Shown piece after piece: positions 1-64,000 of a stretch of DNA of 64,000 nucleotides. A program made the position numbers and the translations under genes. How positions within the stretch are numbered: the first letter of the stretch is position 1; each line of letters begins with the position of its first letter. The stretch covers positions 62,001-126,000 of the forward strand of contig JAGAWU010000057.1 of the NCBI GenBank assembly GCA_017941235.1, in the 5' to 3' direction. Under the pieces are notes generated by a model. The model worked only from the letters and a program-made list of their open reading frames with translations, searched no databases and was not told the origin of the DNA. Source of the stretch: Bacilli bacterium (GTDB lineage Bacteria; Bacillota_I; Bacilli_A; RF39; UBA660).

Positions 1-35
1 TGCTTAAGGCATCTTTTTTTATTGGAGGTAGAAAT

Positions 36-2507
36 ATGAAAAGGAAAATAACAGGACTATTGTTATTATTAATTACAATAGTTGGTGTAGTTTTTGGCAT
101 TACTAAAGTTAATGCTGAAAGCTATCAAGGAACAATAAGAGAGGGAGCTTGGATTCCTGGATATTGGATAAGTAAAAAAGATGGTAGCACAATAAGTTAT
201 CATCAAGCTAGATGGCTTAACAATTCAGAAGGAGAAGCAATATATTGTATTCAACCATACGTACGAATTGTAGATGGAACGACATATACTATTACAAATG
301 AAGATATGCAAATACTTGCGGGATTATCTCAAGAACAATGGCAGATGGTTACAAGATTAGCATATTATGGTTATGGATATAATGAAAATGGATATAATCA
401 TAGTGATGCAAAATGGTATGTAGCAACTCAAATGTTAATTTGGAGAACAGTTGATCCAGCAAGAGCAAATGATATGTATTTTACTAATGGACTAAACGGA
501 ACAAGAAACGATAGTATTTTAGTAAGTGAAATGAATGAAGTAAAAGCACTTGCAGAATCTCATTCAGCTAGACCAAATTTAAATGTACCAAGTGAAGCTA
601 TAATTGGAAATGAATTTAATGTTTCAGATAGTAATGGAGTATTAAATAAATTTAGAGTAACTAATGTAACTGGAGGAACTGCTAGTATTAATAACAATAC
701 TTTATATGTTAATCCAACTGAAGTAGGAGATATGAAAATAACATTATCTCGTGAAGCTAATATGGCTCATAAAACAATTTATTTATACTTTGCTACTTCA
801 TCTCAAAACTTAATGAGAAGAGGAGACTTAGATCCAATTAACATTAATCTAAATGTTAAAGTTTTAGGTGGTAAAGTAACAATCAATAAAGAAGATAAAG
901 TTACAAAAGAAGCACAAGGAGAAGCTACTTTAAAAGGTGCTACTTATGGTATTTATGATGAATCTGGAACATTAATAGATAAAATAACTACTGGTGATGA
1001 TGGAAAAGTTACATCTGGATATCTTCCTAAATTAGGTAAGTTCTACTTACAAGAAATATCTCCAAGTGAGGGTTATAAATTAGATAATACAAAATATGAT
1101 TTTGAAACTACTAAAGACAGTTTAGAGCCATCTGTAACTGTTAAAGAAGAAGTAATTGAGAATCATTTTAATTATGTAAAAGTATATGCTAGTGATGAAA
1201 CAGGAGTTATGACTCCAGAAGAAAATGTTGATTTCGCAGTATATAATAAGAACAATGAATTAGTAATGAATTTAACTACTGATAAAGATGGAATTATTAA
1301 TTTCAAATTACCTTATGGAACATATACATTAAAACAAATGACATCTCCAAAAACACATAAGAAAATGGAAGATTTAACTTTAACAGTTAAAGAAGCTGAT
1401 GTAAAAATTAATAAAGTTATTTCAAATGGAGAATATAAAGCAAAACTAAGAGTAGTTAAAATTGATAAGGAAACTAAAGAAGTAATTAAAAGAGCTGGAA
1501 TTAAATTCAAAATATTAGATACTAAAACAAATGAATATGTATGCCAAACAACATCATATCCAAAAGCTACTATTTGTGAATTTGAAACAGATAAAAACGG
1601 AGAATTTATAACTCCATTTGTACTTAATAGTGGAACTTATAAATTAGAAGAAGTAGATCAAAAAATAGATGGTTATTTATGGAATAAAGAATCTCATGAA
1701 TTTACTATTGATGAAGATGCTAATTTAAGAACTGATTCTGAATATGGAGTAATATTTGATACCGATTTTGAAAATCAAAGAGTTAAAGGTGAAATAAAGA
1801 TTGAAAAAGTTGGTAACAATGTTCAAGTTGCAGAAGAAGGATTGATACTATTCCAAGAACCATTAGAAGGTATTAAATTCTGTGTATTTACTAAAGATGG
1901 TAAAGAAGTTAAATGTGGAACTACTGATAGTGAAGGACATTTAACATTTAAAGATTTAGAATTAGGAGAATACTATGTTCAAGAAATTGAAACATTAGAA
2001 AACTATGTTTTAGATCAAACAAAACATGAGATAATTCTTAAGTATAAAGATCAATATACTCCAGTTATTACATATGAAACTATATTAGAAAATCACGTAC
2101 CAACTGGTAATTTAGAGTTTACTAAAACAGATTTTTCAGAATCAAAAACATTACCAAATACTACAATTGAGATTTATTCAGAGAACGATATTTTAATTTA
2201 TAGTGGTAAAACTGATGAGAACGGAAAAATAGTAATAGATAAATTACCTATTGGTAAATTCTATATTTTAGAAAAAGAAGCTCCAGAAGGATATGAATTA
2301 AATGAGGAAAAAATGTGGTTTGAAATAAAAGAAGATGGAGAAATAATTAAAGCTACAATGAAAGATGAACAAATAATTGAAGTACCTGATACTGAAAAGA
2401 ATAAAGATTATAAAGAATTAATAGGTGGTATTGCATTAATGTTAATCGGAACAGGAGTAGTAATATATGGAATCAAAAGAAACAAAAAGAATAAAGAAAA
2501 AACATAA
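36..2507 (+). CDS. Thioester/CnaB-repeat surface adhesin, sortase substrate
   Basis: An 823-residue secreted wall protein. Residues 1-27 form a signal peptide (MKRK, hydrophobic core, VNAES). The N-terminal domain has the hallmarks of a Gram-positive thioester domain: Cys71 in YCIQ and Gln132 in ATQMLIW, the pair that forms the internal Cys-Gln bond used for covalent host attachment in this family. About five SpaA/CnaB-type beta-sandwich repeats follow (roughly 275-360, 385-460, 470-565, 590-675 and 690-770), each closing with a YxLxE-type strand. The C-terminus has VPDTE, a membrane helix and a KRNKKNK tail, so the sorting signal is non-canonical. A GGAGG lies 7 nt before the ATG. It overlaps the adjacent sortase gene by 41 bp, so the two are probably enzyme and substrate. 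It appears to belong to the ICE. Confidence 0.85.
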   Translation: MKRKITGLLLLLITIVGVVFGITKVNAESYQGTIREGAWIPGYWISKKDGSTISYHQARWLNNSEGEAIYCIQPYVRIVDGTTYTITNEDMQILAGLSQEQWQMVTRLAYYGYGYNENGYNHSDAKWYVATQMLIWRTVDPARANDMYFTNGLNGTRNDSILVSEMNEVKALAESHSARPNLNVPSEAIIGNEFNVSDSNGVLNKFRVTNVTGGTASINNNTLYVNPTEVGDMKITLSREANMAHKTIYLYFATSSQNLMRRGDLDPININLNVKVLGGKVTINKEDKVTKEAQGEATLKGATYGIYDESGTLIDKITTGDDGKVTSGYLPKLGKFYLQEISPSEGYKLDNTKYDFETTKDSLEPSVTVKEEVIENHFNYVKVYASDETGVMTPEENVDFAVYNKNNELVMNLTTDKDGIINFKLPYGTYTLKQMTSPKTHKKMEDLTLTVKEADVKINKVISNGEYKAKLRVVKIDKETKEVIKRAGIKFKILDTKTNEYVCQTTSYPKATICEFETDKNGEFITPFVLNSGTYKLEEVDQKIDGYLWNKESHEFTIDEDANLRTDSEYGVIFDTDFENQRVKGEIKIEKVGNNVQVAEEGLILFQEPLEGIKFCVFTKDGKEVKCGTTDSEGHLTFKDLELGEYYVQEIETLENYVLDQTKHEIILKYKDQYTPVITYETILENHVPTGNLEFTKTDFSESKTLPNTTIEIYSENDILIYSGKTDENGKIVIDKLPIGKFYILEKEAPEGYELNEEKMWFEIKEDGEIIKATMKDEQIIEVPDTEKNKDYKELIGGIALMLIGTGVVIYGIKRNKKNKEKT

Positions 2508-3117
2508 AAGAAAGAGCTGGTTGATTGTAATCGGCTCTTTAATTATTCTTCTTGGGGTGTTTGATGTTAGCTTAATGTTTATTAAACCAGCAATGCAACA
2601 AGAACAAGAGGAAAATGCACTAAAAGATTTTTACATTAAAGAAGAACAAAAAGTTGATAAGGTTGATAAAACCACTTCTGAAGAAGTGAAAGAAGTATCA
2701 AAATCTAAAGTAAAATATGATTATATTGCGGTATTAAAAATACCTAAAATTAATTTAGAAAAAGGATTAGTTGCTAAAGATAGTAAATACAATAACATTA
2801 ATTATGGGGTAGAGATTCTAAAGGAATCTGATAGTCCAGATGTTATAAATGGTAATGTAATTTTAGCTGCACATTCTGGTACAGCAAATATTTCTTATTT
2901 TAGAAATTTAGATAAAATTAATGTTGGTGATGAAGCTATTATTTATTATCAAGGAAAGACTTATAATTATAAGTTTGTAAAAATATATGATATAAATAAA
3001 ACTGGTAAAGCCAAAATAAAAAGAGATAATAACACATCTACATTAACCTTAGTTACATGTAGGCATAATACTAATAAACAAATTGTGCTAATTGCAGAAT
3101 TGCAGAATTTGCAATAA
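2467..3117 (+). CDS. Sortase, partner of the upstream adhesin
   Basis: A 216-residue membrane-anchored transpeptidase that would cleave the sorting motif of the upstream adhesin and attach it to cell wall or pilus. It has a short basic N-terminus, one membrane helix (about 15-40), a linker, and a sortase beta-barrel from about residue 85. The catalytic His is in AAHSG and the catalytic Cys in TLVTC. The conserved Arg expected just before the last strand is not obvious: the segment reads NTNKQIVLIAE, with Lys-Gln at that place. The ATG lies inside the 3' end of the adhesin gene, so translation is probably coupled. Class assignment is uncertain. Confidence 0.88.
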   Translation: MESKETKRIKKKHKRKSWLIVIGSLIILLGVFDVSLMFIKPAMQQEQEENALKDFYIKEEQKVDKVDKTTSEEVKEVSKSKVKYDYIAVLKIPKINLEKGLVAKDSKYNNINYGVEILKESDSPDVINGNVILAAHSGTANISYFRNLDKINVGDEAIIYYQGKTYNYKFVKIYDINKTGKAKIKRDNNTSTLTLVTCRHNTNKQIVLIAELQNLQ

Positions 3118-3131
3118 AAAAGAATGTTTGT

Positions 3132-3156
3132 ATAATCATTCCCAGGAAGTGATTAT
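3132..3156 (+). promoter_or_regulatory. Hairpin presenting a ribosome site in its loop
   Basis: A 7-bp inverted repeat (ATAATCA at 3132-3138, TGATTAT at 3150-3156) encloses CCAGGAAG. The ribosome site therefore sits in the loop and the stem ends at the ATG at 3157. A TATAAT at 3131-3136 could be a -10 box for the next gene. Confidence 0.4.
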
Positions 3157-3669
3157 ATGTCAAAATTTGATTATTCAAATGGATTTGTTGATAAGAAAGA
3201 TAGAAAAAGATTATACTTCTTTGAAGAAATAACAGATATTTTAGTGATGTATGATAGTACTAATTTAGATGTTAATGAATTGATTTATTGGTTATATTCT
3301 TTAAGTAGAAGTGTTAGTTATAGAGAATACAAAATCCGTAAATCAAAGAAAAAATATAAACTTAAAATGGATAGACAAGTAGATGAAAATACATTTATAA
3401 GAAATGTATGGAATAATGACATGTTTATTTATTGTATTATATTATCAATTCATGATTATTCATCTTGGTGTACTAGAGATACCTTGACTGAAATAGTAGA
3501 TAGAATATATTGGATTATGGATGAGGTAGTTCATCCAAACTATAGACCAGGATTAGATCTTGAAGATACAAGATACTATATAGAAATGGAATATATTAAT
3601 AAGAATAAACAAAAAAATATAAAAAGAAAACACAACATGAATTTTGAGGAAGAGAAGTGGAGAGCATGA
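3157..3669 (+). CDS. Hypothetical ICE protein, 170 aa
   Basis: I do not recognise this protein. It is soluble and charged, rich in Tyr and Asp/Glu, with no signal peptide or membrane helix, and predicted mostly helical (YWLYSLSRSVSYREYKIRKSKKK, then a Tyr-rich acidic C-terminus). It lies between the adhesin-sortase pair and the first transfer-module genes. The ATG follows AGGAAG at good spacing. A terminator-like hairpin covers its stop codon. It may be cargo rather than a transfer gene. Confidence 0.65.
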   Translation: MSKFDYSNGFVDKKDRKRLYFFEEITDILVMYDSTNLDVNELIYWLYSLSRSVSYREYKIRKSKKKYKLKMDRQVDENTFIRNVWNNDMFIYCIILSIHDYSSWCTRDTLTEIVDRIYWIMDEVVHPNYRPGLDLEDTRYYIEMEYINKNKQKNIKRKHNMNFEEEKWRA

Positions 3670-3691
3670 CAGCTTTCTTTTTTATTGGAGG
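3660..3691 (+). promoter_or_regulatory. Hairpin, T-run and ribosome site junction
   Basis: GAGAGC at 3660-3665 pairs with GCTTTC at 3672-3677 (one G-U pair). A T-run follows, then ATT and the GGAGG of the next gene. The stop codon of the upstream gene lies in the hairpin. It is one of seven similar junctions in the transfer module. Confidence 0.6.
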
Positions 3692-3696
3692 AAAGA

Positions 3697-3939
3697 ATGG
3701 AAAGGGAAAAAACAATTAGAGAGAGATTTAGAGTCTTTCAAACACTCATTAGATATGGATATAACACAGATAAAAAAATAATGAATCTGGCAGTAGAAGA
3801 GTTGGTTTTGAAGACAGACATGAATAGAAGTGATTTAGCTATTGCTGTAGGGATAAGAAATGCCTTAAGAGATAAAATGTTAGTCACTTTTTTATGTGGA
3901 ATGGGGGAGATGAAAGAGAATATTAAGAAAATCAACTAA
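3697..3939 (+). CDS. Small hypothetical ICE protein, 80 aa
   Basis: I do not recognise it. A short, basic, mostly helical protein (starts MEREKTIRERFRVFQTLIRYG). A TTG 12 nt upstream is in frame but lies inside the ribosome site, so the ATG after GGAGGAAAGA is the better start. It directly precedes the SSB gene and is probably part of the transfer or replication module. Confidence 0.6.
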   Translation: MEREKTIRERFRVFQTLIRYGYNTDKKIMNLAVEELVLKTDMNRSDLAIAVGIRNALRDKMLVTFLCGMGEMKENIKKIN

Positions 3940-3982
3940 TTAAAATTGGTAAACAAAGAATAAAAAGGGAGAGTGATTTTAA

Positions 3983-4333
3983 ATGTTAAACCAAATAGTA
4001 TTAGTAGGAAGATTAGTAAAAGATCCAGAAATAATTGAATCAGAAGATGGTAAAAAAAGAGCATACGTTACATTAGCAATACCAAGAAGTTTTAAAAATG
4101 CTGATGGCGAATATGAGTCAGACTTTATCAATTGTACACTATGGGACGCAATTGCAAAAAGTACAACGGATTATTGTAAAAAGGGCGATATAGTTGGAGT
4201 GAAGGGAAGAGTTCAAAGCAGTACTTTAGAAAAGGAAGACGGAGAAAAACAATTTAGAATTGATGTTATTGCAGAGCGTGTAACATTTTTGACTAGTAAA
4301 AAAGAAAAAGAACAAAGCGGAAAAGAAAAATAG
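3983..4333 (+). CDS. Single-stranded DNA-binding protein (ICE-encoded)
   Basis: A 116-residue SSB-type OB-fold protein. The N-terminus MLNQIVLVGRLVKDPE is a classic SSB start, followed by AYVTLAIPRSF, DFINCTLWD and GDIVGVKGRVQ. The acidic partner-binding tail (usually ending DDDLPF) is missing; the C-terminus is a short charged Lys/Glu tail, common for mobile-element SSBs. It likely coats the transferred strand during conjugation. A GGGAGAG precedes the ATG. Confidence 0.9.
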   Translation: MLNQIVLVGRLVKDPEIIESEDGKKRAYVTLAIPRSFKNADGEYESDFINCTLWDAIAKSTTDYCKKGDIVGVKGRVQSSTLEKEDGEKQFRIDVIAERVTFLTSKKEKEQSGKEK

Positions 4334-4342
4334 GAGGTAGAC

Positions 4343-4546
4343 ATGAAAAAATATTCTGTAGTTGTAAGTAGCAGATTAACTAAAATGTATGATATAGAGG
4401 CCGATTGCAAAGAAAGTGCAATGGCAGAAGCATTAGATTATTATAATGAATTTGCAACAATCGATTATGCAGAAACAGATGTAGTATCAGATATATTTGT
4501 TGATGCAGAAGAATTATATGAAGAGGAAAATGCTACTGAAGAGTAG
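4343..4546 (+). CDS. DpnD/PcfM-like small acidic protein
   Basis: A 67-residue acidic protein starting MKKYSVVVSSRLTKMYDIEA, then CKESAMAEALDYY and an acidic tail. The opening strand pattern followed by an 'ADCKESAMAEA' helix resembles the small DpnD/PcfM proteins of ICEs, whose role is unknown. AGGAGG precedes the ATG, 9 bp after the SSB gene. The stop codon falls in a hairpin. Confidence 0.6.
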   Translation: MKKYSVVVSSRLTKMYDIEADCKESAMAEALDYYNEFATIDYAETDVVSDIFVDAEELYEEENATEE

Positions 4547-4557
4547 CTTTTCTCTTT
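4532..4557 (+). promoter_or_regulatory. Terminator-like hairpin over a stop codon
   Basis: GCTACT (4532-4537) and AGTAGC (4542-4547) form a perfect 6-bp stem with a GAAG loop, then TTTTCTCTTT. The TAG stop is in the 3' arm. It separates the small acidic gene from the oriT region. Confidence 0.6.
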
Positions 4558-4564
4558 ATTAGCA

Positions 4565-4640
4565 AGCACTGAATTTGTAATACAACTACAAATTCTATTC
4601 AATGGGGAAATCCCCAATCCCCTTATTATTTTGTAGGAGG
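4565..4640 (+). other. Candidate origin of transfer (oriT)
   Basis: The 98-bp gap directly before the MobC-like and relaxase genes holds a perfect 9-bp inverted repeat (GAATTTGTA at 4571-4579, TACAAATTC at 4587-4595). A second, GC-rich repeat (GGGGA at 4604-4608, TCCCC at 4611-4615) and a further CCCC stretch lie next to it. An inverted repeat beside a short conserved nick region, upstream of relaxosome genes, is the usual layout for MOBP-type oriT sites. The exact nick position cannot be read from sequence alone. Confidence 0.55.
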
Positions 4641-4645
4641 AAAAT

Positions 4646-4960
4646 GTGGCAGAGGTATGCGTAACTAAATCAGTTAGAATTACTCCAGAACTAGAATTAA
4701 AATTAGTTGAAATGCAAGAACTATCTGGAATAAGTCAATCAGAAATAATTAGACTAGCATTAAGTGGAATAAAAGTGTTAAGAGAAAAACCATCAAAAGA
4801 ATTAATGAACTCTTTACTAAAAGTTAACAATGTAGGAACTATATTGAGTCAAATAAGAGATCAAGCAAAAGATTCAGGTGAACTCGATTATGATAGTGTT
4901 AGATACTGCATTACTCAATTAAATAGTTTAGCTAACGAGATAAGAAGAAAATTTTTATAA
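4646..4960 (+). CDS. MobC-like relaxosome accessory protein
   Basis: A 104-residue protein with an N-terminal ribbon-helix-helix (KSVRITPELELKLVEMQELSG then SQSEIIRLALSGIKVL) and a C-terminal helical segment typical of the plasmid mobilisation relaxosome family. It likely binds the adjacent oriT and helps the relaxase. The GTG start follows AGGAGG; an overlapping ATG 2 nt upstream is out of frame and hits a stop after six codons. The stop overlaps the relaxase ATG (TAATG). Confidence 0.8.
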   Translation: MAEVCVTKSVRITPELELKLVEMQELSGISQSEIIRLALSGIKVLREKPSKELMNSLLKVNNVGTILSQIRDQAKDSGELDYDSVRYCITQLNSLANEIRRKFL

Positions 4961-6183
4961 TGGCTATAAGTAAAATATGGAGTATAAAAACAGGATTATC
5001 AAATGCAATAAATTACGTTACAAATGACGAAAAAACTAATGAAGATACATATAATGAACTTCATAATGAATTAAAATATATAGCAAATGATTTTAAGACT
5101 GAAGAAAAATTATATGTAACAGGAATTAATTGTGATCCGAAGAAAGCTAAAAGAGAATTTATAGATACAAAGAAAAGATATAACAAATTGGGAGGAATAA
5201 CAGCTTTTCATGCGGTACAGTCTTTTGAAGAGTTAGATATTACTCCAGAAAAAGCACATGAAGTTGGACTAGAATTTGCAAATAAAATTTGGGGAAATAG
5301 ATTTCAAGTAGTAGTTGCAACTCATTTAGATAAAGAGCATCTTCATAACCATTTTATAATTAATTCAGTTTCTTTTATAGATGGATATAAATATCATGAT
5401 ACTAGTGCCAGTTATGCTGATATTCGAAAACTTAATGATGAACTTTGTAAAAAATATGGATTAAATTTTATGGAAGAAAAAATAACTAAAGCTGGATATA
5501 ACTATAGAAACTTCCAATTAAAAAATGAGAATGAAAATATATATGATAAACAACTTAAACTAGATGTCGATATGGCAATAGGACTTGCTTCTTCATATGA
5601 AGAATTTAAGAATATTTTAAATAATATGAATTATGAGGTATATGAGAGGTCAGGTAAGTTAGGAGTTAAAAGTTTGGAATATAATCGTAGTGTTAGATTA
5701 GAAAGAAGATTTAATGAGGACTATTCTATAGAAAATATTAAGAAGAGAATTTTAGGAATATATCTTCCAGAAAATAAAACATATTATAGAAACTATTTTA
5801 AGAAAGATGAACTAATAGATAAATTATTTAAATTAAATTGCAAGGGGTTGGCTATGCGATATATTAAATATCTTAAAATGTTAAATAATTATCCATCATA
5901 TATAAAAGAAAATAAAATTTCATTTGAAATGCAAAAAGAAGTTTATGAAATGGAAAATATTAGTAAGCAAACAATACTACTTACCACTAATAATATTCAA
6001 ACAAAAGATGATCTTATTTCTTTGTATGGAGTGTATAAAAATAAACTAAATATAGATAGTTCCAACAAAGAATTAATTGAAAATATTCAATTAATAAATG
6101 AAATTATAAAAAGAACAGAATTAACAGATGATTCAGCAAAAGAGAATAAAAAGGAAGTGGTGATACATGAACCAGTCAAGTGA
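4960..6183 (+). CDS. Relaxase / mobilisation nuclease (MOBP-like)
   Basis: A 407-residue relaxase that would nick oriT and stay on the 5' end through a Tyr. The N-terminus (KIWSIKTGLSNAINYVTNDEKT) has the usual Tyr-containing motif I. The metal-binding HUH motif is clear in THLDKEHLHNHFIINSVSF. The C-terminal half is helical and poorly conserved. It begins at the last base of the MobC-like gene and overlaps the PcfB gene by 17 bp, so these form one translationally coupled unit. Confidence 0.92.
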   Translation: MAISKIWSIKTGLSNAINYVTNDEKTNEDTYNELHNELKYIANDFKTEEKLYVTGINCDPKKAKREFIDTKKRYNKLGGITAFHAVQSFEELDITPEKAHEVGLEFANKIWGNRFQVVVATHLDKEHLHNHFIINSVSFIDGYKYHDTSASYADIRKLNDELCKKYGLNFMEEKITKAGYNYRNFQLKNENENIYDKQLKLDVDMAIGLASSYEEFKNILNNMNYEVYERSGKLGVKSLEYNRSVRLERRFNEDYSIENIKKRILGIYLPENKTYYRNYFKKDELIDKLFKLNCKGLAMRYIKYLKMLNNYPSYIKENKISFEMQKEVYEMENISKQTILLTTNNIQTKDDLISLYGVYKNKLNIDSSNKELIENIQLINEIIKRTELTDDSAKENKKEVVIHEPVK

Positions 6184-6880
6184 TGCTGCTGAACAAATTG
6201 TAAGAATGTCATTACAAGGATTTGAAGTAGGAGCAAGAATCACAGGTAGCGGTGCAAAAGAAGTTGCAGCTTTACTTTTAGCCGTTATGAAAGATAAGAA
6301 AAAAACTGCAGGTAAAACTAACTTAGTTAATATGCTTAAATCTGGTAAGGAATTAAAAGTATTTTCTGTAAAGCAAGAAGACTTTAAAAAGTTTACTGAA
6401 GAAGCAAAAAGATATGGTGTTTTATATACTGCTTTAATAAATAAGAAAGCAAAAGATGGAGTTACTGATATCTTAGTAAAAGCAGAAGATGCTTCAAAGA
6501 TTAATAGAATTGTACAAAGATTCAACTTAGCTAGATTTGATGAAGTTGCTATTCGTGGTGAAATTCAAAAAACTAAAGAAATGAAATCCAAAGGAGTTAA
6601 ACAAAAACCAATTGAAGACAAGATTAAAGAAGAACTTCATAAGAATCCAATCAAGAAAGAGGAACAATCAGTAAACCCCCATTTGGCAAAGACCGAAAAA
6701 AGCCCTCAGTCAAAGCCTTTCTTGAAAGAGCAAAAGAATTCAGACAAGGGTAGTAAGATTAAAGAAAGACCTTCTGTTAAAGAAAAGTTAGAAAAATATA
6801 AAGCAGAAGTTAAATTAAGAGATCAATCTGAGGTTAAGTCTGAAATTAAGAATAAAACTCCAAAGGATAAAACTAGATGA
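6167..6880 (+). CDS. PcfB family (DUF3801) transfer protein
   Basis: A 237-residue protein. Residues 1-150 match the DUF3801/PcfB pattern (SSDAAEQIVRMSLQGFEVGARITGSGAKEVAALL and VLYTALINKKAKDG). PcfB-type proteins act with the relaxase and the VirD4 coupling protein, and the position here between the two fits. The C-terminal third is very Lys/Glu-rich and probably disordered. It ends in TGA, overlapping the next ATG (ATGA), which supports the standard genetic code. Confidence 0.85.
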   Translation: MNQSSDAAEQIVRMSLQGFEVGARITGSGAKEVAALLLAVMKDKKKTAGKTNLVNMLKSGKELKVFSVKQEDFKKFTEEAKRYGVLYTALINKKAKDGVTDILVKAEDASKINRIVQRFNLARFDEVAIRGEIQKTKEMKSKGVKQKPIEDKIKEELHKNPIKKEEQSVNPHLAKTEKSPQSKPFLKEQKNSDKGSKIKERPSVKEKLEKYKAEVKLRDQSEVKSEIKNKTPKDKTR

Positions 6881-7077
6881 AAAAAGACATATTAAAAGTT
6901 ATCGAAGTAGATAAAGTTGAATATGGAATAATAATTAATGCATTAAATGAATTTAGAAACAAGCTTTTACGAGAAGGAGAAGATACTGAATTAGTAGATG
7001 AATTTATTATTAAAGTATTGGATGCTCCAGAAAATAAAAGATATGTAGATCGAGAAGGTAGGCTTGGAGCTAGATGA
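6877..7077 (+). CDS. Small hypothetical protein between PcfB and VirD4
   Basis: A 66-residue acidic protein (ILKVIEVDKVEYGIIINALNEFRNKLL). I do not recognise a family. It overlaps PcfB by 4 bp and VirD4 by 4 bp, so it is almost certainly translated. It is likely a minor transfer-module component. Confidence 0.7.
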   Translation: MKKDILKVIEVDKVEYGIIINALNEFRNKLLREGEDTELVDEFIIKVLDAPENKRYVDREGRLGAR

Positions 7078-8906
7078 AGGAAAGTAAAGGCCAAAAGATT
7101 CTTTTTATAATTGGTCTTATTCCTGTAATATGGATTGCATTATTAATAGCTCCTTCTATTAGTGGAGGACTACCAACAATAATTAAGGATTTTCCTAAAA
7201 CAATGGAGAATCCTTTTTCTATTGCTTTTTGTTCTGACTCAATTAAAACTATTCTAATATTCATTGTTGCCTACATATTAGGAATTGGTATTTATTTATC
7301 AACTAAAAGGAATTATAGAAAAAGAGAAGAACATGGTAGTGCAAAATGGGGAGAAGCTAAAGACATTAATAAAAAATATGAGCAAGTTCCTTACTCAACA
7401 AATAAGATACTTACTCAAAATGTATGTATTGGATATGATGGAAGAAAACACAGAAGAAATCTAAACACTTTAATTATTGGTGGATCTGGAGCTGGTAAAA
7501 CAAGATTTTATGCTAAGCCAAATGTTATGCAAGCAAATACTTCATTAATTATACTAGACCCTAAAGGTGAGATAGCAAGAGATGAAGGATATTTACTTGA
7601 AGAAAAAGGATATACAGTTAAAGTTTTAGATTTGATTAATATGGAAAGAAGTCATTGTTATAATCCATTTGTTTATCTTCAAACAGATAATGATGTGCAA
7701 AGATTAGTAACTAACTTATTTAAAGCAACAACACCTAAAGGAAGTCAATCAAATGATCCTTTCTGGGATACTGCAGCTAGTATGCTATTACTAGCACTTG
7801 TTTTCTATTTATGGTATGAAGCTCCAGAAGTAGAACAAAACTTTCCTATGGTAATGGAAATGCTAAGAGCTGGAGAAGTTAGAGAAGATGATGATAGTTA
7901 TGTTAGTCCACTAGACTTATTATTCAATCAATTAGAAGTTGAAGATAAGAATCATATAGCAGTTAAATACTATAGAGATTATAGAAGTGGTTCAGCAAAG
8001 ACTTTAAAGTCAATTCAAGTAACTCTAGCTTCAAGACTTGAAAAGTTTAATTTATCAAGTTTATCAGCTTTAACTCAAACAGATGAATTAGAGTTAGAAA
8101 CAATTGGAGAAAAAAAGACTGCATTATTTGCAATTATTCCAGATAATGATACATCATTTAATTTCTTAGTAAGTATGTTATACACTCAATTGTTTCAACA
8201 ATTATTCTATTGTGCGGATCATAAGCACGGAGGAAGACTTCCAGTTCATGTACATTTCTTAATGGATGAATTTGCTAACGTAAGTTTACCAGATGACTTT
8301 GATAAAATTCTATCTGTTATGAGATCTAGAGAAGTATCTGTATCAATAATCTTACAAAATTTAGCACAATTAAAAGCATTATTTGAAAAGCAATGGGAAT
8401 CAATTGTAGGAAACTGTGATGAGTTTTTATATCTAGGAGGTAATGAGCAATCAACTCATAAATATGTATCTGAATTATTAGGAAAAGAAACAATAGATTT
8501 AAATACATATGGAAAAAGCACAGGACATTCTGGGAATTATTCAACTAACTACCAATTAAATGGTAGAGAGTTACTTACACCGGACGAGGTGCGACTTTTA
8601 GACAATAAGTATGCAATTCTATTCATTAGAGGAGAAAGACCTGTAATGGACTTTAAATATGATGTTTTAAAGCATCCAAATGTAGAATTATCTGGAGATG
8701 GAAAAGCAAAGCCTTATATTCATGGTGAAGTTACAGAATCAATTGCAACTATTGATGTTGATTTAAGTAATATAGTTATTAATCAAGCTAAAGAATTAAC
8801 TAAGAAAGAAGAAAAACTATTAGATGGATATGACATTATATCATCTGAAGAAATTGATAAATATTTTAAGAATAAAGAAGGGATAAAAAATGAAGAAAGT
8901 AATTAA
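7074..8906 (+). CDS. VirD4/TraG-type conjugation coupling ATPase
   Basis: A 610-residue type IV coupling protein that hands the relaxase-DNA complex to the secretion channel. Two N-terminal membrane helices (about 8-30 and 60-80) are followed by EEHGSAKWG, Walker A GGSGAGKT, the LDPKGE segment typical of VirD4, Walker B FLMDEFANV, and the all-alpha region (NDPFWDTAASMLLLAL). Length and motif order are normal. It starts inside the preceding small gene and overlaps the Maff2 gene by 17 bp. Confidence 0.94.
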   Translation: MKESKGQKILFIIGLIPVIWIALLIAPSISGGLPTIIKDFPKTMENPFSIAFCSDSIKTILIFIVAYILGIGIYLSTKRNYRKREEHGSAKWGEAKDINKKYEQVPYSTNKILTQNVCIGYDGRKHRRNLNTLIIGGSGAGKTRFYAKPNVMQANTSLIILDPKGEIARDEGYLLEEKGYTVKVLDLINMERSHCYNPFVYLQTDNDVQRLVTNLFKATTPKGSQSNDPFWDTAASMLLLALVFYLWYEAPEVEQNFPMVMEMLRAGEVREDDDSYVSPLDLLFNQLEVEDKNHIAVKYYRDYRSGSAKTLKSIQVTLASRLEKFNLSSLSALTQTDELELETIGEKKTALFAIIPDNDTSFNFLVSMLYTQLFQQLFYCADHKHGGRLPVHVHFLMDEFANVSLPDDFDKILSVMRSREVSVSIILQNLAQLKALFEKQWESIVGNCDEFLYLGGNEQSTHKYVSELLGKETIDLNTYGKSTGHSGNYSTNYQLNGRELLTPDEVRLLDNKYAILFIRGERPVMDFKYDVLKHPNVELSGDGKAKPYIHGEVTESIATIDVDLSNIVINQAKELTKKEEKLLDGYDIISSEEIDKYFKNKEGIKNEESN

Positions 8907-9240
8907 TAATTTTCAAAAATTTAAAAATGGATTAGGAAAAAAAGGATATAAGAGATTTAAAATATTCGCTTATGTTCTTATGCTATTAGCAATAGGCGGA
9001 ACATCTACTGTTGTATTAGCAGCAGATGATCCACTATCAGTAGTTAATAATTTATCTAATTTCATATTTGGATTAATTAGAGCGGTTGGAATGATTATTC
9101 TAGGATTCTCTATAGTTCAAATTGGATTATCTATTAAGAGTCACGATCCAAGTCAAAGAGCAAATGGATTCTTAACTCTAGCAGGTGGAATTGTTATTAC
9201 ATTCGCAAAAGAAATACTTAATATGATTACTGGAGGATAG
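8890..9240 (+). CDS. Maff2-family small membrane transfer protein
   Basis: A 116-residue protein with a cleavable-looking N-terminal segment (FAYVLMLLAIGGTSTVVLAADD) and two further hydrophobic helices. LSNFIFGLIRAVGMIILGFSIVQIG and SHDPSQRANGFLTLAGGIVI match the Maff2 family of Tn1549-type elements. Its size, position and topology suggest a pilin/VirB2-like channel part, which is an inference. It overlaps VirD4 by 17 bp, and a hairpin covers its stop. Confidence 0.82.
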   Translation: MKKVINNFQKFKNGLGKKGYKRFKIFAYVLMLLAIGGTSTVVLAADDPLSVVNNLSNFIFGLIRAVGMIILGFSIVQIGLSIKSHDPSQRANGFLTLAGGIVITFAKEILNMITGG

Positions 9241-9265
9241 AAATATCTTCCTTTTAATAAGGAGG
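9232..9265 (+). promoter_or_regulatory. Hairpin, T-run and ribosome site junction
   Basis: GGAGGATA (9232-9239) pairs with TATCTTCC (9244-9251) around a GAAA loop with one G-U pair. TTTT, then AATAA and GGAGG of the TrbL-like gene follow. Confidence 0.6.
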
Positions 9266-9272
9266 TTTTTAT

Positions 9273-10109
9273 ATGAGTGACAATTGGATCGTTCAGAATC
9301 TAGAAAATGCATTAGATACCTGGAATTCTAAACTAGCAGATATATGGAATCTTGTAACTCAAACTCCCGAAACATTTAAAGGTGGAGCTATTTGGAATGT
9401 AATCAAAACAATACATGGTGGAATGCAAGCGATAGGACTAGCTTTACTAGTTTTATTTTTTGTAATTGGAGTAATGAAGACTTGTGGTTCATTAACAGAA
9501 GTAAAGAAACCAGAACACGCATTAAAACTATTTATAAGATTTGCTATTGCTAAAATAGTAGTAACTTATGGGATGGACATAATGCTTTCATTGTTTAGAA
9601 TATCACAAGGAATGGTATCAAAAATAATATCATTATCAAATATTAGTGGTTCAACAAAAACAGTATTACCAACATCTATTATCAATGCAATAGAAGATTG
9701 TGGCTTCTTTGAATCAATACCATTATGGGCAGTTACTCTAATCGGTGGACTTGTTGTTACTGTTTTATCTTTCATAATGATTATGACTGTATATGGTAGA
9801 TTTTTTAAACTATATCTTTATACTGCACTAGCACCAGTTCCACTTTCAACATTTGCTGGAGAACCAACTCAATCTATAGGAAAGAGTTTCTTAAAAAGTT
9901 ATGCCGCAGTGTGTCTTGAAGGGGTAATTATTGTATTATCTTGTATCATATTCTCAGTATTTGCAAGTTCACCACCAGTAGTTGATGCAAGTGCAGCAGC
10001 AGTTACTCAAGTTTGGACTTACATAGGAGAATTAGTATTTAATATGTTAGTTCTTGTAGGAACTATCAAAATGTCAGATAGAGTAGTGCGTGAAATGATG
10101 GGGTTATGA
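9273..10109 (+). CDS. TrbL/VirB6-like polytopic membrane channel protein
   Basis: A 278-residue membrane protein with about five or six helices: IGLALLVLFFVIGVMKTC, LFIRFAIAKIVVTYG, WAVTLIGGLVVTVLSFIMIM, FFKLYLYTALAPVPLSTFA, VCLEGVIIVLSCIIFSVFA and a C-terminal helix. The YLYTALAPVPLSTFAG segment followed by GKSFLKSYAAVCLEG is characteristic of the TrbL/VirB6-type proteins of Gram-positive ICEs. It would form the inner membrane part of the mating channel. GGAGG precedes the ATG. Confidence 0.85.
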   Translation: MSDNWIVQNLENALDTWNSKLADIWNLVTQTPETFKGGAIWNVIKTIHGGMQAIGLALLVLFFVIGVMKTCGSLTEVKKPEHALKLFIRFAIAKIVVTYGMDIMLSLFRISQGMVSKIISLSNISGSTKTVLPTSIINAIEDCGFFESIPLWAVTLIGGLVVTVLSFIMIMTVYGRFFKLYLYTALAPVPLSTFAGEPTQSIGKSFLKSYAAVCLEGVIIVLSCIIFSVFASSPPVVDASAAAVTQVWTYIGELVFNMLVLVGTIKMSDRVVREMMGL

Positions 10110-10115
10110 TATAAT
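10104..10115 (+). promoter_or_regulatory. Extended -10 promoter for the inserted 318-aa gene
   Basis: TTATGATATAAT gives an extended -10 (TGA plus TATAAT), overlapping the stop codon of the TrbL-like gene. The same 12 bases occur at 27334-27345 before another cargo gene. No good -35 is visible. Confidence 0.45.
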
Positions 10116-10133
10116 ACTTTTTGAGGTGCTGAT

Positions 10134-11090
10134 ATGAAAGATATTAATGAATTATTTAATGATACAGATTTATACATAAAAGAAACATTTAAAATTTTTA
10201 GTTCTGATAAAGATAACGCTTTTTGTAAAATAAATGATTCAGAATTAAAAAGAATGCTTGATTGTTTAGGATTTGGTATAAACAAAATTATAACGAAATG
10301 TAAAAAATGCAATATGGAGTTTCCTTTCGATTTCATAGCAAGAGATGTGAATTTTTATACAATGAATAATAACAAAAAAAGTTATAATCTATCAGATGGT
10401 ATATCAATCAAACTATTTGAAAATAAATATTTACACCTTGATAGTATAGATAGAGTAGTTAACTACGATGGCGAAAAAAACATACCAATAGCATGCTTAG
10501 AAGACAAAACTTGGTATCTAACATATTATTTAACTTGTACAAATTGTTTTAGACCTTATTATATGAATTTAGTGTTGGAACAAAAAGGATTCAATTTTAT
10601 ACTAAGAAAAATAGGTCAATATCCATCTATGTTTGATGTACATGGATTTGACTTTTCAAAATATGAAAAGCAATTAGAAAGGATTAATGCATATGATGAT
10701 TATAAAAAAGCCGATTTATCATATGCGGAAGAATACTATGTTGGCTCATTTGCATATTTAAGAAGAATATTTGAAAAATTAGTAAATAAATATCTAAGTG
10801 AAACGGAAGAAAAACCATCCGATAATCGAATGGATTCTAAAATAAAAGTTATAAAGAATAGGTTTGATCCATTAATTCAAAATTCGTTAAAAAATGTATA
10901 TGGAGTTTTAAGTGCAAGTATTCATGAATTGGATGAAGAACAAAGTAAAGAATATTATGATATATTAAAAGCGATAATTGATATACAATTGGAATACGAA
11001 TTAACAGAAGAAGACAAAAAGAAAAATGCTACAAAATATTCTTCTGAATTAGCAAAGATTTCGAGCAAAATTAAAATAGAAAGTGAATAA
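10134..11090 (+). CDS. Zinc-ribbon plus helical protein, probable cargo
   Basis: A 318-residue protein I cannot place firmly. Two Cys pairs, CKKC (near residue 56) and CTNC (near 140), suggest a zinc ribbon. The C-terminal part (GSFAYLRRIFEKLVNKYL, then GVLSASIHELDEEQSKEYYDILKAIIDIQLE) resembles the DUF4145/HEPN-like helical pattern found in several defence proteins; this is a weak pattern match. It sits in the middle of the transfer operon with its own extended -10 and no recognisable transfer role, so it looks like an inserted cargo gene. Confidence 0.6.
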   Translation: MKDINELFNDTDLYIKETFKIFSSDKDNAFCKINDSELKRMLDCLGFGINKIITKCKKCNMEFPFDFIARDVNFYTMNNNKKSYNLSDGISIKLFENKYLHLDSIDRVVNYDGEKNIPIACLEDKTWYLTYYLTCTNCFRPYYMNLVLEQKGFNFILRKIGQYPSMFDVHGFDFSKYEKQLERINAYDDYKKADLSYAEEYYVGSFAYLRRIFEKLVNKYLSETEEKPSDNRMDSKIKVIKNRFDPLIQNSLKNVYGVLSASIHELDEEQSKEYYDILKAIIDIQLEYELTEEDKKKNATKYSSELAKISSKIKIESE

Positions 11091-11098
11091 TTAAATGG

Positions 11099-11127
11099 GA
11101 GCGAAATTGCTCTTTTTTATTGGAGGA
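11099..11127 (+). promoter_or_regulatory. Hairpin, T-run and ribosome site junction
   Basis: GAGC (11099-11102) pairs with GCTC (11109-11112), followed by six Ts, ATT and GGAGG. The downstream part is almost identical to the junction near 3690 (TTTTTTATTGGAGGAAAGAATGG in both). Confidence 0.55.
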
Positions 11128-11131
11128 AAGA

Positions 11132-11518
11132 ATGGAAAGAATAAAAGGGTTATTAATAAAACCATATGAATTACCTGAAGAAATTGAAATAGAAAATACA
11201 CTAGAAGCAAAACAAGAAATAGTAGGAGGATATATTGAATGTGTATATTTACCAAATGATGATAGTGTAGTTTTGATTTGTAATGAAGAAGGTAAAATAA
11301 ATGGTATGAAACTAAATAGAGATATAGGACACGACATAATTGCCGGTCCTTTTTTAATTCTAGGAGACGATTATGAAAATGGAGATTTTAAATCATTAGA
11401 TGATAATCAGATTCTTAGGTATAAAATGCGTTTCGATAAAAATAGTATTGTTGAAACAGAAAATAAGATTAATGCAATTAGAATGAGCAATTTTAAAAGC
11501 AGTAATTACGAAAGGTAA
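11132..11518 (+). CDS. DUF3846-like small protein
   Basis: A 128-residue protein (MERIKGLLIKPYELPEEIEI, GGYIECVYLPNDDSVVLICNEEGKINGMKLNR, IIAGPFLILGDD). This layout matches the DUF3846 proteins of ICEs and phages; function unknown. The ATG after GGAGGAAAGA is preferred to an in-frame TTG inside the ribosome site. Confidence 0.75.
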   Translation: MERIKGLLIKPYELPEEIEIENTLEAKQEIVGGYIECVYLPNDDSVVLICNEEGKINGMKLNRDIGHDIIAGPFLILGDDYENGDFKSLDDNQILRYKMRFDKNSIVETENKINAIRMSNFKSSNYER

Positions 11519-11534
11519 TAAAAAAGGAGAGAGT

Positions 11535-11651
11535 ATGAAGATCTTAATAATATTTGCATTTATTATAATTTCAGTATTTATATATAGTTGTTTAAAAATA
11601 TCTAGTAAATGTTCAAGAATAGAAGAGCAACAAAATAATAAAAAAGTATAA
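11535..11651 (+). CDS. 38-aa single-helix membrane peptide
   Basis: A very short gene with a strong ribosome site (AAAAAGGAGAGAGT then ATG). The product is an N-terminal membrane helix (MKILIIFAFIIISVFIYSCL) and a short polar tail. I do not recognise it. The good ribosome site and position between two transfer-module genes argue that it is real. Confidence 0.5.
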   Translation: MKILIIFAFIIISVFIYSCLKISSKCSRIEEQQNNKKV

Positions 11652-11816
11652 AATACTTCAAAAATGTTTTTTTGATAGTGATTATTCAAATAAAAATATA
11701 AAATCTATTATAGAAAAATAAAAAATCAATTAAAAAATAAGAATAAAAAGTAAAAATGGTGATTTGCAATAATCTTTTACTTAGTATATTATTCCTAATC
11801 AAGAAAGGGGGATAAT

Positions 11817-12116
11817 ATGGTAAATCAAGTAGGATTACATAATGAAGTAATATTAGTTGGAAGAGTTATAGGCTATCAAAAAAATATTAGTTGTAATAAT
11901 AAAAAAGCAATAAAATTAAAACTAGCAATTCCAAATGATGATGGCTATAACTTAGAACCAAATTTTGCTTGTGTATATGTTTATGATGATGGTAATATTT
12001 CTAATTCGTTAAATAAATCTCAAGCAATAGCTATTAGCGGTCATTTAGAAAGCAACCACGGACAAAGAATAATTGCAAATATAATAAGTTTGATTAAAGA
12101 ACCTAACAATGCGTAG
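11817..12116 (+). CDS. Second SSB-like OB-fold protein
   Basis: A 99-residue protein with SSB-type strands: NEVILVGRVIGYQKN, AIKLKLAIPN, FACVYVYDDG and QAIAISGHLES. It is shorter and more divergent than the SSB at 3983 and lacks the DNA-stacking aromatic pattern, so it may bind ssDNA weakly or bind another partner. GGGGG precedes the ATG. The 165 bp before it show no recognisable structure. Confidence 0.7.
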   Translation: MVNQVGLHNEVILVGRVIGYQKNISCNNKKAIKLKLAIPNDDGYNLEPNFACVYVYDDGNISNSLNKSQAIAISGHLESNHGQRIIANIISLIKEPNNA

Positions 12117-12134
12117 GTTCTTTTCATTTAGGAG
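12096..12134 (+). promoter_or_regulatory. Strong hairpin, T-run and ribosome site junction
   Basis: A perfect 10-bp stem (AAAGAACCTA at 12096-12105 with TAGGTTCTTT at 12114-12123) over the stop codon of the SSB-like gene. It runs into TTTTC, then ATTTAGGAGG of the next gene. Confidence 0.65.
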
Positions 12135-12141
12135 GATACTA

Positions 12142-12519
12142 GTGGAAGTAAAAATAAATAAAGAAATAAGAGATTATACCGAAAGTGTTTACTTTGGATT
12201 ATCATTAAGGCAATTTGTATTTTCAATATTGGCATGTTTAGTGGCGGTATTGTTATATTTTTTACTTAAACCATATTTTGGAATAGAAACACTTTCATGG
12301 GTATGTATTTTAGGCGCTGCTCCATTTGCAGCAATCGGATTCATAAAATATAATGGTATGAACGCTGAAGAATTTGTATTAGCGTATATTAGAAATGAAT
12401 TCCTTACACCAAAGGAACTAACTTTTAAACCATCAAATTATTATTATGAGTTATTAAAAGATAAAATAGGGGATGATAAAAAGAATGAAAACAATAAGGA
12501 ATCTGTTCAAACAGGATAG
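12142..12519 (+). CDS. PrgI family membrane transfer protein
   Basis: A 125-residue protein with two adjacent membrane helices (LRQFVFSILACLVAVLLYFLL and LSWVCILGAAPFAAIGFI) flanked by the PrgI pattern ESVYFGLSLRQ and GMNAEEFVLAYIRNEFLTPKELTF. PrgI proteins sit directly before the VirB4 ATPase in Gram-positive conjugation modules and are thought to be VirB3-like membrane partners. The GTG after AGGAGGATACTA is a better start than an in-frame ATG upstream in the hairpin. It overlaps VirB4. Confidence 0.85.
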   Translation: MEVKINKEIRDYTESVYFGLSLRQFVFSILACLVAVLLYFLLKPYFGIETLSWVCILGAAPFAAIGFIKYNGMNAEEFVLAYIRNEFLTPKELTFKPSNYYYELLKDKIGDDKKNENNKESVQTG

Positions 12520-14818
12520 AGAAAAGTTTATTCCACCTAAAGGAGTACAAGACTGTATTCCTTTAAAAACAATTCATAAGGATGGAATATTCGAAGTATC
12601 AAAAAATAAATTTAGTAAATGCTATAGGTTTACTGATATTAACTATGCAGTAGCTTCACGTCCTGATAAAGAAGCTATGTTTTTAGACTATTCAGAATTA
12701 TTAAATAGTTTAGATCCTGGGGCAACTTCAAAAATAACTGTATTAAATAGAAGATTAAATAGAGTTGACTTTGAAAAAAATATAATGATACCTAAAGCAA
12801 ATGATTTGTTAGATGAATACAGAGATGAGTATAATAAAATGCTAATGGATAAAGCTTTGGGAGCTAATTCAATAATACAAGAAAAATTTTTAACAATTTC
12901 AGTTAGTAAAAAAAGTTATGATGAAGCCAAAATTTATTTTTCAAGAATAAGCGCTGATTTATCAAACCACTTTAATCAATTAGGTTCTAAGTGTATTGAA
13001 TTAGATGCTTCTAATAGACTAAGACTTGCACATGATTTTTATAGAATTGGGGAAGAAAATATATTCACTTGGGATATGTTAGATAATATGAGAAAAGGTC
13101 ATTCATTTAAAGATTATATTTGCCCTGATTCATTTAGTTTTGAAAAAGATTATTTTACAATGGGAAATAAATATGGAAGAGCATTTTTTCTAAAAGATTA
13201 TGCATCATATATAAAAGATGACATGGTTGCTGAATTAACAGATTTAAATAGAAATCTTATGTTATCAATAGATATAATTCCTATTCCTATGGATGAAGCA
13301 ATTAGAGAAGTAGAGAATAGAAGATTAGGTGTTGAAACAAATATTACAAATTGGCAAAGGAAGCAAAATAGTAATAATAATTTCAGTGCTGTAATACCGT
13401 ATGATATGGAACAACAAAGACAAGAATCAAAAGAATTCTTAGACGACTTAACTACAAGAGATCAAAGAATGTTTATATGTGTCCTTACAATGGTACTAAT
13501 AGCTGACACCAAGGAACAATTAGAATTAGATACAGAGTCTTTATTATCAACAGGAAGAAAGCACTTATGTCAGTTGGCAATTTTGAAATGGCAACAAAAA
13601 GATGGATTAAATACTTCTTTACCATTTGGAATTAGAAAAATAAATGCACTTAGAACATTAACTACAGAATCATTAGCAGTTTTTATGCCTTTTAGAGTAC
13701 AAGAAATTAATCATGAAAACGGGATTTATTATGGAGATAATGTTATTTCAAAAAATATGATAATCGCTGATAGAAGAGAATTGCTTAATGGTAATTCTTT
13801 TATTTTGGGTGTATCTGGAAGTGGTAAATCATTTACTGCAAAGAATGAAATAGTTTCAATTGCTCTACGTGATCCAAATGCAGATATCATAATAATTGAT
13901 CCAGAAAGAGAATATCCGAAATTAGTTGAAACACTTGGAGGAGAAGATATTCATATTTCAGCAACAAGTAATAATCATATTAATGCTATGGATATGAATG
14001 AAGCTTATGGAGATGGAGCAAATCCAGTTATACTAAAATCTGAATTTATATTATCGCTTTGTGAACATTTAATGGGTAGTGGAAATCTAGGACCAAAAGA
14101 AAAATCAATTATAGATAGATGTACTGCAAAAGTATATAGAGCATATCAACAGGGAAATTACATGGGAATACCACCTACATTACAAGATTTTAGAGAAGAA
14201 CTATTAAAACAAGAAGAACCTGAAGCAAGACAAATTGCACTTGCAATAGAATTATTTACGAATGGTTCTCTTAATACATTTGCGAAGAATACAAATGTAA
14301 ATACAAATAGTAGAATTATTTGTTATGACATTTTAGATTTAGGTAAACAATTATTACCAATAGGAATGTTAGTAGTTCTTGACTCAATATTAAATAGAAT
14401 TACTGCAAATAGAGCTAAAGGAAGAAATACATACATATTCATTGACGAAATATATTTATTATTTCAACAAGAATATTCAGCAAATTTCTTATTTACTCTT
14501 TGGAAGAGGGTTCGTAAGTATGGAGCATATTGTACAGGAATAACACAAAATGTTGATGATCTATTACAATCTCATACTGCAAGAACAATGCTAGCTAATT
14601 CGGAATTCATAGTAATGCTTAATCAAGCTGCAACTGATAGAACAGAGTTGGCAAAGCTACTATCAATTTCTGATTCACAAATGAGTTATATTACAAACGT
14701 AGGAGCAGGACAAGGATTATTAAAAGTGGGTAGTTCTCTTGTACCTTTTATCAACAAGTTCCCAACAGATACTAAGTTATATAAGTTAATGACTACTAAA
14801 CCTGGAGAAAATAACTAA
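12485..14818 (+). CDS. VirB4/TraE-type conjugation ATPase
   Basis: A 777-residue ATPase that powers channel assembly and DNA transfer. An N-terminal domain opens with the VQDCIPLKTIHKDGIFEV pattern of the family. Walker A is GVSGSGKS, followed by IIIDPEREYPKL and IINAMDMN-type segments. Walker B is YIFIDEIYLLF, and the C-terminal ATPase motifs are YGAYCTGITQN and LANSEFIVMLNQ. An alternative ATG 12 nt upstream touches the ribosome site. The 35-bp overlap with PrgI suggests coupling. Confidence 0.93.
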   Translation: MKTIRNLFKQDREKFIPPKGVQDCIPLKTIHKDGIFEVSKNKFSKCYRFTDINYAVASRPDKEAMFLDYSELLNSLDPGATSKITVLNRRLNRVDFEKNIMIPKANDLLDEYRDEYNKMLMDKALGANSIIQEKFLTISVSKKSYDEAKIYFSRISADLSNHFNQLGSKCIELDASNRLRLAHDFYRIGEENIFTWDMLDNMRKGHSFKDYICPDSFSFEKDYFTMGNKYGRAFFLKDYASYIKDDMVAELTDLNRNLMLSIDIIPIPMDEAIREVENRRLGVETNITNWQRKQNSNNNFSAVIPYDMEQQRQESKEFLDDLTTRDQRMFICVLTMVLIADTKEQLELDTESLLSTGRKHLCQLAILKWQQKDGLNTSLPFGIRKINALRTLTTESLAVFMPFRVQEINHENGIYYGDNVISKNMIIADRRELLNGNSFILGVSGSGKSFTAKNEIVSIALRDPNADIIIIDPEREYPKLVETLGGEDIHISATSNNHINAMDMNEAYGDGANPVILKSEFILSLCEHLMGSGNLGPKEKSIIDRCTAKVYRAYQQGNYMGIPPTLQDFREELLKQEEPEARQIALAIELFTNGSLNTFAKNTNVNTNSRIICYDILDLGKQLLPIGMLVVLDSILNRITANRAKGRNTYIFIDEIYLLFQQEYSANFLFTLWKRVRKYGAYCTGITQNVDDLLQSHTARTMLANSEFIVMLNQAATDRTELAKLLSISDSQMSYITNVGAGQGLLKVGSSLVPFINKFPTDTKLYKLMTTKPGENN

Positions 14819-14851
14819 TAGATGATAGAATAGTTTTGGAGGTATATTAAT

Positions 14852-15097
14852 ATGGCAAAAGATAGAGTTACTAAGCCAAGAGCAGACTATACAAAACTTA
14901 CTAAATATTTTGAACAAGGAAAAGAAACATTACAACTTACTAGGGAACAACTAACAAAAACAACGGGAGGATATATTTCAGATAATCCAAGTTATTTAAA
15001 AAAGAAAGATGCACCACTTGCACGAGTAGCAAATGAAAATGGATATATAATTGAAAAAGTAGAAAAAATAGTTGTGTATTTTAAAAAGAAGAAATAG
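14852..15097 (+). CDS. Small hypothetical transfer-module protein, 81 aa
   Basis: A basic 81-residue protein (YTKLTKYFEQGKETLQLTREQLTKTTGGYI, C-terminus YFKKKK). The pattern suggests a small DNA-binding or scaffold protein, but no family is recognised. GGAGG precedes the ATG, and a hairpin covers the Lys-rich end and stop codon. Confidence 0.65.
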   Translation: MAKDRVTKPRADYTKLTKYFEQGKETLQLTREQLTKTTGGYISDNPSYLKKKDAPLARVANENGYIIEKVEKIVVYFKKKK

Positions 15098-15118
15098 TCT
15101 TCTTTTTTTGTTTGGGGG
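15083..15118 (+). promoter_or_regulatory. Hairpin, T-run and ribosome site junction
   Basis: AAAAAGAAGA (15083-15092) pairs perfectly with TCTTCTTTTT (15098-15107). A run of Ts continues into GTTTGGGGG, the ribosome site of the next small gene. Confidence 0.6.
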
Positions 15119-15125
15119 AATGAAC

Positions 15126-15257
15126 ATGTATTTATTAATATGGCTATTATTTAGTTTTTCGATAATAGCCTTTTTTATTTATTTACTAAAAAAGATAGTA
15201 GAAAACTATGAATTAGAAAGGATTAAAGATGAGCGATATAAAGACAAAGGATATTAA
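15126..15257 (+). CDS. 43-aa single-helix membrane protein
   Basis: One long N-terminal helix (MYLLIWLLFSFSIIAFFIYLL) followed by a charged tail (VENYELERIKDERYKDKGY). The ATG at 15126 has 7 nt spacing to GGGGG; an ATG at 15120 is too close. It overlaps the next gene by 29 bp. Family not recognised; position suggests a minor channel subunit. Confidence 0.55.
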   Translation: MYLLIWLLFSFSIIAFFIYLLKKIVENYELERIKDERYKDKGY

Positions 15258-16905
15258 ACCAAAATCCGTAAAAAAATTAGATAAAGCAGTAGCATGGACA
15301 GAAAGAATTAAAGATCCAATTGTATATGCTAATGAAAAATCTAAAGATGCTGTAAGCGGAGATGGAAATATAGTTGATTATGGATCTGATAAAATAAAAT
15401 ATGTTTCTAATCGTGCAAAAGATGAATCATTATATGCCACTAAAAAAGGAGTTACTAAAACAAAAGATATAGCAATAAAGAAATATCAAAAGAAAAAATT
15501 AAGTAAAGCAACAAGTAAAGATAATATTGGAAAAGGGATAAAAACATCAAAAACTATTTCAAAAAATTCTGAAAAGGTTGGTAAAGAGGCAACTAAGCTA
15601 AGTAAAAAAATGTTAGAGCAAGGAAAAAAAATTGCAATTAAAGGAAGTAAAACCGCAGTTAAAGGTACTAAGGCAGCATTTAAAGGATTAAAAGCTTCTA
15701 TTAAGGCAATAATTGCAGCATGTAAATCATTAGTAGCAATTCTTACAGCAGGTGGGGCAGTTGCAGCAATTCCAATAATAGTTATTTGTTTAATTGGATT
15801 ATTAATATATTCAATATTTGGAATATTCTTTTCTTCAGATTCAAACAATCAAGTAAAAATGAGTGATTGTATTGCAGAGTTAAATACAAAAATGGATGCG
15901 AAAATACTTGATATAGAAAGAAGAGAAATATATGATGAAGTGGTAATTGAGTCTAATCAAGCAGCATGGAAAGATATTCTTTCAGTATATGCTGCTAGAG
16001 TTTCTAATGGTAACGAAGAAGAAGTAATGACGATTACTCCAGAAAAAAAGAAAATACTTGAAGAAGTATTCTGGGACATGAATTATGTTACTTATGAAAC
16101 AAAAGTAGAAAAATATAAAGTGAAAACAATTGATTCTAGAGTACATATTGAATTGAATGGTAATAGCCATTATCAAAGACCAACAGCTTCAGACATAAAA
16201 CACTATGATGTTGAAACAGAGACTGAAACAGAAAAAAGAGTATTACATATTTATATTAATTCTAAATCTCCAAGTGAATTAATAGCCAAGTATAATTTTA
16301 ATGAAACTCAATTAAAACAATATCAAGAATTATCAAGTGACAAATATATTACTATGTGGGCTTCAGCTATTTATGGAGTATATGGTTCAAGTGGAGAAAT
16401 ATCAACATGGAAACAAAAGGGGAGAGAATGGTCTAATATTAGAATTGGAAATACTTCTAAAACAATAGGAGATGTTGGTTGCCTTGTAACGTCAGTTTCA
16501 ATTCTTATAAAAAAGAGTGATGTTCCAACAAAAGATATTTATCCATTCAATCCAGGAACTTTTGTAACAGCACTCAATAATGTATATGGATTTGATGGAG
16601 CAAATCTTCAATATGGTCCAATATCAAAAGTGGTACCTGGATTTGTATATCAGGACAGGGTAATACTAAGAGATAAGAGTAAATCAGAAAAGTTTGATAC
16701 AATAAAAAAATATTACGAAAGTGGATATTATATTGCTATTGAAGTAGCAGGAGCTACTGAAACTGCTCAACATTGGGTAGCACTAGATTATGTAACTGAT
16801 AATAAAATAGTAATGCTTGATCCAGGAAGTGATGCTACTGATATGTGGAGTCAATATGATTGGAATAAAACAACGCAGTTTGTTTATTTTAAAGCAACAA
16901 AATAA
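15229..16905 (+). CDS. Membrane-anchored transfer protein with C39-like peptidase domain
   Basis: A 558-residue protein at the place where ICEs usually encode a VirB1/CD1107-type wall hydrolase. Residues 1-170 are very Lys/Ala-rich with coiled or amphipathic repeats. One strong membrane helix lies at about 180-200 (AAIPIIVICLIGLLIYSIFGIFF), then an extracellular stalk. The C-terminal domain (about 375-558) has the papain-like C39-type signature: Cys in IGDVGCLVTSVSIL, His in AQHWVALDYV, and Asp in MLDPGSDA. It may trim peptidoglycan crosslinks or process a wall protein for the mating channel; no lysozyme, NlpC/P60 or CHAP motif is visible. A strong terminator follows. Confidence 0.78.
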   Translation: MSDIKTKDIKPKSVKKLDKAVAWTERIKDPIVYANEKSKDAVSGDGNIVDYGSDKIKYVSNRAKDESLYATKKGVTKTKDIAIKKYQKKKLSKATSKDNIGKGIKTSKTISKNSEKVGKEATKLSKKMLEQGKKIAIKGSKTAVKGTKAAFKGLKASIKAIIAACKSLVAILTAGGAVAAIPIIVICLIGLLIYSIFGIFFSSDSNNQVKMSDCIAELNTKMDAKILDIERREIYDEVVIESNQAAWKDILSVYAARVSNGNEEEVMTITPEKKKILEEVFWDMNYVTYETKVEKYKVKTIDSRVHIELNGNSHYQRPTASDIKHYDVETETETEKRVLHIYINSKSPSELIAKYNFNETQLKQYQELSSDKYITMWASAIYGVYGSSGEISTWKQKGREWSNIRIGNTSKTIGDVGCLVTSVSILIKKSDVPTKDIYPFNPGTFVTALNNVYGFDGANLQYGPISKVVPGFVYQDRVILRDKSKSEKFDTIKKYYESGYYIAIEVAGATETAQHWVALDYVTDNKIVMLDPGSDATDMWSQYDWNKTTQFVYFKATK

Positions 16906-16948
16906 AAGGTTAGTCATCTTTATAAAAAGGTGACTAACCTTTTTTTTT
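16905..16948 (+). terminator. Strong intrinsic terminator ending the transfer operon
   Basis: A perfect 12-bp arm pair, AAAGGTTAGTCA (16905-16916) with TGACTAACCTTT (16931-16942), followed by a long T-run. Confidence 0.9.
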
Positions 16949-17021
16949 ACGTTTAATTATTAAAAAATAATCAAATTAAATAAAAAACACTTAAAAGCAA
17001 GGATAAAATCATAATAAAATA

Positions 17022-17136
17022 TTGATTTTTTGGCATAAGTATGGTATTATAAGCGTCACTTAAGGGGTTTATGGGGTTGAATAATTTCATCTGGCTTTAA
17101 TTACAGGTACTATAACTCTAATAGTACCCTTTTTTG
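17022..17136 (+). promoter_or_regulatory. Promoter plus leader with intrinsic terminator before polysaccharide genes
   Basis: TTGATT (17022-17027), a 17-bp spacer with TGG, and TATTAT (17045-17050) make a good promoter. About 55 nt into the leader, GGTACTAT (17106-17113) and ATAGTACC (17121-17128) form a perfect 8-bp hairpin followed by a T-run. Transcription would stop here unless something lets it through. Confidence 0.6.
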
Positions 17137-17178
17137 TGAAAAAATAGTAAACTATGAGACTAATTCCTAAAAATATAG

Positions 17179-17236
17179 TATAATGTTACTTAGGTTATTA
17201 TCGGTGGGGTTAGGCTTTGGTGAATAGGAGCGTATT
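17179..17236 (+). promoter_or_regulatory. Second -10 box and leader before the first glycosyltransferase
   Basis: TATAAT at 17179-17184 with a poor -35. The leader that follows (ACTTAGG, then GGTGGGGTTAGG) resembles the start of the first leader (ACTTAAGGGG, then ATGGGGTT), so the two may be duplicated regulatory sequences. It ends in TAGGAG before the ATG. Confidence 0.4.
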
Positions 17237-18022
17237 ATGTTAAAGAAAAATCATGAGGATATTTTAGTATCTATTATTACACCTGTTTATAATTGTGAAC
17301 AATTGTTACCCGAAACAATTGAATGTGTAATAAATCAATCATATAAGAACTGGGAAATGTTGCTTGTAGATGACTGCTCAACTGATAATTCCGCTAGTAT
17401 TGTAAAAAAATATGCAAAAAATGATAGTAGAATTAAATATATCAAATTAAAAGAAAATTCTGGTGCAGCAATTGCGAGAAATACAGCATTAAGTAAAAGC
17501 AAAGGAAGATTTATTGCTTATTTAGATTCGGATGATTTGTGGAAAAAAGAAAAATTAGAAAAACAAGTAAAATTTATGTTAGATAATAATTACGCGTTTA
17601 CTTGTACTGACTACGAAAAGATTGATGAACAAGGAAAATCGTTAAATAAAATAATTAGGATTCCTAAAAAAGTAAATTATAATCTTTACTTACGAAATAC
17701 TATTATTCAAACAGTTGGTGTTATGGTAGATTCTAGCATTACAGGTAAAGAGTTATTGGTAATGCCAAATATTAGAAGAAGACAAGACGCTGCAACATGG
17801 TGTCAAATATTAAAAGCCGGGTATGATTGTTACGAATTACCAGAAAATTTATCTTATTATAGAGTAGTGACTAATTCCTTATCAAGCAATAAATTTAAAG
17901 CTGTAAAAGGAACTTGGTCTTTATATCGAGACATAGAAAAACTTCCATTATTAAAATCATGCTATTGTTTTGTAGGATACGCATTTAATGCGGTGAAAAA
18001 AAGAATATATATAAGAAAGTAG
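17237..18022 (+). CDS. Glycosyltransferase family 2
   Basis: A 261-residue GT-A fold glycosyltransferase, first gene of the exopolysaccharide block. SIITPVYNCEQLL, EMLLVDDCSTDNS and the metal-binding AYLDSDD are typical family 2 motifs; RRRQDAATWCQILK is the usual acceptor-side loop (ED/QD). No membrane helix, so it is a cytosolic transferase that extends the repeat unit on its lipid carrier. Sugar specificity cannot be read. It is followed by the second transferase after 8 bp. Confidence 0.9.
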   Translation: MLKKNHEDILVSIITPVYNCEQLLPETIECVINQSYKNWEMLLVDDCSTDNSASIVKKYAKNDSRIKYIKLKENSGAAIARNTALSKSKGRFIAYLDSDDLWKKEKLEKQVKFMLDNNYAFTCTDYEKIDEQGKSLNKIIRIPKKVNYNLYLRNTIIQTVGVMVDSSITGKELLVMPNIRRRQDAATWCQILKAGYDCYELPENLSYYRVVTNSLSSNKFKAVKGTWSLYRDIEKLPLLKSCYCFVGYAFNAVKKRIYIRK

Positions 18023-18030
18023 GTATAAAT

Positions 18031-19104
18031 ATGAAAATCCTCCATGTAGTTGGACATTTGGGAAAAGGCGGAGATACTACAGCAATATTAAATATTCTAG
18101 ATTATATTGAAAATAATGGATTGAATTATAATTTTGAGTTCTTAACACATAAAGGTGCTAATGAAGAGGTTATAAAAAAACTGAAAGATAAAGGAATAAA
18201 CACAATTGTTTTGGAAAATGATGCTGCAATTAAACCATTAAAATACTATAAAGAACTTAAAAAAATATTAAAAAATAATAAATATGATGCTATACACTTA
18301 CATACCTCTTTCCAATCCTTTGTGGGTTTATATGCTGCTAAAAAATCAAAGGTAAAAGTAAGAGTATGTCATTCTCACACCACAAATGTTCAGAGAAAAA
18401 TTAATTTATTAAAAAAAATATTTTATTTACCAATTTGTAGATTTTTAATAAATTGTTTTGCAACACATAAAGTGTCATGTAGTATTCCGGCAGGAAAGTT
18501 CTTGTTTGGTAAAAAAGCAAAATTTAATGTTATTTATAATGGATTAAATATAGATAGAATTCAAAAAACAGAAAAAAATAAAATAGATAAACTAATAAAA
18601 GAATATGACTTGAATAATAGAGTAATAATAGGCCAGGTTGGTAATTTTAATGAAAATAAAAATCAATCTTTTACATTAGAATTAGCCAAAGAACTTAATA
18701 CAAAAAAATATATTTTTTTCCTTTTAGGTGATGGCCCAATGTATTCTACAATTGAAGATAAGATAAAAAAAGAAAAAATGAATAACATTATATTAACTGG
18801 AAGAGTTAGTGATGTTAATAACTATATGTCATTGTTTGATTTCCTATTACTTCCAACTAAATATGGTGAGGGATTACCTGTAACATTAATTGAAGAGCAA
18901 ATTATTAATAATAATTGTGAATGTATTGCCTCCAGAATTGTTACTGATGAAGCAAATTTGGGCAATGTAAAGTATTTGGAATTGAATAAAGAAAAGTGGA
19001 TAGAACAAATTAATAATAAAAAACTTGAAAAAATAAAAGATATTCAAAAATTTGATATTAATACAACTGCAAAGGAATGGTTATTATTATATGAAAAAGA
19101 ATAA
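18031..19104 (+). CDS. Glycosyltransferase family 4 (EpsF-like)
   Basis: A 357-residue GT-B transferase. The N-terminal MKILHVVGHLGKGGDTTAILNIL and HLHTSFQSFVGLYAA are typical of EpsF/Cap-type family 4 enzymes. The C-terminal half has VIIGQVGNFNENKNQSF, ILTGRVSDVNNYMSLFDFLLLPT and the nucleotide-sugar EX7E-type motif in EGLPVTLIEEQ. It adds a sugar to the repeat unit. Its 3' end overlaps the next gene by 14 bp. Confidence 0.9.
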   Translation: MKILHVVGHLGKGGDTTAILNILDYIENNGLNYNFEFLTHKGANEEVIKKLKDKGINTIVLENDAAIKPLKYYKELKKILKNNKYDAIHLHTSFQSFVGLYAAKKSKVKVRVCHSHTTNVQRKINLLKKIFYLPICRFLINCFATHKVSCSIPAGKFLFGKKAKFNVIYNGLNIDRIQKTEKNKIDKLIKEYDLNNRVIIGQVGNFNENKNQSFTLELAKELNTKKYIFFLLGDGPMYSTIEDKIKKEKMNNIILTGRVSDVNNYMSLFDFLLLPTKYGEGLPVTLIEEQIINNNCECIASRIVTDEANLGNVKYLELNKEKWIEQINNKKLEKIKDIQKFDINTTAKEWLLLYEKE

Positions 19105-19525
19105 AAATAAAGGTGTAACAAAAATATATAAATTATCTAATAAGATGTATAGAATGCATTTCCATATTATTCCAAAAATATTAAAAACATTTATTAGAGT
19201 AATCTATGGGGCGACTATACCATATAAATCAACTATCGGTGATGGGACTGTTTTTCCACATGGAGCTTTAGGTGTTGTAATACATGAGGATGCTATAATA
19301 GGGAACAATTGCAAAATATTACCTAATGCAGTAATTGGTGGCAGAGGTGATGAAAAAAGCGTTCCTGTTATAGGCAATAATGTTTTAATTGGTGCAGGTG
19401 CAGTAATAATAGGAAATGTTAAAATAGGAGACAATTCATCTGTTGGAGCTAATGCAGTTGTTTTAAAAGATGTTCCTAATAATTCTATTGCAGTAGGAGT
19501 ACCTGCAAAAGTAACTAAAAAATAA
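19091..19525 (+). CDS. Serine-acetyltransferase-like hexapeptide transferase
   Basis: A 144-residue left-handed beta-helix acyltransferase. Hexapeptide repeats run through IGDGTVFPHGALGVVIHEDAIIGNNCKILPNAVIGG and VLIGAGAVIIGNVKIGDNSSVGANAVVLKDVP, ending in the family's AVGVPAKV. Such short SerB/CysE-like proteins are common in polysaccharide loci, where they probably acetylate a sugar. Upstream in-frame starts lie deep in the previous gene, so the ATG at 19091 is chosen. Confidence 0.85.
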   Translation: MKKNKNKGVTKIYKLSNKMYRMHFHIIPKILKTFIRVIYGATIPYKSTIGDGTVFPHGALGVVIHEDAIIGNNCKILPNAVIGGRGDEKSVPVIGNNVLIGAGAVIIGNVKIGDNSSVGANAVVLKDVPNNSIAVGVPAKVTKK

Positions 19526-19541
19526 TTGAAAGGAAATCAAT

Positions 19542-20525
19542 ATGAAATCAAATAATAATAAGGAATTAATTTCTATTATAGTTCCTGTTTACAATGTCGA
19601 AAAATATTTAAATAGATGTGTTGATTCTATTGTGAATCAAACTTACAAAAATATAGAAATAATTCTAGTAGATGATGGATCAAAAGATAAATCAGGAGAA
19701 ATATGTGATTTTTATGCAAAAAATGATGAAAGAATTCAGGTTATTCATAAAAAAAATGGTGGATTATCTGATGCAAGAAATCATGGAATAAAAAAGGCAA
19801 AAGGAGATTACATTTCGTTTGTAGATTCTGATGATTGGATAGAAGAAGATATTTATGAAAAATGTATGAATAGCAATAAAAAATATAATGCAGATATTAT
19901 TAATTTCGCAATTCAAATTAATCATTCTGATGGTAAATATTATAATCAGAGTATAAAAGAAGAAAAGATTTTATATGATAACGAAGGATTAATTTATTTA
20001 AATACATTTAAAAATCTTGACATAAGTGCATGTAACAAAATATTTAGAACTTCTTTATTTAATGATATAGAATTCCCATTTGGAAAATTATGTGAGGATT
20101 GCTATATAATGTTTAAACTTTTTCATAAAGCTAAATCTGTTTTAGTAACTCCTTATATTGGTTATCACTATTTTAAGAGAAAAGGTAGTATTACCATAAG
20201 TGAAAATATTAATCTTGATTATTTATATGCATATGAAGAACAAATGAATTATTTTAGAGAAAATATACCAGAATTACTGTATATAGCTGAATCGAGTTAT
20301 GCTTTTGCTAATGTAACAACTTTTAATAATGCAATTATGAAGAAGAAAATTCAAAAAGCTTTAATTAAAGATACAAGAAAAAATGCAGGGAAGTATTCAA
20401 AATCAGTTGCTAAAAATGGATATTTATCAAGGGGGAAAAAAATACAATTTTTTATTTTTAATAGATTTAATTGTTTATATAAAATAATAATAAAAATAAA
20501 AAGAAAATATGGAAATAAATATTAA
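19542..20525 (+). CDS. Glycosyltransferase family 2 (EpsJ-like)
   Basis: A 327-residue GT-A transferase: IISIIVPVYNVEKYLNRCVDSIVNQTYKN, EIILVDDGSKDKSGEICD, GGLSDARNHGI and YISFVDSDDWI are all canonical, with the acidic loop at GKLCEDCYIMFKL. The C-terminal 50 residues are strongly basic, suggesting membrane association. A good ribosome site (GAAAGGAAATC) precedes the ATG. Confidence 0.92.
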   Translation: MKSNNNKELISIIVPVYNVEKYLNRCVDSIVNQTYKNIEIILVDDGSKDKSGEICDFYAKNDERIQVIHKKNGGLSDARNHGIKKAKGDYISFVDSDDWIEEDIYEKCMNSNKKYNADIINFAIQINHSDGKYYNQSIKEEKILYDNEGLIYLNTFKNLDISACNKIFRTSLFNDIEFPFGKLCEDCYIMFKLFHKAKSVLVTPYIGYHYFKRKGSITISENINLDYLYAYEEQMNYFRENIPELLYIAESSYAFANVTTFNNAIMKKKIQKALIKDTRKNAGKYSKSVAKNGYLSRGKKIQFFIFNRFNCLYKIIIKIKRKYGNKY

Positions 20526-20535
20526 GGAGTGAAAT

Positions 20536-21714
20536 ATGAAAGCAAATAAGAAAAATATAATGTTATATATTATGGCAATATTACTTTTTCATTCATCAAT
20601 TATTAAATTTAACTATAGCCAAAATGGAAATGTAATATCATTGGTATTGGGTGTGGTTGTGTTTTTATATTTGCTATTAAAACATAAAACGATATTCAAG
20701 AAAAAGTATTTGAAAGTAAATATCTTAATTATTTTGTTTGCAATTATTGCTTTATTTTCATCAATAATTAATGATTTTTATAATTTTGATGGTACAGTTT
20801 TATACATATTGAAATTTATAAATTTATTCTTGTTTTTTGAATACTCAGGAGAGTTAGGAAAAAACAAGAATGTAATTAAATTATTATTTTGCTTGTTATT
20901 GTTTTATAATCTTTTAACTATATTTATGTTAAATCAAACCCAACTTTTAGCATATTACCACAATTACCAATACCCATTTTATGCCACTAAGTTTTCATTA
21001 TCATATTTCTTTATGATAGCTATAATACTATTTTTATATGGATTTAAGGAATCTCTTAAAAAAAGAATAATTCCCAAAATAATATTATTATTTTTATGCT
21101 ATCTATCTTTGAGCATGGCGATTAGGGTTGATTGTGTTACAGGAGTTGTTGGGAATATAATATTATTTTTCCTTCTATTTATCCCATTTAAATCATTAAA
21201 AATGATTGTAAGAAATAAAAAAACAATTATACTTTTAATGATTATTTCAAGTTTTACTTTAATCGTATTTTTCGATGTATTAATGAACATTCCTTTGGTT
21301 AATCATTTAGTTGTAGATACATTTGAAAGAAATGTAACATTATCTGGAAGAAATGTTGTATATCAAAAAATCCCTGATTATTTATTTTCTTTAAAAGGAT
21401 TATCTTTTGGATACAGTTATGATGGAGTAAGAAGAATTTTTCAAAACGTAATGTTTATTAGTTCAAATCACTATGCTTATGATGCCCAAAATGCTTTGCT
21501 TGAAATATGGATGTATTTTGGTTTGATAGGTTCCATTGTTTTTTTAACTTTGACAAAAGCAATATATACCGATTTTAATAATCTAAAGAAGGCAGACAAT
21601 AACGAAATCTATATCTTAGCCTTTGTTTTTATAATCCTTGGTATTGTTGAAATCACATATTCTTTTCCATTATTTTTATTGTTTGCTATTATAAATTCAG
21701 ATAGTAAATCATAA
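20536..21714 (+). CDS. Wzy-like polysaccharide polymerase
   Basis: A 392-residue protein of about ten to eleven membrane helices with one larger extracellular loop (residues about 265-320, with Arg residues near TLSGRNVVYQKIPDYLFSLKG). The pattern fits O-antigen/EPS polymerases of the Wzy/EpsG class, which link repeat units outside the membrane. Sequence conservation in this class is poor, so the call rests on topology and location with the Wzx gene. A GGAG precedes the ATG. Confidence 0.72.
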   Translation: MKANKKNIMLYIMAILLFHSSIIKFNYSQNGNVISLVLGVVVFLYLLLKHKTIFKKKYLKVNILIILFAIIALFSSIINDFYNFDGTVLYILKFINLFLFFEYSGELGKNKNVIKLLFCLLLFYNLLTIFMLNQTQLLAYYHNYQYPFYATKFSLSYFFMIAIILFLYGFKESLKKRIIPKIILLFLCYLSLSMAIRVDCVTGVVGNIILFFLLFIPFKSLKMIVRNKKTIILLMIISSFTLIVFFDVLMNIPLVNHLVVDTFERNVTLSGRNVVYQKIPDYLFSLKGLSFGYSYDGVRRIFQNVMFISSNHYAYDAQNALLEIWMYFGLIGSIVFLTLTKAIYTDFNNLKKADNNEIYILAFVFIILGIVEITYSFPLFLLFAIINSDSKS

Positions 21715-21733
21715 ATCGAGGAGGAATCTAAAT

Positions 21734-22462
21734 ATGATAAAAAAAATTCTAAAAAAAATGTTATATAAAGAAAAGACATCCAGTGATGAATATATAAAAT
21801 ATTTAAGAAAAAAAGGAATGACAATAGGTGATTATACTGTTATTTATTCTCCTAGTTCAGTTGTAATAGATGAAACACGCCCTTTTTTAATTAATATAGG
21901 AGATCATGTAAAAATAACACATGGAGTTGTAATATTGACTCATGGATATGATTGGTCTGTATTAAATGTAAAATATAATGATATTTTAGGCAGCTCAGGA
22001 AAAGTTAAAATTGGTAATAATGTTTTTATTGGAATGAAATCAATTATATTAAAGGGAGTTACTATTGGAAATAATGTAATTATTGGTGCTGGCTCATTAG
22101 TTAATAAAGATATCCCCGATAATGTGGTAGTTGCTGGTTGTCCAGCTAAAGTAATTTGTTCAATAGAAGAATATCATAAAAAAAGGAAAGAACAACAAAA
22201 GAAAGAAGCTGTTGAACTTGCAATTGAGTATTACAAGAAAAACAAAATATGGCCATCAGAACAAATATTAAGAGAATTTATATTTTTATTTGAAAAAAGA
22301 GACTCCAGTATAAAAAACAATGCAACATTTAGTGAAATTGCATCAATTAATGGAAATTATTCAGAAACATTACAATTATTTTTAGATAGTGAAGGAGTGT
22401 TTGAATCATATAATTCATTCATAGATTATTGTAAAAAAGAGTTGAAGAAGGAGACTAAATAA
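21734..22462 (+). CDS. Sugar O-acetyltransferase (WbbJ/maltose-type)
   Basis: A 242-residue hexapeptide acyltransferase with a C-terminal helical extension. The beta-helix core includes INIGDHVKITHGVVILTHGYDW (catalytic His region), KIGNNVFIGMKSIILKGVTIGNNVIIGAGSLVNKDIPDNVVVAGCPAKVI. It would acetylate a sugar of the repeat unit. Residues after about 150 form a charged helical tail absent from minimal family members. The stop abuts the next ATG. Confidence 0.88.
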   Translation: MIKKILKKMLYKEKTSSDEYIKYLRKKGMTIGDYTVIYSPSSVVIDETRPFLINIGDHVKITHGVVILTHGYDWSVLNVKYNDILGSSGKVKIGNNVFIGMKSIILKGVTIGNNVIIGAGSLVNKDIPDNVVVAGCPAKVICSIEEYHKKRKEQQKKEAVELAIEYYKKNKIWPSEQILREFIFLFEKRDSSIKNNATFSEIASINGNYSETLQLFLDSEGVFESYNSFIDYCKKELKKETK

Positions 22463-23560
22463 ATGAAAAAAATTGGAATAATGAGTATGCAAAGAATACA
22501 GAATTATGGTTCTTTTTTACAAGCATATGGATTGAAAAAAAATATAGAATCTTTAGGATATTCTGTTTGTTTCGTTGATTATAAATATGAGAATCCAGTT
22601 ATAGATAATTGTAATAATAGTTCTCTAAATCGTTTAACTAAAAAAATAAAAAGAAATATGAATATTTGTGTTTTTTTTAGAAATAGAAAATTTAGTAAAA
22701 AATGGAACGATATTTTTAAAAATAGTTGCAAAAAATATCTTAATATTGGAGATTATTACTATGCTTATAACGAAATAGATGAATTAGTTATTGGTTCAGA
22801 TGAAGTATTTAATTGCTTACAAGGATATCCAGTTGGTTATTCGAGAGAATTATTTGGAAAAAATTATGAAAATATTCCTGTGATTAGTTATGCGGCTTGT
22901 TTTGGTAATGCCTCTTTAGATAGATTAAAAGAATATAAAATTGATAAAGAAATAGGAAAAATGTTATCAAAATTTAAAGCAATTTCTGTTCGAGATAACA
23001 ATTCTTATGACATTGTTTATGATTTAACAAAAAATAAGCCATTTATAAATTTAGATCCTGTATTGATAACTGATTTCAGTAAAGAGACTATTGATAAGGT
23101 TAGAATAAAGGACTATATATTAATTTATGCTTATCCTGGAAGATTAACAAAAGATGAATGTAATTATATAAAAAAATTTGCAAAACAGAATAAGAAAAAA
23201 ATTGTTTCAATAGGAGCTTTTCAAAAAATAGCAGATTATAATCTTGCAATTGAACCATTTGAAATCTTTGCATATTTTAAACATGCGGATTTTGTTATTA
23301 CGGATACTTTTCATGGAACGATTTTCTCAATAAAAACTCACACAAAATTTGCAACTATAATAAGAAGTGGAAAGATTGGCAATAACAATAAATTAGAAGA
23401 TTTATTGGAGAGACTTGGTAAAAAAGAAAATATAATAAAAAACATATGTGATATTGACTGTATTTATAAAAATAATATAGATTTTACAGATGTTGATAAA
23501 ATTTTGAAACATGAGACTGAAAAATCAATTGAGTATTTGAAAAATAATTTAATTAAATAA
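22463..23560 (+). CDS. Polysaccharide pyruvyl transferase family protein
   Basis: A 365-residue protein with the family signature: IGIMSMQRIQNYGSFLQAYGLKKNIESLGY at the N-terminus, ELVIGSDEVFNC, ISYAACFGNA, AISVRDNNSYDIV, INLDPVL, and near the C-terminus FVITDTFHGTIFSI. These enzymes attach pyruvate ketals to sugars, giving acidic polymers. It starts at the first base after the preceding gene and pairs with the Fe-S protein two genes on, a common combination. Confidence 0.9.
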   Translation: MKKIGIMSMQRIQNYGSFLQAYGLKKNIESLGYSVCFVDYKYENPVIDNCNNSSLNRLTKKIKRNMNICVFFRNRKFSKKWNDIFKNSCKKYLNIGDYYYAYNEIDELVIGSDEVFNCLQGYPVGYSRELFGKNYENIPVISYAACFGNASLDRLKEYKIDKEIGKMLSKFKAISVRDNNSYDIVYDLTKNKPFINLDPVLITDFSKETIDKVRIKDYILIYAYPGRLTKDECNYIKKFAKQNKKKIVSIGAFQKIADYNLAIEPFEIFAYFKHADFVITDTFHGTIFSIKTHTKFATIIRSGKIGNNNKLEDLLERLGKKENIIKNICDIDCIYKNNIDFTDVDKILKHETEKSIEYLKNNLIK

Positions 23561-23596
23561 ATTAGTATAAAAAATAATAAAGAAAGTGGTGAAGAA

Positions 23597-25018
23597 ATGA
23601 ATAATTCTAGTAAAAATAAATATCTATTAAAGAATACTATTGTTTTATCAATAGGTAATTTTGGTTCAAAATTAATTTCATTCTTTTTAGTACCACTATA
23701 TACTAATATTTTTACGACAGCAGAATATGGAACAATTGATCTTATTACTATCCTGACAACAGTTATTGTTCCATTAATAACATTAAATATATCAGAGTCG
23801 GTAATGCGATATTCAATGGATAAGAATTCGGATAAGGATAAAATACTAAGTGTTGGGAATGTTATATTATTAGTATCAATACTTATATGTATGATTAGTT
23901 TCCCAATACTTAGTGTAATATCATATACATCGCAATATGCTTTACTTTTGGTTATTTATATGATGACTTTTATATCATCTAGCATTTATTTATGTTTTAT
24001 TAGAGGTAAAGAGCAGTTATTTGATTATTCAATTATTAGTATTGTTCAAACTTTAATAATTGCAATATTAAATATTTATTTTTTAATTGTATTAAAGATA
24101 GGAATAAAAGGATATATAATTGCTTATATTATTGCATATTTAATAACAACATTTTTATGTATTATAAGAGGAAAAATTATTCCATCTTTTAAAAAATTAT
24201 CACTTGATAAAAAACTAGCTAAAGATATGATAAAGTATTCTGTTATTTTAATTCCTAATTCTCTAATGTGGTGGATTATGAATTCCTTAGATAGAATTAT
24301 GGTAACTTCAATGATTAGTATTGAAGCAAATGGTGTATATACAGTTTCATATAAATTACCAACGATAATAATAACATTAACTTCAATTTTTAATCAAGCT
24401 TGGATGTTTTCTGCAGTAAAAGAAAAGGATAGTGCTGATAAAGAAACATATTCAAATAGCATTTTTACAGCATTATTTAATATTGTTATAACTATATCAC
24501 TATTTCTATTATTAATTCTAAAACCACTTATGAAAATATATGTTGGAAAGGCATTCTTTTTAGCTTGGGAATATACACCAGCATTAATAATTGGAACGGT
24601 TTTTTTAACACTAGGTACATTTATTTCAAATGAATATACCGCACATAAAGATAGCATTGGTTTTTTAAAATCTTCTACTATCGGTGCTTTAATAAATTTA
24701 ATTTTAAATTTCTTATTAATACCAATAATTGGAGTAATGGGTGCAGCTATAGCTACATGTATAAGTTATATATGTGTATATATTTTTAGGATATTTGATA
24801 CAAGAAAATATTTGAAATATAGAGTATTGGATAAAGAAAAAGTTATATGTATTTCTTTATTGTTATTGTCCTCAATAGTAATTTATATTGATAATTATTT
24901 TTGCTATTTAATTTTATTGTTAATTTTATTAATTGATTTAATTATTTCAAGAAAATTTTGGTTTAAAATATTAAACAATATAAAAAGAAAGATTTTTAAG
25001 AAAAAGGTGAGAGCTTAA
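23597..25018 (+). CDS. Wzx-like polysaccharide flippase
   Basis: A 473-residue MATE/MOP-superfamily transporter with about fourteen membrane helices. The N-terminus LLKNTIVLSIGNFGSKLISFFLVPLYTNIFTTAEYG is classic for Wzx/RfbX proteins that flip the lipid-linked repeat unit. WWIMNSLDRIMVTSM and VGKAFFLAWEYTPALIIGTVFLTLG are other family segments. The C-terminus is basic (KRKIFKKKVRA). It overlaps the next gene by one base. Confidence 0.92.
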   Translation: MNNSSKNKYLLKNTIVLSIGNFGSKLISFFLVPLYTNIFTTAEYGTIDLITILTTVIVPLITLNISESVMRYSMDKNSDKDKILSVGNVILLVSILICMISFPILSVISYTSQYALLLVIYMMTFISSSIYLCFIRGKEQLFDYSIISIVQTLIIAILNIYFLIVLKIGIKGYIIAYIIAYLITTFLCIIRGKIIPSFKKLSLDKKLAKDMIKYSVILIPNSLMWWIMNSLDRIMVTSMISIEANGVYTVSYKLPTIIITLTSIFNQAWMFSAVKEKDSADKETYSNSIFTALFNIVITISLFLLLILKPLMKIYVGKAFFLAWEYTPALIIGTVFLTLGTFISNEYTAHKDSIGFLKSSTIGALINLILNFLLIPIIGVMGAAIATCISYICVYIFRIFDTRKYLKYRVLDKEKVICISLLLLSSIVIYIDNYFCYLILLLILLIDLIISRKFWFKILNNIKRKIFKKKVRA

Positions 25019-26145
25019 TGATATGTGAAAAAGAAAAATGTACAGGTTGTTTTGGATGCTTTAACATTTGCCCAAAAAATGCAATAGAAATGTGTAAGGA
25101 TGAATATGGTAATGTATTTCCACAAATTGTTAAGGAAAAATGTATAAATTGTGGATTATGTAAGAAAGTTTGCCCACAATTAAAAGAAAAGCTGGATTTT
25201 AAAAAACCAATAAAGGCATTTGCAATGTATAATAAAGAGCCAAATAAAAGAAAAGAAAGCACCTCTGGCGGTGCAGCAACAACATTTTATGAATACATAT
25301 TAAACAATAAAGGAATAATATATGGGGCTTCTAATTTGTTCGGACTAAATGAATTTAAATTTATTAGAATTGATAATAAATTGGATTTATATAAAGTAAA
25401 AGGTTCAAAATATGTTCATTGTTATATAAATAATACAATGAAACAAGTAAAAGAAGATTTACTTGCTGATAAAAAAGTATTATTTATTGGAACTCCATGT
25501 CAAGTATCAGGACTAAAATCATTTTTAATGAAAGATTATCAAAATTTGATAACGATTGATATTATATGTCATGGTGTGCCAAGTCAAAAGTTACTATTTG
25601 ATGAAATAAGTAATCAGGGAATAGATTATAGGGATGTTTATTATGTTTCTTTTAGAGATGATAAATTATTTAATTTTAAATTATTAGATAATAATAGAAA
25701 AATACTATTAGAGAAAAAATCATATAATGTAGATTACTATAATCATTTTTTAAAAGGAGATATTTATCGAGAAAATTGTTATGATTGTAAATATGCTAAA
25801 AGAGAAAGAATATCAGATATTACTATAGGAGATTTTTGGGGGTTAGATAAAAACTCAAAAATATATGATGACGAAAAAAAGGGAATTTCTGTGGTATTAC
25901 CAAATACTCAAAAAGGATTAGACTTAATTAAAAGTATAAGCAGTGAATGTAATATAGAGGAAAGAACAATAGATGAGGCTTGTAAAACAAATGGTCAGCT
26001 AAATAGACCAATGAAAAAAAGCAAAGAATATAATACATATAGAAAATACTATCCTAAATTAGGTTATAGAAAAACAATGAAAAAAATGCTATCTATAAAA
26101 AGTAAAGTAAAAAAAATATTAAAAAGAATATTAAAAAAAGTATAA
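25018..26145 (+). CDS. F420-hydrogenase beta-subunit-like Fe-S protein
   Basis: A 375-residue protein with two N-terminal 4Fe-4S ferredoxin motifs (CTGCFGCFNICP and CINCGLCKKVCP). Then come the FrhB/FdhB-type segments STSGGAATTFYEYIL, KVLFIGTPCQVSGLKSFL and DIICHGVPS, and late cysteines in YRENCYDCKYAK and TIGDFWG. In polysaccharide loci such proteins are regularly found with pyruvyl transferases; the redox reaction is unknown. The C-terminus is strongly basic. It is coupled to the flippase gene. Confidence 0.88.
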   Translation: MICEKEKCTGCFGCFNICPKNAIEMCKDEYGNVFPQIVKEKCINCGLCKKVCPQLKEKLDFKKPIKAFAMYNKEPNKRKESTSGGAATTFYEYILNNKGIIYGASNLFGLNEFKFIRIDNKLDLYKVKGSKYVHCYINNTMKQVKEDLLADKKVLFIGTPCQVSGLKSFLMKDYQNLITIDIICHGVPSQKLLFDEISNQGIDYRDVYYVSFRDDKLFNFKLLDNNRKILLEKKSYNVDYYNHFLKGDIYRENCYDCKYAKRERISDITIGDFWGLDKNSKIYDDEKKGISVVLPNTQKGLDLIKSISSECNIEERTIDEACKTNGQLNRPMKKSKEYNTYRKYYPKLGYRKTMKKMLSIKSKVKKILKRILKKV

Positions 26146-26163
26146 TCAAATAAGGAGAAAAAT

Positions 26164-27333
26164 ATGAAAATAGCTGTTGCAGGAACTGGTTATGTTGGTT
26201 TATCTCTAGCCACATTACTAAGTCAAAAAAATGAGGTAGTTGCATTAGATGTTGTACCTGAAAAAGTAGAGAAAATTAATAATAGAATTAGCCCGATTCA
26301 AGATGAATACATTGAAAAGTTTTTTAAAGAAAAAGATCTTAATTTAAGATGTACACTAGATTATAAAGAAGCTTTTAAAGGAGCAAGATTTGTAATTATA
26401 AGTACTCCAACTAATTATGATGAAAAAACTCATTTCTTTGATACATCTTCTGTAGAAGATATAATCAAAAAAGTAATTAGTATGAAAGATGATAATATAG
26501 TTATGGTAGTTAAATCTACTATTCCTGTAGGATTCATTAATAGTATGAAAGAAAAGTATGGAATAGATAATATTTTCTTTTCTCCAGAGTTTTTAAGAGA
26601 AGGACAAGCATTGTACGATAATCTTTATCCTTCAAGAATAATTGTTGGAGAAAAATCAAAAAGAGCAGAAGAGTTTGCATATTTATTATCATCTTGTGCT
26701 ATTAAAGAAAATATTGATATTAAATATATGGAATCAACTGAAGCTGAAGCAGTTAAATTATTTGCTAATACATATTTAGCTTTAAGAGTTTCATACTTCA
26801 ATGAATTAGATACTTACGCTGAATTAAAAAATCTTAACACTAAAGATATTATAGATGGTGTATGTTCTGACCCGAGAATTGGTAATCACTATAACAATCC
26901 ATCTTTTGGATATGGGGGATATTGTTTACCTAAAGATACAAAACAATTATTAGCAAACTATAAGAATGTTCCACAAAACATGATTGAATCAATTGTTAAA
27001 GCAAATGATACAAGAAAACAACATATTGCGGATATGGTATTAAGTAGAAAGCCAAAAATAGTTGGTGTTTATAGATTAACAATGAAGTCTGGATCTGATA
27101 ATTTTAGAGTTTCAGCAATTCAAAGTGTTATGGAATTAATAAGAGCTAAAGGTGTTGAAATTCAAATTTATGAACCTATAATAAAAGAAGATAAATTTGA
27201 AGGATATAAAGTTGAACATGACTTAGATACTTTTAAGAATACATCAGACGTTATAATTGCAAATAGATATGATGAAGAACTAGAAGATGAATTAGAAAAA
27301 GTTTATACTCGTGATATTTTTAGAAATAACTAA
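26164..27333 (+). CDS. UDP-glucose 6-dehydrogenase family enzyme
   Basis: A 389-residue nucleotide-sugar dehydrogenase. The NAD-binding N-terminus is [31 protein letters not shown] and [23 protein letters not shown] follow, with [26 protein letters not shown]. The catalytic Cys is in [14 protein letters not shown]. It oxidises UDP-glucose (or a similar sugar) to the uronate, providing an acidic sugar for the polymer. Its stop codon runs straight into the promoter of the next gene. Confidence 0.92.
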
Positions 27334-27380
27334 TTATGATATAATGAATAGGTACTATTAAATAGTATCTTTTTTTTGGA
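27334..27380 (+). promoter_or_regulatory. Extended -10 promoter with 5' hairpin and T-run
   Basis: TTATGATATAAT (27334-27345) is identical to the promoter at 10104-10115. The transcript would begin with a hairpin (GGTACTATT with AATAGTATC, one G-U) and eight Ts, then GGAGG. The hairpin may terminate the upstream operon or attenuate this gene. Confidence 0.5.
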
Positions 27381-27389
27381 GGAATTGTT

Positions 27390-28451
27390 ATGGATTGTAA
27401 AATATCAGATAATGTAATAATAGATACATTAAACGACTTAAAATTATTCACTCAGACAAATTATTGTAAAAAATATTTAAAAAATAATTTTAAAGATATT
27501 AGCAACGAACAATTGGAATTACATGCAGAAATTAGCTCTGCATGTTTTAGACAATCTTTTGAATATTATGATACGGCAAATAATTCTCCTATTACAACAT
27601 CCCCATTACTTTACTCATATTGTTTAAATAATATGGCAAAAGGATTAACGTATTTACAAACTTTAGATGAAAATATTTTAAAAAATTTTAAAAGACATGG
27701 TTTTAATATAAGTGACTCAAATGTTAAAAATAATCTTTTAGATACGATGATAACAATTAATAAAATAGGAGCAACTAAAGCATTATTAGAGATTACAAAT
27801 AGCTCAATAATTGAAAATATAGATATATCATTTAATGATTTAATTAAAAGAATTCCATTTTTAAATGATATATATGAGAAATCTGTTTCCGATAAATCAT
27901 ATGTCATGAAAAAAACAAATGATTATGAATACATATTAAATGGCACATTAGATGAAAATAATGAAATAGCTATGCTCTTTAAAAAAATAAATTTTCAATG
28001 TGGTTATAATCCATATGATAATATATCAATGATTTGGGTACCAATGAGTGGACAAGATTTTATCGAAAAAAATAAAAGTAATTTAATGTATTTAGATTAT
28101 TTAATTATACCATTTGTAGTAAATGAAGATATAAAACCTATTAATCAATTATTTATAACTTATTTAGTTATAATGGGATATGGAATGTTGGTAAGATATA
28201 ATGCTCATAAATGGGAAAAATTCATTGATTCAAAATTATCAGAAGAAAGTGTATTGATATCGATGTCTATAACTGTTTGTATGAATATTTTCTTTAATAT
28301 AGTTCATAGTCTATTATTTAACTATATTTATATAGAAGAAAAATATGACGATGAAAAAGTAAAAAAACTATTACATGAAAACGAAACGGTGGATATTATA
28401 CAAGAGCAGCTTGTTAAAAGAGCAAGAGAAGAATTGAGATATAAATTGTAA
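27390..28451 (+). CDS. YaaC-like helical protein, probable cargo
   Basis: A 353-residue protein. The segment ACFRQSFEYYDTANNSPITTSPLLYSYCLNNMAKGLTYLQTL matches the pattern of the YaaC family (unknown function, HEPN-like helical). The rest is helical, with a hydrophobic segment near 265-295 (INQLFITYLVIMGYGMLVRY) and a charged C-terminus. It has its own promoter and lies between the polysaccharide block and the regulatory and recombination end, so it is probably an independent cargo gene. A defence role is conceivable but unsupported. Confidence 0.6.
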   Translation: MDCKISDNVIIDTLNDLKLFTQTNYCKKYLKNNFKDISNEQLELHAEISSACFRQSFEYYDTANNSPITTSPLLYSYCLNNMAKGLTYLQTLDENILKNFKRHGFNISDSNVKNNLLDTMITINKIGATKALLEITNSSIIENIDISFNDLIKRIPFLNDIYEKSVSDKSYVMKKTNDYEYILNGTLDENNEIAMLFKKINFQCGYNPYDNISMIWVPMSGQDFIEKNKSNLMYLDYLIIPFVVNEDIKPINQLFITYLVIMGYGMLVRYNAHKWEKFIDSKLSEESVLISMSITVCMNIFFNIVHSLLFNYIYIEEKYDDEKVKKLLHENETVDIIQEQLVKRAREELRYKL

Positions 28452-28846
28452 AATCGCAAAATTAGAGACTATATTCTCCAAATAAGAGATTGATAAAAAA
28501 TACAAAAATAATTATAATAACTAACCAAGTAGCAAGCCATATATCAATTGATACTAGTTAGTTTTTTTTATAAGAATAAAAAGGGAATAGGATATACGCC
28601 AATTATGGTTGCTCATATAGGAGGTAGTGCCTTTATGAGAGTATTCTATTCTTTTTGTTATCTATTATTATCAAGACTCAAATATAGCATTTTTGTCACT
28701 TTATATTTTGTCTTATTATTTATAGACAGAGAGGCGACTCTTAAAAAGAGTTTCTTCTCTGTCTTTTTTTTATTTTATATATTTTGTTATTTAATTAGAG
28801 GGCCTCCATCCTTTCAAATTAATTGTTTAGTTTGAAAGGAGAAAAA
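28452..28846 (+). promoter_or_regulatory. Leader with three terminator hairpins and sequestered ribosome sites
   Basis: A gene-free region before the sigma-like gene. Terminator 1: AACTAAC (28519-28525) with GTTAGTT (28557-28563) and a T-run. Terminator 2: GAATAGGATA (28585-28594) with TATTCTATTC (28642-28651) and a T-run. Inside its loop, CTCATA/TATGAG and AGG/CCT (28612-28639) hide an AGGAGG and an ATG. Terminator 3: GACAGAGA (28725-28732) with TCTCTGTC (28756-28763), an inner ACTCTT/AAGAGT stem and eight Ts. A perfect 10-bp stem (28809-28818 with 28831-28840) then covers the AAAGGAG of the sigma-like gene. It suggests layered attenuation. Confidence 0.65.
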
Positions 28847-29320
28847 ATGGAAAGACCAAAAAGAAGAAGATATAAGGATAATCCTTATTTCTTAATTTAC
28901 GATGAAAAAGAAAATAAATATTATGTTTTATTTAAAGATGGACAAGGCGTCATAAATAATGTGGAGGTATCTTTCGCTATTTATGACGTTTTTAATTGCT
29001 CTGAATTACATGATCTAAAAGAAATGAATGAATATGACAATCATATTGAACATTTAGAACTAGATGAAGAATCTATATATGAAAGAACAAAAAATAAACC
29101 AATTCAAATTGATGATGAAGTAATTAGAAAATCTAGTTATGAAGAATTAATGCTAGCGATAAAACAATTATCTGAAACACAAGCAAGAAGAATAAAAAAG
29201 TATTATTTTGATGAAAAAACAGAATACGAAATAGCTAAAGATGAAGGTGTTGCACAACAAGTAGTAAATAGAAGTATAAAAAGAGGAATTAAAAGATTAA
29301 AACAAATTTTAAAAAAATAA
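28847..29320 (+). CDS. ICE sigma-70-like regulator (region 4 HTH)
   Basis: A 157-residue protein. The C-terminal 60 residues form a sigma-70 region 4 helix-turn-helix (LAIKQLSETQARRIKKYYFDEKTEYEIAKDEGVAQQVVNRSIKRGIKRLKQIL). The N-terminal part is specific to ICE regulators (YKDNPYFLIYDEKENKYYVLFKDGQG). Such proteins sit next to the integrase end of Tn1549/Tn916-type elements and probably control excision or transfer genes. The start is the ATG after GAAAGGAGAAAAA; that ribosome site lies in a 10-bp hairpin. Confidence 0.82.
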   Translation: MERPKRRRYKDNPYFLIYDEKENKYYVLFKDGQGVINNVEVSFAIYDVFNCSELHDLKEMNEYDNHIEHLELDEESIYERTKNKPIQIDDEVIRKSSYEELMLAIKQLSETQARRIKKYYFDEKTEYEIAKDEGVAQQVVNRSIKRGIKRLKQILKK

Positions 29321-29725
29321 AATAGGTGGGTGTTAAATCAAAAATTACTTAGGAATAATATGAAGGGGATTATGCCTTTTCAAGATCTTTGAAAATTTAG
29401 TTTCATTTTATCAAATACATTCCTACTGTTTGTAGCACATTAGTAAGTTCGCTTGGCGATTAAGGCTTGACTATAAAATTGGACTGCAACCAATTTGCAA
29501 TGAAAAATAGTAGTAATAATGATACTCCTGTATAGCCACAGACTCAAGCAATGGATACAGTTGTGTGAGAACCACACGAAGGTGAAATTCCTGTGAGATT
29601 AACTAGCAATTAATCGTTTGATAAAATCCCTAATCAAGGGGCTGAGATAAATATTGATTAAAAAGAATAAAAAATCATTCTATTGAGAGAATGAGAATTA
29701 TGTTTATAACAAGAAAGGATTAAAA
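29321..29725 (+). ncRNA. Structured non-coding region, candidate RNA of unknown class
   Basis: About 400 bp without a convincing ORF but dense in short helices in the + sense. Examples: TTTTCAA/TTGAAAA near 29380; CTGTAT (29528-29533)/ATACAG (29555-29560) with an adjoining CC/GG; GTGTG (29563-29567)/CACAC (29573-29577); AGG/CCT (29580-29592); GATTAA (29597-29602)/TTAATC (29610-29615); CCCT/AGGG (29628-29640); CATTCT/AGAATG near 29680. The base composition is less AT-biased than nearby genes. It does not match a riboswitch or intron class I know. Strand and boundaries are inferred. Confidence 0.5.
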
Positions 29726-29908
29726 ATGAAAAATTTAATTTATACATTTAGGATAGAGAATGAAGAGGGGAAAATGATTACTTCTATAATTTGTGATACT
29801 TATGAAAATGCTTATTTTATTGTTTCTAGATTATTAGAAGAAGGATATCTACAAATAAAGGCTCCTGCTCAACTATATCCTTTAGAGGTATTGGATTATG
29901 ATTGCTAG
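29726..29908 (+). CDS. 60-aa hypothetical protein before the recombinases
   Basis: A short acidic protein (MKNLIYTFRIENEEGKMITSIICDTYENAYFIVSRLLEEGYLQI). AAAGGA lies before the ATG. Not recognised. It overlaps the next small gene by 11 bp. Position directly before the integrases makes a regulatory or directionality role possible. Confidence 0.6.
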   Translation: MKNLIYTFRIENEEGKMITSIICDTYENAYFIVSRLLEEGYLQIKAPAQLYPLEVLDYDC

Positions 29909-30074
29909 TCAACCCGAACCAAACAATGTAGATTTATTAGATAAAAAGTTTAGGCAATACTTACAACAAATTGGAGCACTTGTTTATGTGAAAAAAAATT
30001 TCAATATACTTAATGATGAAAAATTTGAAAAGTCAATTGTGCAAATAAAAAATAAGCATTCTAGTAAAAAATAA
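29898..30074 (+). CDS. 58-aa hypothetical protein, coupled to the preceding gene
   Basis: Begins MIASQPEPNNVDLLDKKFRQ, followed by a short helical basic C-terminus (SIVQIKNKHSSKK). The ATG lies inside the end of the preceding gene. Not recognised. It resembles in size and place the small proteins that accompany serine integrases, so it is a candidate recombination directionality factor by position only. Confidence 0.55.
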   Translation: MIASQPEPNNVDLLDKKFRQYLQQIGALVYVKKNFNILNDEKFEKSIVQIKNKHSSKK

Positions 30075-30111
30075 GCATAGTTTATATACTATCATTATTG
30101 GAGGGATAATG

Positions 30112-31590
30112 ATGGAAATTGAAAAAATAGCTAAGACTATAAAAAAGAACGTACCTATTTGTGATGAAACCTCAAAAAAACCTAAAGTAGCCGCTTACGT
30201 TAGAGTTAGCACAGATAGTGAAGAACAGTTAGGTAGCTTTGATTCACAATTTAAACATTATGCAAATAAGATTAAGAAAAATCCTAATTGGGAGTTTGCA
30301 GGAATATATTCTGATGAAGGTATTTCTGGAACAAGATCTAGTAATAGAAATGGCTTTTTAAAAATGATGATAGATTCAGAGAGAAACAAAATTGATATTA
30401 TCATTACAAAGTCCATTTCTAGGTTTGCTAGAAACACTTTAGATACTCTTAAATATGTTAGATTTCTAAAAGAACATAATGTAAGAGTTATTTTTGAAGA
30501 AGAGAATATTGATTCTTTAGATATGCAAAGTGAATTAATTCTTACAATAGTTTCTTCAGTAGCTCAACAAGAAGCAATTAATATGTCAAATCATATTAAG
30601 ATTGGAAAGAAAAATAAAATATTAAGTGGAGAATATTTATGTACTCTAGCTCCATATGGATATAAATATGATATTGAGAAAAAAGAGACACAAATTAATG
30701 ATGATGAAATTGAAATACTAAAACTTATATTTAATAAATATGAAGAATTAAAAAGTATTTCTGGAACGGTCAAATATTTAAATGAAAATAAAATTCCAAC
30801 AAGAAGTGGTAAAAAGTATTGGAATACAGGAACACTAAAAGGAATACTTACAAATGTCTTTTATGTGGGTGACATATTGCATGGTAAAAAATATGTACCA
30901 GATCCAATAGAACATATTTCAAAAAGAAATAGAGGACAAGTTGAACAATATTATATAAGAGAACACCATGAGCCAGTTATTTCTAAAGAACAGTTTGAAC
31001 GAATTCAAAAGATAATGGAAGAAAAAGCAATTAAGTATAAATTTTTTAGAAATACAAATTCTGAAAATTATGGATTGTTTAAAGGAAAGCTTAGATGTGG
31101 ATTTTGTGGAGGATCAATAACTAGAAGCAAAAGAGAATTTAGGCATCAATATTATAGTTATTATTGTAGTCATATATCTATTAGAGGAGCAAAGTATTGT
31201 ACTCAATCAAGATATATAGATGAACCTATATTTATATATGCAATTAAAGAAGCATTTAAAAGATTAAAAAAATATAATAGTAATAATGAAAATTATACTT
31301 ATGTAAAAAATACAATTAAACAAGTTGAAAATGATTATAAAAAAATAGTTAAAGAGCTTATTGAATGTATTGTGCTTGGCGATGAAGTTGATCCATATAC
31401 TATTTTTATAATATTAAAAAATAATAATATCATAGAGAAAAAAATTGATGAAACAATAATTGACTTTAGTAAATATGCAAGATTATTTGACTTTTATCTT
31501 GAAAAAGAGTTTATGGGAATAAACGAATATAAAACGATAGAATACTACGAGGGATTTGATGTAGTAGTTTACTTGGATGAGGAGTATTAA
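30112..31590 (+). CDS. Large serine recombinase 1
   Basis: A 492-residue large serine recombinase. The catalytic Ser is in AAYVRVSTDSEEQ; the active-site arginines are in SKSISRFARNTLDTLKYVR and the EENID helix follows. The recombinase domain (LNENKIPTRSGKKYWNTGTLKGILTN) and zinc-ribbon cysteines (LRCGFCGGS, then YYCSH and KYC) are present, then a short C-terminal part. GGAGG precedes tandem ATGs at 30109 and 30112. All key residues are intact. Confidence 0.93.
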   Translation: MEIEKIAKTIKKNVPICDETSKKPKVAAYVRVSTDSEEQLGSFDSQFKHYANKIKKNPNWEFAGIYSDEGISGTRSSNRNGFLKMMIDSERNKIDIIITKSISRFARNTLDTLKYVRFLKEHNVRVIFEEENIDSLDMQSELILTIVSSVAQQEAINMSNHIKIGKKNKILSGEYLCTLAPYGYKYDIEKKETQINDDEIEILKLIFNKYEELKSISGTVKYLNENKIPTRSGKKYWNTGTLKGILTNVFYVGDILHGKKYVPDPIEHISKRNRGQVEQYYIREHHEPVISKEQFERIQKIMEEKAIKYKFFRNTNSENYGLFKGKLRCGFCGGSITRSKREFRHQYYSYYCSHISIRGAKYCTQSRYIDEPIFIYAIKEAFKRLKKYNSNNENYTYVKNTIKQVENDYKKIVKELIECIVLGDEVDPYTIFIILKNNNIIEKKIDETIIDFSKYARLFDFYLEKEFMGINEYKTIEYYEGFDVVVYLDEEY

Positions 31591-31591
31591 C

Positions 31592-33097
31592 ATGGAACTT
31601 ATAAAAATACAAAAAAGCAAAAAATCAAAAGTAACAGAAGATAAAAAGATAAGAGTAGCAGCTTATGTTAGAGTTAGTTCTGAAGTTGAACAGTCAATTA
31701 AAAGTTTTGATAATCAAAAAAAATATTATTTAAAAAAAATAAATAGTAATGATAATTGGGAATTTGCTGGAATATATTCTGATGAAGGTATTTCTGGTAT
31801 GAATAGTCTTAAGAGAAAAGGATTCTTAAAAATGCTTGTTGATGCCGAAAATGGTAATTTTGATTTATTACTAACTAAGTCTATTTCTAGATTTGCTAGA
31901 AACACTTTAGATACCCTTAAATACGTAAGACTATTAAAACAATATAATGTTGGAATTATTTTTGAAGAAGAAAACATTAATACTTTAGATTTAAAAAATG
32001 AAATGATTTTATCAATTCTAGGTTCTGTTGCACAACAAGAAGTCGTCAATTTATCAGAAAATATTAAATATGGAATTCAACAAAAAATGAAAGAAGGAAA
32101 ACCTACAGGTTTTACTGGTTGTTATGGATATGAATATAATGCTGAAGAGCAAGAGTTCATTGTAATTCCAGAAGAGGCAGAAGTTATAAGAAGCATATTT
32201 GATATGTATATTAATGGTAGTGGAGTAGAAGAAATAAAACAAAAATTAAATAATGCAAAAATACCGACTAAAACAAATAATGAATATTGGCGTGGCAGTA
32301 TAATTATGAAAATGTTAAAAAATGAAAAATATACTGGCAATATGATTTTAGGAAAGTATTGCACTATTAATAATTTTGAAGATAAGAAAATAATTAAGAA
32401 TAAAGGTCAAAGCAATAAGTATTTAGTTAAAAATAATCATGAACCTATTATCTCAAAAGAAAAATTTGATAAAGTTCAAGAAATAATTAAAAAAAGGTAT
32501 GGCGAACATAGTAATCATGCAGGAAGTACTAATAGATATTGTTTTAGTCATCGTCTAAGATGTGGACTATGTGGTTATTCAATGCAAAGAAGTATTTTAA
32601 AATATACAGGTCCTTATTATAGATGTGTAGCAAATGAAAAAATACAAAAAGACTTATGTAATGAAAGTAAAACTGTAAAGTTAAAAGTATTAGAAGATGT
32701 TTTTACAGAAATGTTAAAAAAGTACAAAAAATCAAAAATAGAAGTAGATAATCCTATAGTTAGAGAAAAGTTAAAATATTTTAATAAGTATCTAAGCAAA
32801 ATAATTATTAAAGAGTTTAATGGAGATATTTTTGATGATTTAATCCATGTAATAATTTATGGAAGAAAAAATGAATTGAATGAAGTTGAAACTCATTCAT
32901 TTAGATTCATAATAAGAACAAATCAATTCATTTATGAAAGGCCGACAAGAGATGAAATACTTAATCATAATTATTACAAAATACTCGAATATAGAAGTGA
33001 AGTAAAAACAAATTGGAGAGAACAAAAATCAAAAATATTACATAGAGTAGAAAATATGTATGTTTCAGTAGAAGTAGATATGGATGGTGATTTTTAA
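31592..33097 (+). CDS. Large serine recombinase 2
   Basis: A 501-residue recombinase. Catalytic Ser in AAYVRVSSEVEQS, SKSISRFARNTLDTLKYVR, zinc ribbon LRCGLCGYSMQRS with YYRC and LC. The C-terminal domain includes LIHVIIYGRKNEL. The start MELIKIQKSKK matches the start of its neighbours (MEVIKIAKKK) and has GAGGAG upstream, better than an ATG 15 nt earlier. The 3' end overlaps the next ATG (TAATG). Intact. Confidence 0.93.
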   Translation: MELIKIQKSKKSKVTEDKKIRVAAYVRVSSEVEQSIKSFDNQKKYYLKKINSNDNWEFAGIYSDEGISGMNSLKRKGFLKMLVDAENGNFDLLLTKSISRFARNTLDTLKYVRLLKQYNVGIIFEEENINTLDLKNEMILSILGSVAQQEVVNLSENIKYGIQQKMKEGKPTGFTGCYGYEYNAEEQEFIVIPEEAEVIRSIFDMYINGSGVEEIKQKLNNAKIPTKTNNEYWRGSIIMKMLKNEKYTGNMILGKYCTINNFEDKKIIKNKGQSNKYLVKNNHEPIISKEKFDKVQEIIKKRYGEHSNHAGSTNRYCFSHRLRCGLCGYSMQRSILKYTGPYYRCVANEKIQKDLCNESKTVKLKVLEDVFTEMLKKYKKSKIEVDNPIVREKLKYFNKYLSKIIIKEFNGDIFDDLIHVIIYGRKNELNEVETHSFRFIIRTNQFIYERPTRDEILNHNYYKILEYRSEVKTNWREQKSKILHRVENMYVSVEVDMDGDF

Positions 33098-34707
33098 TGG
33101 AAGTAATTAAAATAGCCAAAAAGAAACAAAAAAATATCTATACAGAAAAACTAAAAGTAGCAGCATATATAAGAGTTAGTACAAAGCTTGAAAGACAAGA
33201 AAATAGTTATGAATCTCAATATAATTATTATAAAAACAGAATAGAGCAAAATATTAATTGGGAACTAGTTGGAATATATGGAGACGATGGGATAACTGGT
33301 ACGAGTATAAAAACAAGAGATAGTTTTAAAAAAATGATAATAGGTGCTAGGAAAGGAAATATAGATCTAATTCTTACTAAGTCTATTTCTAGATTTGCTA
33401 GAAATACAGAAGAAGCATTGAAATATATAAGAGAATTAAGAACAATCGGTGTTGGTATTATATTTGAAGAGGAGAATATTAATACTTTAAATATGAGTAG
33501 TGAATTTTTACTTTCAGTAATGGCATCTGTTGCTCAATTAGAATCAAATAATGCAAGAAGTCGAAAAAAATATTCATTTGATATGCAAATAAATGATAAA
33601 AATTATAAAGATAGGAAAGTTTTCTATGGATATAAGAAAGATAAAAATGGAGAATTAATAATAGATCAAAAAGAAGCAAATGTAGTCCGAAAAATATTTG
33701 AAATGTATTTAGATGGATATAATAATGCTGAAATTGCTGATTATTTAAATAATCAAAAAATAAAAACTACAACTGGAATAAAATGGACAAGAGATAATAT
33801 TTCAAGAGTTTTAAAAAATGAAAAGTATACAGGAACTCATGTTATTAGAAAACATCTCAATGGTGAAAAGAAAAAAATATACAATAATAATCCAGCAATA
33901 ATATCTAAGGATATTTATGAAAAAGTAATAGAAAGAAAATTTTCAAGAAGAAATAGAGATTATAAGAAAAGAGAAAAAAAGTGTTTTTTAACAGGAAAGA
34001 TAAGATGTAATTACTGTGGAAGAGTTTTCTCAAAGACCAGCATAAACGATAACGAATACAATTGGTATTGTTCAAATAATATTTATAGACACAGATGTGA
34101 ATCTAAAGGAATAACTGTAGAATTAGTTGAGAATGCTTTTGTTCAATTATTAATTAATTTATATTTAGTAGATACAAGATCTAAAATATCAAAAACTAAT
34201 AATTTAGAAAAAAGAAAAGATATTTTCACTAACCAATTATATTTACTATTTAATCAATTTTTGAATAAAGAAATATCAAAACTTGATTATGTAAAAGAAA
34301 GAAAGAAAATAGATAACGAGATTGAAAAAATAGATAAGATGATAATTGACGAAAATTTGAAAATATCCATTAAAGAAATTGATAGGATTGTAATTGCTAA
34401 TTTGCAAAATAAGATTAAAGAACGTTTATCAAATCAATTTGATGAAGAGTTATTTGATAGCATTATCAAATTTGTGATAATAGGTGATACTTTTAAAAAT
34501 GGAAGAAGAGATTTTTTTACTATTAGGTTTATTGGTAAAGACAATTTTTTTGAAGAAGATGATATTGATTATAGATTCATAATCAATAATAAATATAGAA
34601 AAATATATCAATTTGAAATGGAAACAAATTTCTTTATTAGACCAAGTTCTGGAAAATACAAATATATAAAAAAAGTAAAAGTAAGTTATGAATTATTGGA
34701 GGTATAG
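33097..34707 (+). CDS. Large serine recombinase 3
   Basis: A 536-residue recombinase, the most divergent of the four: AAYIRVSTKLERQENSYESQ, SKSISRFARNTEEALKYIREL, SVMASVAQLESNNARSRKKYSF (others have AQQE), and a zinc ribbon IRCNYCGRVF with WYCSNN and HRC. A helical segment follows the ribbon (NQFLNKEISKLDYVKERKKIDNEIEKID), resembling the coiled coil that controls integrase synapsis. Catalytic residues are present. Confidence 0.92.
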   Translation: MEVIKIAKKKQKNIYTEKLKVAAYIRVSTKLERQENSYESQYNYYKNRIEQNINWELVGIYGDDGITGTSIKTRDSFKKMIIGARKGNIDLILTKSISRFARNTEEALKYIRELRTIGVGIIFEEENINTLNMSSEFLLSVMASVAQLESNNARSRKKYSFDMQINDKNYKDRKVFYGYKKDKNGELIIDQKEANVVRKIFEMYLDGYNNAEIADYLNNQKIKTTTGIKWTRDNISRVLKNEKYTGTHVIRKHLNGEKKKIYNNNPAIISKDIYEKVIERKFSRRNRDYKKREKKCFLTGKIRCNYCGRVFSKTSINDNEYNWYCSNNIYRHRCESKGITVELVENAFVQLLINLYLVDTRSKISKTNNLEKRKDIFTNQLYLLFNQFLNKEISKLDYVKERKKIDNEIEKIDKMIIDENLKISIKEIDRIVIANLQNKIKERLSNQFDEELFDSIIKFVIIGDTFKNGRRDFFTIRFIGKDNFFEEDDIDYRFIINNKYRKIYQFEMETNFFIRPSSGKYKYIKKVKVSYELLEV

Positions 34708-34709
34708 TA

Positions 34710-36494
34710 ATGAAAGAAGTAGAAATAATAAAGAAAAAAGAGGAGTTTGATTATTCTAAACAAAATTTGCCAAAACAAAAGTTAAAGGTTGCGGCATATG
34801 CAAGAGTTTCAACGGATATGGAAGAACAACAAACGAGTTTTATTTCTCAGCAAAAATATTATATGGAGAAAATAAGAACTAATCCAAATTGGATATTTGT
34901 TGAAGTATATGCTGATGAAGGTATTTCTGGAACACAAGCTATTAAAAGAGAAAATTTTATGAGAATGATAAATGATGCTGCGAATGGAAAAATAGATCTA
35001 ATTCTTACTAAGTCTATTTCTAGATTTGCTAGAAATACTTTAGATACTCTTAAATATGTAAGAGAACTAAAATCACATGGAGTAGCTATCATTTTTGAAG
35101 AGGAAAATATCAACACTTTAGATATGGCTGGTGAATTACTTCTTACAGTTTTATCTTCAGTGGCTCAACAAGAATCAGAAACTATTTCATCTCATATCAA
35201 GTTAGGATTAAAAATGAAAAAGGAAAGAGGAGAATTAGTAGGATTTTCTTCTTGCTATGGATTACATTATGATTCTAAAACTCATAAAATGTCAGTTATA
35301 GAAGAAGAAGCAAAAATAGTAAAATTTATTTTTGAACAATATTTAAAAGGTTATGGTTGCTCAATGATTTCTCAAATGTTAACTAATATGAATATTATTT
35401 CTCCAGGAGGACATAGTTCATGGTCGCCAACAACAATAGTACAAATACTCAGACAAGAAAAATATGTAGGAGATGTCATCCAGGGAAAAACCTATACAGT
35501 CGATTCAATTACTCATAAAAGGGAAATCAATAATGGTGAAGAAGACAAATATATTATTAAGGATCATCATGAACCAATTGTATCTAGGGAGGTCTTTGAA
35601 GAAGCTCAAATGATTTTAAGTAATAGAAGTATTTCTATAATGACGGGAAGAAAAAGAATATCAGCTCAATCATTTACTGGAAGAATGAGATGTGGTCTTT
35701 GCGGAAATACATATACAAGAAGAAAAGGACATACATGTATTCATTGGGCATGTACTACTTGTGTTAAAGGAAATAAGGTTTTATGTCCGAATAGTAAAAT
35801 ACTTCCTGATGAGATTATAAGGAATACATTTATGGAAAGTTATTACTTGCTAACAGCTAATGATGGACTAGCTTTAGATGAATTTATGGATACTATTAAA
35901 GGAATAATTAAAAATACAGCACCAGATGTTATGAGTGCAAGATATGAAGATGAAAGAAAAAAACATAAAGCAAAACTAACAAAACTAGTAGATCTTTATG
36001 TTGATGGAGATGTAGATAGAGTAGTTTATGAAAAGAAAAGAAAAAATTTAGAATACAAAATTAATGAATTAACTGAAAAAATAGATGCTTTAGCAAAATA
36101 TACTAATAATGATAGTAAGATAGAAATTAATCTTAATAAAATAAGAAATAGTTTGAAAGCAAGGGAAGCAAGTAATCAAATTGAAGAGTTTGACAAAATT
36201 ATTTTTGATAGTCTTGTTGATTATGTTATTATTGGAAGTTTGGATGAAAATAATGAACCTAATGGATTTGTAATAAGATATATTTGTAAAACAGGAATCT
36301 ATAACAAATCAAGAACAGATATAAGTGAAACAATGATATTAGAAAATGGTTTAAATAATACTGAAGATAATATATATGTACCAATTTTAGATTTTTTAAG
36401 TAATCAGAAGTTTTTTACTTATGAATTTGTTAATGGTAAAAGAGCTAAAAAGTTTATAGATAAGATCAGAGTAAGAGTTGAAATCGAAAAATAG
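34710..36494 (+). CDS. Large serine recombinase 4
   Basis: A 594-residue recombinase, the longest of the set. AAYARVSTDMEEQQTSF with catalytic Ser, SKSISRFARNTLDTLKYVREL, recombinase domain NIISPGGHSSWSPTTIVQILRQEKYVGDV, zinc ribbon MRCGLCGNTYTRRKGH with CTTC and LC, then a coiled-coil-like segment (YEDERKKHKAKLTKLVDLYVDGDVDRVVYEKKRKNLEYKINEL). It ends the operon, with a short terminator hairpin after it, next to the presumed attachment site. Confidence 0.93.
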   Translation: MKEVEIIKKKEEFDYSKQNLPKQKLKVAAYARVSTDMEEQQTSFISQQKYYMEKIRTNPNWIFVEVYADEGISGTQAIKRENFMRMINDAANGKIDLILTKSISRFARNTLDTLKYVRELKSHGVAIIFEEENINTLDMAGELLLTVLSSVAQQESETISSHIKLGLKMKKERGELVGFSSCYGLHYDSKTHKMSVIEEEAKIVKFIFEQYLKGYGCSMISQMLTNMNIISPGGHSSWSPTTIVQILRQEKYVGDVIQGKTYTVDSITHKREINNGEEDKYIIKDHHEPIVSREVFEEAQMILSNRSISIMTGRKRISAQSFTGRMRCGLCGNTYTRRKGHTCIHWACTTCVKGNKVLCPNSKILPDEIIRNTFMESYYLLTANDGLALDEFMDTIKGIIKNTAPDVMSARYEDERKKHKAKLTKLVDLYVDGDVDRVVYEKKRKNLEYKINELTEKIDALAKYTNNDSKIEINLNKIRNSLKAREASNQIEEFDKIIFDSLVDYVIIGSLDENNEPNGFVIRYICKTGIYNKSRTDISETMILENGLNNTEDNIYVPILDFLSNQKFFTYEFVNGKRAKKFIDKIRVRVEIEK

Positions 36495-36503
36495 TACAAA
36501 GAT

Positions 36504-36527
36504 GGGCTAAAATTTGGCTCATTTTTT
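36504..36527 (+). terminator. Terminator after the recombinase operon
   Basis: GGGCT (36504-36508) pairs with GGCTC (36516-36520) using two G-U pairs, followed by a run of six Ts. Weak to moderate strength. Confidence 0.55.
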
Positions 36528-36541
36528 AGTGGAAAATATAC

Positions 36542-36590
36542 TAGTCTATTCATACAACTATGACGATGTTGTATTGCACCAAATAGACTA
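36542..36590. other. Candidate ICE right attachment site (attR)
   Basis: An imperfect palindrome: outer arms TAGTCTATT (36542-36550) and AATAGACTA (36582-36590) are perfect complements, inner arms TACAAC (36553-36558) and GTTGTA (36568-36573) as well. It lies between the last recombinase and a surface-protein gene that lacks its 5' end. The open frame of that gene begins at 36564, immediately after a stop codon at the centre of the palindrome. The exact crossover is not visible. Confidence 0.5.
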
Positions 36591-39557
36591 ATCTACGATA
36601 AACATTACACTTTAAAAGCCTCTGGTCTATTATGTACTAACGAGAAAAATTTATCAGTTAATGATTGTAACTATAGTGATATGAAATGTAGTTTTTCTCT
36701 AAATAGAAATAAAGTAGAGAATGGTAATGGTACATATGAATTAGTTAAAAACTATGATAATGTTTCAATTGTTATTGATTCAAATATTGGAAAATATTTT
36801 TTAATGGTTACTAGTGATAATGTTGTTATTAATTATGATGAAAATATGTTTAGTAATGAAGATGAGAAGAATAACTATATTAATAATTATTTTAATACAT
36901 TTTCTACTTATAATAACAATGAATCAGTATCATATTCATATGATTCATATTCAAAAATATTATATAGATATGAATCTGTTAATTCAAAAACAACAAGAGT
37001 TATGACTAAAAAAATAAATAATATTACATTTGAATATATAGAAGATCCATATAGTGATGAGTTTAAAAGATTAACTAGTGATGGTAATTTAACTATAAAA
37101 ACTGATACTGATATAACAAATAGTCTTTTATCTGATTACCTTATACATTTCTCTAATGGTACATCATCATTTAGTATAGATGGAAATATATCTAATAATA
37201 AAATATATATTAAAAGAACTGTTTATGAGAATGGAAGTAGTGTACTTAAAGAAAAACATTTAATTACTTTAATAAAAGATGAAAATGTTGATTTAGATTT
37301 ATTTAATAAAGTAGGTTATAAAACTTCTTTAGATATTCATGCAGATGAACCTTTAGATAAAGATAATTATTCTAGAAGTTATTTTAATTTAAATAATTTC
37401 TATGTTCAAAATGAAGATGAATCTTACGAACAATATAGAATAGTATATGATTATAACAGTACTAGTAATGTTACTATTGAATACATAAAATATAGTAATA
37501 ATGGAAAAGTTCTTGGTATAGAATATCATAATATACCAGTTAGATATGTTGGATATTCTAATCAAGTAAGTGATAAATTTAATAAGAAGATAGGTAATAA
37601 AGTAGTTATTAATGCTGATAGTTTATCTCTTGAAAATATTAATTCAAATCTTAACTATGAATATAGAGCTTTAGTTTGTAATGATGATTTTTCTATATGT
37701 GATATAGCTAAGACTGACTATGAAAGTCAATATGAAACTCATTATATCGAAATACATAAAGTTAATGTAGAACTTAATGATAAAATAAGTGATGACTTTA
37801 AAAAAGCATTTAACATTAAAAATGATGGAACTATTGATATTATTATGGATCAAGGAACAGAGCTTAGAAATAATTATTTAAATTATAGTTATTATGATAA
37901 AAATACACAGAATTCTCTTTCATTTGATTGCAATAATAAATGTAAGTTATCTTTAAGAAATTATAGTAAAGATAAATCTGAAACTCATACAGTTGATTAC
38001 AATATTGTAAATAGTAATCCTTCTAGTTCTTATTTATCACTTGTTAAATCTTCAATAGAGTTATATCCTGGAGAAGCAACTAATGTTTGGAATAATTTAA
38101 GTTTTTCTTATGATGCATTTAGTAAATTAAGAAATACATCTAATACTAGGGCAAATTATTGTGATTCTAATACTGGTAAATGTTCTGTAATTGCTTTTAA
38201 TTCTAATAATAATATTGAAATACATAATTCAAGTGTTTCAATTAAAGAGGGAAGAAGTCCTAAATTTGATTCATTCTTCCCTGGTGATACTATTACTATT
38301 AATTCAATTTTTAAAGATGATGATGATTATTTATATAGAGCATCAGCTGCTTATTTGATGAGTAAAACTAAATCTTGGTCATATTTAAATGATTATCATG
38401 ATGGACGTGGTAAAATTGTTTATGATGGTTTTGAAACTCATACTATGAATGTTAAGTTTGCTGAATCTAATACAAAACATAAACAAATAGTTGATGCAGC
38501 TATAGAAAGAATTGGAAATCAAAATTTAAAAGTTTCTAGGGAAGACTTAGAGTATGTTAATAATTTCTATTATAATGATCCTAATGGATTAAATACTAAT
38601 AATTATAATTCAACTAGTGTTTATAATAAATTAACAAGTATTATTAATGATAAGCATATTAGTTATTATCTTGTTGAAGATGGTGGTATGGGAAATGACT
38701 TCTTTAATATGTTTGCTGGAAAGGTTGTATTGTTCTATGATGGAATAGGATATGGTACTACTAATTCATATTTAGAGTCATACATGAAACATATAATTTA
38801 TGTTCCAAATAATACAGAAGATAATCCAGAAGCTTATGTTAAGGCAGCTCAAAAGAGAATTGATAATTATTTAGGTAAAAATTCTGGTGTTGTAGTTAGT
38901 TATGTTGAACCTATAGATGATGCTGATGTTGGTAATGAGGTATTAGAGGGAATTAATTTTGATGGAAATTGTTATAAGATTGCATATAAAGATAGAGAAG
39001 AATTTATTATAATAGCTAAAGATTCTAGCAAGATGATGACTTCAACATTTAGTGCACTTGATGTAAATAATAATGTAGTTGTTTCATCTGATAATGCTAA
39101 TTATCCAACTAATACTGTAGTTTCTTCTACTAATATAGATTCTAAGGTAAAAAAATATAAAGAGATATTAAAGAAACTTGGGCTTGATAAGGCTCAAATA
39201 GTTGATATTGATTTATATTCACCATCTATTGGTGATATAGAGAATTTTGATAATGTTGATTTTGATGTTAGTGTACCAATTACACTTGATAATTATAAAA
39301 ATAAGAAATTATATGCTTATTATATTAAAGATGATGGTTCTGTAGAAGAACATCCTATTACTTTAGATGATTTTATAGCTAAATTTGAAACAAATCACTT
39401 TAGTACATATATTATTGCTGAAAAAGTAGATGATAAGATAATAGATGAGCTAAATCCTAAAACTGGTGATAACATTAAAAATGTAATTATTATAAATATA
39501 ATTAGTGTTATATGTTTAGCTGGAATAATAATTTTTAGAAAGAAAAGATATAATTAA
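36564..39557 (+). pseudogene. 3' part of a sortase-anchored surface protein, cut by the ICE
   Basis: The frame is open from 36564 and encodes about 997 residues. The first ATG is at 36681, but there is no ribosome site before it and no signal peptide after it, although the C-terminus is a complete wall-sorting signal (LNPKTGDN, a hydrophobic helix, RKKRYN). In-frame sequence upstream of the ATG (SGLLCTNEKNLSVNDCNYSD) also looks like ordinary protein. A wall protein needs a secretion signal, so the 5' part is probably beyond the left end of the ICE. The body is Asn/Asp/Tyr/Ser-rich, repetitive beta-type sequence without a recognised domain. Confidence 0.7.
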
Positions 39558-39591
39558 GAAAATTACCAAAAATTGGTAGTTTTCTTTTTTT
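39558..39591 (+). terminator. Terminator after the surface-protein fragment
   Basis: GAAAATTACCA (39558-39568) pairs with TGGTAGTTTTC (39574-39584, one G-U), followed by seven Ts. Confidence 0.8.
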
Positions 39592-39784
39592 GTATTTTGT
39601 TTACATGAAATAACTTGTATGTTAATATAATGCTGTAGGAGAAATCAACATTGAATATCTCTAATACACAAAGAGTTATGTTAATAGCTTAAAAAAGTCA
39701 TAAATATAAATATGATAATTTGGAAAAGATAATAACAATAATTATTAATTAATTATCAAAAATTGGTAATTAAGTTTTACTTAG
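39592..39784. other. Non-coding spacer before the first 140-bp repeat
   Basis: No ORF is convincing. It holds a second short hairpin, TTAATTATCA with TTGGTAATTAA, near 39748-39775. It also has a TATAAT at 39626-39631 whose TTTACA is 20 bp away, too far for a good promoter. Confidence 0.4.
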
Positions 39785-39924
39785 TATTAATTACTTACCG
39801 TGAGTTAATATGACAATTTGGTCGACTAGGGTTTTCTTTCTAAGGTAAGATAGAAAGACTATATGCATGCGGAGAATACTTCCTTTTTTGGATGAAAGGG
39901 GGTATTCTCCTTTTTTATTTTTTT
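39785..39924 (+). repeat. 140-bp leader repeat, copy A (with terminator)
   Basis: Near-identical to copy B at 40974-41114: one G/A difference and one G insertion over about 140 bp. It contains the hairpin TCTTTCTA/TAGAAAGA, and a loop GGTAAG that can pair with CTTACC upstream (possible pseudoknot). It ends in a terminator, GGAGAATAC/GTATTCTCC plus Ts. The ribosome site of the DUF1016 gene (GGAGGGGAAG) begins right after the T-run, so this looks like an attenuator leader. Confidence 0.75.
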
Positions 39925-39940
39925 TGGAGGGGAAGATAAT

Positions 39941-40966
39941 ATGAAAAACGAAATAATAATTAATGAAGAAATAGAGGTAAATGAACTTTTTTATGATATA
40001 AAAAGTTTAATTGAACAATGTAGAAATAGGGTATATAGAGCAGTGAATACTGAAATGATTAATTTATATTGGAATATAGGAAAGATGATTGTAGAAAAGC
40101 AAGAAGGCCATTTTAGGGCTAAGTATGGAGATTATCTTATGGAATCTGTTTCTAAGAAATTAATGGAAGAATTTGGAAAAGGATTTTCTACTAGAAATGT
40201 GAAAAGAATGAGAAAATTTTATTTATGCTATCCAAAAGGGACAACAATGTTGTCCCAATTGACTTGGTCCCATTATTTAGAATTAATAAAAATAAAAGAA
40301 GAAAGTAAAAGAAATTTTTATATGTATGAATGTATTAATTCGAAATGGAATGTTAGGGAACTACAAAGACAAATATCAACATTACTTTATGAAAGAATAG
40401 CTAATTCTAAGGATAAAGATAAAGTAATAGAACTTTCTACTAAAGGACATAAAATTTGTGAGGGTAAAGATATTATTAAAGATCCTTTTGTATTAGAATT
40501 TTTAGATATAAAAGAAAATACAAGTTATTTGGAAAATGATTTAGAGAAAAATATATTAGAACATTTAAAAGAATTTTTGTTAGAATTAGGAAAAGGTTTT
40601 TCATTTGTAGGAAGTCAAGTTAGAATTACTATAGATACTGAACACTTTTACCCTGATTTAGTTTTTTATAATAGAATACTACAGTGTTTTGTGATAATAG
40701 ATTTAAAAATAGGTAAAGTTACTCATCAAGATATAGGGCAAATGGAAATGTATGTTAATTACTATGATAGAGATATAAAACAGCAATATGAAAATAAAAC
40801 AGTGGGAATATTACTTTCTACAAATAAAAATGAAACAATAGTAAAATACACTTTACCTGAGGATAATAAGACTATCTTTTCCTCGGAATTTAGATTAACT
40901 ATTCCTAGTGAAGAAGAATTTATAGATGTTATAGAAAATGAAAAGAAAAATATTGAGTTATTATAA
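39941..40966 (+). CDS. DUF1016 / YhcG-type PDDEXK nuclease
   Basis: A 341-residue protein of normal length. The N-terminal DUF1016 domain (IKSLIEQCRNRVYRAVNTEMINLYWNIGKMI, GFSTRNVKRMRKFYLCYP, LTWSHYLELIKI) is helical. The C-terminal PDDEXK nuclease has FYPDLVFYN, CFVIIDLKIGKV and DIGQMEMYVNYYDR, giving the Asp...Asp-x-Lys core. Members are often found in defence islands and mobile regions. It is flanked by the two 140-bp repeats. Confidence 0.9.
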   Translation: MKNEIIINEEIEVNELFYDIKSLIEQCRNRVYRAVNTEMINLYWNIGKMIVEKQEGHFRAKYGDYLMESVSKKLMEEFGKGFSTRNVKRMRKFYLCYPKGTTMLSQLTWSHYLELIKIKEESKRNFYMYECINSKWNVRELQRQISTLLYERIANSKDKDKVIELSTKGHKICEGKDIIKDPFVLEFLDIKENTSYLENDLEKNILEHLKEFLLELGKGFSFVGSQVRITIDTEHFYPDLVFYNRILQCFVIIDLKIGKVTHQDIGQMEMYVNYYDRDIKQQYENKTVGILLSTNKNETIVKYTLPEDNKTIFSSEFRLTIPSEEEFIDVIENEKKNIELL

Positions 40967-40973
40967 AATATAT

Positions 40974-41114
40974 TATTAATTACTTACCATGAGTTAATAT
41001 GACAATTTGGTCGACTAGGGTTTTCTTTCTAAGGTAAGATAGAAAGACTATATGCATGCGGAGAATACTTCCTTTTTTGGATGAAAGGGGGGTATTCTCC
41101 TTTTTTATTTTTTT
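40974..41114 (+). repeat. 140-bp leader repeat, copy B (with terminator)
   Basis: Second copy of the leader and terminator, beginning 7 bp after the DUF1016 stop. After its T-run there are another 67 bp before the RhuM/Fic start, so unlike copy A the ribosome site is not directly attached. Confidence 0.75.
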
Positions 41115-41181
41115 GAAAGGTTGTGATACATGATATAGTTTTATATTTTAATTATTTTATTTGTATAGGAGGAGAGAAAAA

Positions 41182-42129
41182 ATGAAAGACGAAATAATAT
41201 TATTTGAAAATCAAGGGGTTAAATTGGAAGTTAATATGAAAGATGAAACAGTATGGCTTAATGTTGAACAAATGGCTAAATTGTTTGATAGAGATTCTAA
41301 AACAATTAGGAAACATATTAATAATGCTTTAAGAGAAGAAGTTGATAACTCAACTGTCTCAAATTTTGCGACAGTTCAAAAAGAAGGTTTGAGAGAAGTT
41401 ACTCGTAATATTGACTATTATAATTTAGATATGATAATTAGTGTTGGCTATAGAGTTAAGAGTAAGAATGGAGTAGTTTTCAGAAAATGGGCTACTAGTG
41501 TTTTAAAAGATTATATGTTAAAAGGTTATGCGGTTAATCAGAAAAGACTTGATTATTTAGAAAAGACTGTTAAATTAATTGATATTGCTGGAAGAATAGA
41601 TGAAAAATTAAGTGGAGATGAAGCGTTAGGCATTATTAAAGTTATTAATACTTATTCAAATGCTTTAGATTTACTTGATGATTATGATCATAAAAAACTT
41701 ATTAAACCTAAGGGAATAAAATCACTAGATATGATACAGTATGATGACTGTGTTAGCATAATTAGTAAACTTAAGTTCAGTAGTGATAGTAATTTGTTTG
41801 GCTTAGAAAGAAATAAGGGATTACAATCTATTATTAGAAATATATATCAATCATTTGATGGTAATGATGTTTATCCAACTATAGAAGAAAAAGCTGCTAA
41901 CTTCTTATACTTAATTACTAAAAATCATACTTTTATAGATGGTAATAAAAGAATAGCAGCATCACTTTTTATATATTTTCTTGATTTCTATAATGTTTTG
42001 TATGTAGATGATAAGAGGGTTATTGATAATAATACATTAGTTGCTATTACTCTTTTAGTGGCACAATCGGATCCTCAAGAAAAAGAAATATTAATAAATT
42101 TAATTATGAATTTTCTTATCAGAGAGTAA
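41182..42129 (+). CDS. RhuM-family protein with Fic/Doc C-terminal domain
   Basis: A 315-residue two-domain protein. The N-terminal RhuM domain (DETVWLNVEQMAKLFDRDSKTIRKHINNAL, then YYNLDMIISVGYRVKSKNGVVFRKWATSVLKDYMLKGYAVN) is DNA-binding-like. The C-terminal domain carries the Doc-type Fic motif HTFIDGNKR, which places a phosphate- or AMP-type group on a target protein. RhuM/Fic genes occur in islands and beside restriction systems. The ATG after AGGAGGAGAG is preferred over an in-frame TTG upstream. Confidence 0.9.
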   Translation: MKDEIILFENQGVKLEVNMKDETVWLNVEQMAKLFDRDSKTIRKHINNALREEVDNSTVSNFATVQKEGLREVTRNIDYYNLDMIISVGYRVKSKNGVVFRKWATSVLKDYMLKGYAVNQKRLDYLEKTVKLIDIAGRIDEKLSGDEALGIIKVINTYSNALDLLDDYDHKKLIKPKGIKSLDMIQYDDCVSIISKLKFSSDSNLFGLERNKGLQSIIRNIYQSFDGNDVYPTIEEKAANFLYLITKNHTFIDGNKRIAASLFIYFLDFYNVLYVDDKRVIDNNTLVAITLLVAQSDPQEKEILINLIMNFLIRE

Positions 42130-42192
42130 AAAGTACAAATGCTTTTTATTTTAATTCATTAGTATTTATGTTATTATTATAATGGTGATAGT

Positions 42193-43599
42193 ATGAATAA
42201 AGATGTAGAAATTATTGAAACAGGGGATGGGGTTAGTAGTTTAAAAAATCAGTGCCCTAATTGTGGTGCTCGTGAACTTAAATTTAACGAAGAAAAAGGA
42301 AAAATATTCTGTTTATATTGTGATAGTACATTTGATCCTAAAGAAATAGATGGTATTGAAAAAGAACTTAGTAATTTAAATAAAAAGAGAGTTGGTAGTG
42401 GAGCTCGTGATATAGATACTAACTTTAACGATATAATGACATTTAGATGTCCTAGTTGCTCTGCTGAAGTAGTAGTTGATACTAAGACATCTACACAAGC
42501 TAGATGTCACTGGTGTCATGGTATTTTAACTATTAATGAGAGAATTGATAATGGAGCTGTTCCTGATGCTATACTTCCTTTTAAAGTTAAAAAAGAAGAA
42601 GCTATGACTGAAATAAATAATTTTGTTTCTAAAAGACAGTTTTATGCTCTTCCACAGTTTAAAAAAGATTTTACAGCTGATAATACATTTGGGGTATATT
42701 TTCCATACTTATTAGTTGATGTTAATGCACATTGTAAATTTAGTGGTGAAGCTGAAGAATTAATTCGTTCTTATACTTTAAATAAAAAACGAAGATATGA
42801 TGCTAAAGCATATAATATTGAACGTGAATTTGATATTACAATAGATGATTTAACAATTGAATCTAGTAGTGATAGATTGAATAAAAAGAATAGTAATAAA
42901 ACCAATAATATAATTAATTCAATTATGCCTTTTGATACAGAAAATTGTGTTAAATTTGAATCTAACTATTTAGTTGGTTATACTTCTGAAAAAAGAGATA
43001 TAAATATATCTAATTTGAAAGATAAATCTAATGCTGAAATTAAAGATGTTGTAAGAGCATCACTTAAGGACTCAATTAAAATGTATAATCGCGGAGTTTC
43101 ATGGAAAAAAGAAGAGGTTAATGTACTTGGATCACAATGGATAGCTGCTTATCTTCCTGTATGGCTTTATTCTTATAGGCAAAAAGAAGGTAATAATGAA
43201 GTACTTCATTATATAGCTGTTAATGCTAGAACTAAGGAAACTATGGGAAGTGTTCCTATTAATAAAAGTAAATTGTTTTTTGTTTCTGCTTTAATAGAAA
43301 TCTTATCAGTAATAGTATATTTTTTACTATTTGGTACTAAAGAATTTGTTTTTTGGATCTTCTTATTATTTCTTTTACCTGGTTTTCTTTATCATAGTAG
43401 TATTTATAAAAAATATAGGAATCAGGATAAAAGACATAGATATGAAAAAGAAACTAAAAATAATATTACTAACTTAGTGTCTAATGATTCTTTTATAGAA
43501 GTTAGAAAGAAGTTATATTCTAGTGTTATTTATGGAAGAAATGATGATTTGGTTTCTGGTGATAGTGTAAAGTTAAATCAAGATGAAAGTAAAAATTAG
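42193..43599 (+). CDS. Double zinc-ribbon membrane protein
   Basis: A 468-residue protein. Two zinc ribbons at the N-terminus: CPNCGARELKF with CLYCDSTF, and CPSCSAEVVV with CHWCHGIL. A central soluble domain (AILPFKVKKEEAMTEINNFV, GVYFPYLLVDVNAHC) is followed by LPVWLYSYRQKE. Two C-terminal helices (LFFVSALIEILSVIVYFLLFG and FVFWIFLLFLLPGFLYH) come before a charged tail. Such 'TFIIB-type zinc ribbon' proteins occur in Firmicutes with unknown function. TATAAT at 42178-42183 may be its promoter. Confidence 0.75.
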   Translation: MNKDVEIIETGDGVSSLKNQCPNCGARELKFNEEKGKIFCLYCDSTFDPKEIDGIEKELSNLNKKRVGSGARDIDTNFNDIMTFRCPSCSAEVVVDTKTSTQARCHWCHGILTINERIDNGAVPDAILPFKVKKEEAMTEINNFVSKRQFYALPQFKKDFTADNTFGVYFPYLLVDVNAHCKFSGEAEELIRSYTLNKKRRYDAKAYNIEREFDITIDDLTIESSSDRLNKKNSNKTNNIINSIMPFDTENCVKFESNYLVGYTSEKRDINISNLKDKSNAEIKDVVRASLKDSIKMYNRGVSWKKEEVNVLGSQWIAAYLPVWLYSYRQKEGNNEVLHYIAVNARTKETMGSVPINKSKLFFVSALIEILSVIVYFLLFGTKEFVFWIFLLFLLPGFLYHSSIYKKYRNQDKRHRYEKETKNNITNLVSNDSFIEVRKKLYSSVIYGRNDDLVSGDSVKLNQDESKN

Positions 43600-43623
43600 T
43601 AAATTATACTAATTTTTTTTTAA
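43593..43623 (+). terminator. Terminator after the zinc-ribbon gene
   Basis: AAATTAGTA and TACTAATTT form a 9-bp stem over the stop codon, followed by a T-run. A promoter for the next gene follows: TTAACT, 17 bp, TATAAT. Confidence 0.75.
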
Positions 43624-43679
43624 CTGATACATAAATGTATGTTATAATAGTTTTGGTTAATTTTTAGAGGAGGATGTTT

Positions 43680-44366
43680 ATGAAAAAGAAATTATTAACT
43701 GTGTTAATGGTATGTACTTTAATGTTTTGTTTAACTGGTTGTGATTTACCACTTCTTAAGAAAAAAACAAATAATGAAACTAAAGTAAATGAATCTACTG
43801 AGAAGAAGGATAATAGTGATAAAGATGTAATTAATACTAAAGATTTAATTAATGATAATGATAGTTACTTTGTTAAAATTAAAGGAACTAAATTTACAGT
43901 AGGAGATAAGATTGCTAATATATCTAAAGTAGGTTTAAAACAAGATTCTAGAGTACTTGATAAAACTATTGGTAAGAATACATATCTTATTGGTGGTGGA
44001 AGTATTTATAATGAAAGCGATAAGAATGTTATGTCAATGACTGCTTTTAATGCTACTTCTGAAGAGATTAGTGTAAGAGATGCTGTAATTGGTGGAATAG
44101 AAGCAGGTACATATGAATATGCTAAAATTGAACAAGCAACACTTGATTTAAATCTAGAATTTGTTGGTGGTATTAAATTAGGCGATTCACTAGAAGATAT
44201 ACAAAAAGTATTTGGTACTACTGAAAATATATATGAAGCTACTTCTTTAGGATATAAAGTATATACTTATAAATCTGATGAAGTATACAGAAGTTATGAG
44301 TTTACTATTGATAAAGAAGGTAAACTTTCTAAAGTACGTTTACAAAACTTAGTATTCAATAGATAG
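43680..44366 (+). CDS. Lipoprotein of unknown function
   Basis: A 228-residue secreted lipoprotein: signal peptide MKKKLLTVLMVCTLMFCLTGC with the lipobox at LTGC, a Lys/Asn/Asp-rich linker, then a globular domain (FVKIKGTKFTVGDKIANISKVGL, LIGGGSIYNESDKNVMSMTAFNAT, EFVGGIKLGDSLEDIQKVFG). Not recognised beyond that. The ATG at 43680 is 7 nt after GAGGAGG; the one at 43674 is too close. Confidence 0.8.
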   Translation: MKKKLLTVLMVCTLMFCLTGCDLPLLKKKTNNETKVNESTEKKDNSDKDVINTKDLINDNDSYFVKIKGTKFTVGDKIANISKVGLKQDSRVLDKTIGKNTYLIGGGSIYNESDKNVMSMTAFNATSEEISVRDAVIGGIEAGTYEYAKIEQATLDLNLEFVGGIKLGDSLEDIQKVFGTTENIYEATSLGYKVYTYKSDEVYRSYEFTIDKEGKLSKVRLQNLVFNR

Positions 44367-44371
44367 TTAGG

Positions 44372-44400
44372 GAAATACATTTTATGTATTTCTTTTTTTT
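44372..44400 (+). terminator. Terminator after the lipoprotein gene
   Basis: GAAATACAT (44372-44380) pairs with ATGTATTTC (44384-44392), then eight Ts. Confidence 0.85.
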
Positions 44401-44440
44401 ATGTTTTAGTGTTATAATTTTTTATAGTGAGAGTGAGATT

Positions 44441-46633
44441 ATGATAAAGAAAATATATAAAAATAAAGCACTTTTAGCTTTTTTATGTTCATTAGTTTTA
44501 GGATGTATAATAATAGTTCCTTTTATAATAACAGGAAAAGGAATATTTACACTTTGGGCTGATTATAACATAGAACAAATACCATATGCTCAAATGATGA
44601 ATTATTCAATAAAAGAGGGAAGCATATTTTGGACTTGGTATAATGAATTAGGCAGTAACTTTATAGGGACGTTTAGTTATTATAATTTATTTAGTCCTTT
44701 TAGTATTATAGGTTATTTATTTCCATTTAGATGGTATCCTTATCTAGGAGGAATACTTACAATACTTAAATTTGCTGTTTCTGGATTAACATCTTATTTA
44801 TTTTTAAAAAGATATGTTAAGAATAAAAATTATGCAGTTTTAGGATCAATACTATATTCTTTCTCTGGATATCAACTTAATAATATGATTTTTCATTTTT
44901 ATGATTCAGTAGCACTTTTTCCACTTCTTTTATTTGCTCTTGATAATTATATGTATGATGATAAGAAAAATATAATACCATTAGTTGTATGTTTATTGTC
45001 ATTTACTGATTGGTTTATGTTTATAGGACAGGGTATATTTACATTTATATATTTTATAGTAAAAGTATTTATGAAAGAATATAAGATTAACTTAAAGAAA
45101 TTTATATATTTAGCTTATGAAGTTTTACTTGGTATACTTATTACTATGGTTGTACTTCTTCCTACATTTTTATTTACTATGTCTAATCCTAGAGTAAATG
45201 GAAGTTGGAGCTTTTTAAATATGTTTATTCATGAATATCCAACTAGATATATAGAAATGTTTAGAAGTTTATTTTTTCCTTCTGAAATAATGTGTATTAG
45301 AGCTTTTTTAACTCCTACTAATTATGATAGTGTTGAAACTTATTTACCTTTTGTAGGGTCTGTACTTGCTATATCTTATTTATTTAAAAAGCCTAAGAAA
45401 TGGTACTGTGTTTTAACATTTGTTTTAGGTTTATTTATGGTTGTTCCTATATTAAATAGTTCATTTGTAATATTTATGAATACTTATTATGCTAGATGGT
45501 TTTATATGCTTATTTTAATAATGTGTATTCTGTCTATTAAGTGTTTAGAAGATAAGATTAAAATAAATAGTGGTTTAATAGTTTCACTTTTTGCATTTGT
45601 TGTTATGGCCATTATATATGTTTTACTTCCAATAATTAAGCATAAATCATTTGTTTTTGATAAATCATATATTATAATTGCTACTATATTTATGCTTGTT
45701 AATTTATTTAGTTTGTTTATTATTTTTAAGATTAATAATTTAAATAAAAGAAATAATATAATATTTATTTGTACATGTATATATATAAGTTTTTGGGGAA
45801 TATTTACTATTTATAAATACAGAGATGAAGGATTTAAACATTCAGACTTTTATGATACATATATAAATTCTTATAAATATATTAAATTTGATGATGTTTC
45901 TAGAACTAATAGTTCAGGATCTTGTCAATTTAATTTAGGGTATGTACTTAAGAATCCAAATATTAAGACATTTAATTCAAATTTAAATGGTACTGATTTT
46001 GAATTTTATTCTAGTATAGGTCAATCTAGAGAAGTGTCTACTGATATATCACTTGATAATAAGCTTAATGATTTTTTATCTGTTAAATATGTTATTTCTT
46101 GTAATGAAGAGTTAAATTTTGATAATTATGAATTATTAAAAGAAAATGGTATTTATAGAGTTTATCGAAATAATAATTTTAGAGAAATGGGACTTGTGTT
46201 TAATCAATATATAACTAATAAAGAGTTTAAGAAAGAGAAAAATAAGATTGATATTATTTCTGATAAGATAGTTTTAAACAAGAATCAAGTTAAAAAATAT
46301 GGTTCTTTATTTGGAAAAGATGTAGAAATAATATCTAATAAGTTTAAATATAATAAGAATGGGTTTGAATCTAATATTAATGTTAGTGATGACACTTTAG
46401 TTCTTTATACTGTACCTTTTGATGAAGGGTGGAGTGCTACTGTAAATAATAAGAAAGTAAAAATAGAAAAGGTTGATAATGGATTTATGGCTATTAAAGT
46501 TAATAAAGGTAATAATAAAGTTAAATTTTATTATCAAACCCCTGGATTAAAGAAAGGATTAATTATTTCGATAATAGCGCTTGTTATGTATTTTTTAACT
46601 ATTATTTATAATAAAAATAAGAGAAGTGTATAA
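44441..46633 (+). CDS. YfhO-like polytopic membrane protein
   Basis: A 730-residue protein with about twelve or more membrane helices and a C-terminal extracellular domain (PFDEGWSATVNNKKVKIEKVDNGFMAIKVNKGNNKVKFYYQTPGLKKGLIIS), the YfhO pattern. The N-terminal part has the GT-C-like start (PFIITGKGIFTLWADYNIEQIPYAQMMNYSIKEG). In Firmicutes YfhO-type proteins glycosylate lipoteichoic acid or related wall polymers. An earlier in-frame start lies inside the upstream terminator, so the ATG after GAGAGTGAG is used. Confidence 0.88.
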   Translation: MIKKIYKNKALLAFLCSLVLGCIIIVPFIITGKGIFTLWADYNIEQIPYAQMMNYSIKEGSIFWTWYNELGSNFIGTFSYYNLFSPFSIIGYLFPFRWYPYLGGILTILKFAVSGLTSYLFLKRYVKNKNYAVLGSILYSFSGYQLNNMIFHFYDSVALFPLLLFALDNYMYDDKKNIIPLVVCLLSFTDWFMFIGQGIFTFIYFIVKVFMKEYKINLKKFIYLAYEVLLGILITMVVLLPTFLFTMSNPRVNGSWSFLNMFIHEYPTRYIEMFRSLFFPSEIMCIRAFLTPTNYDSVETYLPFVGSVLAISYLFKKPKKWYCVLTFVLGLFMVVPILNSSFVIFMNTYYARWFYMLILIMCILSIKCLEDKIKINSGLIVSLFAFVVMAIIYVLLPIIKHKSFVFDKSYIIIATIFMLVNLFSLFIIFKINNLNKRNNIIFICTCIYISFWGIFTIYKYRDEGFKHSDFYDTYINSYKYIKFDDVSRTNSSGSCQFNLGYVLKNPNIKTFNSNLNGTDFEFYSSIGQSREVSTDISLDNKLNDFLSVKYVISCNEELNFDNYELLKENGIYRVYRNNNFREMGLVFNQYITNKEFKKEKNKIDIISDKIVLNKNQVKKYGSLFGKDVEIISNKFKYNKNGFESNINVSDDTLVLYTVPFDEGWSATVNNKKVKIEKVDNGFMAIKVNKGNNKVKFYYQTPGLKKGLIISIIALVMYFLTIIYNKNKRSV

Positions 46634-46650
46634 GTTTACACTTCTTTACA
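46623..46650 (+). terminator. Terminator over the YfhO stop codon
   Basis: GAAGTGTA (46623-46630) pairs with TACACTTC (46637-46644), followed by a weak T-rich stretch. TATGGTATAAT further on (-10 at about 46692) is a likely promoter for the LCP gene. Confidence 0.6.
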
Positions 46651-46719
46651 TTTTATTTATAATTATATTTATTAATATATTGTTTTATGGTATAATACTA
46701 GAAGTTTTGGAGGGATACT

Positions 46720-48117
46720 ATGAAAAAAGTATTTAAAATAATTATATCTTTGTTATTAGTTTCTTTTTGTATTTATTTTTTTAAGATAGTTACTGATTTA
46801 AATTTGATTCCTACTAAGTTTTACATTGTTACAATTGTAATTACTTCTATATTAACTATATTAAGTATTGTTTTCTTATTTATTAAGAAGACTTGGACTA
46901 AAGTAGTTAGTATTATATTAATGATTATACTTTTTTGTATATTTATTTTTGGTATATTCTTTTGTAATAAAATAATTTCTTTTTTTGATAAAGGGTTTAA
47001 TAATAATTTAGTTGAGACTACTACATATGATGTTATTGTACTTAAAAATAGTAATTATAATAATATTAAGGATTTAAATGATAAAAGTATTGGTTATCTT
47101 TCTAAGAATAAGAGTGTTAATTCTAATTTGAAGGGTAGTTTTAACTTTAAAGAATATGATAGTTCTATTAATATGTATAATGATCTTTCTAATAATAAGA
47201 TTGATTCTATACTTATTAATGATGCTTATTTAGATATTTTTAATGAGCATTATAAAGGTTTTGATGATTCTATTAAAGTGATTTATCATTTTGATAAGAA
47301 AAAGATAAATACTAAGAAGAAAGAAGTAAAAAAGGTTGAACCTATTAATATACTTATTTCTGGTAGTGATTCTAGAAGTTATAGTATAGTTAATAATTCT
47401 AGAAGTGATGTAAATATGATTATGACTATTAATCCTACTACTAGAAAAGTACTTCTTACTAGTATACCTAGAGATTATTATGTTAAACTTCATGGTACTA
47501 GTGGTCTTAATGATAAGCTTACACATAGTGGTATATATGGTATGGATATGACTAGAGAAACTTTAGAAGATGTGTTTAATATTAAGATTGATTATACTAT
47601 TAAAGTTGGGTTTAACTCTGTTATTAACTTAGTTAATTCTATTGGTGGAATAGATGTTTATTCTGATATTACTTTTAATTCTTCTCATATGAAGGGTTGG
47701 GTTGTAAAACAAGGTACTAATCATTTTAATGGAGAACAAGCACTTGCTTTTTCTAGGGAAAGATATGCTTATATTGAAGGTGATAGACATCGTGTTCAAA
47801 ATCAACAATTAGTACTTGAAGCTATATTTAATAAAGTTTCTTCTGATAAAAAATTAATTTCTAAGTATGATGAAATACTTAAGGCTTTATCTGATTTTTA
47901 TATAACTGATGTACCTGATAGTTATGTAAAACTTCTTGTTAAAAAAGAACTTACTGAAAATGGTAAATGGACTGTAATTAAACAAAAAGTAGATGGGGAA
48001 GGGGCTTATCTTGAAACTTATTCAATGCCTGGTAGAAAATTATATGTAATGATTCCTAATCAAGATACAGTAAATGAATGTTCAAATCAAATTAATAAAG
48101 TAATTCTTTCTGAATAA
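46720..48117 (+). CDS. LytR-CpsA-Psr family wall-polymer ligase
   Basis: A 465-residue protein with three N-terminal membrane helices (up to about residue 95), a middle extracellular domain (about 105-205) and the LCP catalytic domain. LCP motifs are ILISGSDSRSYS, RSDVNMIMTINP, LLTSIPRDYYVKL, NDKLTHSGIYG, VGFNSVINLVNSIGGIDVYSD and FSRERYAYIEGDRHRVQNQQ; the Arg and Asp residues that bind the polyprenyl pyrophosphate are all present. It transfers teichoic acid or capsule to peptidoglycan. GGAGG precedes the ATG. Confidence 0.94.
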   Translation: MKKVFKIIISLLLVSFCIYFFKIVTDLNLIPTKFYIVTIVITSILTILSIVFLFIKKTWTKVVSIILMIILFCIFIFGIFFCNKIISFFDKGFNNNLVETTTYDVIVLKNSNYNNIKDLNDKSIGYLSKNKSVNSNLKGSFNFKEYDSSINMYNDLSNNKIDSILINDAYLDIFNEHYKGFDDSIKVIYHFDKKKINTKKKEVKKVEPINILISGSDSRSYSIVNNSRSDVNMIMTINPTTRKVLLTSIPRDYYVKLHGTSGLNDKLTHSGIYGMDMTRETLEDVFNIKIDYTIKVGFNSVINLVNSIGGIDVYSDITFNSSHMKGWVVKQGTNHFNGEQALAFSRERYAYIEGDRHRVQNQQLVLEAIFNKVSSDKKLISKYDEILKALSDFYITDVPDSYVKLLVKKELTENGKWTVIKQKVDGEGAYLETYSMPGRKLYVMIPNQDTVNECSNQINKVILSE

Positions 48118-48121
48118 TAAA

Positions 48122-48155
48122 AGAACTGATAAATTTTTATCAGTTCTATTTTTTT
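48122..48155. terminator. Bidirectional terminator between LCP gene and lexA
   Basis: AGAACTGATAAA (48122-48133) and TTTATCAGTTCT (48136-48147) form a 12-bp stem with T-runs outside on both strands; it serves the two convergent genes. Confidence 0.9.
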
Positions 48156-48771
48156 AAAAAGTTCTATATAGTCCTATTGCTTTGCCTAGTATTGTAACAT
48201 TATCTAATATGATAGGTGCCATTGTATCATTTTCTGGTTGCAATCTAAAGTGTCCATTTTCTTTATAAAAAGTTTTAACAGTTACTTCATTATTATCATT
48301 CATTGCTACTACTGTTTCACCATTAGTTGCAGTGTTTTTTCTTTGTACTATTAATATATCACCATCATATATTCCAACATTAATCATACTTTCACCACTT
48401 ACTTTTAAAGTGAATACTTCACCTTTACCTGAAACTATTTCAGCTGGAAGTGGGAAGAATTCATTAGGAGTTTCAATTGCTTCAATTGGAGTTCCTGCTG
48501 TTACTTTTCCAAGAAGTGGAACTTCAACTATATTTTCATCCTTTTCTTCAAATTCATTTTCTACTAATAATTTAATTGTTCTATTTTTACTATTTCCTTT
48601 TTCTATGTATCCTTTTTCTGCTAACTTATTCAAATGAAAATGAATAGTTGCGGGACTTGATAAGTGAGCTGCTTCACCAATCTCTCTTACTGTAGGTGGA
48701 TATCCATTTTTTGCTAAGAGTTTCTTTAAAACTTGTAAAATATTATATTGACTATCTGTAAGTTTTTCCAT
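48154..48771 (-). CDS. lexA: LexA repressor
   Basis: A 205-residue SOS repressor. The N-terminal winged helix (DSQYNILQVLKKLLAKNGYPPTVREIGEAAHLSSPATIHFHLNKLAEKGYI) binds DNA. The self-cleavage site Ala-Gly is in GKVTAGTP; the catalytic Ser is in KVSGESM and the Lys in EVTVKTF. The start at 48771 follows AAGGAGG; an earlier in-frame start has no ribosome site. Its promoter overlaps a LexA-like box, so it should repress itself. It is transcribed away from a small membrane-protein gene that shares the regulatory region. Confidence 0.96.
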   Translation of the reverse strand: MEKLTDSQYNILQVLKKLLAKNGYPPTVREIGEAAHLSSPATIHFHLNKLAEKGYIEKGNSKNRTIKLLVENEFEEKDENIVEVPLLGKVTAGTPIEAIETPNEFFPLPAEIVSGKGEVFTLKVSGESMINVGIYDGDILIVQRKNTATNGETVVAMNDNNEVTVKTFYKENGHFRLQPENDTMAPIILDNVTILGKAIGLYRTF

Positions 48772-48791
48772 AGGTTCCTCCTTATATTTAC

Positions 48792-48869
48792 ATATTAACA
48801 TAGTAGTTTACATTTGTCAAACAAATGTTTAAATAATATATTGACACGAACAAGTGTACGTAGTACAAT
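48792..48869. promoter_or_regulatory. Divergent SOS promoters with two LexA boxes
   Basis: Rightward promoter: TTGACA (48841-48846), 17 bp, TACAAT (48864-48869), with the spacer starting CGAACAAGTGTACG (48847-48860), one mismatch from the Bacillus LexA consensus. Leftward (lexA) promoter: TTGACA (complement of 48815-48820), 17 bp, TAATAT (complement of 48792-48797), with a second LexA-like site CAAACAAATGTTTA (48818-48831) over its -35. Confidence 0.82.
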
Positions 48870-48899
48870 TAATTTGTAAGATGAAGGGAGATGTAGAAT

Positions 48900-49061
48900 A
48901 TGGAAAAAGTTTTAAAGAAAGGTTTATGTTTAATAGCAATTTATGTAATAGCAATTGTTTTAGTATTTTTGATGAGTGAAAGAATTACAAGATTAGATAG
49001 AGGTACAGGTCAAGATTTTAGAAATACTAATGGTTCTGTCTCCGTTACTTTGGAAAAATAA
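48900..49061 (+). CDS. 53-aa SOS-controlled single-helix membrane protein
   Basis: A short gene divergent from lexA with AAGGGAG before the ATG and a strong terminator right after the stop. The product has a basic start (MEKVLKKG), one membrane helix (LCLIAIYVIAIVLVFLMS), and a short polar extracellular tail (ERITRLDRGTGQDF, NTNGSVSVTLEK). The LexA box in its promoter says it is induced by DNA damage. In Bacillus the lexA-divergent yneA encodes a membrane cell-division inhibitor; this gene has the same position, regulation and topology but no LysM domain. A division-inhibitor role is therefore an inference from context. Confidence 0.72.
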   Translation: MEKVLKKGLCLIAIYVIAIVLVFLMSERITRLDRGTGQDFRNTNGSVSVTLEK

Positions 49062-49092
49062 AGTTGTTCCTTATTGGAATAACTTTATTTTT
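49056..49092 (+). terminator. Terminator after the SOS membrane-protein gene
   Basis: AAATAAAGTTGTTCC (49056-49070) pairs with GGAATAACTTTATTT (49076-49090), nearly perfect, with a T-rich end. Confidence 0.88.
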
Positions 49093-49124
49093 GTGTTACG
49101 ATAGATATCGAAAGTGGTGATAAG

Positions 49125-51737
49125 ATGAATAAGATAATATTAGTAGATGGAAATAACCTGTTATTTAGAAGTTTTTATGCAACTAGTTATACAGGTAATA
49201 TTATGAGAAACTCTAAAGGATTTCCTACTAATGCTATATATGGTTTTATAAATATGATTAATAAAATTATAGATGAAGAGAAACCATCTTTTATGTTAGT
49301 TGCTTTTGATAAAGGTAAAACATTTAGACATGATAAATATGATGATTATAAAGCTGGAAGAGCAGCTATGCCAGAAGACTTGAAACTTCAATTCCCAGTT
49401 AGTAAAGAAATACTTGATGCAATGGGAATATTTCATTATGAAATAGACAATTATGAAGCAGATGATATAATTGGTACACTTTCTAGAATAGCAACTGAAA
49501 GAGAAGATTTTATAGGTACAATAATTAGTAGTGATAAAGATTTATTACAATTAATTAATGATGAAATAGATGTTAAACTTTTAAAACAAAATGATCATAT
49601 AAGAATGACTAAAGAAAAATTTAGGGAAATATATGAAACTGATCCTATACATATGATAGATTTAAAAGCACTTATGGGTGATTCTAGTGATAATATACCA
49701 GGAGTTAAAGGAATAGGAGAAAAAACTGCTATTAAGTTAATTAGTGAGTATGGAGATATAAATAACTTATATGAACATATAGATGAAATTAAAGGAAAAA
49801 CAAAAGAAAAACTAATTGATGGAAAAGAATCATGTTTTATGAGCTATGATATTGCTACTATATATAAAGAAGTACCAATAGACTTTGAATTAGAAGATAC
49901 AGTTTATAAAGGTATTAATGAAGATAAACTTAGAGATATGCTTACAGAACTTGAATTTCATTCACTTCTTAGAAAATATGATTTAACTGCTAAAGAAAAG
50001 AAAATAGATAAAGAAGTTAAGAATTATCAAATTAAAGATATTAAAGATTTTGATTCTTCTAAAGAATTTAGTTATTATTTAGAACTTAATTCTTTTAATT
50101 ATCATAATGCTGAAGTAATAGGTTTATCTATTTGTGATGGAGAAAATATATATTTTATAGAAAAAGATGATATAATTAACCATTTAGATATATTTACATC
50201 TAATACTAATAAATTTACTTATGATTTAAAGAAGAGTTATGTTTTCTTTAAGAAAAACTATGGTATAGAAATTAAAAATACTACTTTTGATACTATGATA
50301 GGATGTTATTTACTTGATTATACTGTTAAAGATGATATAAGTTTTATAGCACAGAATTTTTCTTATGATATACCTTTATATGAAGATTTTTATGGTACAG
50401 AAAAGAGAAAAAAAGAAGTAGATAGTGATTCTTTAAGAAAAGTTATTTGTGATAAAGCAGCATTTATATTTGATACAAGAGTTGAAATACTTAAGAAGAT
50501 AGAAGAGTTTAATGAAACAGATTTATTTTTAGATATAGAACTTCCACTTGCTTATGTACTTAGTGATATGGAACTTGAAGGGATTACAGTAAAACGCGAG
50601 GTATTAGATGAGATGGGAGAAGAATTAAAAGTAGAAATTGATCGTTTAGAAAAAGAAATATATTTCTTATCAGGAGAGGAATTTAATATAATGTCTCCTA
50701 AACAACTTGGAGATATATTATTTGTAAAACTAGGTATTAAATATCCTAAGAGAAAATCTGATGATAAGAGTTTTTCTACCAGTAAAGAAATACTTGATAA
50801 ACTTGTTGATGTTCATCCTATAATTAATAAAATATTAGAGTATAGAGCTATAACTAAGCTTTATACAACTTATATAGAAGGTTTAAAACCTGAAATAAAA
50901 GAGGATGGAAAAGTACATACTATATTTAATCAAACATTAACACGTACAGGTAGACTTTCTAGTGTTAGTCCTAATCTTCAAAATATTCCTATTAGAGATG
51001 AGTTAGGCAAAAAAATAAGAAGAGCATTTGTGGCTTTAGATGATTCAGTTTTACTTTCAAGTGATTATTCACAAGTAGAACTTAGAATGTTTGCTCATGT
51101 AAGTGGGGTAGAGAAGTTAAAGGAAGCTTTCCTTAAAGATATTGATATACATACTAAAACAGCTAGTGATATATTTCATGTTCCTCTTGAAGAAGTAGAT
51201 AAAAATATGAGAAGGACTGCTAAAGCAGTTAACTTTGGTATACTTTATGGAATTAGTAGTTTTGGACTTGCAGAGGATTTACATATTCCTGTTAAAGAAG
51301 CCAAGAGTTTTTTAGATAATTATTTAGAGACTTATTCAGGCGTTAAGGAATATATGGAAGAAGAAAAGAATAAAGCATATAGTAATGGATATGTTTTAAC
51401 TATTATGAATAGAAGACGTAATTTAGAAGAGCTAAAATCTAAGAACTTTATTATACGTTCTCAAGGGGAAAGAATGGCTCTTAATACACCAATACAGGGA
51501 AGTAGTGCTGATATACTTAAAAAAGCTATGGTTGATATATTTAATGAATTTAATAAACGTAATTTAAAGAGTAAAATGTTAATACAAGTACACGATGAAT
51601 TAATATTTAATGTATTAAATAGTGAACTTGATGTAGTAAGAGAAATAGTTAGAGATAAGATGGAGAATGTTTATAAGCTTTCGGTTCCATTAAAAGTAGA
51701 TATTGAAACTGGTGTTAATTGGTATGATGCTAAATAA
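49125..51737 (+). CDS. polA: DNA polymerase I
   Basis: An 870-residue family A polymerase. Residues 1-290 are the 5'-3' exonuclease (KIILVDGNNLLFRSFYA, DNYEADDIIGTL, ALMGDSSDNIPGVKGIGEKTA). Residues about 300-480 are the 3'-5' exonuclease fold, but the catalytic DxE is lost (YLELNSF), so no proofreading is expected, as in Bacillus. The polymerase has motif A DYSQVELRMFAHVSG, motif B RRTAKAVNFGILYGIS and motif C QVHDELIFNV. It fills gaps during repair and lagging-strand synthesis; its place next to lexA fits a repair neighbourhood. Confidence 0.97.
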   Translation: MNKIILVDGNNLLFRSFYATSYTGNIMRNSKGFPTNAIYGFINMINKIIDEEKPSFMLVAFDKGKTFRHDKYDDYKAGRAAMPEDLKLQFPVSKEILDAMGIFHYEIDNYEADDIIGTLSRIATEREDFIGTIISSDKDLLQLINDEIDVKLLKQNDHIRMTKEKFREIYETDPIHMIDLKALMGDSSDNIPGVKGIGEKTAIKLISEYGDINNLYEHIDEIKGKTKEKLIDGKESCFMSYDIATIYKEVPIDFELEDTVYKGINEDKLRDMLTELEFHSLLRKYDLTAKEKKIDKEVKNYQIKDIKDFDSSKEFSYYLELNSFNYHNAEVIGLSICDGENIYFIEKDDIINHLDIFTSNTNKFTYDLKKSYVFFKKNYGIEIKNTTFDTMIGCYLLDYTVKDDISFIAQNFSYDIPLYEDFYGTEKRKKEVDSDSLRKVICDKAAFIFDTRVEILKKIEEFNETDLFLDIELPLAYVLSDMELEGITVKREVLDEMGEELKVEIDRLEKEIYFLSGEEFNIMSPKQLGDILFVKLGIKYPKRKSDDKSFSTSKEILDKLVDVHPIINKILEYRAITKLYTTYIEGLKPEIKEDGKVHTIFNQTLTRTGRLSSVSPNLQNIPIRDELGKKIRRAFVALDDSVLLSSDYSQVELRMFAHVSGVEKLKEAFLKDIDIHTKTASDIFHVPLEEVDKNMRRTAKAVNFGILYGISSFGLAEDLHIPVKEAKSFLDNYLETYSGVKEYMEEEKNKAYSNGYVLTIMNRRRNLEELKSKNFIIRSQGERMALNTPIQGSSADILKKAMVDIFNEFNKRNLKSKMLIQVHDELIFNVLNSELDVVREIVRDKMENVYKLSVPLKVDIETGVNWYDAK

Positions 51738-51824
51738 GTTAAAATGTATTTGCAAATAAAATCAGTAGTAAAAAAAGAAAATAATATTAATAAAAAGATT
51801 TAAATATAAAAGAGGTGTGTATTA

Positions 51825-52733
51825 ATGAAAATAAGCTTTGATAATTATAATGTTTTTTATTATGTTGCTAAATTTAAAAGTATAACTTCTACTGCAAATT
51901 ATCTACATGTTAGTCAGCCTGCTATTACTAGGCAAATTAAAAATTTGGAAATGAATTTAGGGTTTACTCTTTTTATTAGAAATAGTAGTGGTTTAAAATT
52001 GACATTAGAGGGTGAAAAATTATACAAAGAAGTGAGTAAGGCGATAGAAATATTTAATTCTGTCGAATCTAAGTATAATGAATTTAAACCTGCTGAGGAG
52101 GGGACAATTAAAGTTTTATCAGGATATGCTACTACAAAGAATGTGTTATTACCTATAATAACACAATTCAATAAACTATATCCTAAAATAAAAGTCTTTG
52201 TTGAGTATTATCCATTTAAGGAGGCAATTAGTAAATTAAGAAATGGGGAAGTAGATATTTTACTAATGAATAGTGAGGATCATTTAGAATATGCAGATTT
52301 AGAGTTTACTAACTTTTATACTCTTAATGATGTTTTTATTGTTAGTGATACTATAAAAGATAAATATCCTGATTTAATTAAATTGGAGGAAATAAATAAT
52401 TATCCCATAATATGTAAGAAAGATTCTAATAATGCTCGCAATTATATAATTAGATTTTTGAATGAGAGGGGCATAGAATTTAAGCCTACATGGGAACTTA
52501 CTGATCATTGGTTAGTTGAAGAATATATCAAAATGAATATGGGTATTGGAATAGTTAGTCGCGAATTTGTACAGAAAGATTTAGATAATGGTACTTTGGT
52601 CGAAATTAAAACTGATAAATTATTACCTAAACGTAGTTTAAGTTATGCCATTAGAAAGAATAGCTTATTAAGACCTGAACTTATTAAGTTAATGCATTTT
52701 TTTGATAATGCATCTAAAAAATATCAAAAATAG
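51825..52733 (+). CDS. LysR-type transcriptional regulator
   Basis: A 302-residue regulator. The N-terminal winged HTH (NYNVFYYVAKFKSITSTANYLHVSQPAITRQIKNLEMNLGFTLFIRN) is typical; the effector domain (about 90-295) has the periplasmic-binding-protein fold, with GTIKVLSGYAT and EEYIKMNMGIGIVSREFVQKDL. It ends in a strong terminator and lies directly before the E1/JAB/Ubl operon, same strand, so it may control that operon; the ligand is unknown. GAGGTG precedes the ATG. Confidence 0.92.
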   Translation: MKISFDNYNVFYYVAKFKSITSTANYLHVSQPAITRQIKNLEMNLGFTLFIRNSSGLKLTLEGEKLYKEVSKAIEIFNSVESKYNEFKPAEEGTIKVLSGYATTKNVLLPIITQFNKLYPKIKVFVEYYPFKEAISKLRNGEVDILLMNSEDHLEYADLEFTNFYTLNDVFIVSDTIKDKYPDLIKLEEINNYPIICKKDSNNARNYIIRFLNERGIEFKPTWELTDHWLVEEYIKMNMGIGIVSREFVQKDLDNGTLVEIKTDKLLPKRSLSYAIRKNSLLRPELIKLMHFFDNASKKYQK

Positions 52734-52744
52734 TTTATAAATTT

Positions 52745-52801
52745 AAGTTATGACAGTATAAAAAAAAAGTATTTGTCATAACTTTTTTTGTTAAATATAA
52801 T
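52745..52801 (+). promoter_or_regulatory. Terminator with the next promoter embedded in its 3' arm
   Basis: AAGTTATGACA (52745-52755) and TGTCATAACTT (52774-52784) form a perfect 11-bp stem followed by seven Ts, ending the LysR gene. Inside the 3' arm, TTGTCA (52773-52778), 17 bp, TATAAT (52796-52801) make a near-consensus promoter for the E1-like gene. Confidence 0.8.
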
Positions 52802-52820
52802 AGTTGAGAAAGGAGTTAAT

Positions 52821-53561
52821 ATGACTGAGTTTGAAGAAAAGAGATATAGTCGTCAAATTTTACTTAAAGGGGTTGGGATAGAAGGACAAACAAAATTGAT
52901 TAATTCAAAAATATTGATAGTTGGATTTGGTGGATTAGGCACAGGTGTTGCCATGTTTTTGACAAGAATGGGTATTGGACATCTCGGTATAATTGATAAA
53001 GATTCTGTTGACATTAGCAACATTCAAAGACAAATTTTATATGATGAAAAAGATGTTGGTGTTAGTAAAATAAAATCAGGGATAAAAAAACTCAAGCAAA
53101 TAAATGCCAACCTTATTATTGATGAATACGATTTTATGTTAAATCAAGAGAATGCTAATCTAATAATTAATAAATATGATATTATTGTCGATTGCACTGA
53201 TAATTATAAAACTAGAGCAATAATAAGTAGAGCCTGTATTGATAATCATAAGACATGTGTGTTCGGTGGCGTTAATGAGTTTAATGGTTTTATATTTACA
53301 CATATTGATAAAAGCCCATGTTTTGAATGTTTAATGGGCGAATATGAAAAACTAGTTCAGAAAGATAAGAATAACAAGGTAGTAGGTGTTATTGGTGCGA
53401 TGGTAGGAATTATTTCGAGCATGCAAGCGCTTGAAGTGGCTAAAATAATATTAAATATTGGATCTTTAGCAACTGATAAGATGATTATTGTTGATGGAAT
53501 GGATTTTTCTACATCATTTATTTCTGTAGAAACTAAACCTAAATGTTATTGCAATAGGTGA
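52821..53561 (+). CDS. ThiF/MoeB-like E1 adenylating enzyme
   Basis: A 246-residue enzyme of the ubiquitin-activating superfamily that adenylates the C-terminal Gly of a beta-grasp protein. KRYSRQILLKGVGIEGQTKL, ILIVGFGGLGTGVAMFLTRMGIGHLGIIDKDSVDISNIQRQILY and IIVDCTDNYKTRAIISRACI are the family's ATP and Mg sites. Zinc ligands are in CFEC and the terminal CYC. Start: ATG after AAAGGAG. No rhodanese domain or E2-like gene is near. The predicted partner is the Gly-Gly protein two genes downstream. Confidence 0.9.
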   Translation: MTEFEEKRYSRQILLKGVGIEGQTKLINSKILIVGFGGLGTGVAMFLTRMGIGHLGIIDKDSVDISNIQRQILYDEKDVGVSKIKSGIKKLKQINANLIIDEYDFMLNQENANLIINKYDIIVDCTDNYKTRAIISRACIDNHKTCVFGGVNEFNGFIFTHIDKSPCFECLMGEYEKLVQKDKNNKVVGVIGAMVGIISSMQALEVAKIILNIGSLATDKMIIVDGMDFSTSFISVETKPKCYCNR

Positions 53562-53566
53562 TAATT

Positions 53567-54121
53567 ATGAAAATATATATTAAAGAATGGGATTATAATA
53601 AAATTATTAACCATTGTGTTAGAAAACTTAATTCTATTTATGAAGATGATGAAACAAAGGAAAGACAAGCTTTTGGAGTGATTGTTGGCAGAAAAATAGA
53701 TAAAAATCAATTTTTTGTAACAAGAATTGTTAACTTGAAAAATAATTATAGATTTGAAGATTTAACTTCAAAAAAAATGAATAGTTATATTGAAAAATAT
53801 GCAATTCCTGGAGGCGCTGATGTAAATGAAAGAGCATGGGCGATTGATCCAATTGAATTGAATTATATATTAGTAAGTCTAAATGGGAATGAAGAATTTT
53901 TAGGTACTTATCATATGCATAGTGATATTTCGTGGGCTGGTGATTATCCTAAATATTTACCTACATTATTGGATAGAAAACTTAATATTAATAGTGGCTT
54001 GATTAATCTTATTGTATATATAGGTGAAAAAAAACAACAAATAAGAGCTTTCTTTGAATCAAATATAGATATGGAATATGAATTAATTGTTGTGGATGGA
54101 GATGATTATAGTGAAAATTAG
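53567..54121 (+). CDS. Divergent JAB/MPN-domain protein
   Basis: A 184-residue protein with the prokaryotic JAB fold pattern: GVIVGRKIDKNQFFVTRIVNLKNN, then AWAIDPIELNYILVSLNGNEEFLGTYHMHSD. Active JAMM peptidases have Glu in ExxG, HxH, then PSxxD. Here HMH is present, but the Glu place reads QAFG (a Glu is two residues earlier), and the Ser/Asp part is WAGDYPK. It may be a variant metal peptidase or a non-catalytic relative. In sulfur-carrier systems the JAB enzyme releases the finished product from the carrier. Start ATG 53567 follows AGGTG; it overlaps the next gene by 11 bp. Confidence 0.7.
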   Translation: MKIYIKEWDYNKIINHCVRKLNSIYEDDETKERQAFGVIVGRKIDKNQFFVTRIVNLKNNYRFEDLTSKKMNSYIEKYAIPGGADVNERAWAIDPIELNYILVSLNGNEEFLGTYHMHSDISWAGDYPKYLPTLLDRKLNINSGLINLIVYIGEKKQQIRAFFESNIDMEYELIVVDGDDYSEN

Positions 54122-54359
54122 ATTTAATTATTATTTAAAAATCAGAAGTATCATGAAAAAGGAATTTGATGAATTTGATGTGAATGAAAAGAAAAGTTTA
54201 AAGGAAATTATATTTGAAAATATAGAAAAAGATAAAATTGATCAAATTGATTTATCAGAATTATTAATAATTTGTGGTGGCAAAAATGTGGATAGTATAG
54301 ATATGATGGTCGAAAAAGATACAGTATTCTCAATTTGCCCTAAGATATATGGGGGATAA
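54111..54359 (+). CDS. MoaD/ThiS-like beta-grasp protein ending in Gly-Gly
   Basis: An 82-residue protein from a GTG start (KIRFNYYLKIRSIMKKEFDEFDV), with SLKEIIFENIEK, a central LLIICGGKNVDSIDMMVEKDTVFSICPKIYGG and a terminal Gly-Gly. The end 'GKNVD...L/M..KDTV.SICP.I.GG' matches the MoaD/ThiS consensus (NG..V, DGDEVAIFPP.SGG). It needs no processing to expose the Gly-Gly. It lies with the E1-like and JAB-like genes, so it is probably a sulfur carrier or a protein tag. It does not look like a molybdopterin or thiamin gene by context, as no moa/mob or thi genes are near. Confidence 0.8.
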   Translation: MKIRFNYYLKIRSIMKKEFDEFDVNEKKSLKEIIFENIEKDKIDQIDLSELLIICGGKNVDSIDMMVEKDTVFSICPKIYGG

Positions 54360-54360
54360 T

Positions 54361-55413
54361 ATGAAAAAAAGATATGATTTTAGAAGTGATACGTGTACAA
54401 TGCCAACAGAAGAAATGCGAAAAGCTATATATGAAGCTGAGGTTGGAGACCAAGGATATGGTGAGGATATTGCAACTAATAAATTAGAAGAGTATTGTGC
54501 TAAATTATTTAATAAAGAAGCTGCTTTATTTATGTGCTCAGGTACAATGAGTGATCAGGTAGCACTTAGATGTTGGACTAATTCTGGTGATGAAGTTATC
54601 ATAGATGAAAGTTATCATATTAATTATTTTCAAGGTGCGCAATCAATCGATATAGGAAAAGTTATTTTAAATACATGTAAAACACCTGATGGAATTATTC
54701 ATGTTTCTGATATTAAAGAAAGATTAAATAGTAGAATGCATGATAATACATTCACTAGGACAAAATTATTATCGTTAGAAAATACTATTAATTCTCATGG
54801 TGGAAGAATTTATCCTATAGAAGTGTTAAAAGAAAATTATGAATTTTGTAAAACAAAAGGAATTAAAGTACATATTGATGGTGAAAGAATTATGAATGCT
54901 TGTATAGCTTCTGGTTTAAAACCAAGCGATTATGCGCAATATGCAGATACTATAACTATGTCTTTTTCAAAAGGGCTTGGTGCACCATTTGGATCCATTA
55001 TAATGGGTGATAAAGAGACAATTACTAGAGCGAGAAAATTTAGAAGATGGTATGGGGGACATTTACATCAGTCTGGTTTTATGGCTGCAGCTGCATATTT
55101 TGCAGTTACACATAACGTAGATAGATTAAAAGATGATCATGCTAATGCTAAATTATTGGTTGATATCATTAGAAAAAATACTGACAAGGTAGTTTTAAAT
55201 GATCCTATGACTAATATTGTTATGATGGATATTAAAAATCTTGGAGTAACGGCTGATGAATTTGTTAAAAAGTGTAGTGAGAAAGATATATTGTTATTTC
55301 CTTATAATGAATATATAGTTAGAGCGATTACTTGTTTAAATGTTAATAAAGAAGACGTTATTTATTCAGCTAATGTAATAAATAACATAATAAATGAAAT
55401 ATTAAATAAATAA
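54361..55413 (+). CDS. Threonine-aldolase-family PLP enzyme
   Basis: A 350-residue fold-type-I PLP enzyme of the beta-eliminating lyase/low-specificity threonine aldolase family. RYDFRSDTCTMPTEEMRKAI, DQGYGEDIATNKLEE, ALFMCSGTMSDQVAL, the catalytic His region DESYHINYFQGAQ, LLSLENTINSHGGRIYP, VHIDGERIMNA, and the PLP Lys in TMSFSKGLGAPFGS are all present. It could cleave or make beta-hydroxy amino acids; its place in the E1/JAB/Ubl operon suggests it makes or modifies the amino acid substrate. Start ATG 54361 after GGGGG. Confidence 0.9.
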   Translation: MKKRYDFRSDTCTMPTEEMRKAIYEAEVGDQGYGEDIATNKLEEYCAKLFNKEAALFMCSGTMSDQVALRCWTNSGDEVIIDESYHINYFQGAQSIDIGKVILNTCKTPDGIIHVSDIKERLNSRMHDNTFTRTKLLSLENTINSHGGRIYPIEVLKENYEFCKTKGIKVHIDGERIMNACIASGLKPSDYAQYADTITMSFSKGLGAPFGSIIMGDKETITRARKFRRWYGGHLHQSGFMAAAAYFAVTHNVDRLKDDHANAKLLVDIIRKNTDKVVLNDPMTNIVMMDIKNLGVTADEFVKKCSEKDILLFPYNEYIVRAITCLNVNKEDVIYSANVINNIINEILNK

Positions 55414-55569
55414 TGGAGATCAACTATGAATAGTCAATAGTTTTTAATAAAAAAATTAAAAAGGTTTAATTTTAAAACTATTGCACAGCAATGCACCGTA
55501 AGTGAGGTTACGGTTATGAAATCCTTTTGTCAATGAAGACGTTAAAATAAGCATAGTTCTTTGAAATAA
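55414..55569. other. Spacer and right-end non-coding part of the IS110 copy
   Basis: After the PLP gene, GGAG and ATG (55426) start only a four-codon frame, perhaps the remnant of a gene start cut by the insertion. Then ACCGTAA/TTACGGT form a perfect 7-bp hairpin near 55495-55516. The exact IS end is not visible. Confidence 0.35.
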
Positions 55570-56736
55570 TTAATCTAAATTAAATTTGACATTTTGCTTT
55601 AACATATAAAAGATATTTCTAATTAATTTACCAGCACAATGACCTAAAGCATTGTAATGTAGTTTACCTTGAAGTCTTTTAGTGTTATAATAATCGTTGA
55701 AAGTTTTAGCATTTAATTGAACATTGTTTGCTGCAAGAATAAGGGCATAGCGAAGTAAAGATGAGCCTCGTTTGCTCATTCTAGTAGATGATGCATTAAA
55801 AGTGCCGGATTGTTTAACGGATGGATCAAGGCCAGCAAATGCTAAAACTTGACCTGGATTATTAAAGCGATTAATGTCACCAATTTCAGAAATGATTATG
55901 GCAGCAGTCATGTCACCTATACCTGGAATTGATGTAATAACATTATTGTTTTTTTGGATAAATTCACTAACTTGTTTTTCAATATCATTAATTTGAGATT
56001 CAAGCAGTTCAATTAAATCAATAGTCATTTTAATTTGGATTGATAAAGCATAATTGTTGATACCTACAGAATTAGAAGCTAATTGTTTAAGTTCAATGGC
56101 ACGAGATTTATCATACTTACCATGAGAACTATCAATTAGTAAATTAGAAAGTTTAGTTAAATTAACTTTAGAAATATCTTTAGGTGATTGATAAAGTTTT
56201 AAAAGTTCATGAGCAGTTTTAATATCTAAATTGTTTTTAAAGAAATAATTTAGTTCAGGAAATAATTGATCAACATAAGCTTTTAATTGAATTTTTGCTT
56301 CAGTAGCTTTATCTTTGAGTTCTTTATGAAATCTACAAAGAGATTTAATTTCAAGTAATTTAATATCGTAATCAGATAACAAATTATAATAGCCTAAAGA
56401 TAACGCTTCGCAAATAAGAATCGAATCAACTTTATCATTCTTAACTTTTCTAATTCTAGTTTTTCTAAGTGTAGCTGTTTGGATAGGGTTAATAACACCT
56501 AATTTAAAATTTTTTTAGTGAAAATACGAAATAAGATTATTACCATAATGAGCAGTAGATTCTAAACCGATTAAAACTTTATTTCTATCATAATCTTTAA
56601 TTTTAGAATAAAGAAGTTCAAAACCCTGCTTGTTATTAGTAACTAGAAATGGACTTTCAACAGCTTCTCCAGTAGAATAATTAACAATTGACGCATAATG
56701 GTTTGTTTTGGCAATATCAATACCAACATAAATCAT
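55570..56736 (-). pseudogene. IS110-family transposase with an in-frame stop
   Basis: The frame would encode about 388 residues. The N-terminal RuvC-like DEDD domain (MIYVGIDIAKTNHYA, GLESTAHYG, KNDKVDSILICEALS) and the C-terminal transposase domain (ITSIPGIGDMTAAIIISEIGDI, AFAGLDPSVKQSG, RMSKRGSSLLRYAL) are both complete. A single TAA (positions 56515-56517, read on the minus strand) splits it after LISYFH; the 44 codons beyond are in the same frame with no other stop, continuing family sequence. So one nonsense change inactivated it, unless the stop is read through. Confidence 0.9.
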
Positions 56737-56751
56737 AAAAGAACACCTCAC

Positions 56752-56940
56752 TAAATATTTTAGATAACGAATGTGGTTCCACAGTTTTTACCTATTACAG
56801 CCTTGCTTGTTATAAGAAGTCTAAGCTTCAACCAACCAATAAGCAATTAAAGATAAAACTGTGGGTGTAAACTCCAAGAAAGTAGCCAAAGCTACAGGTA
56901 ATAAATATACAATCCACAGTTATCTTAAGTATATTATATA
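56752..56940 (-). ncRNA. Candidate IS110 bridge RNA region
   Basis: The non-coding segment upstream of the transposase, the place where IS110 elements encode their guide (bridge) RNA. It folds well: an outer perfect 10-bp stem CCACAGTTTT (56779-56788)/AAAACTGTGG (56855-56864), an inner TTGCTTGTT/AATAAGCAA stem with nested GAAG/CTTC, and a GTAGC/GCTAC hairpin near 56885. Loops that would pair with target and donor cannot be assigned without the empty site. Confidence 0.5.
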
Positions 56941-57043
56941 AAATTAGAGAGAAAAATCAAAAGGAGTAATGATAATATACTAGTCAGCATTAAATACAAA
57001 AATCTCTCTTTGTAACTGACTATATATATCATACAAAGTAAAT
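56941..57043 (+). promoter_or_regulatory. Leader with crossing inverted repeats before the ATP-grasp gene
   Basis: Three perfect 7-bp inverted repeats interleave: AGAGAGA (56946)/TCTCTCT (57003), TAGTCAG (56981)/CTGACTA (57016), and CTTTGTA (57008)/TACAAAG (57032). They cannot all form at once. An AAAGGAG lies inside but is 77 nt from the start codon, and no good ribosome site precedes the ATG at 57044. Confidence 0.35.
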
Positions 57044-58327
57044 ATGAAAAATGATAGTTTAAAAAATATTTTGGTTGTAAATTTATCAAATCCTAGTAGA
57101 AAGAAACATTTTCAAGAATTAAAGAAATATGGAATAAATATGATTTTGTTAATGGAAGATCCTTCGTGGGAACTTGATTATTGTGATATGTATTTTAAAG
57201 CTAATGTAAGAAATATTAAGGAGTCTGTTGAGAAAGCTAAAGAAATAAATGAAATAATTCATATTGATGGTGTAGTTGCTATAGTTGAACATGCTGTTCC
57301 AACAGCGGCGGCTATTGCTGAAGAACTTGGGTTAACTTATATATCAACAGAAACAGCTTTTAAAGCTAGAAATAAATATGAAATGAAAAATGCATATAAA
57401 GAGAATGGCGTACAAGTCGCAAATTATGAACTTATTTCCACTTTGGAAGAGGCGATAAAATTTGCTGATAAGCAAGGATACCCGGTTATCATTAAGCCTA
57501 TAATTGGTGGAGGAAGTATTTGTGTATTAAAAATAAATAGTGAAAAAGAACTAAGGGAAAATTTTGAAAAAGTTAAAGAAGAAATAATTAGAATATATGG
57601 TATTGATAGTATTTTTGAAGAAACTGCAAAAAAGTATGGTGACAGAGTTGTTCTTATAGAAGAATATATTGATGGAACTGAAATGAGTGTAGAATCTGTG
57701 AATTTTGACGGAGAAACTGATGTAATAGCAATTCATGAAAAAGAAATGTTCGATGAAATTAATATTTTTCCTGAAGCTTACTTTTGTACTCCTGCTAGTT
57801 TTTCAAAAGAAATTCAAAATCATATAATTGAAACAACAAAAAAATCAAATAAGGCCTTAGGCATCAACTATGGTCTAACTCATACTGAATATAGACTAAC
57901 TAAAGATAATGAATTATACATAATTGAAACAGGTGCTAGAATGGGTGGGGGCCCGATATTTGAATCTGCTTTAAATTCCACAGGTGTAAACATGATGCAT
58001 GCATTACTTGATATTTCACTTGGAAAAAAACCAAATTATAAGAAAAATCAAATACAAAAACCTATTGCTTCTTATTTATATTATTCTTTAATTGATCATG
58101 ATAGTAAAATTATTGATATGCATTATGAAGATTTACAAGATGTTATCAATCATCCTAACGTGATAAAACTATATCTTTATAGAAAACCAGGTGATATAAT
58201 TAGAAAATCACATCAAACTATGTCTCATTCTCATATGAGTGTATCTGGTGATACTAGAGAAGAAGCTATAAAATTAACTCATGAATTAGCTAAAAAATTT
58301 CATTTTGATATGGAAGATATAGGCTAA
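57044..58327 (+). CDS. ATP-grasp ligase (amino-acid ligase-like)
   Basis: A 427-residue ATP-grasp enzyme that joins a carboxylate to an amine or similar group. The pre-ATP-grasp domain covers residues 1-120; ATP binding includes GYPVIIKPIIGGGSICVLKI and VVLIEEYIDGTEMSVESVNFDG. Metal binding is in GLTHTEYRLTKDNELYIIETGARMGGGPI. The C-terminal extension (PIASYLYYSL, RKPGDIIRKSHQTMSHSHMSVSG) is typical of BacD/carnosine-synthase-like dipeptide ligases. It is separated from the E1/JAB/Ubl operon by the IS110 copy and is followed by the amidoligase gene. Confidence 0.9.
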   Translation: MKNDSLKNILVVNLSNPSRKKHFQELKKYGINMILLMEDPSWELDYCDMYFKANVRNIKESVEKAKEINEIIHIDGVVAIVEHAVPTAAAIAEELGLTYISTETAFKARNKYEMKNAYKENGVQVANYELISTLEEAIKFADKQGYPVIIKPIIGGGSICVLKINSEKELRENFEKVKEEIIRIYGIDSIFEETAKKYGDRVVLIEEYIDGTEMSVESVNFDGETDVIAIHEKEMFDEINIFPEAYFCTPASFSKEIQNHIIETTKKSNKALGINYGLTHTEYRLTKDNELYIIETGARMGGGPIFESALNSTGVNMMHALLDISLGKKPNYKKNQIQKPIASYLYYSLIDHDSKIIDMHYEDLQDVINHPNVIKLYLYRKPGDIIRKSHQTMSHSHMSVSGDTREEAIKLTHELAKKFHFDMEDIG

Positions 58328-58353
58328 ATTTTAATATATATTTTATTGCTTTT

Positions 58354-60129
58354 ATGATATATGAAAAAAAGGAACTAGATATACTTATTCACAATTTTAC
58401 TATCGAAGAAAGGTTTAAGTATATAGTAAATAAGGATAATGTTAATTATATAAAAAGTGCAATATTATATAGAGAGAGACTTGGATTTGGTTCTTCATAT
58501 ATAGTGAAATTGGTATTAGCAACCAAGGATATTGAATATATAAAAAAGTGTGTTATTAATAGAAGGAGACTAAGGCTTGCTCCTTTTCACTATGTAAAAT
58601 TAATAATTGGAACAAATGATGTCCAGTATATGAAAATGTGTATCAATAATAGAAGAGAATTAAAATTATGTTCACACTATGTTTCACAATTAATACTAGC
58701 GACCAATGATAAAAAATATATAACAGATTGTATAAATAATGGCGTCAAAAAAGGGCTGGACTCATATATAATAACCCAACTAATTTTTAATACAAATAAT
58801 ATTGTATATTATAAAAAATGCATTCGTAATTGGAAAAGATTAGGATTAAAGGGTTCGGATATTAGTTTTTTAATTAAAAGTATTAATGATGTTGAGTATA
58901 CTAAAGAATGTATTAATAGGTATATAAAAATATTAAATTCAGATGATATTACGTATTTGATTGTAAACACTGCTGATAATAAGTTTAAAGTGGATTGTGT
59001 TAAAAATAGTAAAAAATACAATCTTAATTCTAATAACTTATTAACGATTTTATTAACTAGTAATGATTTATGCTTTATAAATAATAACGTAAATATTGCT
59101 ATAAATAGTGGTTTAACTAAGCGCGATTTAGAATACTTATATAAAACTATTAATAACGATTTTAAGGGGATAACAAAATTATCTACTAAGTATATATCTA
59201 AGTTTATTCCAAAAAATATGACTTTTGGTATTGAAATAGAAACTGTAGGATTTTATATGGATAAACTTAATAAAATTATAGTTAATTCACATATTTGGAA
59301 TATAACAAAAGATGATACAGTACAAGAAAATATTAGTGGTCAATATGGAAGAGAAATAATTTCACCTGTTTTAAAATTAGATAATAATGATGAATTATAT
59401 GAAGTTAATTATGTACTTAAGTTATTTCAAAATATAAATCAGTCTGTTAATGATAGTTGTGGTGGACATATTCATATAGGTTTTGATTATATGAAAAGTA
59501 CTAGCTCATTATTAAATTTAATTGAATTATGGGCTAATATGGAATATATATTTATAGTAACTAGTAATAAAATAGGCACTATTCCTCGAGGTGTAGAATA
59601 TGCTGCACCTATTTCGCGTGATATTGAAAGAGTATTAAATCAAAAATCAGATGATATAATAGATATGGATTTTAGTGAATTAAAGTTATTAATAAAAAGT
59701 ATTCAGGGTACTAAAGGAAAAACTATTAACTTTTTAAATATTGATTCAAAAGACAAAAATACAATAGAGTTTAGAAGTCCTAATGGTACATTAAATTATA
59801 ATATCTGGATACAAAATATAGTATTATTTGCCAATCTTATATATGTTTGTCAATATATATCTGATGTTAAAAATAATCAGATTAGTATCACAAAAAATGA
59901 AAGAACGAAAATATTAAATATATACAATAATCTAATAAGTAGTAAAGATAATCTTGAAAAACTAAAATTATTTTTAAATTTAACTCTTTTAGATAATGAT
60001 ATGAAAAAAATATATATTGAGAGATTTAATACTAATGACATTTTAATGAGGAAAAATAAAGATTTATATAGATTGATTAAGAGTAAAGTTTCCAAAAATA
60101 GAGTATTTATAAATAAATTAACGAAATAA
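58354..60129 (+). CDS. Amidoligase with eight N-terminal helical repeats
   Basis: A 591-residue two-part protein. Residues about 30-270 hold eight tandem 30-residue repeats of the pattern xxYIKxCIxNxxxLxLxxxxVxxLIxATND. The C-terminal part is a glutamine-synthetase-fold amidoligase: TFGIEIETVGF (the ExE metal/ATP site), YGREIISPVL, SCGGHIHIGFDY, and NTIEFRSPNGTLN. Amidoligases of this type form amide bonds on peptides or proteins in small-molecule or tag systems. No ribosome site is visible; it is 26 bp after the ATP-grasp stop, so coupling is likely. Confidence 0.82.
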   Translation: MIYEKKELDILIHNFTIEERFKYIVNKDNVNYIKSAILYRERLGFGSSYIVKLVLATKDIEYIKKCVINRRRLRLAPFHYVKLIIGTNDVQYMKMCINNRRELKLCSHYVSQLILATNDKKYITDCINNGVKKGLDSYIITQLIFNTNNIVYYKKCIRNWKRLGLKGSDISFLIKSINDVEYTKECINRYIKILNSDDITYLIVNTADNKFKVDCVKNSKKYNLNSNNLLTILLTSNDLCFINNNVNIAINSGLTKRDLEYLYKTINNDFKGITKLSTKYISKFIPKNMTFGIEIETVGFYMDKLNKIIVNSHIWNITKDDTVQENISGQYGREIISPVLKLDNNDELYEVNYVLKLFQNINQSVNDSCGGHIHIGFDYMKSTSSLLNLIELWANMEYIFIVTSNKIGTIPRGVEYAAPISRDIERVLNQKSDDIIDMDFSELKLLIKSIQGTKGKTINFLNIDSKDKNTIEFRSPNGTLNYNIWIQNIVLFANLIYVCQYISDVKNNQISITKNERTKILNIYNNLISSKDNLEKLKLFLNLTLLDNDMKKIYIERFNTNDILMRKNKDLYRLIKSKVSKNRVFINKLTK

Positions 60130-60181
60130 TGTAAAGTCAATTAACAATAATATAATTATTTTAATTATTTTAAATTAATAC

Positions 60182-60210
60182 TTGTAATATTCGGGAAAAA
60201 ATTGTATTAT
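60182..60210 (+). promoter_or_regulatory. Promoter of the pyruvate kinase gene
   Basis: TTGTAA (60182-60187), exactly 17 bp, TATTAT (60205-60210). Confidence 0.7.
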
Positions 60211-60236
60211 ATATTAGTGATATTTAGGAGGTAAAT

Positions 60237-61646
60237 ATGAAAAAGACAAAAATAATATGTAGTATTGGTCCAGCAAGTGTACCAGTAGATGTAATGAAAA
60301 AAATGGTAGATGGTGGCATGAATGTTGCTAGAATTAATTTTTCTCATGCTACTTTAGAAGAAAGGCAAGCTGTTGTTGCATCAGTAAAAGAAGTAAGAAA
60401 ATTAACAGGAAAACAAATAGCAATTTTATACGATACTAAAGGTCCTGAATTTAGAGGCGGAGTTGTAGAAAATGGTGCTATTGAGCTTGTGGAAGGAGAA
60501 AAAATTAAAATTGTAAAATCTAGTATAGTAGGTACTAAGGAAGCAATAAGTGTTAATCAACCCCAGGCATTAGATTCATTAAAAGTAGGAGATTATGTTT
60601 TTCTTGTTAATGGACTTTTAAAGGTTCAAGTAACTTCGATTATTGATGAGGGAGTAGAATGCAAAATTATTAATGGCGGCATATTAGGAAGCAGAAAAAG
60701 TATGTGTGCACCTGGTGTCAAATTAGATATTCCTTTTATGAGCAATGATGATAGAGAAGATATAATATATGCGTGTGAACACGATGGAGATTTTATAGCG
60801 CTTTCTTTTGTTACTTGTAAAGAGGATGTTCTTGAGGCGAGAAAACTTGTTAAGGAACATGGAAGAGAAGATATAAAATTAATTGCTAAGATAGAAAGCC
60901 AAACTGCTTATGATAGAATTGATGAGATAGTAGAAGTATCAGATGGAGTGATGGTAGGTCGTGGAGATTTAGGTGATGAAATAGAAATTGGTAAATTACC
61001 TGTCTATCAAAAGAATATTATCAAAAAATGTAGAGAAAAAGGAAAGTTTGTTATTGTTGCTACTGAAATGATGGAATCTATGATCAAGAATGCAAGACCA
61101 ACTAGAGCAGAAGTAAGCGATGTTTCAAATGCAGTATTTGATGGTACAGATGCAGTTATGTTATCTGGAGAAACTACTCTAGGAAGTCATCCTGTAGAAG
61201 TTGTTTCCTTTATGGGAAAAATTAGTACAGAAGCTGATAAGAATTATTTGGATCATAACCAAGTTTTCGATTATGAATATTATGATACATGTGATTTAGT
61301 AGCTAAGAGTGTAGTTAGCGCTGCTGAAGATTTAAATGTTAAAGTAATAGTTGCTGCTACTATGAGTGGATTTACAGCTAGAAAAATTAGTAACTTAAAA
61401 CCAGCTGCACCAATACTTGCTGCTGTACCTAACGATAGAGTAGCTCGTAGTTTAGTACTTAATTGGGGAGTTTATCCAGTAGTTACTGGAGAATATGGAA
61501 CAACAGATGAATTAGTACAAGATGCAATTAAACGTGCTAAAGAATTTGCTGATCTTAAAAAAGGTGATAAAATTATTATCACAGGTGGTTTCCCTAATAC
61601 AGGAACTAAAGCTACTAACTTCATGAAAATTGAAGAAATTAAATAA
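60237..61646 (+). CDS. pyk: Pyruvate kinase
   Basis: A 469-residue enzyme converting phosphoenolpyruvate and ADP to pyruvate and ATP. TKIICSIGPASVPVDVMKKMVDGGMNVARINFSHA, ILYDTKGPEFRGG, DIPFMSNDDREDI (the region with the PEP site), KLIAKIESQTAYDRIDEIVEVSDGVMVGRGDLGDEI (K and the K-x-E active site), VIVATEMMESMIKNARPTRAEVSDVSNAVFDGTDAVMLSGETTLG, and the C-terminal allosteric domain. Length is the short bacterial form without the extra C-terminal domain of Bacillus. GGAGG precedes the ATG. Confidence 0.98.
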   Translation: MKKTKIICSIGPASVPVDVMKKMVDGGMNVARINFSHATLEERQAVVASVKEVRKLTGKQIAILYDTKGPEFRGGVVENGAIELVEGEKIKIVKSSIVGTKEAISVNQPQALDSLKVGDYVFLVNGLLKVQVTSIIDEGVECKIINGGILGSRKSMCAPGVKLDIPFMSNDDREDIIYACEHDGDFIALSFVTCKEDVLEARKLVKEHGREDIKLIAKIESQTAYDRIDEIVEVSDGVMVGRGDLGDEIEIGKLPVYQKNIIKKCREKGKFVIVATEMMESMIKNARPTRAEVSDVSNAVFDGTDAVMLSGETTLGSHPVEVVSFMGKISTEADKNYLDHNQVFDYEYYDTCDLVAKSVVSAAEDLNVKVIVAATMSGFTARKISNLKPAAPILAAVPNDRVARSLVLNWGVYPVVTGEYGTTDELVQDAIKRAKEFADLKKGDKIIITGGFPNTGTKATNFMKIEEIK

Positions 61647-61652
61647 TTAAAG

Positions 61653-61683
61653 AAGTTTTACTATTAGTAAAACTTTTTTTCTT
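61653..61683 (+). terminator. Terminator after pyruvate kinase
   Basis: AAGTTTTACT (61653-61662) and AGTAAAACTT (61666-61675) form a perfect 10-bp stem, followed by a T-run. Confidence 0.9.
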
Positions 61684-61730
61684 TAAAAAAATATATATTT
61701 TTGTTATAATTTGATAGTAGGAGGAATGTT

Positions 61731-62204
61731 ATGAAATTAAAAAAATATTTTACTTTAAGTATATTAGTTATTCTTATGGTATGTTTAGTTACAGGGTGCT
61801 TTAATAGAAAAGAACTTAACGCAAAAGAATTTTCATCATTGATAGTAAAAGAAGGATTTGTTGTATTAGATAATACAGAAAACTATAAAGAATTAAGTGG
61901 CGTAAAAAAATATTTAGTAGCAACAAATACATTAAGATCATATAAAATAGAATATTATGAATTTAATGATACTAAAAAAGCAGAAGAATTATATGATAAA
62001 ATAGAAACTAAATTTAAAAATTCAACAAAAGTTAAAAAATCTCAATATCAAACTACTTCATTTGGAAAATATAACTATTATTCTTTAACTACTAATAATT
62101 CTTATAAAGTAGTATCTAGAATTAATAAAACAGTTATAATTACAGATTCAGATAGAGTGAATAAAGAAAGTATTAAAGAAGTAGTTAAAAAACTTGGATA
62201 TTAG
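61731..62204 (+). CDS. Small lipoprotein of unknown function
   Basis: A 157-residue secreted lipoprotein: MKLKKYFTLSILVILMVCLVTGC with the lipobox LVTGC, then a compact alpha/beta domain (ELNAKEFSSLIVKEGFVVLDNTENY, SYKIEYYEFNDTKKAEELYDKIETKF, YSLTTNNSYKVVSRINKTVIITDSDRVNKESIKEVVKKLGY). No family is recognised. GGAGG precedes the ATG; TATAAT about 30 bp upstream may be the promoter. A terminator hairpin (62203-62226) covers the stop. Confidence 0.8.
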   Translation: MKLKKYFTLSILVILMVCLVTGCFNRKELNAKEFSSLIVKEGFVVLDNTENYKELSGVKKYLVATNTLRSYKIEYYEFNDTKKAEELYDKIETKFKNSTKVKKSQYQTTSFGKYNYYSLTTNNSYKVVSRINKTVIITDSDRVNKESIKEVVKKLGY

Positions 62205-62226
62205 TCATCTAATGATGACTTTTTCT
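62203..62226 (+). terminator. Terminator over the lipoprotein stop codon
   Basis: AGTCATC (62203-62209) pairs with GATGACT (62214-62220), followed by TTTTTC. Confidence 0.8.
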
Positions 62227-62240
62227 TTTGTATAAATAAA

Positions 62241-62269
62241 TTGACTTTTAATAAAAGATTTATTATAAT
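62241..62269 (+). promoter_or_regulatory. Promoter of the ABC exporter gene
   Basis: TTGACT (62241-62246), 17 bp, TATAAT (62264-62269), near-consensus. Confidence 0.75.
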
Positions 62270-62319
62270 TTATAATGCTATTCATATTATAGTTATGTAT
62301 AATATTGGGAAGGAGAATT

Positions 62320-64000
62320 ATGATAAAAATATTTAAAAATTTAGAAAAGAAAGATTTTCTAATTATATTATTTGTTGCTATTTTAGTTATATTTTCGGTT
62401 TTTTTAGATTTAAGAATGCCTGAATATATGAGTGATATTACAAGACTTGTTCAGACTGATAATAGTACTATGTCAGAGATATTAAAAGCTGGTAGTTTTA
62501 TGCTTTTATGTGCTGTAAGTAGTTTAATATGTACTGTAGTAGTTGGATATTTTACTTCACTTCTTTCGGCAAGATTTTCTAAAAATATTAGACAAAGAAT
62601 ATTTGAGAAAACTGTTTCTTTTGGTGTAAGTGAAATTAAAAAATTTTCTACTGCTAGTTTAATTACTCGTACGACTAATGATGTAACACAAATAGAAATG
62701 CTTCTTGCTATGGGACTTCAACTTTTAATTAAAGCTCCTATTATGGCTGTATGGGCATTATTAAAAATTGTAGGTAAGAGTGGAGAACTAAGTATGGTTA
62801 CTGCTATTGGAGTAGTTATCATTGTATGTACTAACTTACTAATTATTAAGATTGTTTCACCTAGATTTGCTAAGATTCAAAAATTAACAGATAAAATTAA
62901 TGGAGTAGCAAGAGAAAATATTACTGGTATAAGAGTGATACATGCTTTTAATGCAGAAAAATTTGAAGAAGATAGATTTGAAAAAGTTAATTCTGAACTT
63001 ACTGGTATTCATTTAAAAATTACTAAAACTTTTGCTTTGATGGATCCAATAATGAATTTTGTTATGCATTTTCAACATTTAGGAATATATATAGTTGGAG
63101 CATATCTTATTGTAAATAGTGGTATGGTTCAAAAAATTAATATATTTAGTGATATGGTTGTATTTTCAAGTTATGGAATGCAAGTAATTATATCATTTTT
63201 AATGCTTACTATGATATTTATGTTTTTACCTAGAGCAAAAGTTTCTGCTGAACGTATTAATGAAGTACTTGAAAGTGATATTTCAGTTATATCTGGTGAT
63301 TTTACTGGTAAGACTAAAGAAACTGGAACTGTTGAATTTAAAAATGTTAGTTTCAAATATCCTGATGCTGATGAATATTTACTTAGGGATATTAGTTTTA
63401 AAGTAAAAAAAGGTGAAGTTGTTGCTTTTATTGGATCTACAGGTAGTGGTAAATCTACTTTAATCAATTTAGTTCCTAGATTATATGATGCTACTGATGG
63501 TGAAGTGTTAGTAGATGGTAAAAATGTTCGAGAGTATGATTTACATGAATTAAATAATCGTATTGGTTATGTTCCTCAAAAAGCAGTTATGTTTACTGGA
63601 ACTGTTGAAGAAAATATTGCTTATGGAAATAATGGCAAAAAGAAGATAACGCTAAAAGATGTTAAAAAAGCAATAGATGTTGCACAAGGTACTGATTTTG
63701 TTCTTAAGATGGATGAACAATATAAATCTCATATTGCAAGAGGCGGTACTAATGTTAGTGGTGGCCAAAAGCAAAGACTTTCAATAGCAAGAGCTATTGC
63801 TCGTAATCCTGAAATATATATATTTGATGATTCATTTAGTGCACTTGATTATCAAACTGATGCAAAATTAAGAAGTGAACTAAAAAAATATACTAAAGAT
63901 GCAACTAGTTTGATAGTTGCTCAAAGAATTGGTACTATTATGAATGCTGATAAAATAATTGTTTTAGATAAAGGTGAATGTGTTGGTATTGGTACTCATA
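62320..64000 (+). CDS. ABC exporter with fused membrane and ATPase domains (partial)
   Basis: The frame is open from the ATG after AAGGAG to the window end (560 codons), so only the last residues are missing. The N-terminus has about six membrane helices with LDLRMPEYMSDITRL; the coupling region is TASLITRTTNDVTQIEMLLAMG. The ATPase has Walker A IGSTGSGKST, signature NVSGGQKQRLSIARAIARNPEIYIFDDSFSALD (Walker B plus D-loop; the usual Glu after Walker B reads Asp) and QRIGTIMNAD. The Asp is typical of the degenerate half of heterodimeric multidrug exporters, so a second subunit is probably encoded next. Confidence 0.93.
   Translation, partial: MIKIFKNLEKKDFLIILFVAILVIFSVFLDLRMPEYMSDITRLVQTDNSTMSEILKAGSFMLLCAVSSLICTVVVGYFTSLLSARFSKNIRQRIFEKTVSFGVSEIKKFSTASLITRTTNDVTQIEMLLAMGLQLLIKAPIMAVWALLKIVGKSGELSMVTAIGVVIIVCTNLLIIKIVSPRFAKIQKLTDKINGVARENITGIRVIHAFNAEKFEEDRFEKVNSELTGIHLKITKTFALMDPIMNFVMHFQHLGIYIVGAYLIVNSGMVQKINIFSDMVVFSSYGMQVIISFLMLTMIFMFLPRAKVSAERINEVLESDISVISGDFTGKTKETGTVEFKNVSFKYPDADEYLLRDISFKVKKGEVVAFIGSTGSGKSTLINLVPRLYDATDGEVLVDGKNVREYDLHELNNRIGYVPQKAVMFTGTVEENIAYGNNGKKKITLKDVKKAIDVAQGTDFVLKMDEQYKSHIARGGTNVSGGQKQRLSIARAIARNPEIYIFDDSFSALDYQTDAKLRSELKKYTKDATSLIVAQRIGTIMNADKIIVLDKGECVGIGTH

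Follow-up and report, generated by a model that had tools for sequence, protein, structure and literature searches.

A membrane microprotein gene divergent from lexA encodes a candidate SOS cell-division inhibitor in uncultured Bacilli

What is made by a very short gene that diverges from lexA in an uncultured member of the Bacilli, and could its product arrest cell division during the SOS response? The characterized Bacillota genes at this lexA-side place, yneA and sosA, encode division inhibitors, and YneA and SosA are both single-pass proteins that are encoded beside lexA and controlled by the SOS response (PMC6851548, PMC13396833). A preliminary description of the window (the whole stretch of 64,000 nucleotides analyzed here, from an assembly of 1.56 Mb) had proposed that a 53-codon gene beside lexA is a new inhibitor of this kind. 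We asked whether the gene is real, whether LexA is likely to control it, and which of the functions open to a small SOS-linked membrane peptide fits it best.

A short coding gene between lexA and polA

The 53-codon open reading frame (ORF; positions 48900-49061, plus strand) lies between the divergent lexA and polA and encodes a 53-aa peptide with a single predicted membrane helix, MEKVLKKGLCLIAIYVIAIVLVFLMSERITRLDRGTGQDFRNTNGSVSVTLEK. The lexA gene (48154..48771, minus strand; 205 aa with the stop included; start at 48771, ribosome-binding site GGAGG) was identified by the NCBIfam model TIGR00498 (219 bits) and by Pfam PF01726 and PF00717. A longer lexA ORF from 48801 was rejected as the start, since the GGAGG site serves 48771 and the LexA proteins of relatives align from MEKLT. 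The lexA promoter (48792..48820, minus strand) consists of a −35 element TTGACA (48820-48815), a 17-bp spacer, and a −10 element TAATAT (48797-48792). The microprotein promoter (48841..48869, plus strand) consists of TTGACA (48841-48846), 17 bp, and TACAAT (48864-48869), and a ribosome-binding site, AAGGGAG (48884..48890, plus strand), stands nine bases ahead of the ATG.

Indeed, the TTGACA-N17-TACAAT promoter is near perfect, with 11 of 12 matches, and its spacer starts with a LexA box, CGAACAAGTGTACG (48847..48860, plus strand; one mismatch versus CGAAC-N4-GTTCG), both as first reported. A second LexA-like box, TAAACATTTGTTTG (48818..48831, minus strand), which is also kept in relatives, overlaps the lexA −35 element at 48820-48815, in agreement with the preliminary description of a site over the lexA promoter. 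An intrinsic-terminator-like hairpin with a T-run (49054..49092, plus strand; −19.4 kcal/mol, z −8.07), which that description had not mentioned, overlaps the end of the ORF, extends past its stop codon, and separates the gene from its downstream neighbor polA (49125..51737, plus strand; 870 aa). We dropped this terminator as a defining part of the locus, since most relatives lack the hairpin. On the far side of lexA and convergent with it, a gene that by eye is LytR-CpsA-Psr-like (46720-48117) hints at a walled cell.

Because the ORF is short, the DNA is AT rich, and identity between genera is low, the frame might be open by chance, with the LexA-controlled transcript alone being of consequence. 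Against this, dN/dS is well below 1 in all pairs (0.09 to 0.45 for pairs with finite dS and peptides at least 55% identical), and pooled independent pairs show 0.49 differences per synonymous site and 0.15 per nonsynonymous site. The best homologues are free of internal stops, the codon usage of the ORF resembles that of neighboring genes (0 of 1000 shuffles were as good), ribosome-binding sites are present, and a comparable ORF occurs in 132 of 171 lexA flanks versus 0 to 1 in shuffles, as described below. It is near certain that the ORF is a real protein-coding gene, and for practical purposes the noncoding reading is refuted.

The peptide is predicted to insert in the membrane with its N terminus inside and its C terminus outside. 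Net charge averages +2.0 before the helix and −1.0 after it, and the positive-inside rule favors the N-in/C-out orientation in 123 of 139 cases. An AlphaFold2 model built on the family alignment has a single helix at residues 2 to 36 (mean pLDDT, 74.5), where confidence is high as far as about residue 30, and the tail is loose; the predicted helix extends past the membrane by about 10 residues, and the tail is short, at about 20 residues (about 25 after the helix core). The frame, its hydropathy, this model, and the conservation in relatives all agree with the single-helix gene originally proposed. Scanned against Pfam and NCBIfam, the peptide and 28 homologues gave chance matches only, each in one member, and no LysM domain; the earlier statement that the protein has no LysM and is unlike YneA, SidA, or SulA in sequence accords with this.

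Conservation of the gene and its LexA box

Because AT-rich DNA yields such sites by chance, we rejected the LexA box from the window alone as proof of SOS control: the window is not enriched in boxes that depart from GAAC-N4-GTTC at one position or none (9 sites versus 9.5 expected from shuffles). What raises the box above chance is its conservation in relatives. We searched 291 genomes of the same family for homologues and read the best 30 loci. In 29 of these 30, the homologue is divergent from lexA, at the same place and in the same direction, and polA is downstream of the peptide in 28 of those 29; in L008, the contig ends first, and in L028, another gene intervenes. All 29 loci examined retain both the lexA-side box (CAAACAAATGTTT / GTCAAACAAATGTTT or a close variant) and a peptide-side promoter box like TTGACACGAACAwwTGTATG or its near variants. 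The preliminary description had named absence of the frame from relatives as one outcome that would refute it, and the shared place, direction, and LexA boxes, along with purifying selection, support the proposal. Those relatives that have names are uncultured Bacilli, most of them from animal guts, and include Candidatus Onthousia, Scybalousia, and Pelethosoma. In one genus (L028 / L098), the gene between the peptide and polA encodes 292 aa, is ORF6N-like by eye, and lies at ~327 from the lexA start.

Within the 1.56-Mb genome, positions 48847-48860 are the sole zero-mismatch match to CGAACANNYGTNYG, a pattern partly derived from family sites and searched for genome-wide with one mismatch allowed. 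In the same genome, recA and ruvA (ruvA-ruvB) each have a motif of this type about 70 bp upstream. The genome-wide total of CGAACANNYGTNYG matches was not above that of a reversed-pattern control, and lone matches elsewhere are untrustworthy. SOS control of the microprotein gene through LexA is predicted and very likely. In one relative, L177, a gene of 293 aa (596-1474, minus strand) that is KilA-N-like by eye and has no NCBIfam match is preceded, at a distance of 27 bp, by a LexA-box-like site, CAAACAAATGTATG; this may be a further SOS gene, or the site may be a chance one.

LexA turned up in 126 of the 144 genera sampled. We scanned 171 distinct lexA 5′ flanks of the family, at least 330 bases each and drawn from many genera and 80 named loci, under fixed rules (an ORF of 38 to 65 aa with a ribosome-binding site and one helix with a mean Kyte-Doolittle value of at least 1.6). 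A single-helix ORF of 42 to 60 aa, whose median distance from lexA to its start is 131 bases, was found in 132 of the 171 flanks, which come from metagenome-assembled genomes related by descent and are not independent events. The same scan found 1, 0, 0, 0, and 0 in dinucleotide shuffles and 0 on the opposite strand. The promoter LexA box scores at least 8/10 in 124 of the 132 ORF-bearing flanks and 6 to 7/10 in the other 8.

The 39 flanks without an ORF call divide by the second box, which is absent in 27 and present in 12. In 7 of these 12, a transmembrane (TM) micro-ORF falls just outside the thresholds (L135, L145, L155, L174, L252, L274, and L277); in L133, the TM peptide is the second gene, behind a 62-aa ORF, and the same 62-aa ORF comes first behind the LexA box in L244 and L255; in L116 and L264, the second box is present and no intact ORF was seen. 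Across the 171 flanks, the second LexA box and the peptide ORF are thus either both present or both absent, a pattern that links the LexA site with the microprotein gene. Since 27 of the 171 flanks have neither box nor gene, the peptide is not indispensable in the lineage. The 62-aa ORF of L133, L244, and L255 (MEYYTINDIQILTGY...) is soluble, with a weak similarity to the Rok winged helix that is below the cutoff. In three flanks without the peptide (L100, L136, and L159), a gene of more than 180 aa (MSMATLVYTFGD... / MNNATLSYVIGS...) is divergent from lexA and has no second LexA box.

Y15, R28, and L32 are invariant across 28 peptides: the Tyr is inside the helix, and the other two form an Arg-x-x-x-Leu just after it. 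In L174 and L274, natural 34-aa versions end just after the membrane helix, with the LexA box intact; given these two relatives, the peptide may have no need of its tail.

Beyond the family, the majority of the other genomes sampled within the class gave no LexA, and weak profile matches elsewhere in the class (G517, G645, and G702) were rejected as chance, the fetched loci having no LexA gene. In family f11 (L184, L188, and L192), a TM peptide of 57 aa whose sequence is unrelated (MFNK.CL.IY.YR...) is divergent from lexA, with LexA-like boxes upstream and a DUF896 (ynzC) gene next. The f11 peptide is a second, independent lexA-side membrane microprotein of the same design. This design was not seen in family f8.

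Comparison with known inhibitors and SOS peptides

The gene that follows the peptide varies. It is polA in this genome and, in other genera, tkt (transketolase) in 41 and yneF (UPF0154) in 6 of the 132 flanks; polA, which tkt or yneF replaces in those genera, is probably a neighbor outside the microprotein's function. In Bacillus subtilis, the gene order is lexA, yneA, yneB, ynzC, tkt, yneF. Because tkt or yneF follows the peptide in other genera, as in that order, the peptide occupies the place of yneA, and the resemblance to Bacillus yneA drawn in the preliminary description is strengthened.

With YneA of B. subtilis, the peptide shares its place beside lexA, SOS control (here from sites), and a single N-in/C-out helix (predicted here). 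In YneA, the helix binds TM7 of FtsW and the LysM domain binds peptidoglycan; the helix alone localizes but does not inhibit, so that inhibition needs the extracellular LysM on peptidoglycan (PMC13396833), whereas the peptide has no LysM. AlphaFold 3 models place YneA against FtsW, and ChiZ, SosA, and SidA likewise with low confidence; in the model of SosA, which has no LysM, an extended helix sits close to the cavity of FtsW (PMC13396833), and the helix extension predicted for the peptide resembles it.

SosA of Staphylococcus aureus is also divergent from lexA, with LexA/SOS control (here from sites), a single helix, and an extracellular C terminus (predicted here). It is like the peptide, too, in its lack of a LysM, its conserved membrane-proximal segment, and its fast sequence divergence (PMC6851548). 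The two differ in length, with 77 aa in SosA versus 53 aa in the peptide (34 to 60 in relatives), and by published residues, the essential Y40/E41/D44/H45 pattern of SosA being absent from the peptide (PMC6851548). In addition, SosA shortened to 37 residues is inactive, whereas relatives of the peptide with 34 aa exist in nature.

More distant parallels come from another phylum. DivS of Corynebacterium is an SOS-linked small membrane division inhibitor. So is ChiZ of Mycobacterium tuberculosis (PMC6851548, PMC13396833), which differs in having a LysM domain, and neither NCBIfam nor Pfam has a model that connects the peptide with ChiZ or DivS. Our best reading, drawn by analogy, is that the peptide adds a new and minimal member to the YneA/SosA kind, the membrane SOS cell-division inhibitors encoded divergently from lexA; it stands in the place of these inhibitors and would work like them, and we do not class it as YneA or as SosA.

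A small SOS-induced membrane peptide could also be a toxin or dormancy factor, lowering the proton-motive force and slowing growth with no binding to the divisome. The size, single helix, and LexA control of the peptide are compatible with this, since TisB and DinQ of E. coli are LexA-controlled single-helix peptides of similar size. TisB is encoded away from lexA, is controlled by an antisense RNA, and acts on the membrane itself. The same three features distinguish DinQ, which in E. coli is a toxic single-TM peptide under SOS regulation (PMC3567139). In the window, the leader is short, with about 30 bases from the −10 element to the ATG, and no known RNA family was found in 48000-49400 on either strand (Rfam, E ≤ 0.1); an undescribed antisense RNA may still be present. 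Specific conserved residues (the Tyr in the helix and the Arg and Leu outside it) under purifying selection suggest a protein partner, and the position next to lexA, with tkt/yneF following, is one that a division inhibitor occupies. We regard a toxin of the TisB/DinQ type as improbable.

Position in itself indicates no more than SOS control and a place in common, so that the peptide might instead regulate another SOS-related process, such as a protease, a transporter, or nonseptal wall synthesis. Such a role is unlikely in our estimation, as the Bacillota genes yneA and sosA at this same place encode division inhibitors (PMC6851548, PMC13396833).

Proposed function in the SOS response

On balance, we think it probable, by analogy with YneA and SosA, that the microprotein is an SOS-induced cell-division inhibitor. 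Counted against this assignment are the absence of similarity to any characterized inhibitor, the absence of a LysM domain and of the SosA residues, the short tail, the inactivity of SosA at 37 residues when natural relatives here have 34, and the 27 flanks that have neither box nor gene. In an undamaged cell, LexA bound to the box between the −35 and −10 elements would silence the gene. Upon DNA damage, RecA would trigger LexA self-cleavage, and the peptide would be made and enter the membrane, its lysine-rich N terminus predicted to lie inside and its short tail outside. If it acts as YneA and SosA do, the extended helix, on which the conserved Arg-x-x-x-Leu lies, would attach to the synthase of the septal cell wall, FtsW being the likeliest candidate, and septation would be held while DNA is repaired. 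As LexA returned, a CtpA-type protease would clear the peptide.

The genome encodes three SEDS proteins (FtsW/RodA; PF01098), five transpeptidase-domain proteins (PF00905), and a CtpA-type protease (TIGR00225, 316 bits, above the cutoff), so that a YneA/SosA-like mechanism has both a putative target and a putative clearing enzyme; LysM proteins are present elsewhere in the genome. A bolder proposal would have the lone helix with its Arg-x-x-x-Leu extension, down to 34 aa, as the smallest known inhibitor, blocking division lineage-wide during the SOS response by acting on FtsW within the membrane with no extracellular domain, unlike YneA. We put this forward tentatively and consider it rather doubtful.

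For a large group of gut Bacilli that are uncultured and have small genomes, the locus probably provides a DNA-damage checkpoint that Pfam and NCBIfam models do not recognize. The place beside lexA retains a fast-evolving membrane microprotein even after loss of sequence similarity and of the LysM domain. If division inhibition is true, these peptides, as inhibitors that are very short by nature, would help to probe which part of a YneA/SosA-type protein is needed to stop FtsW.
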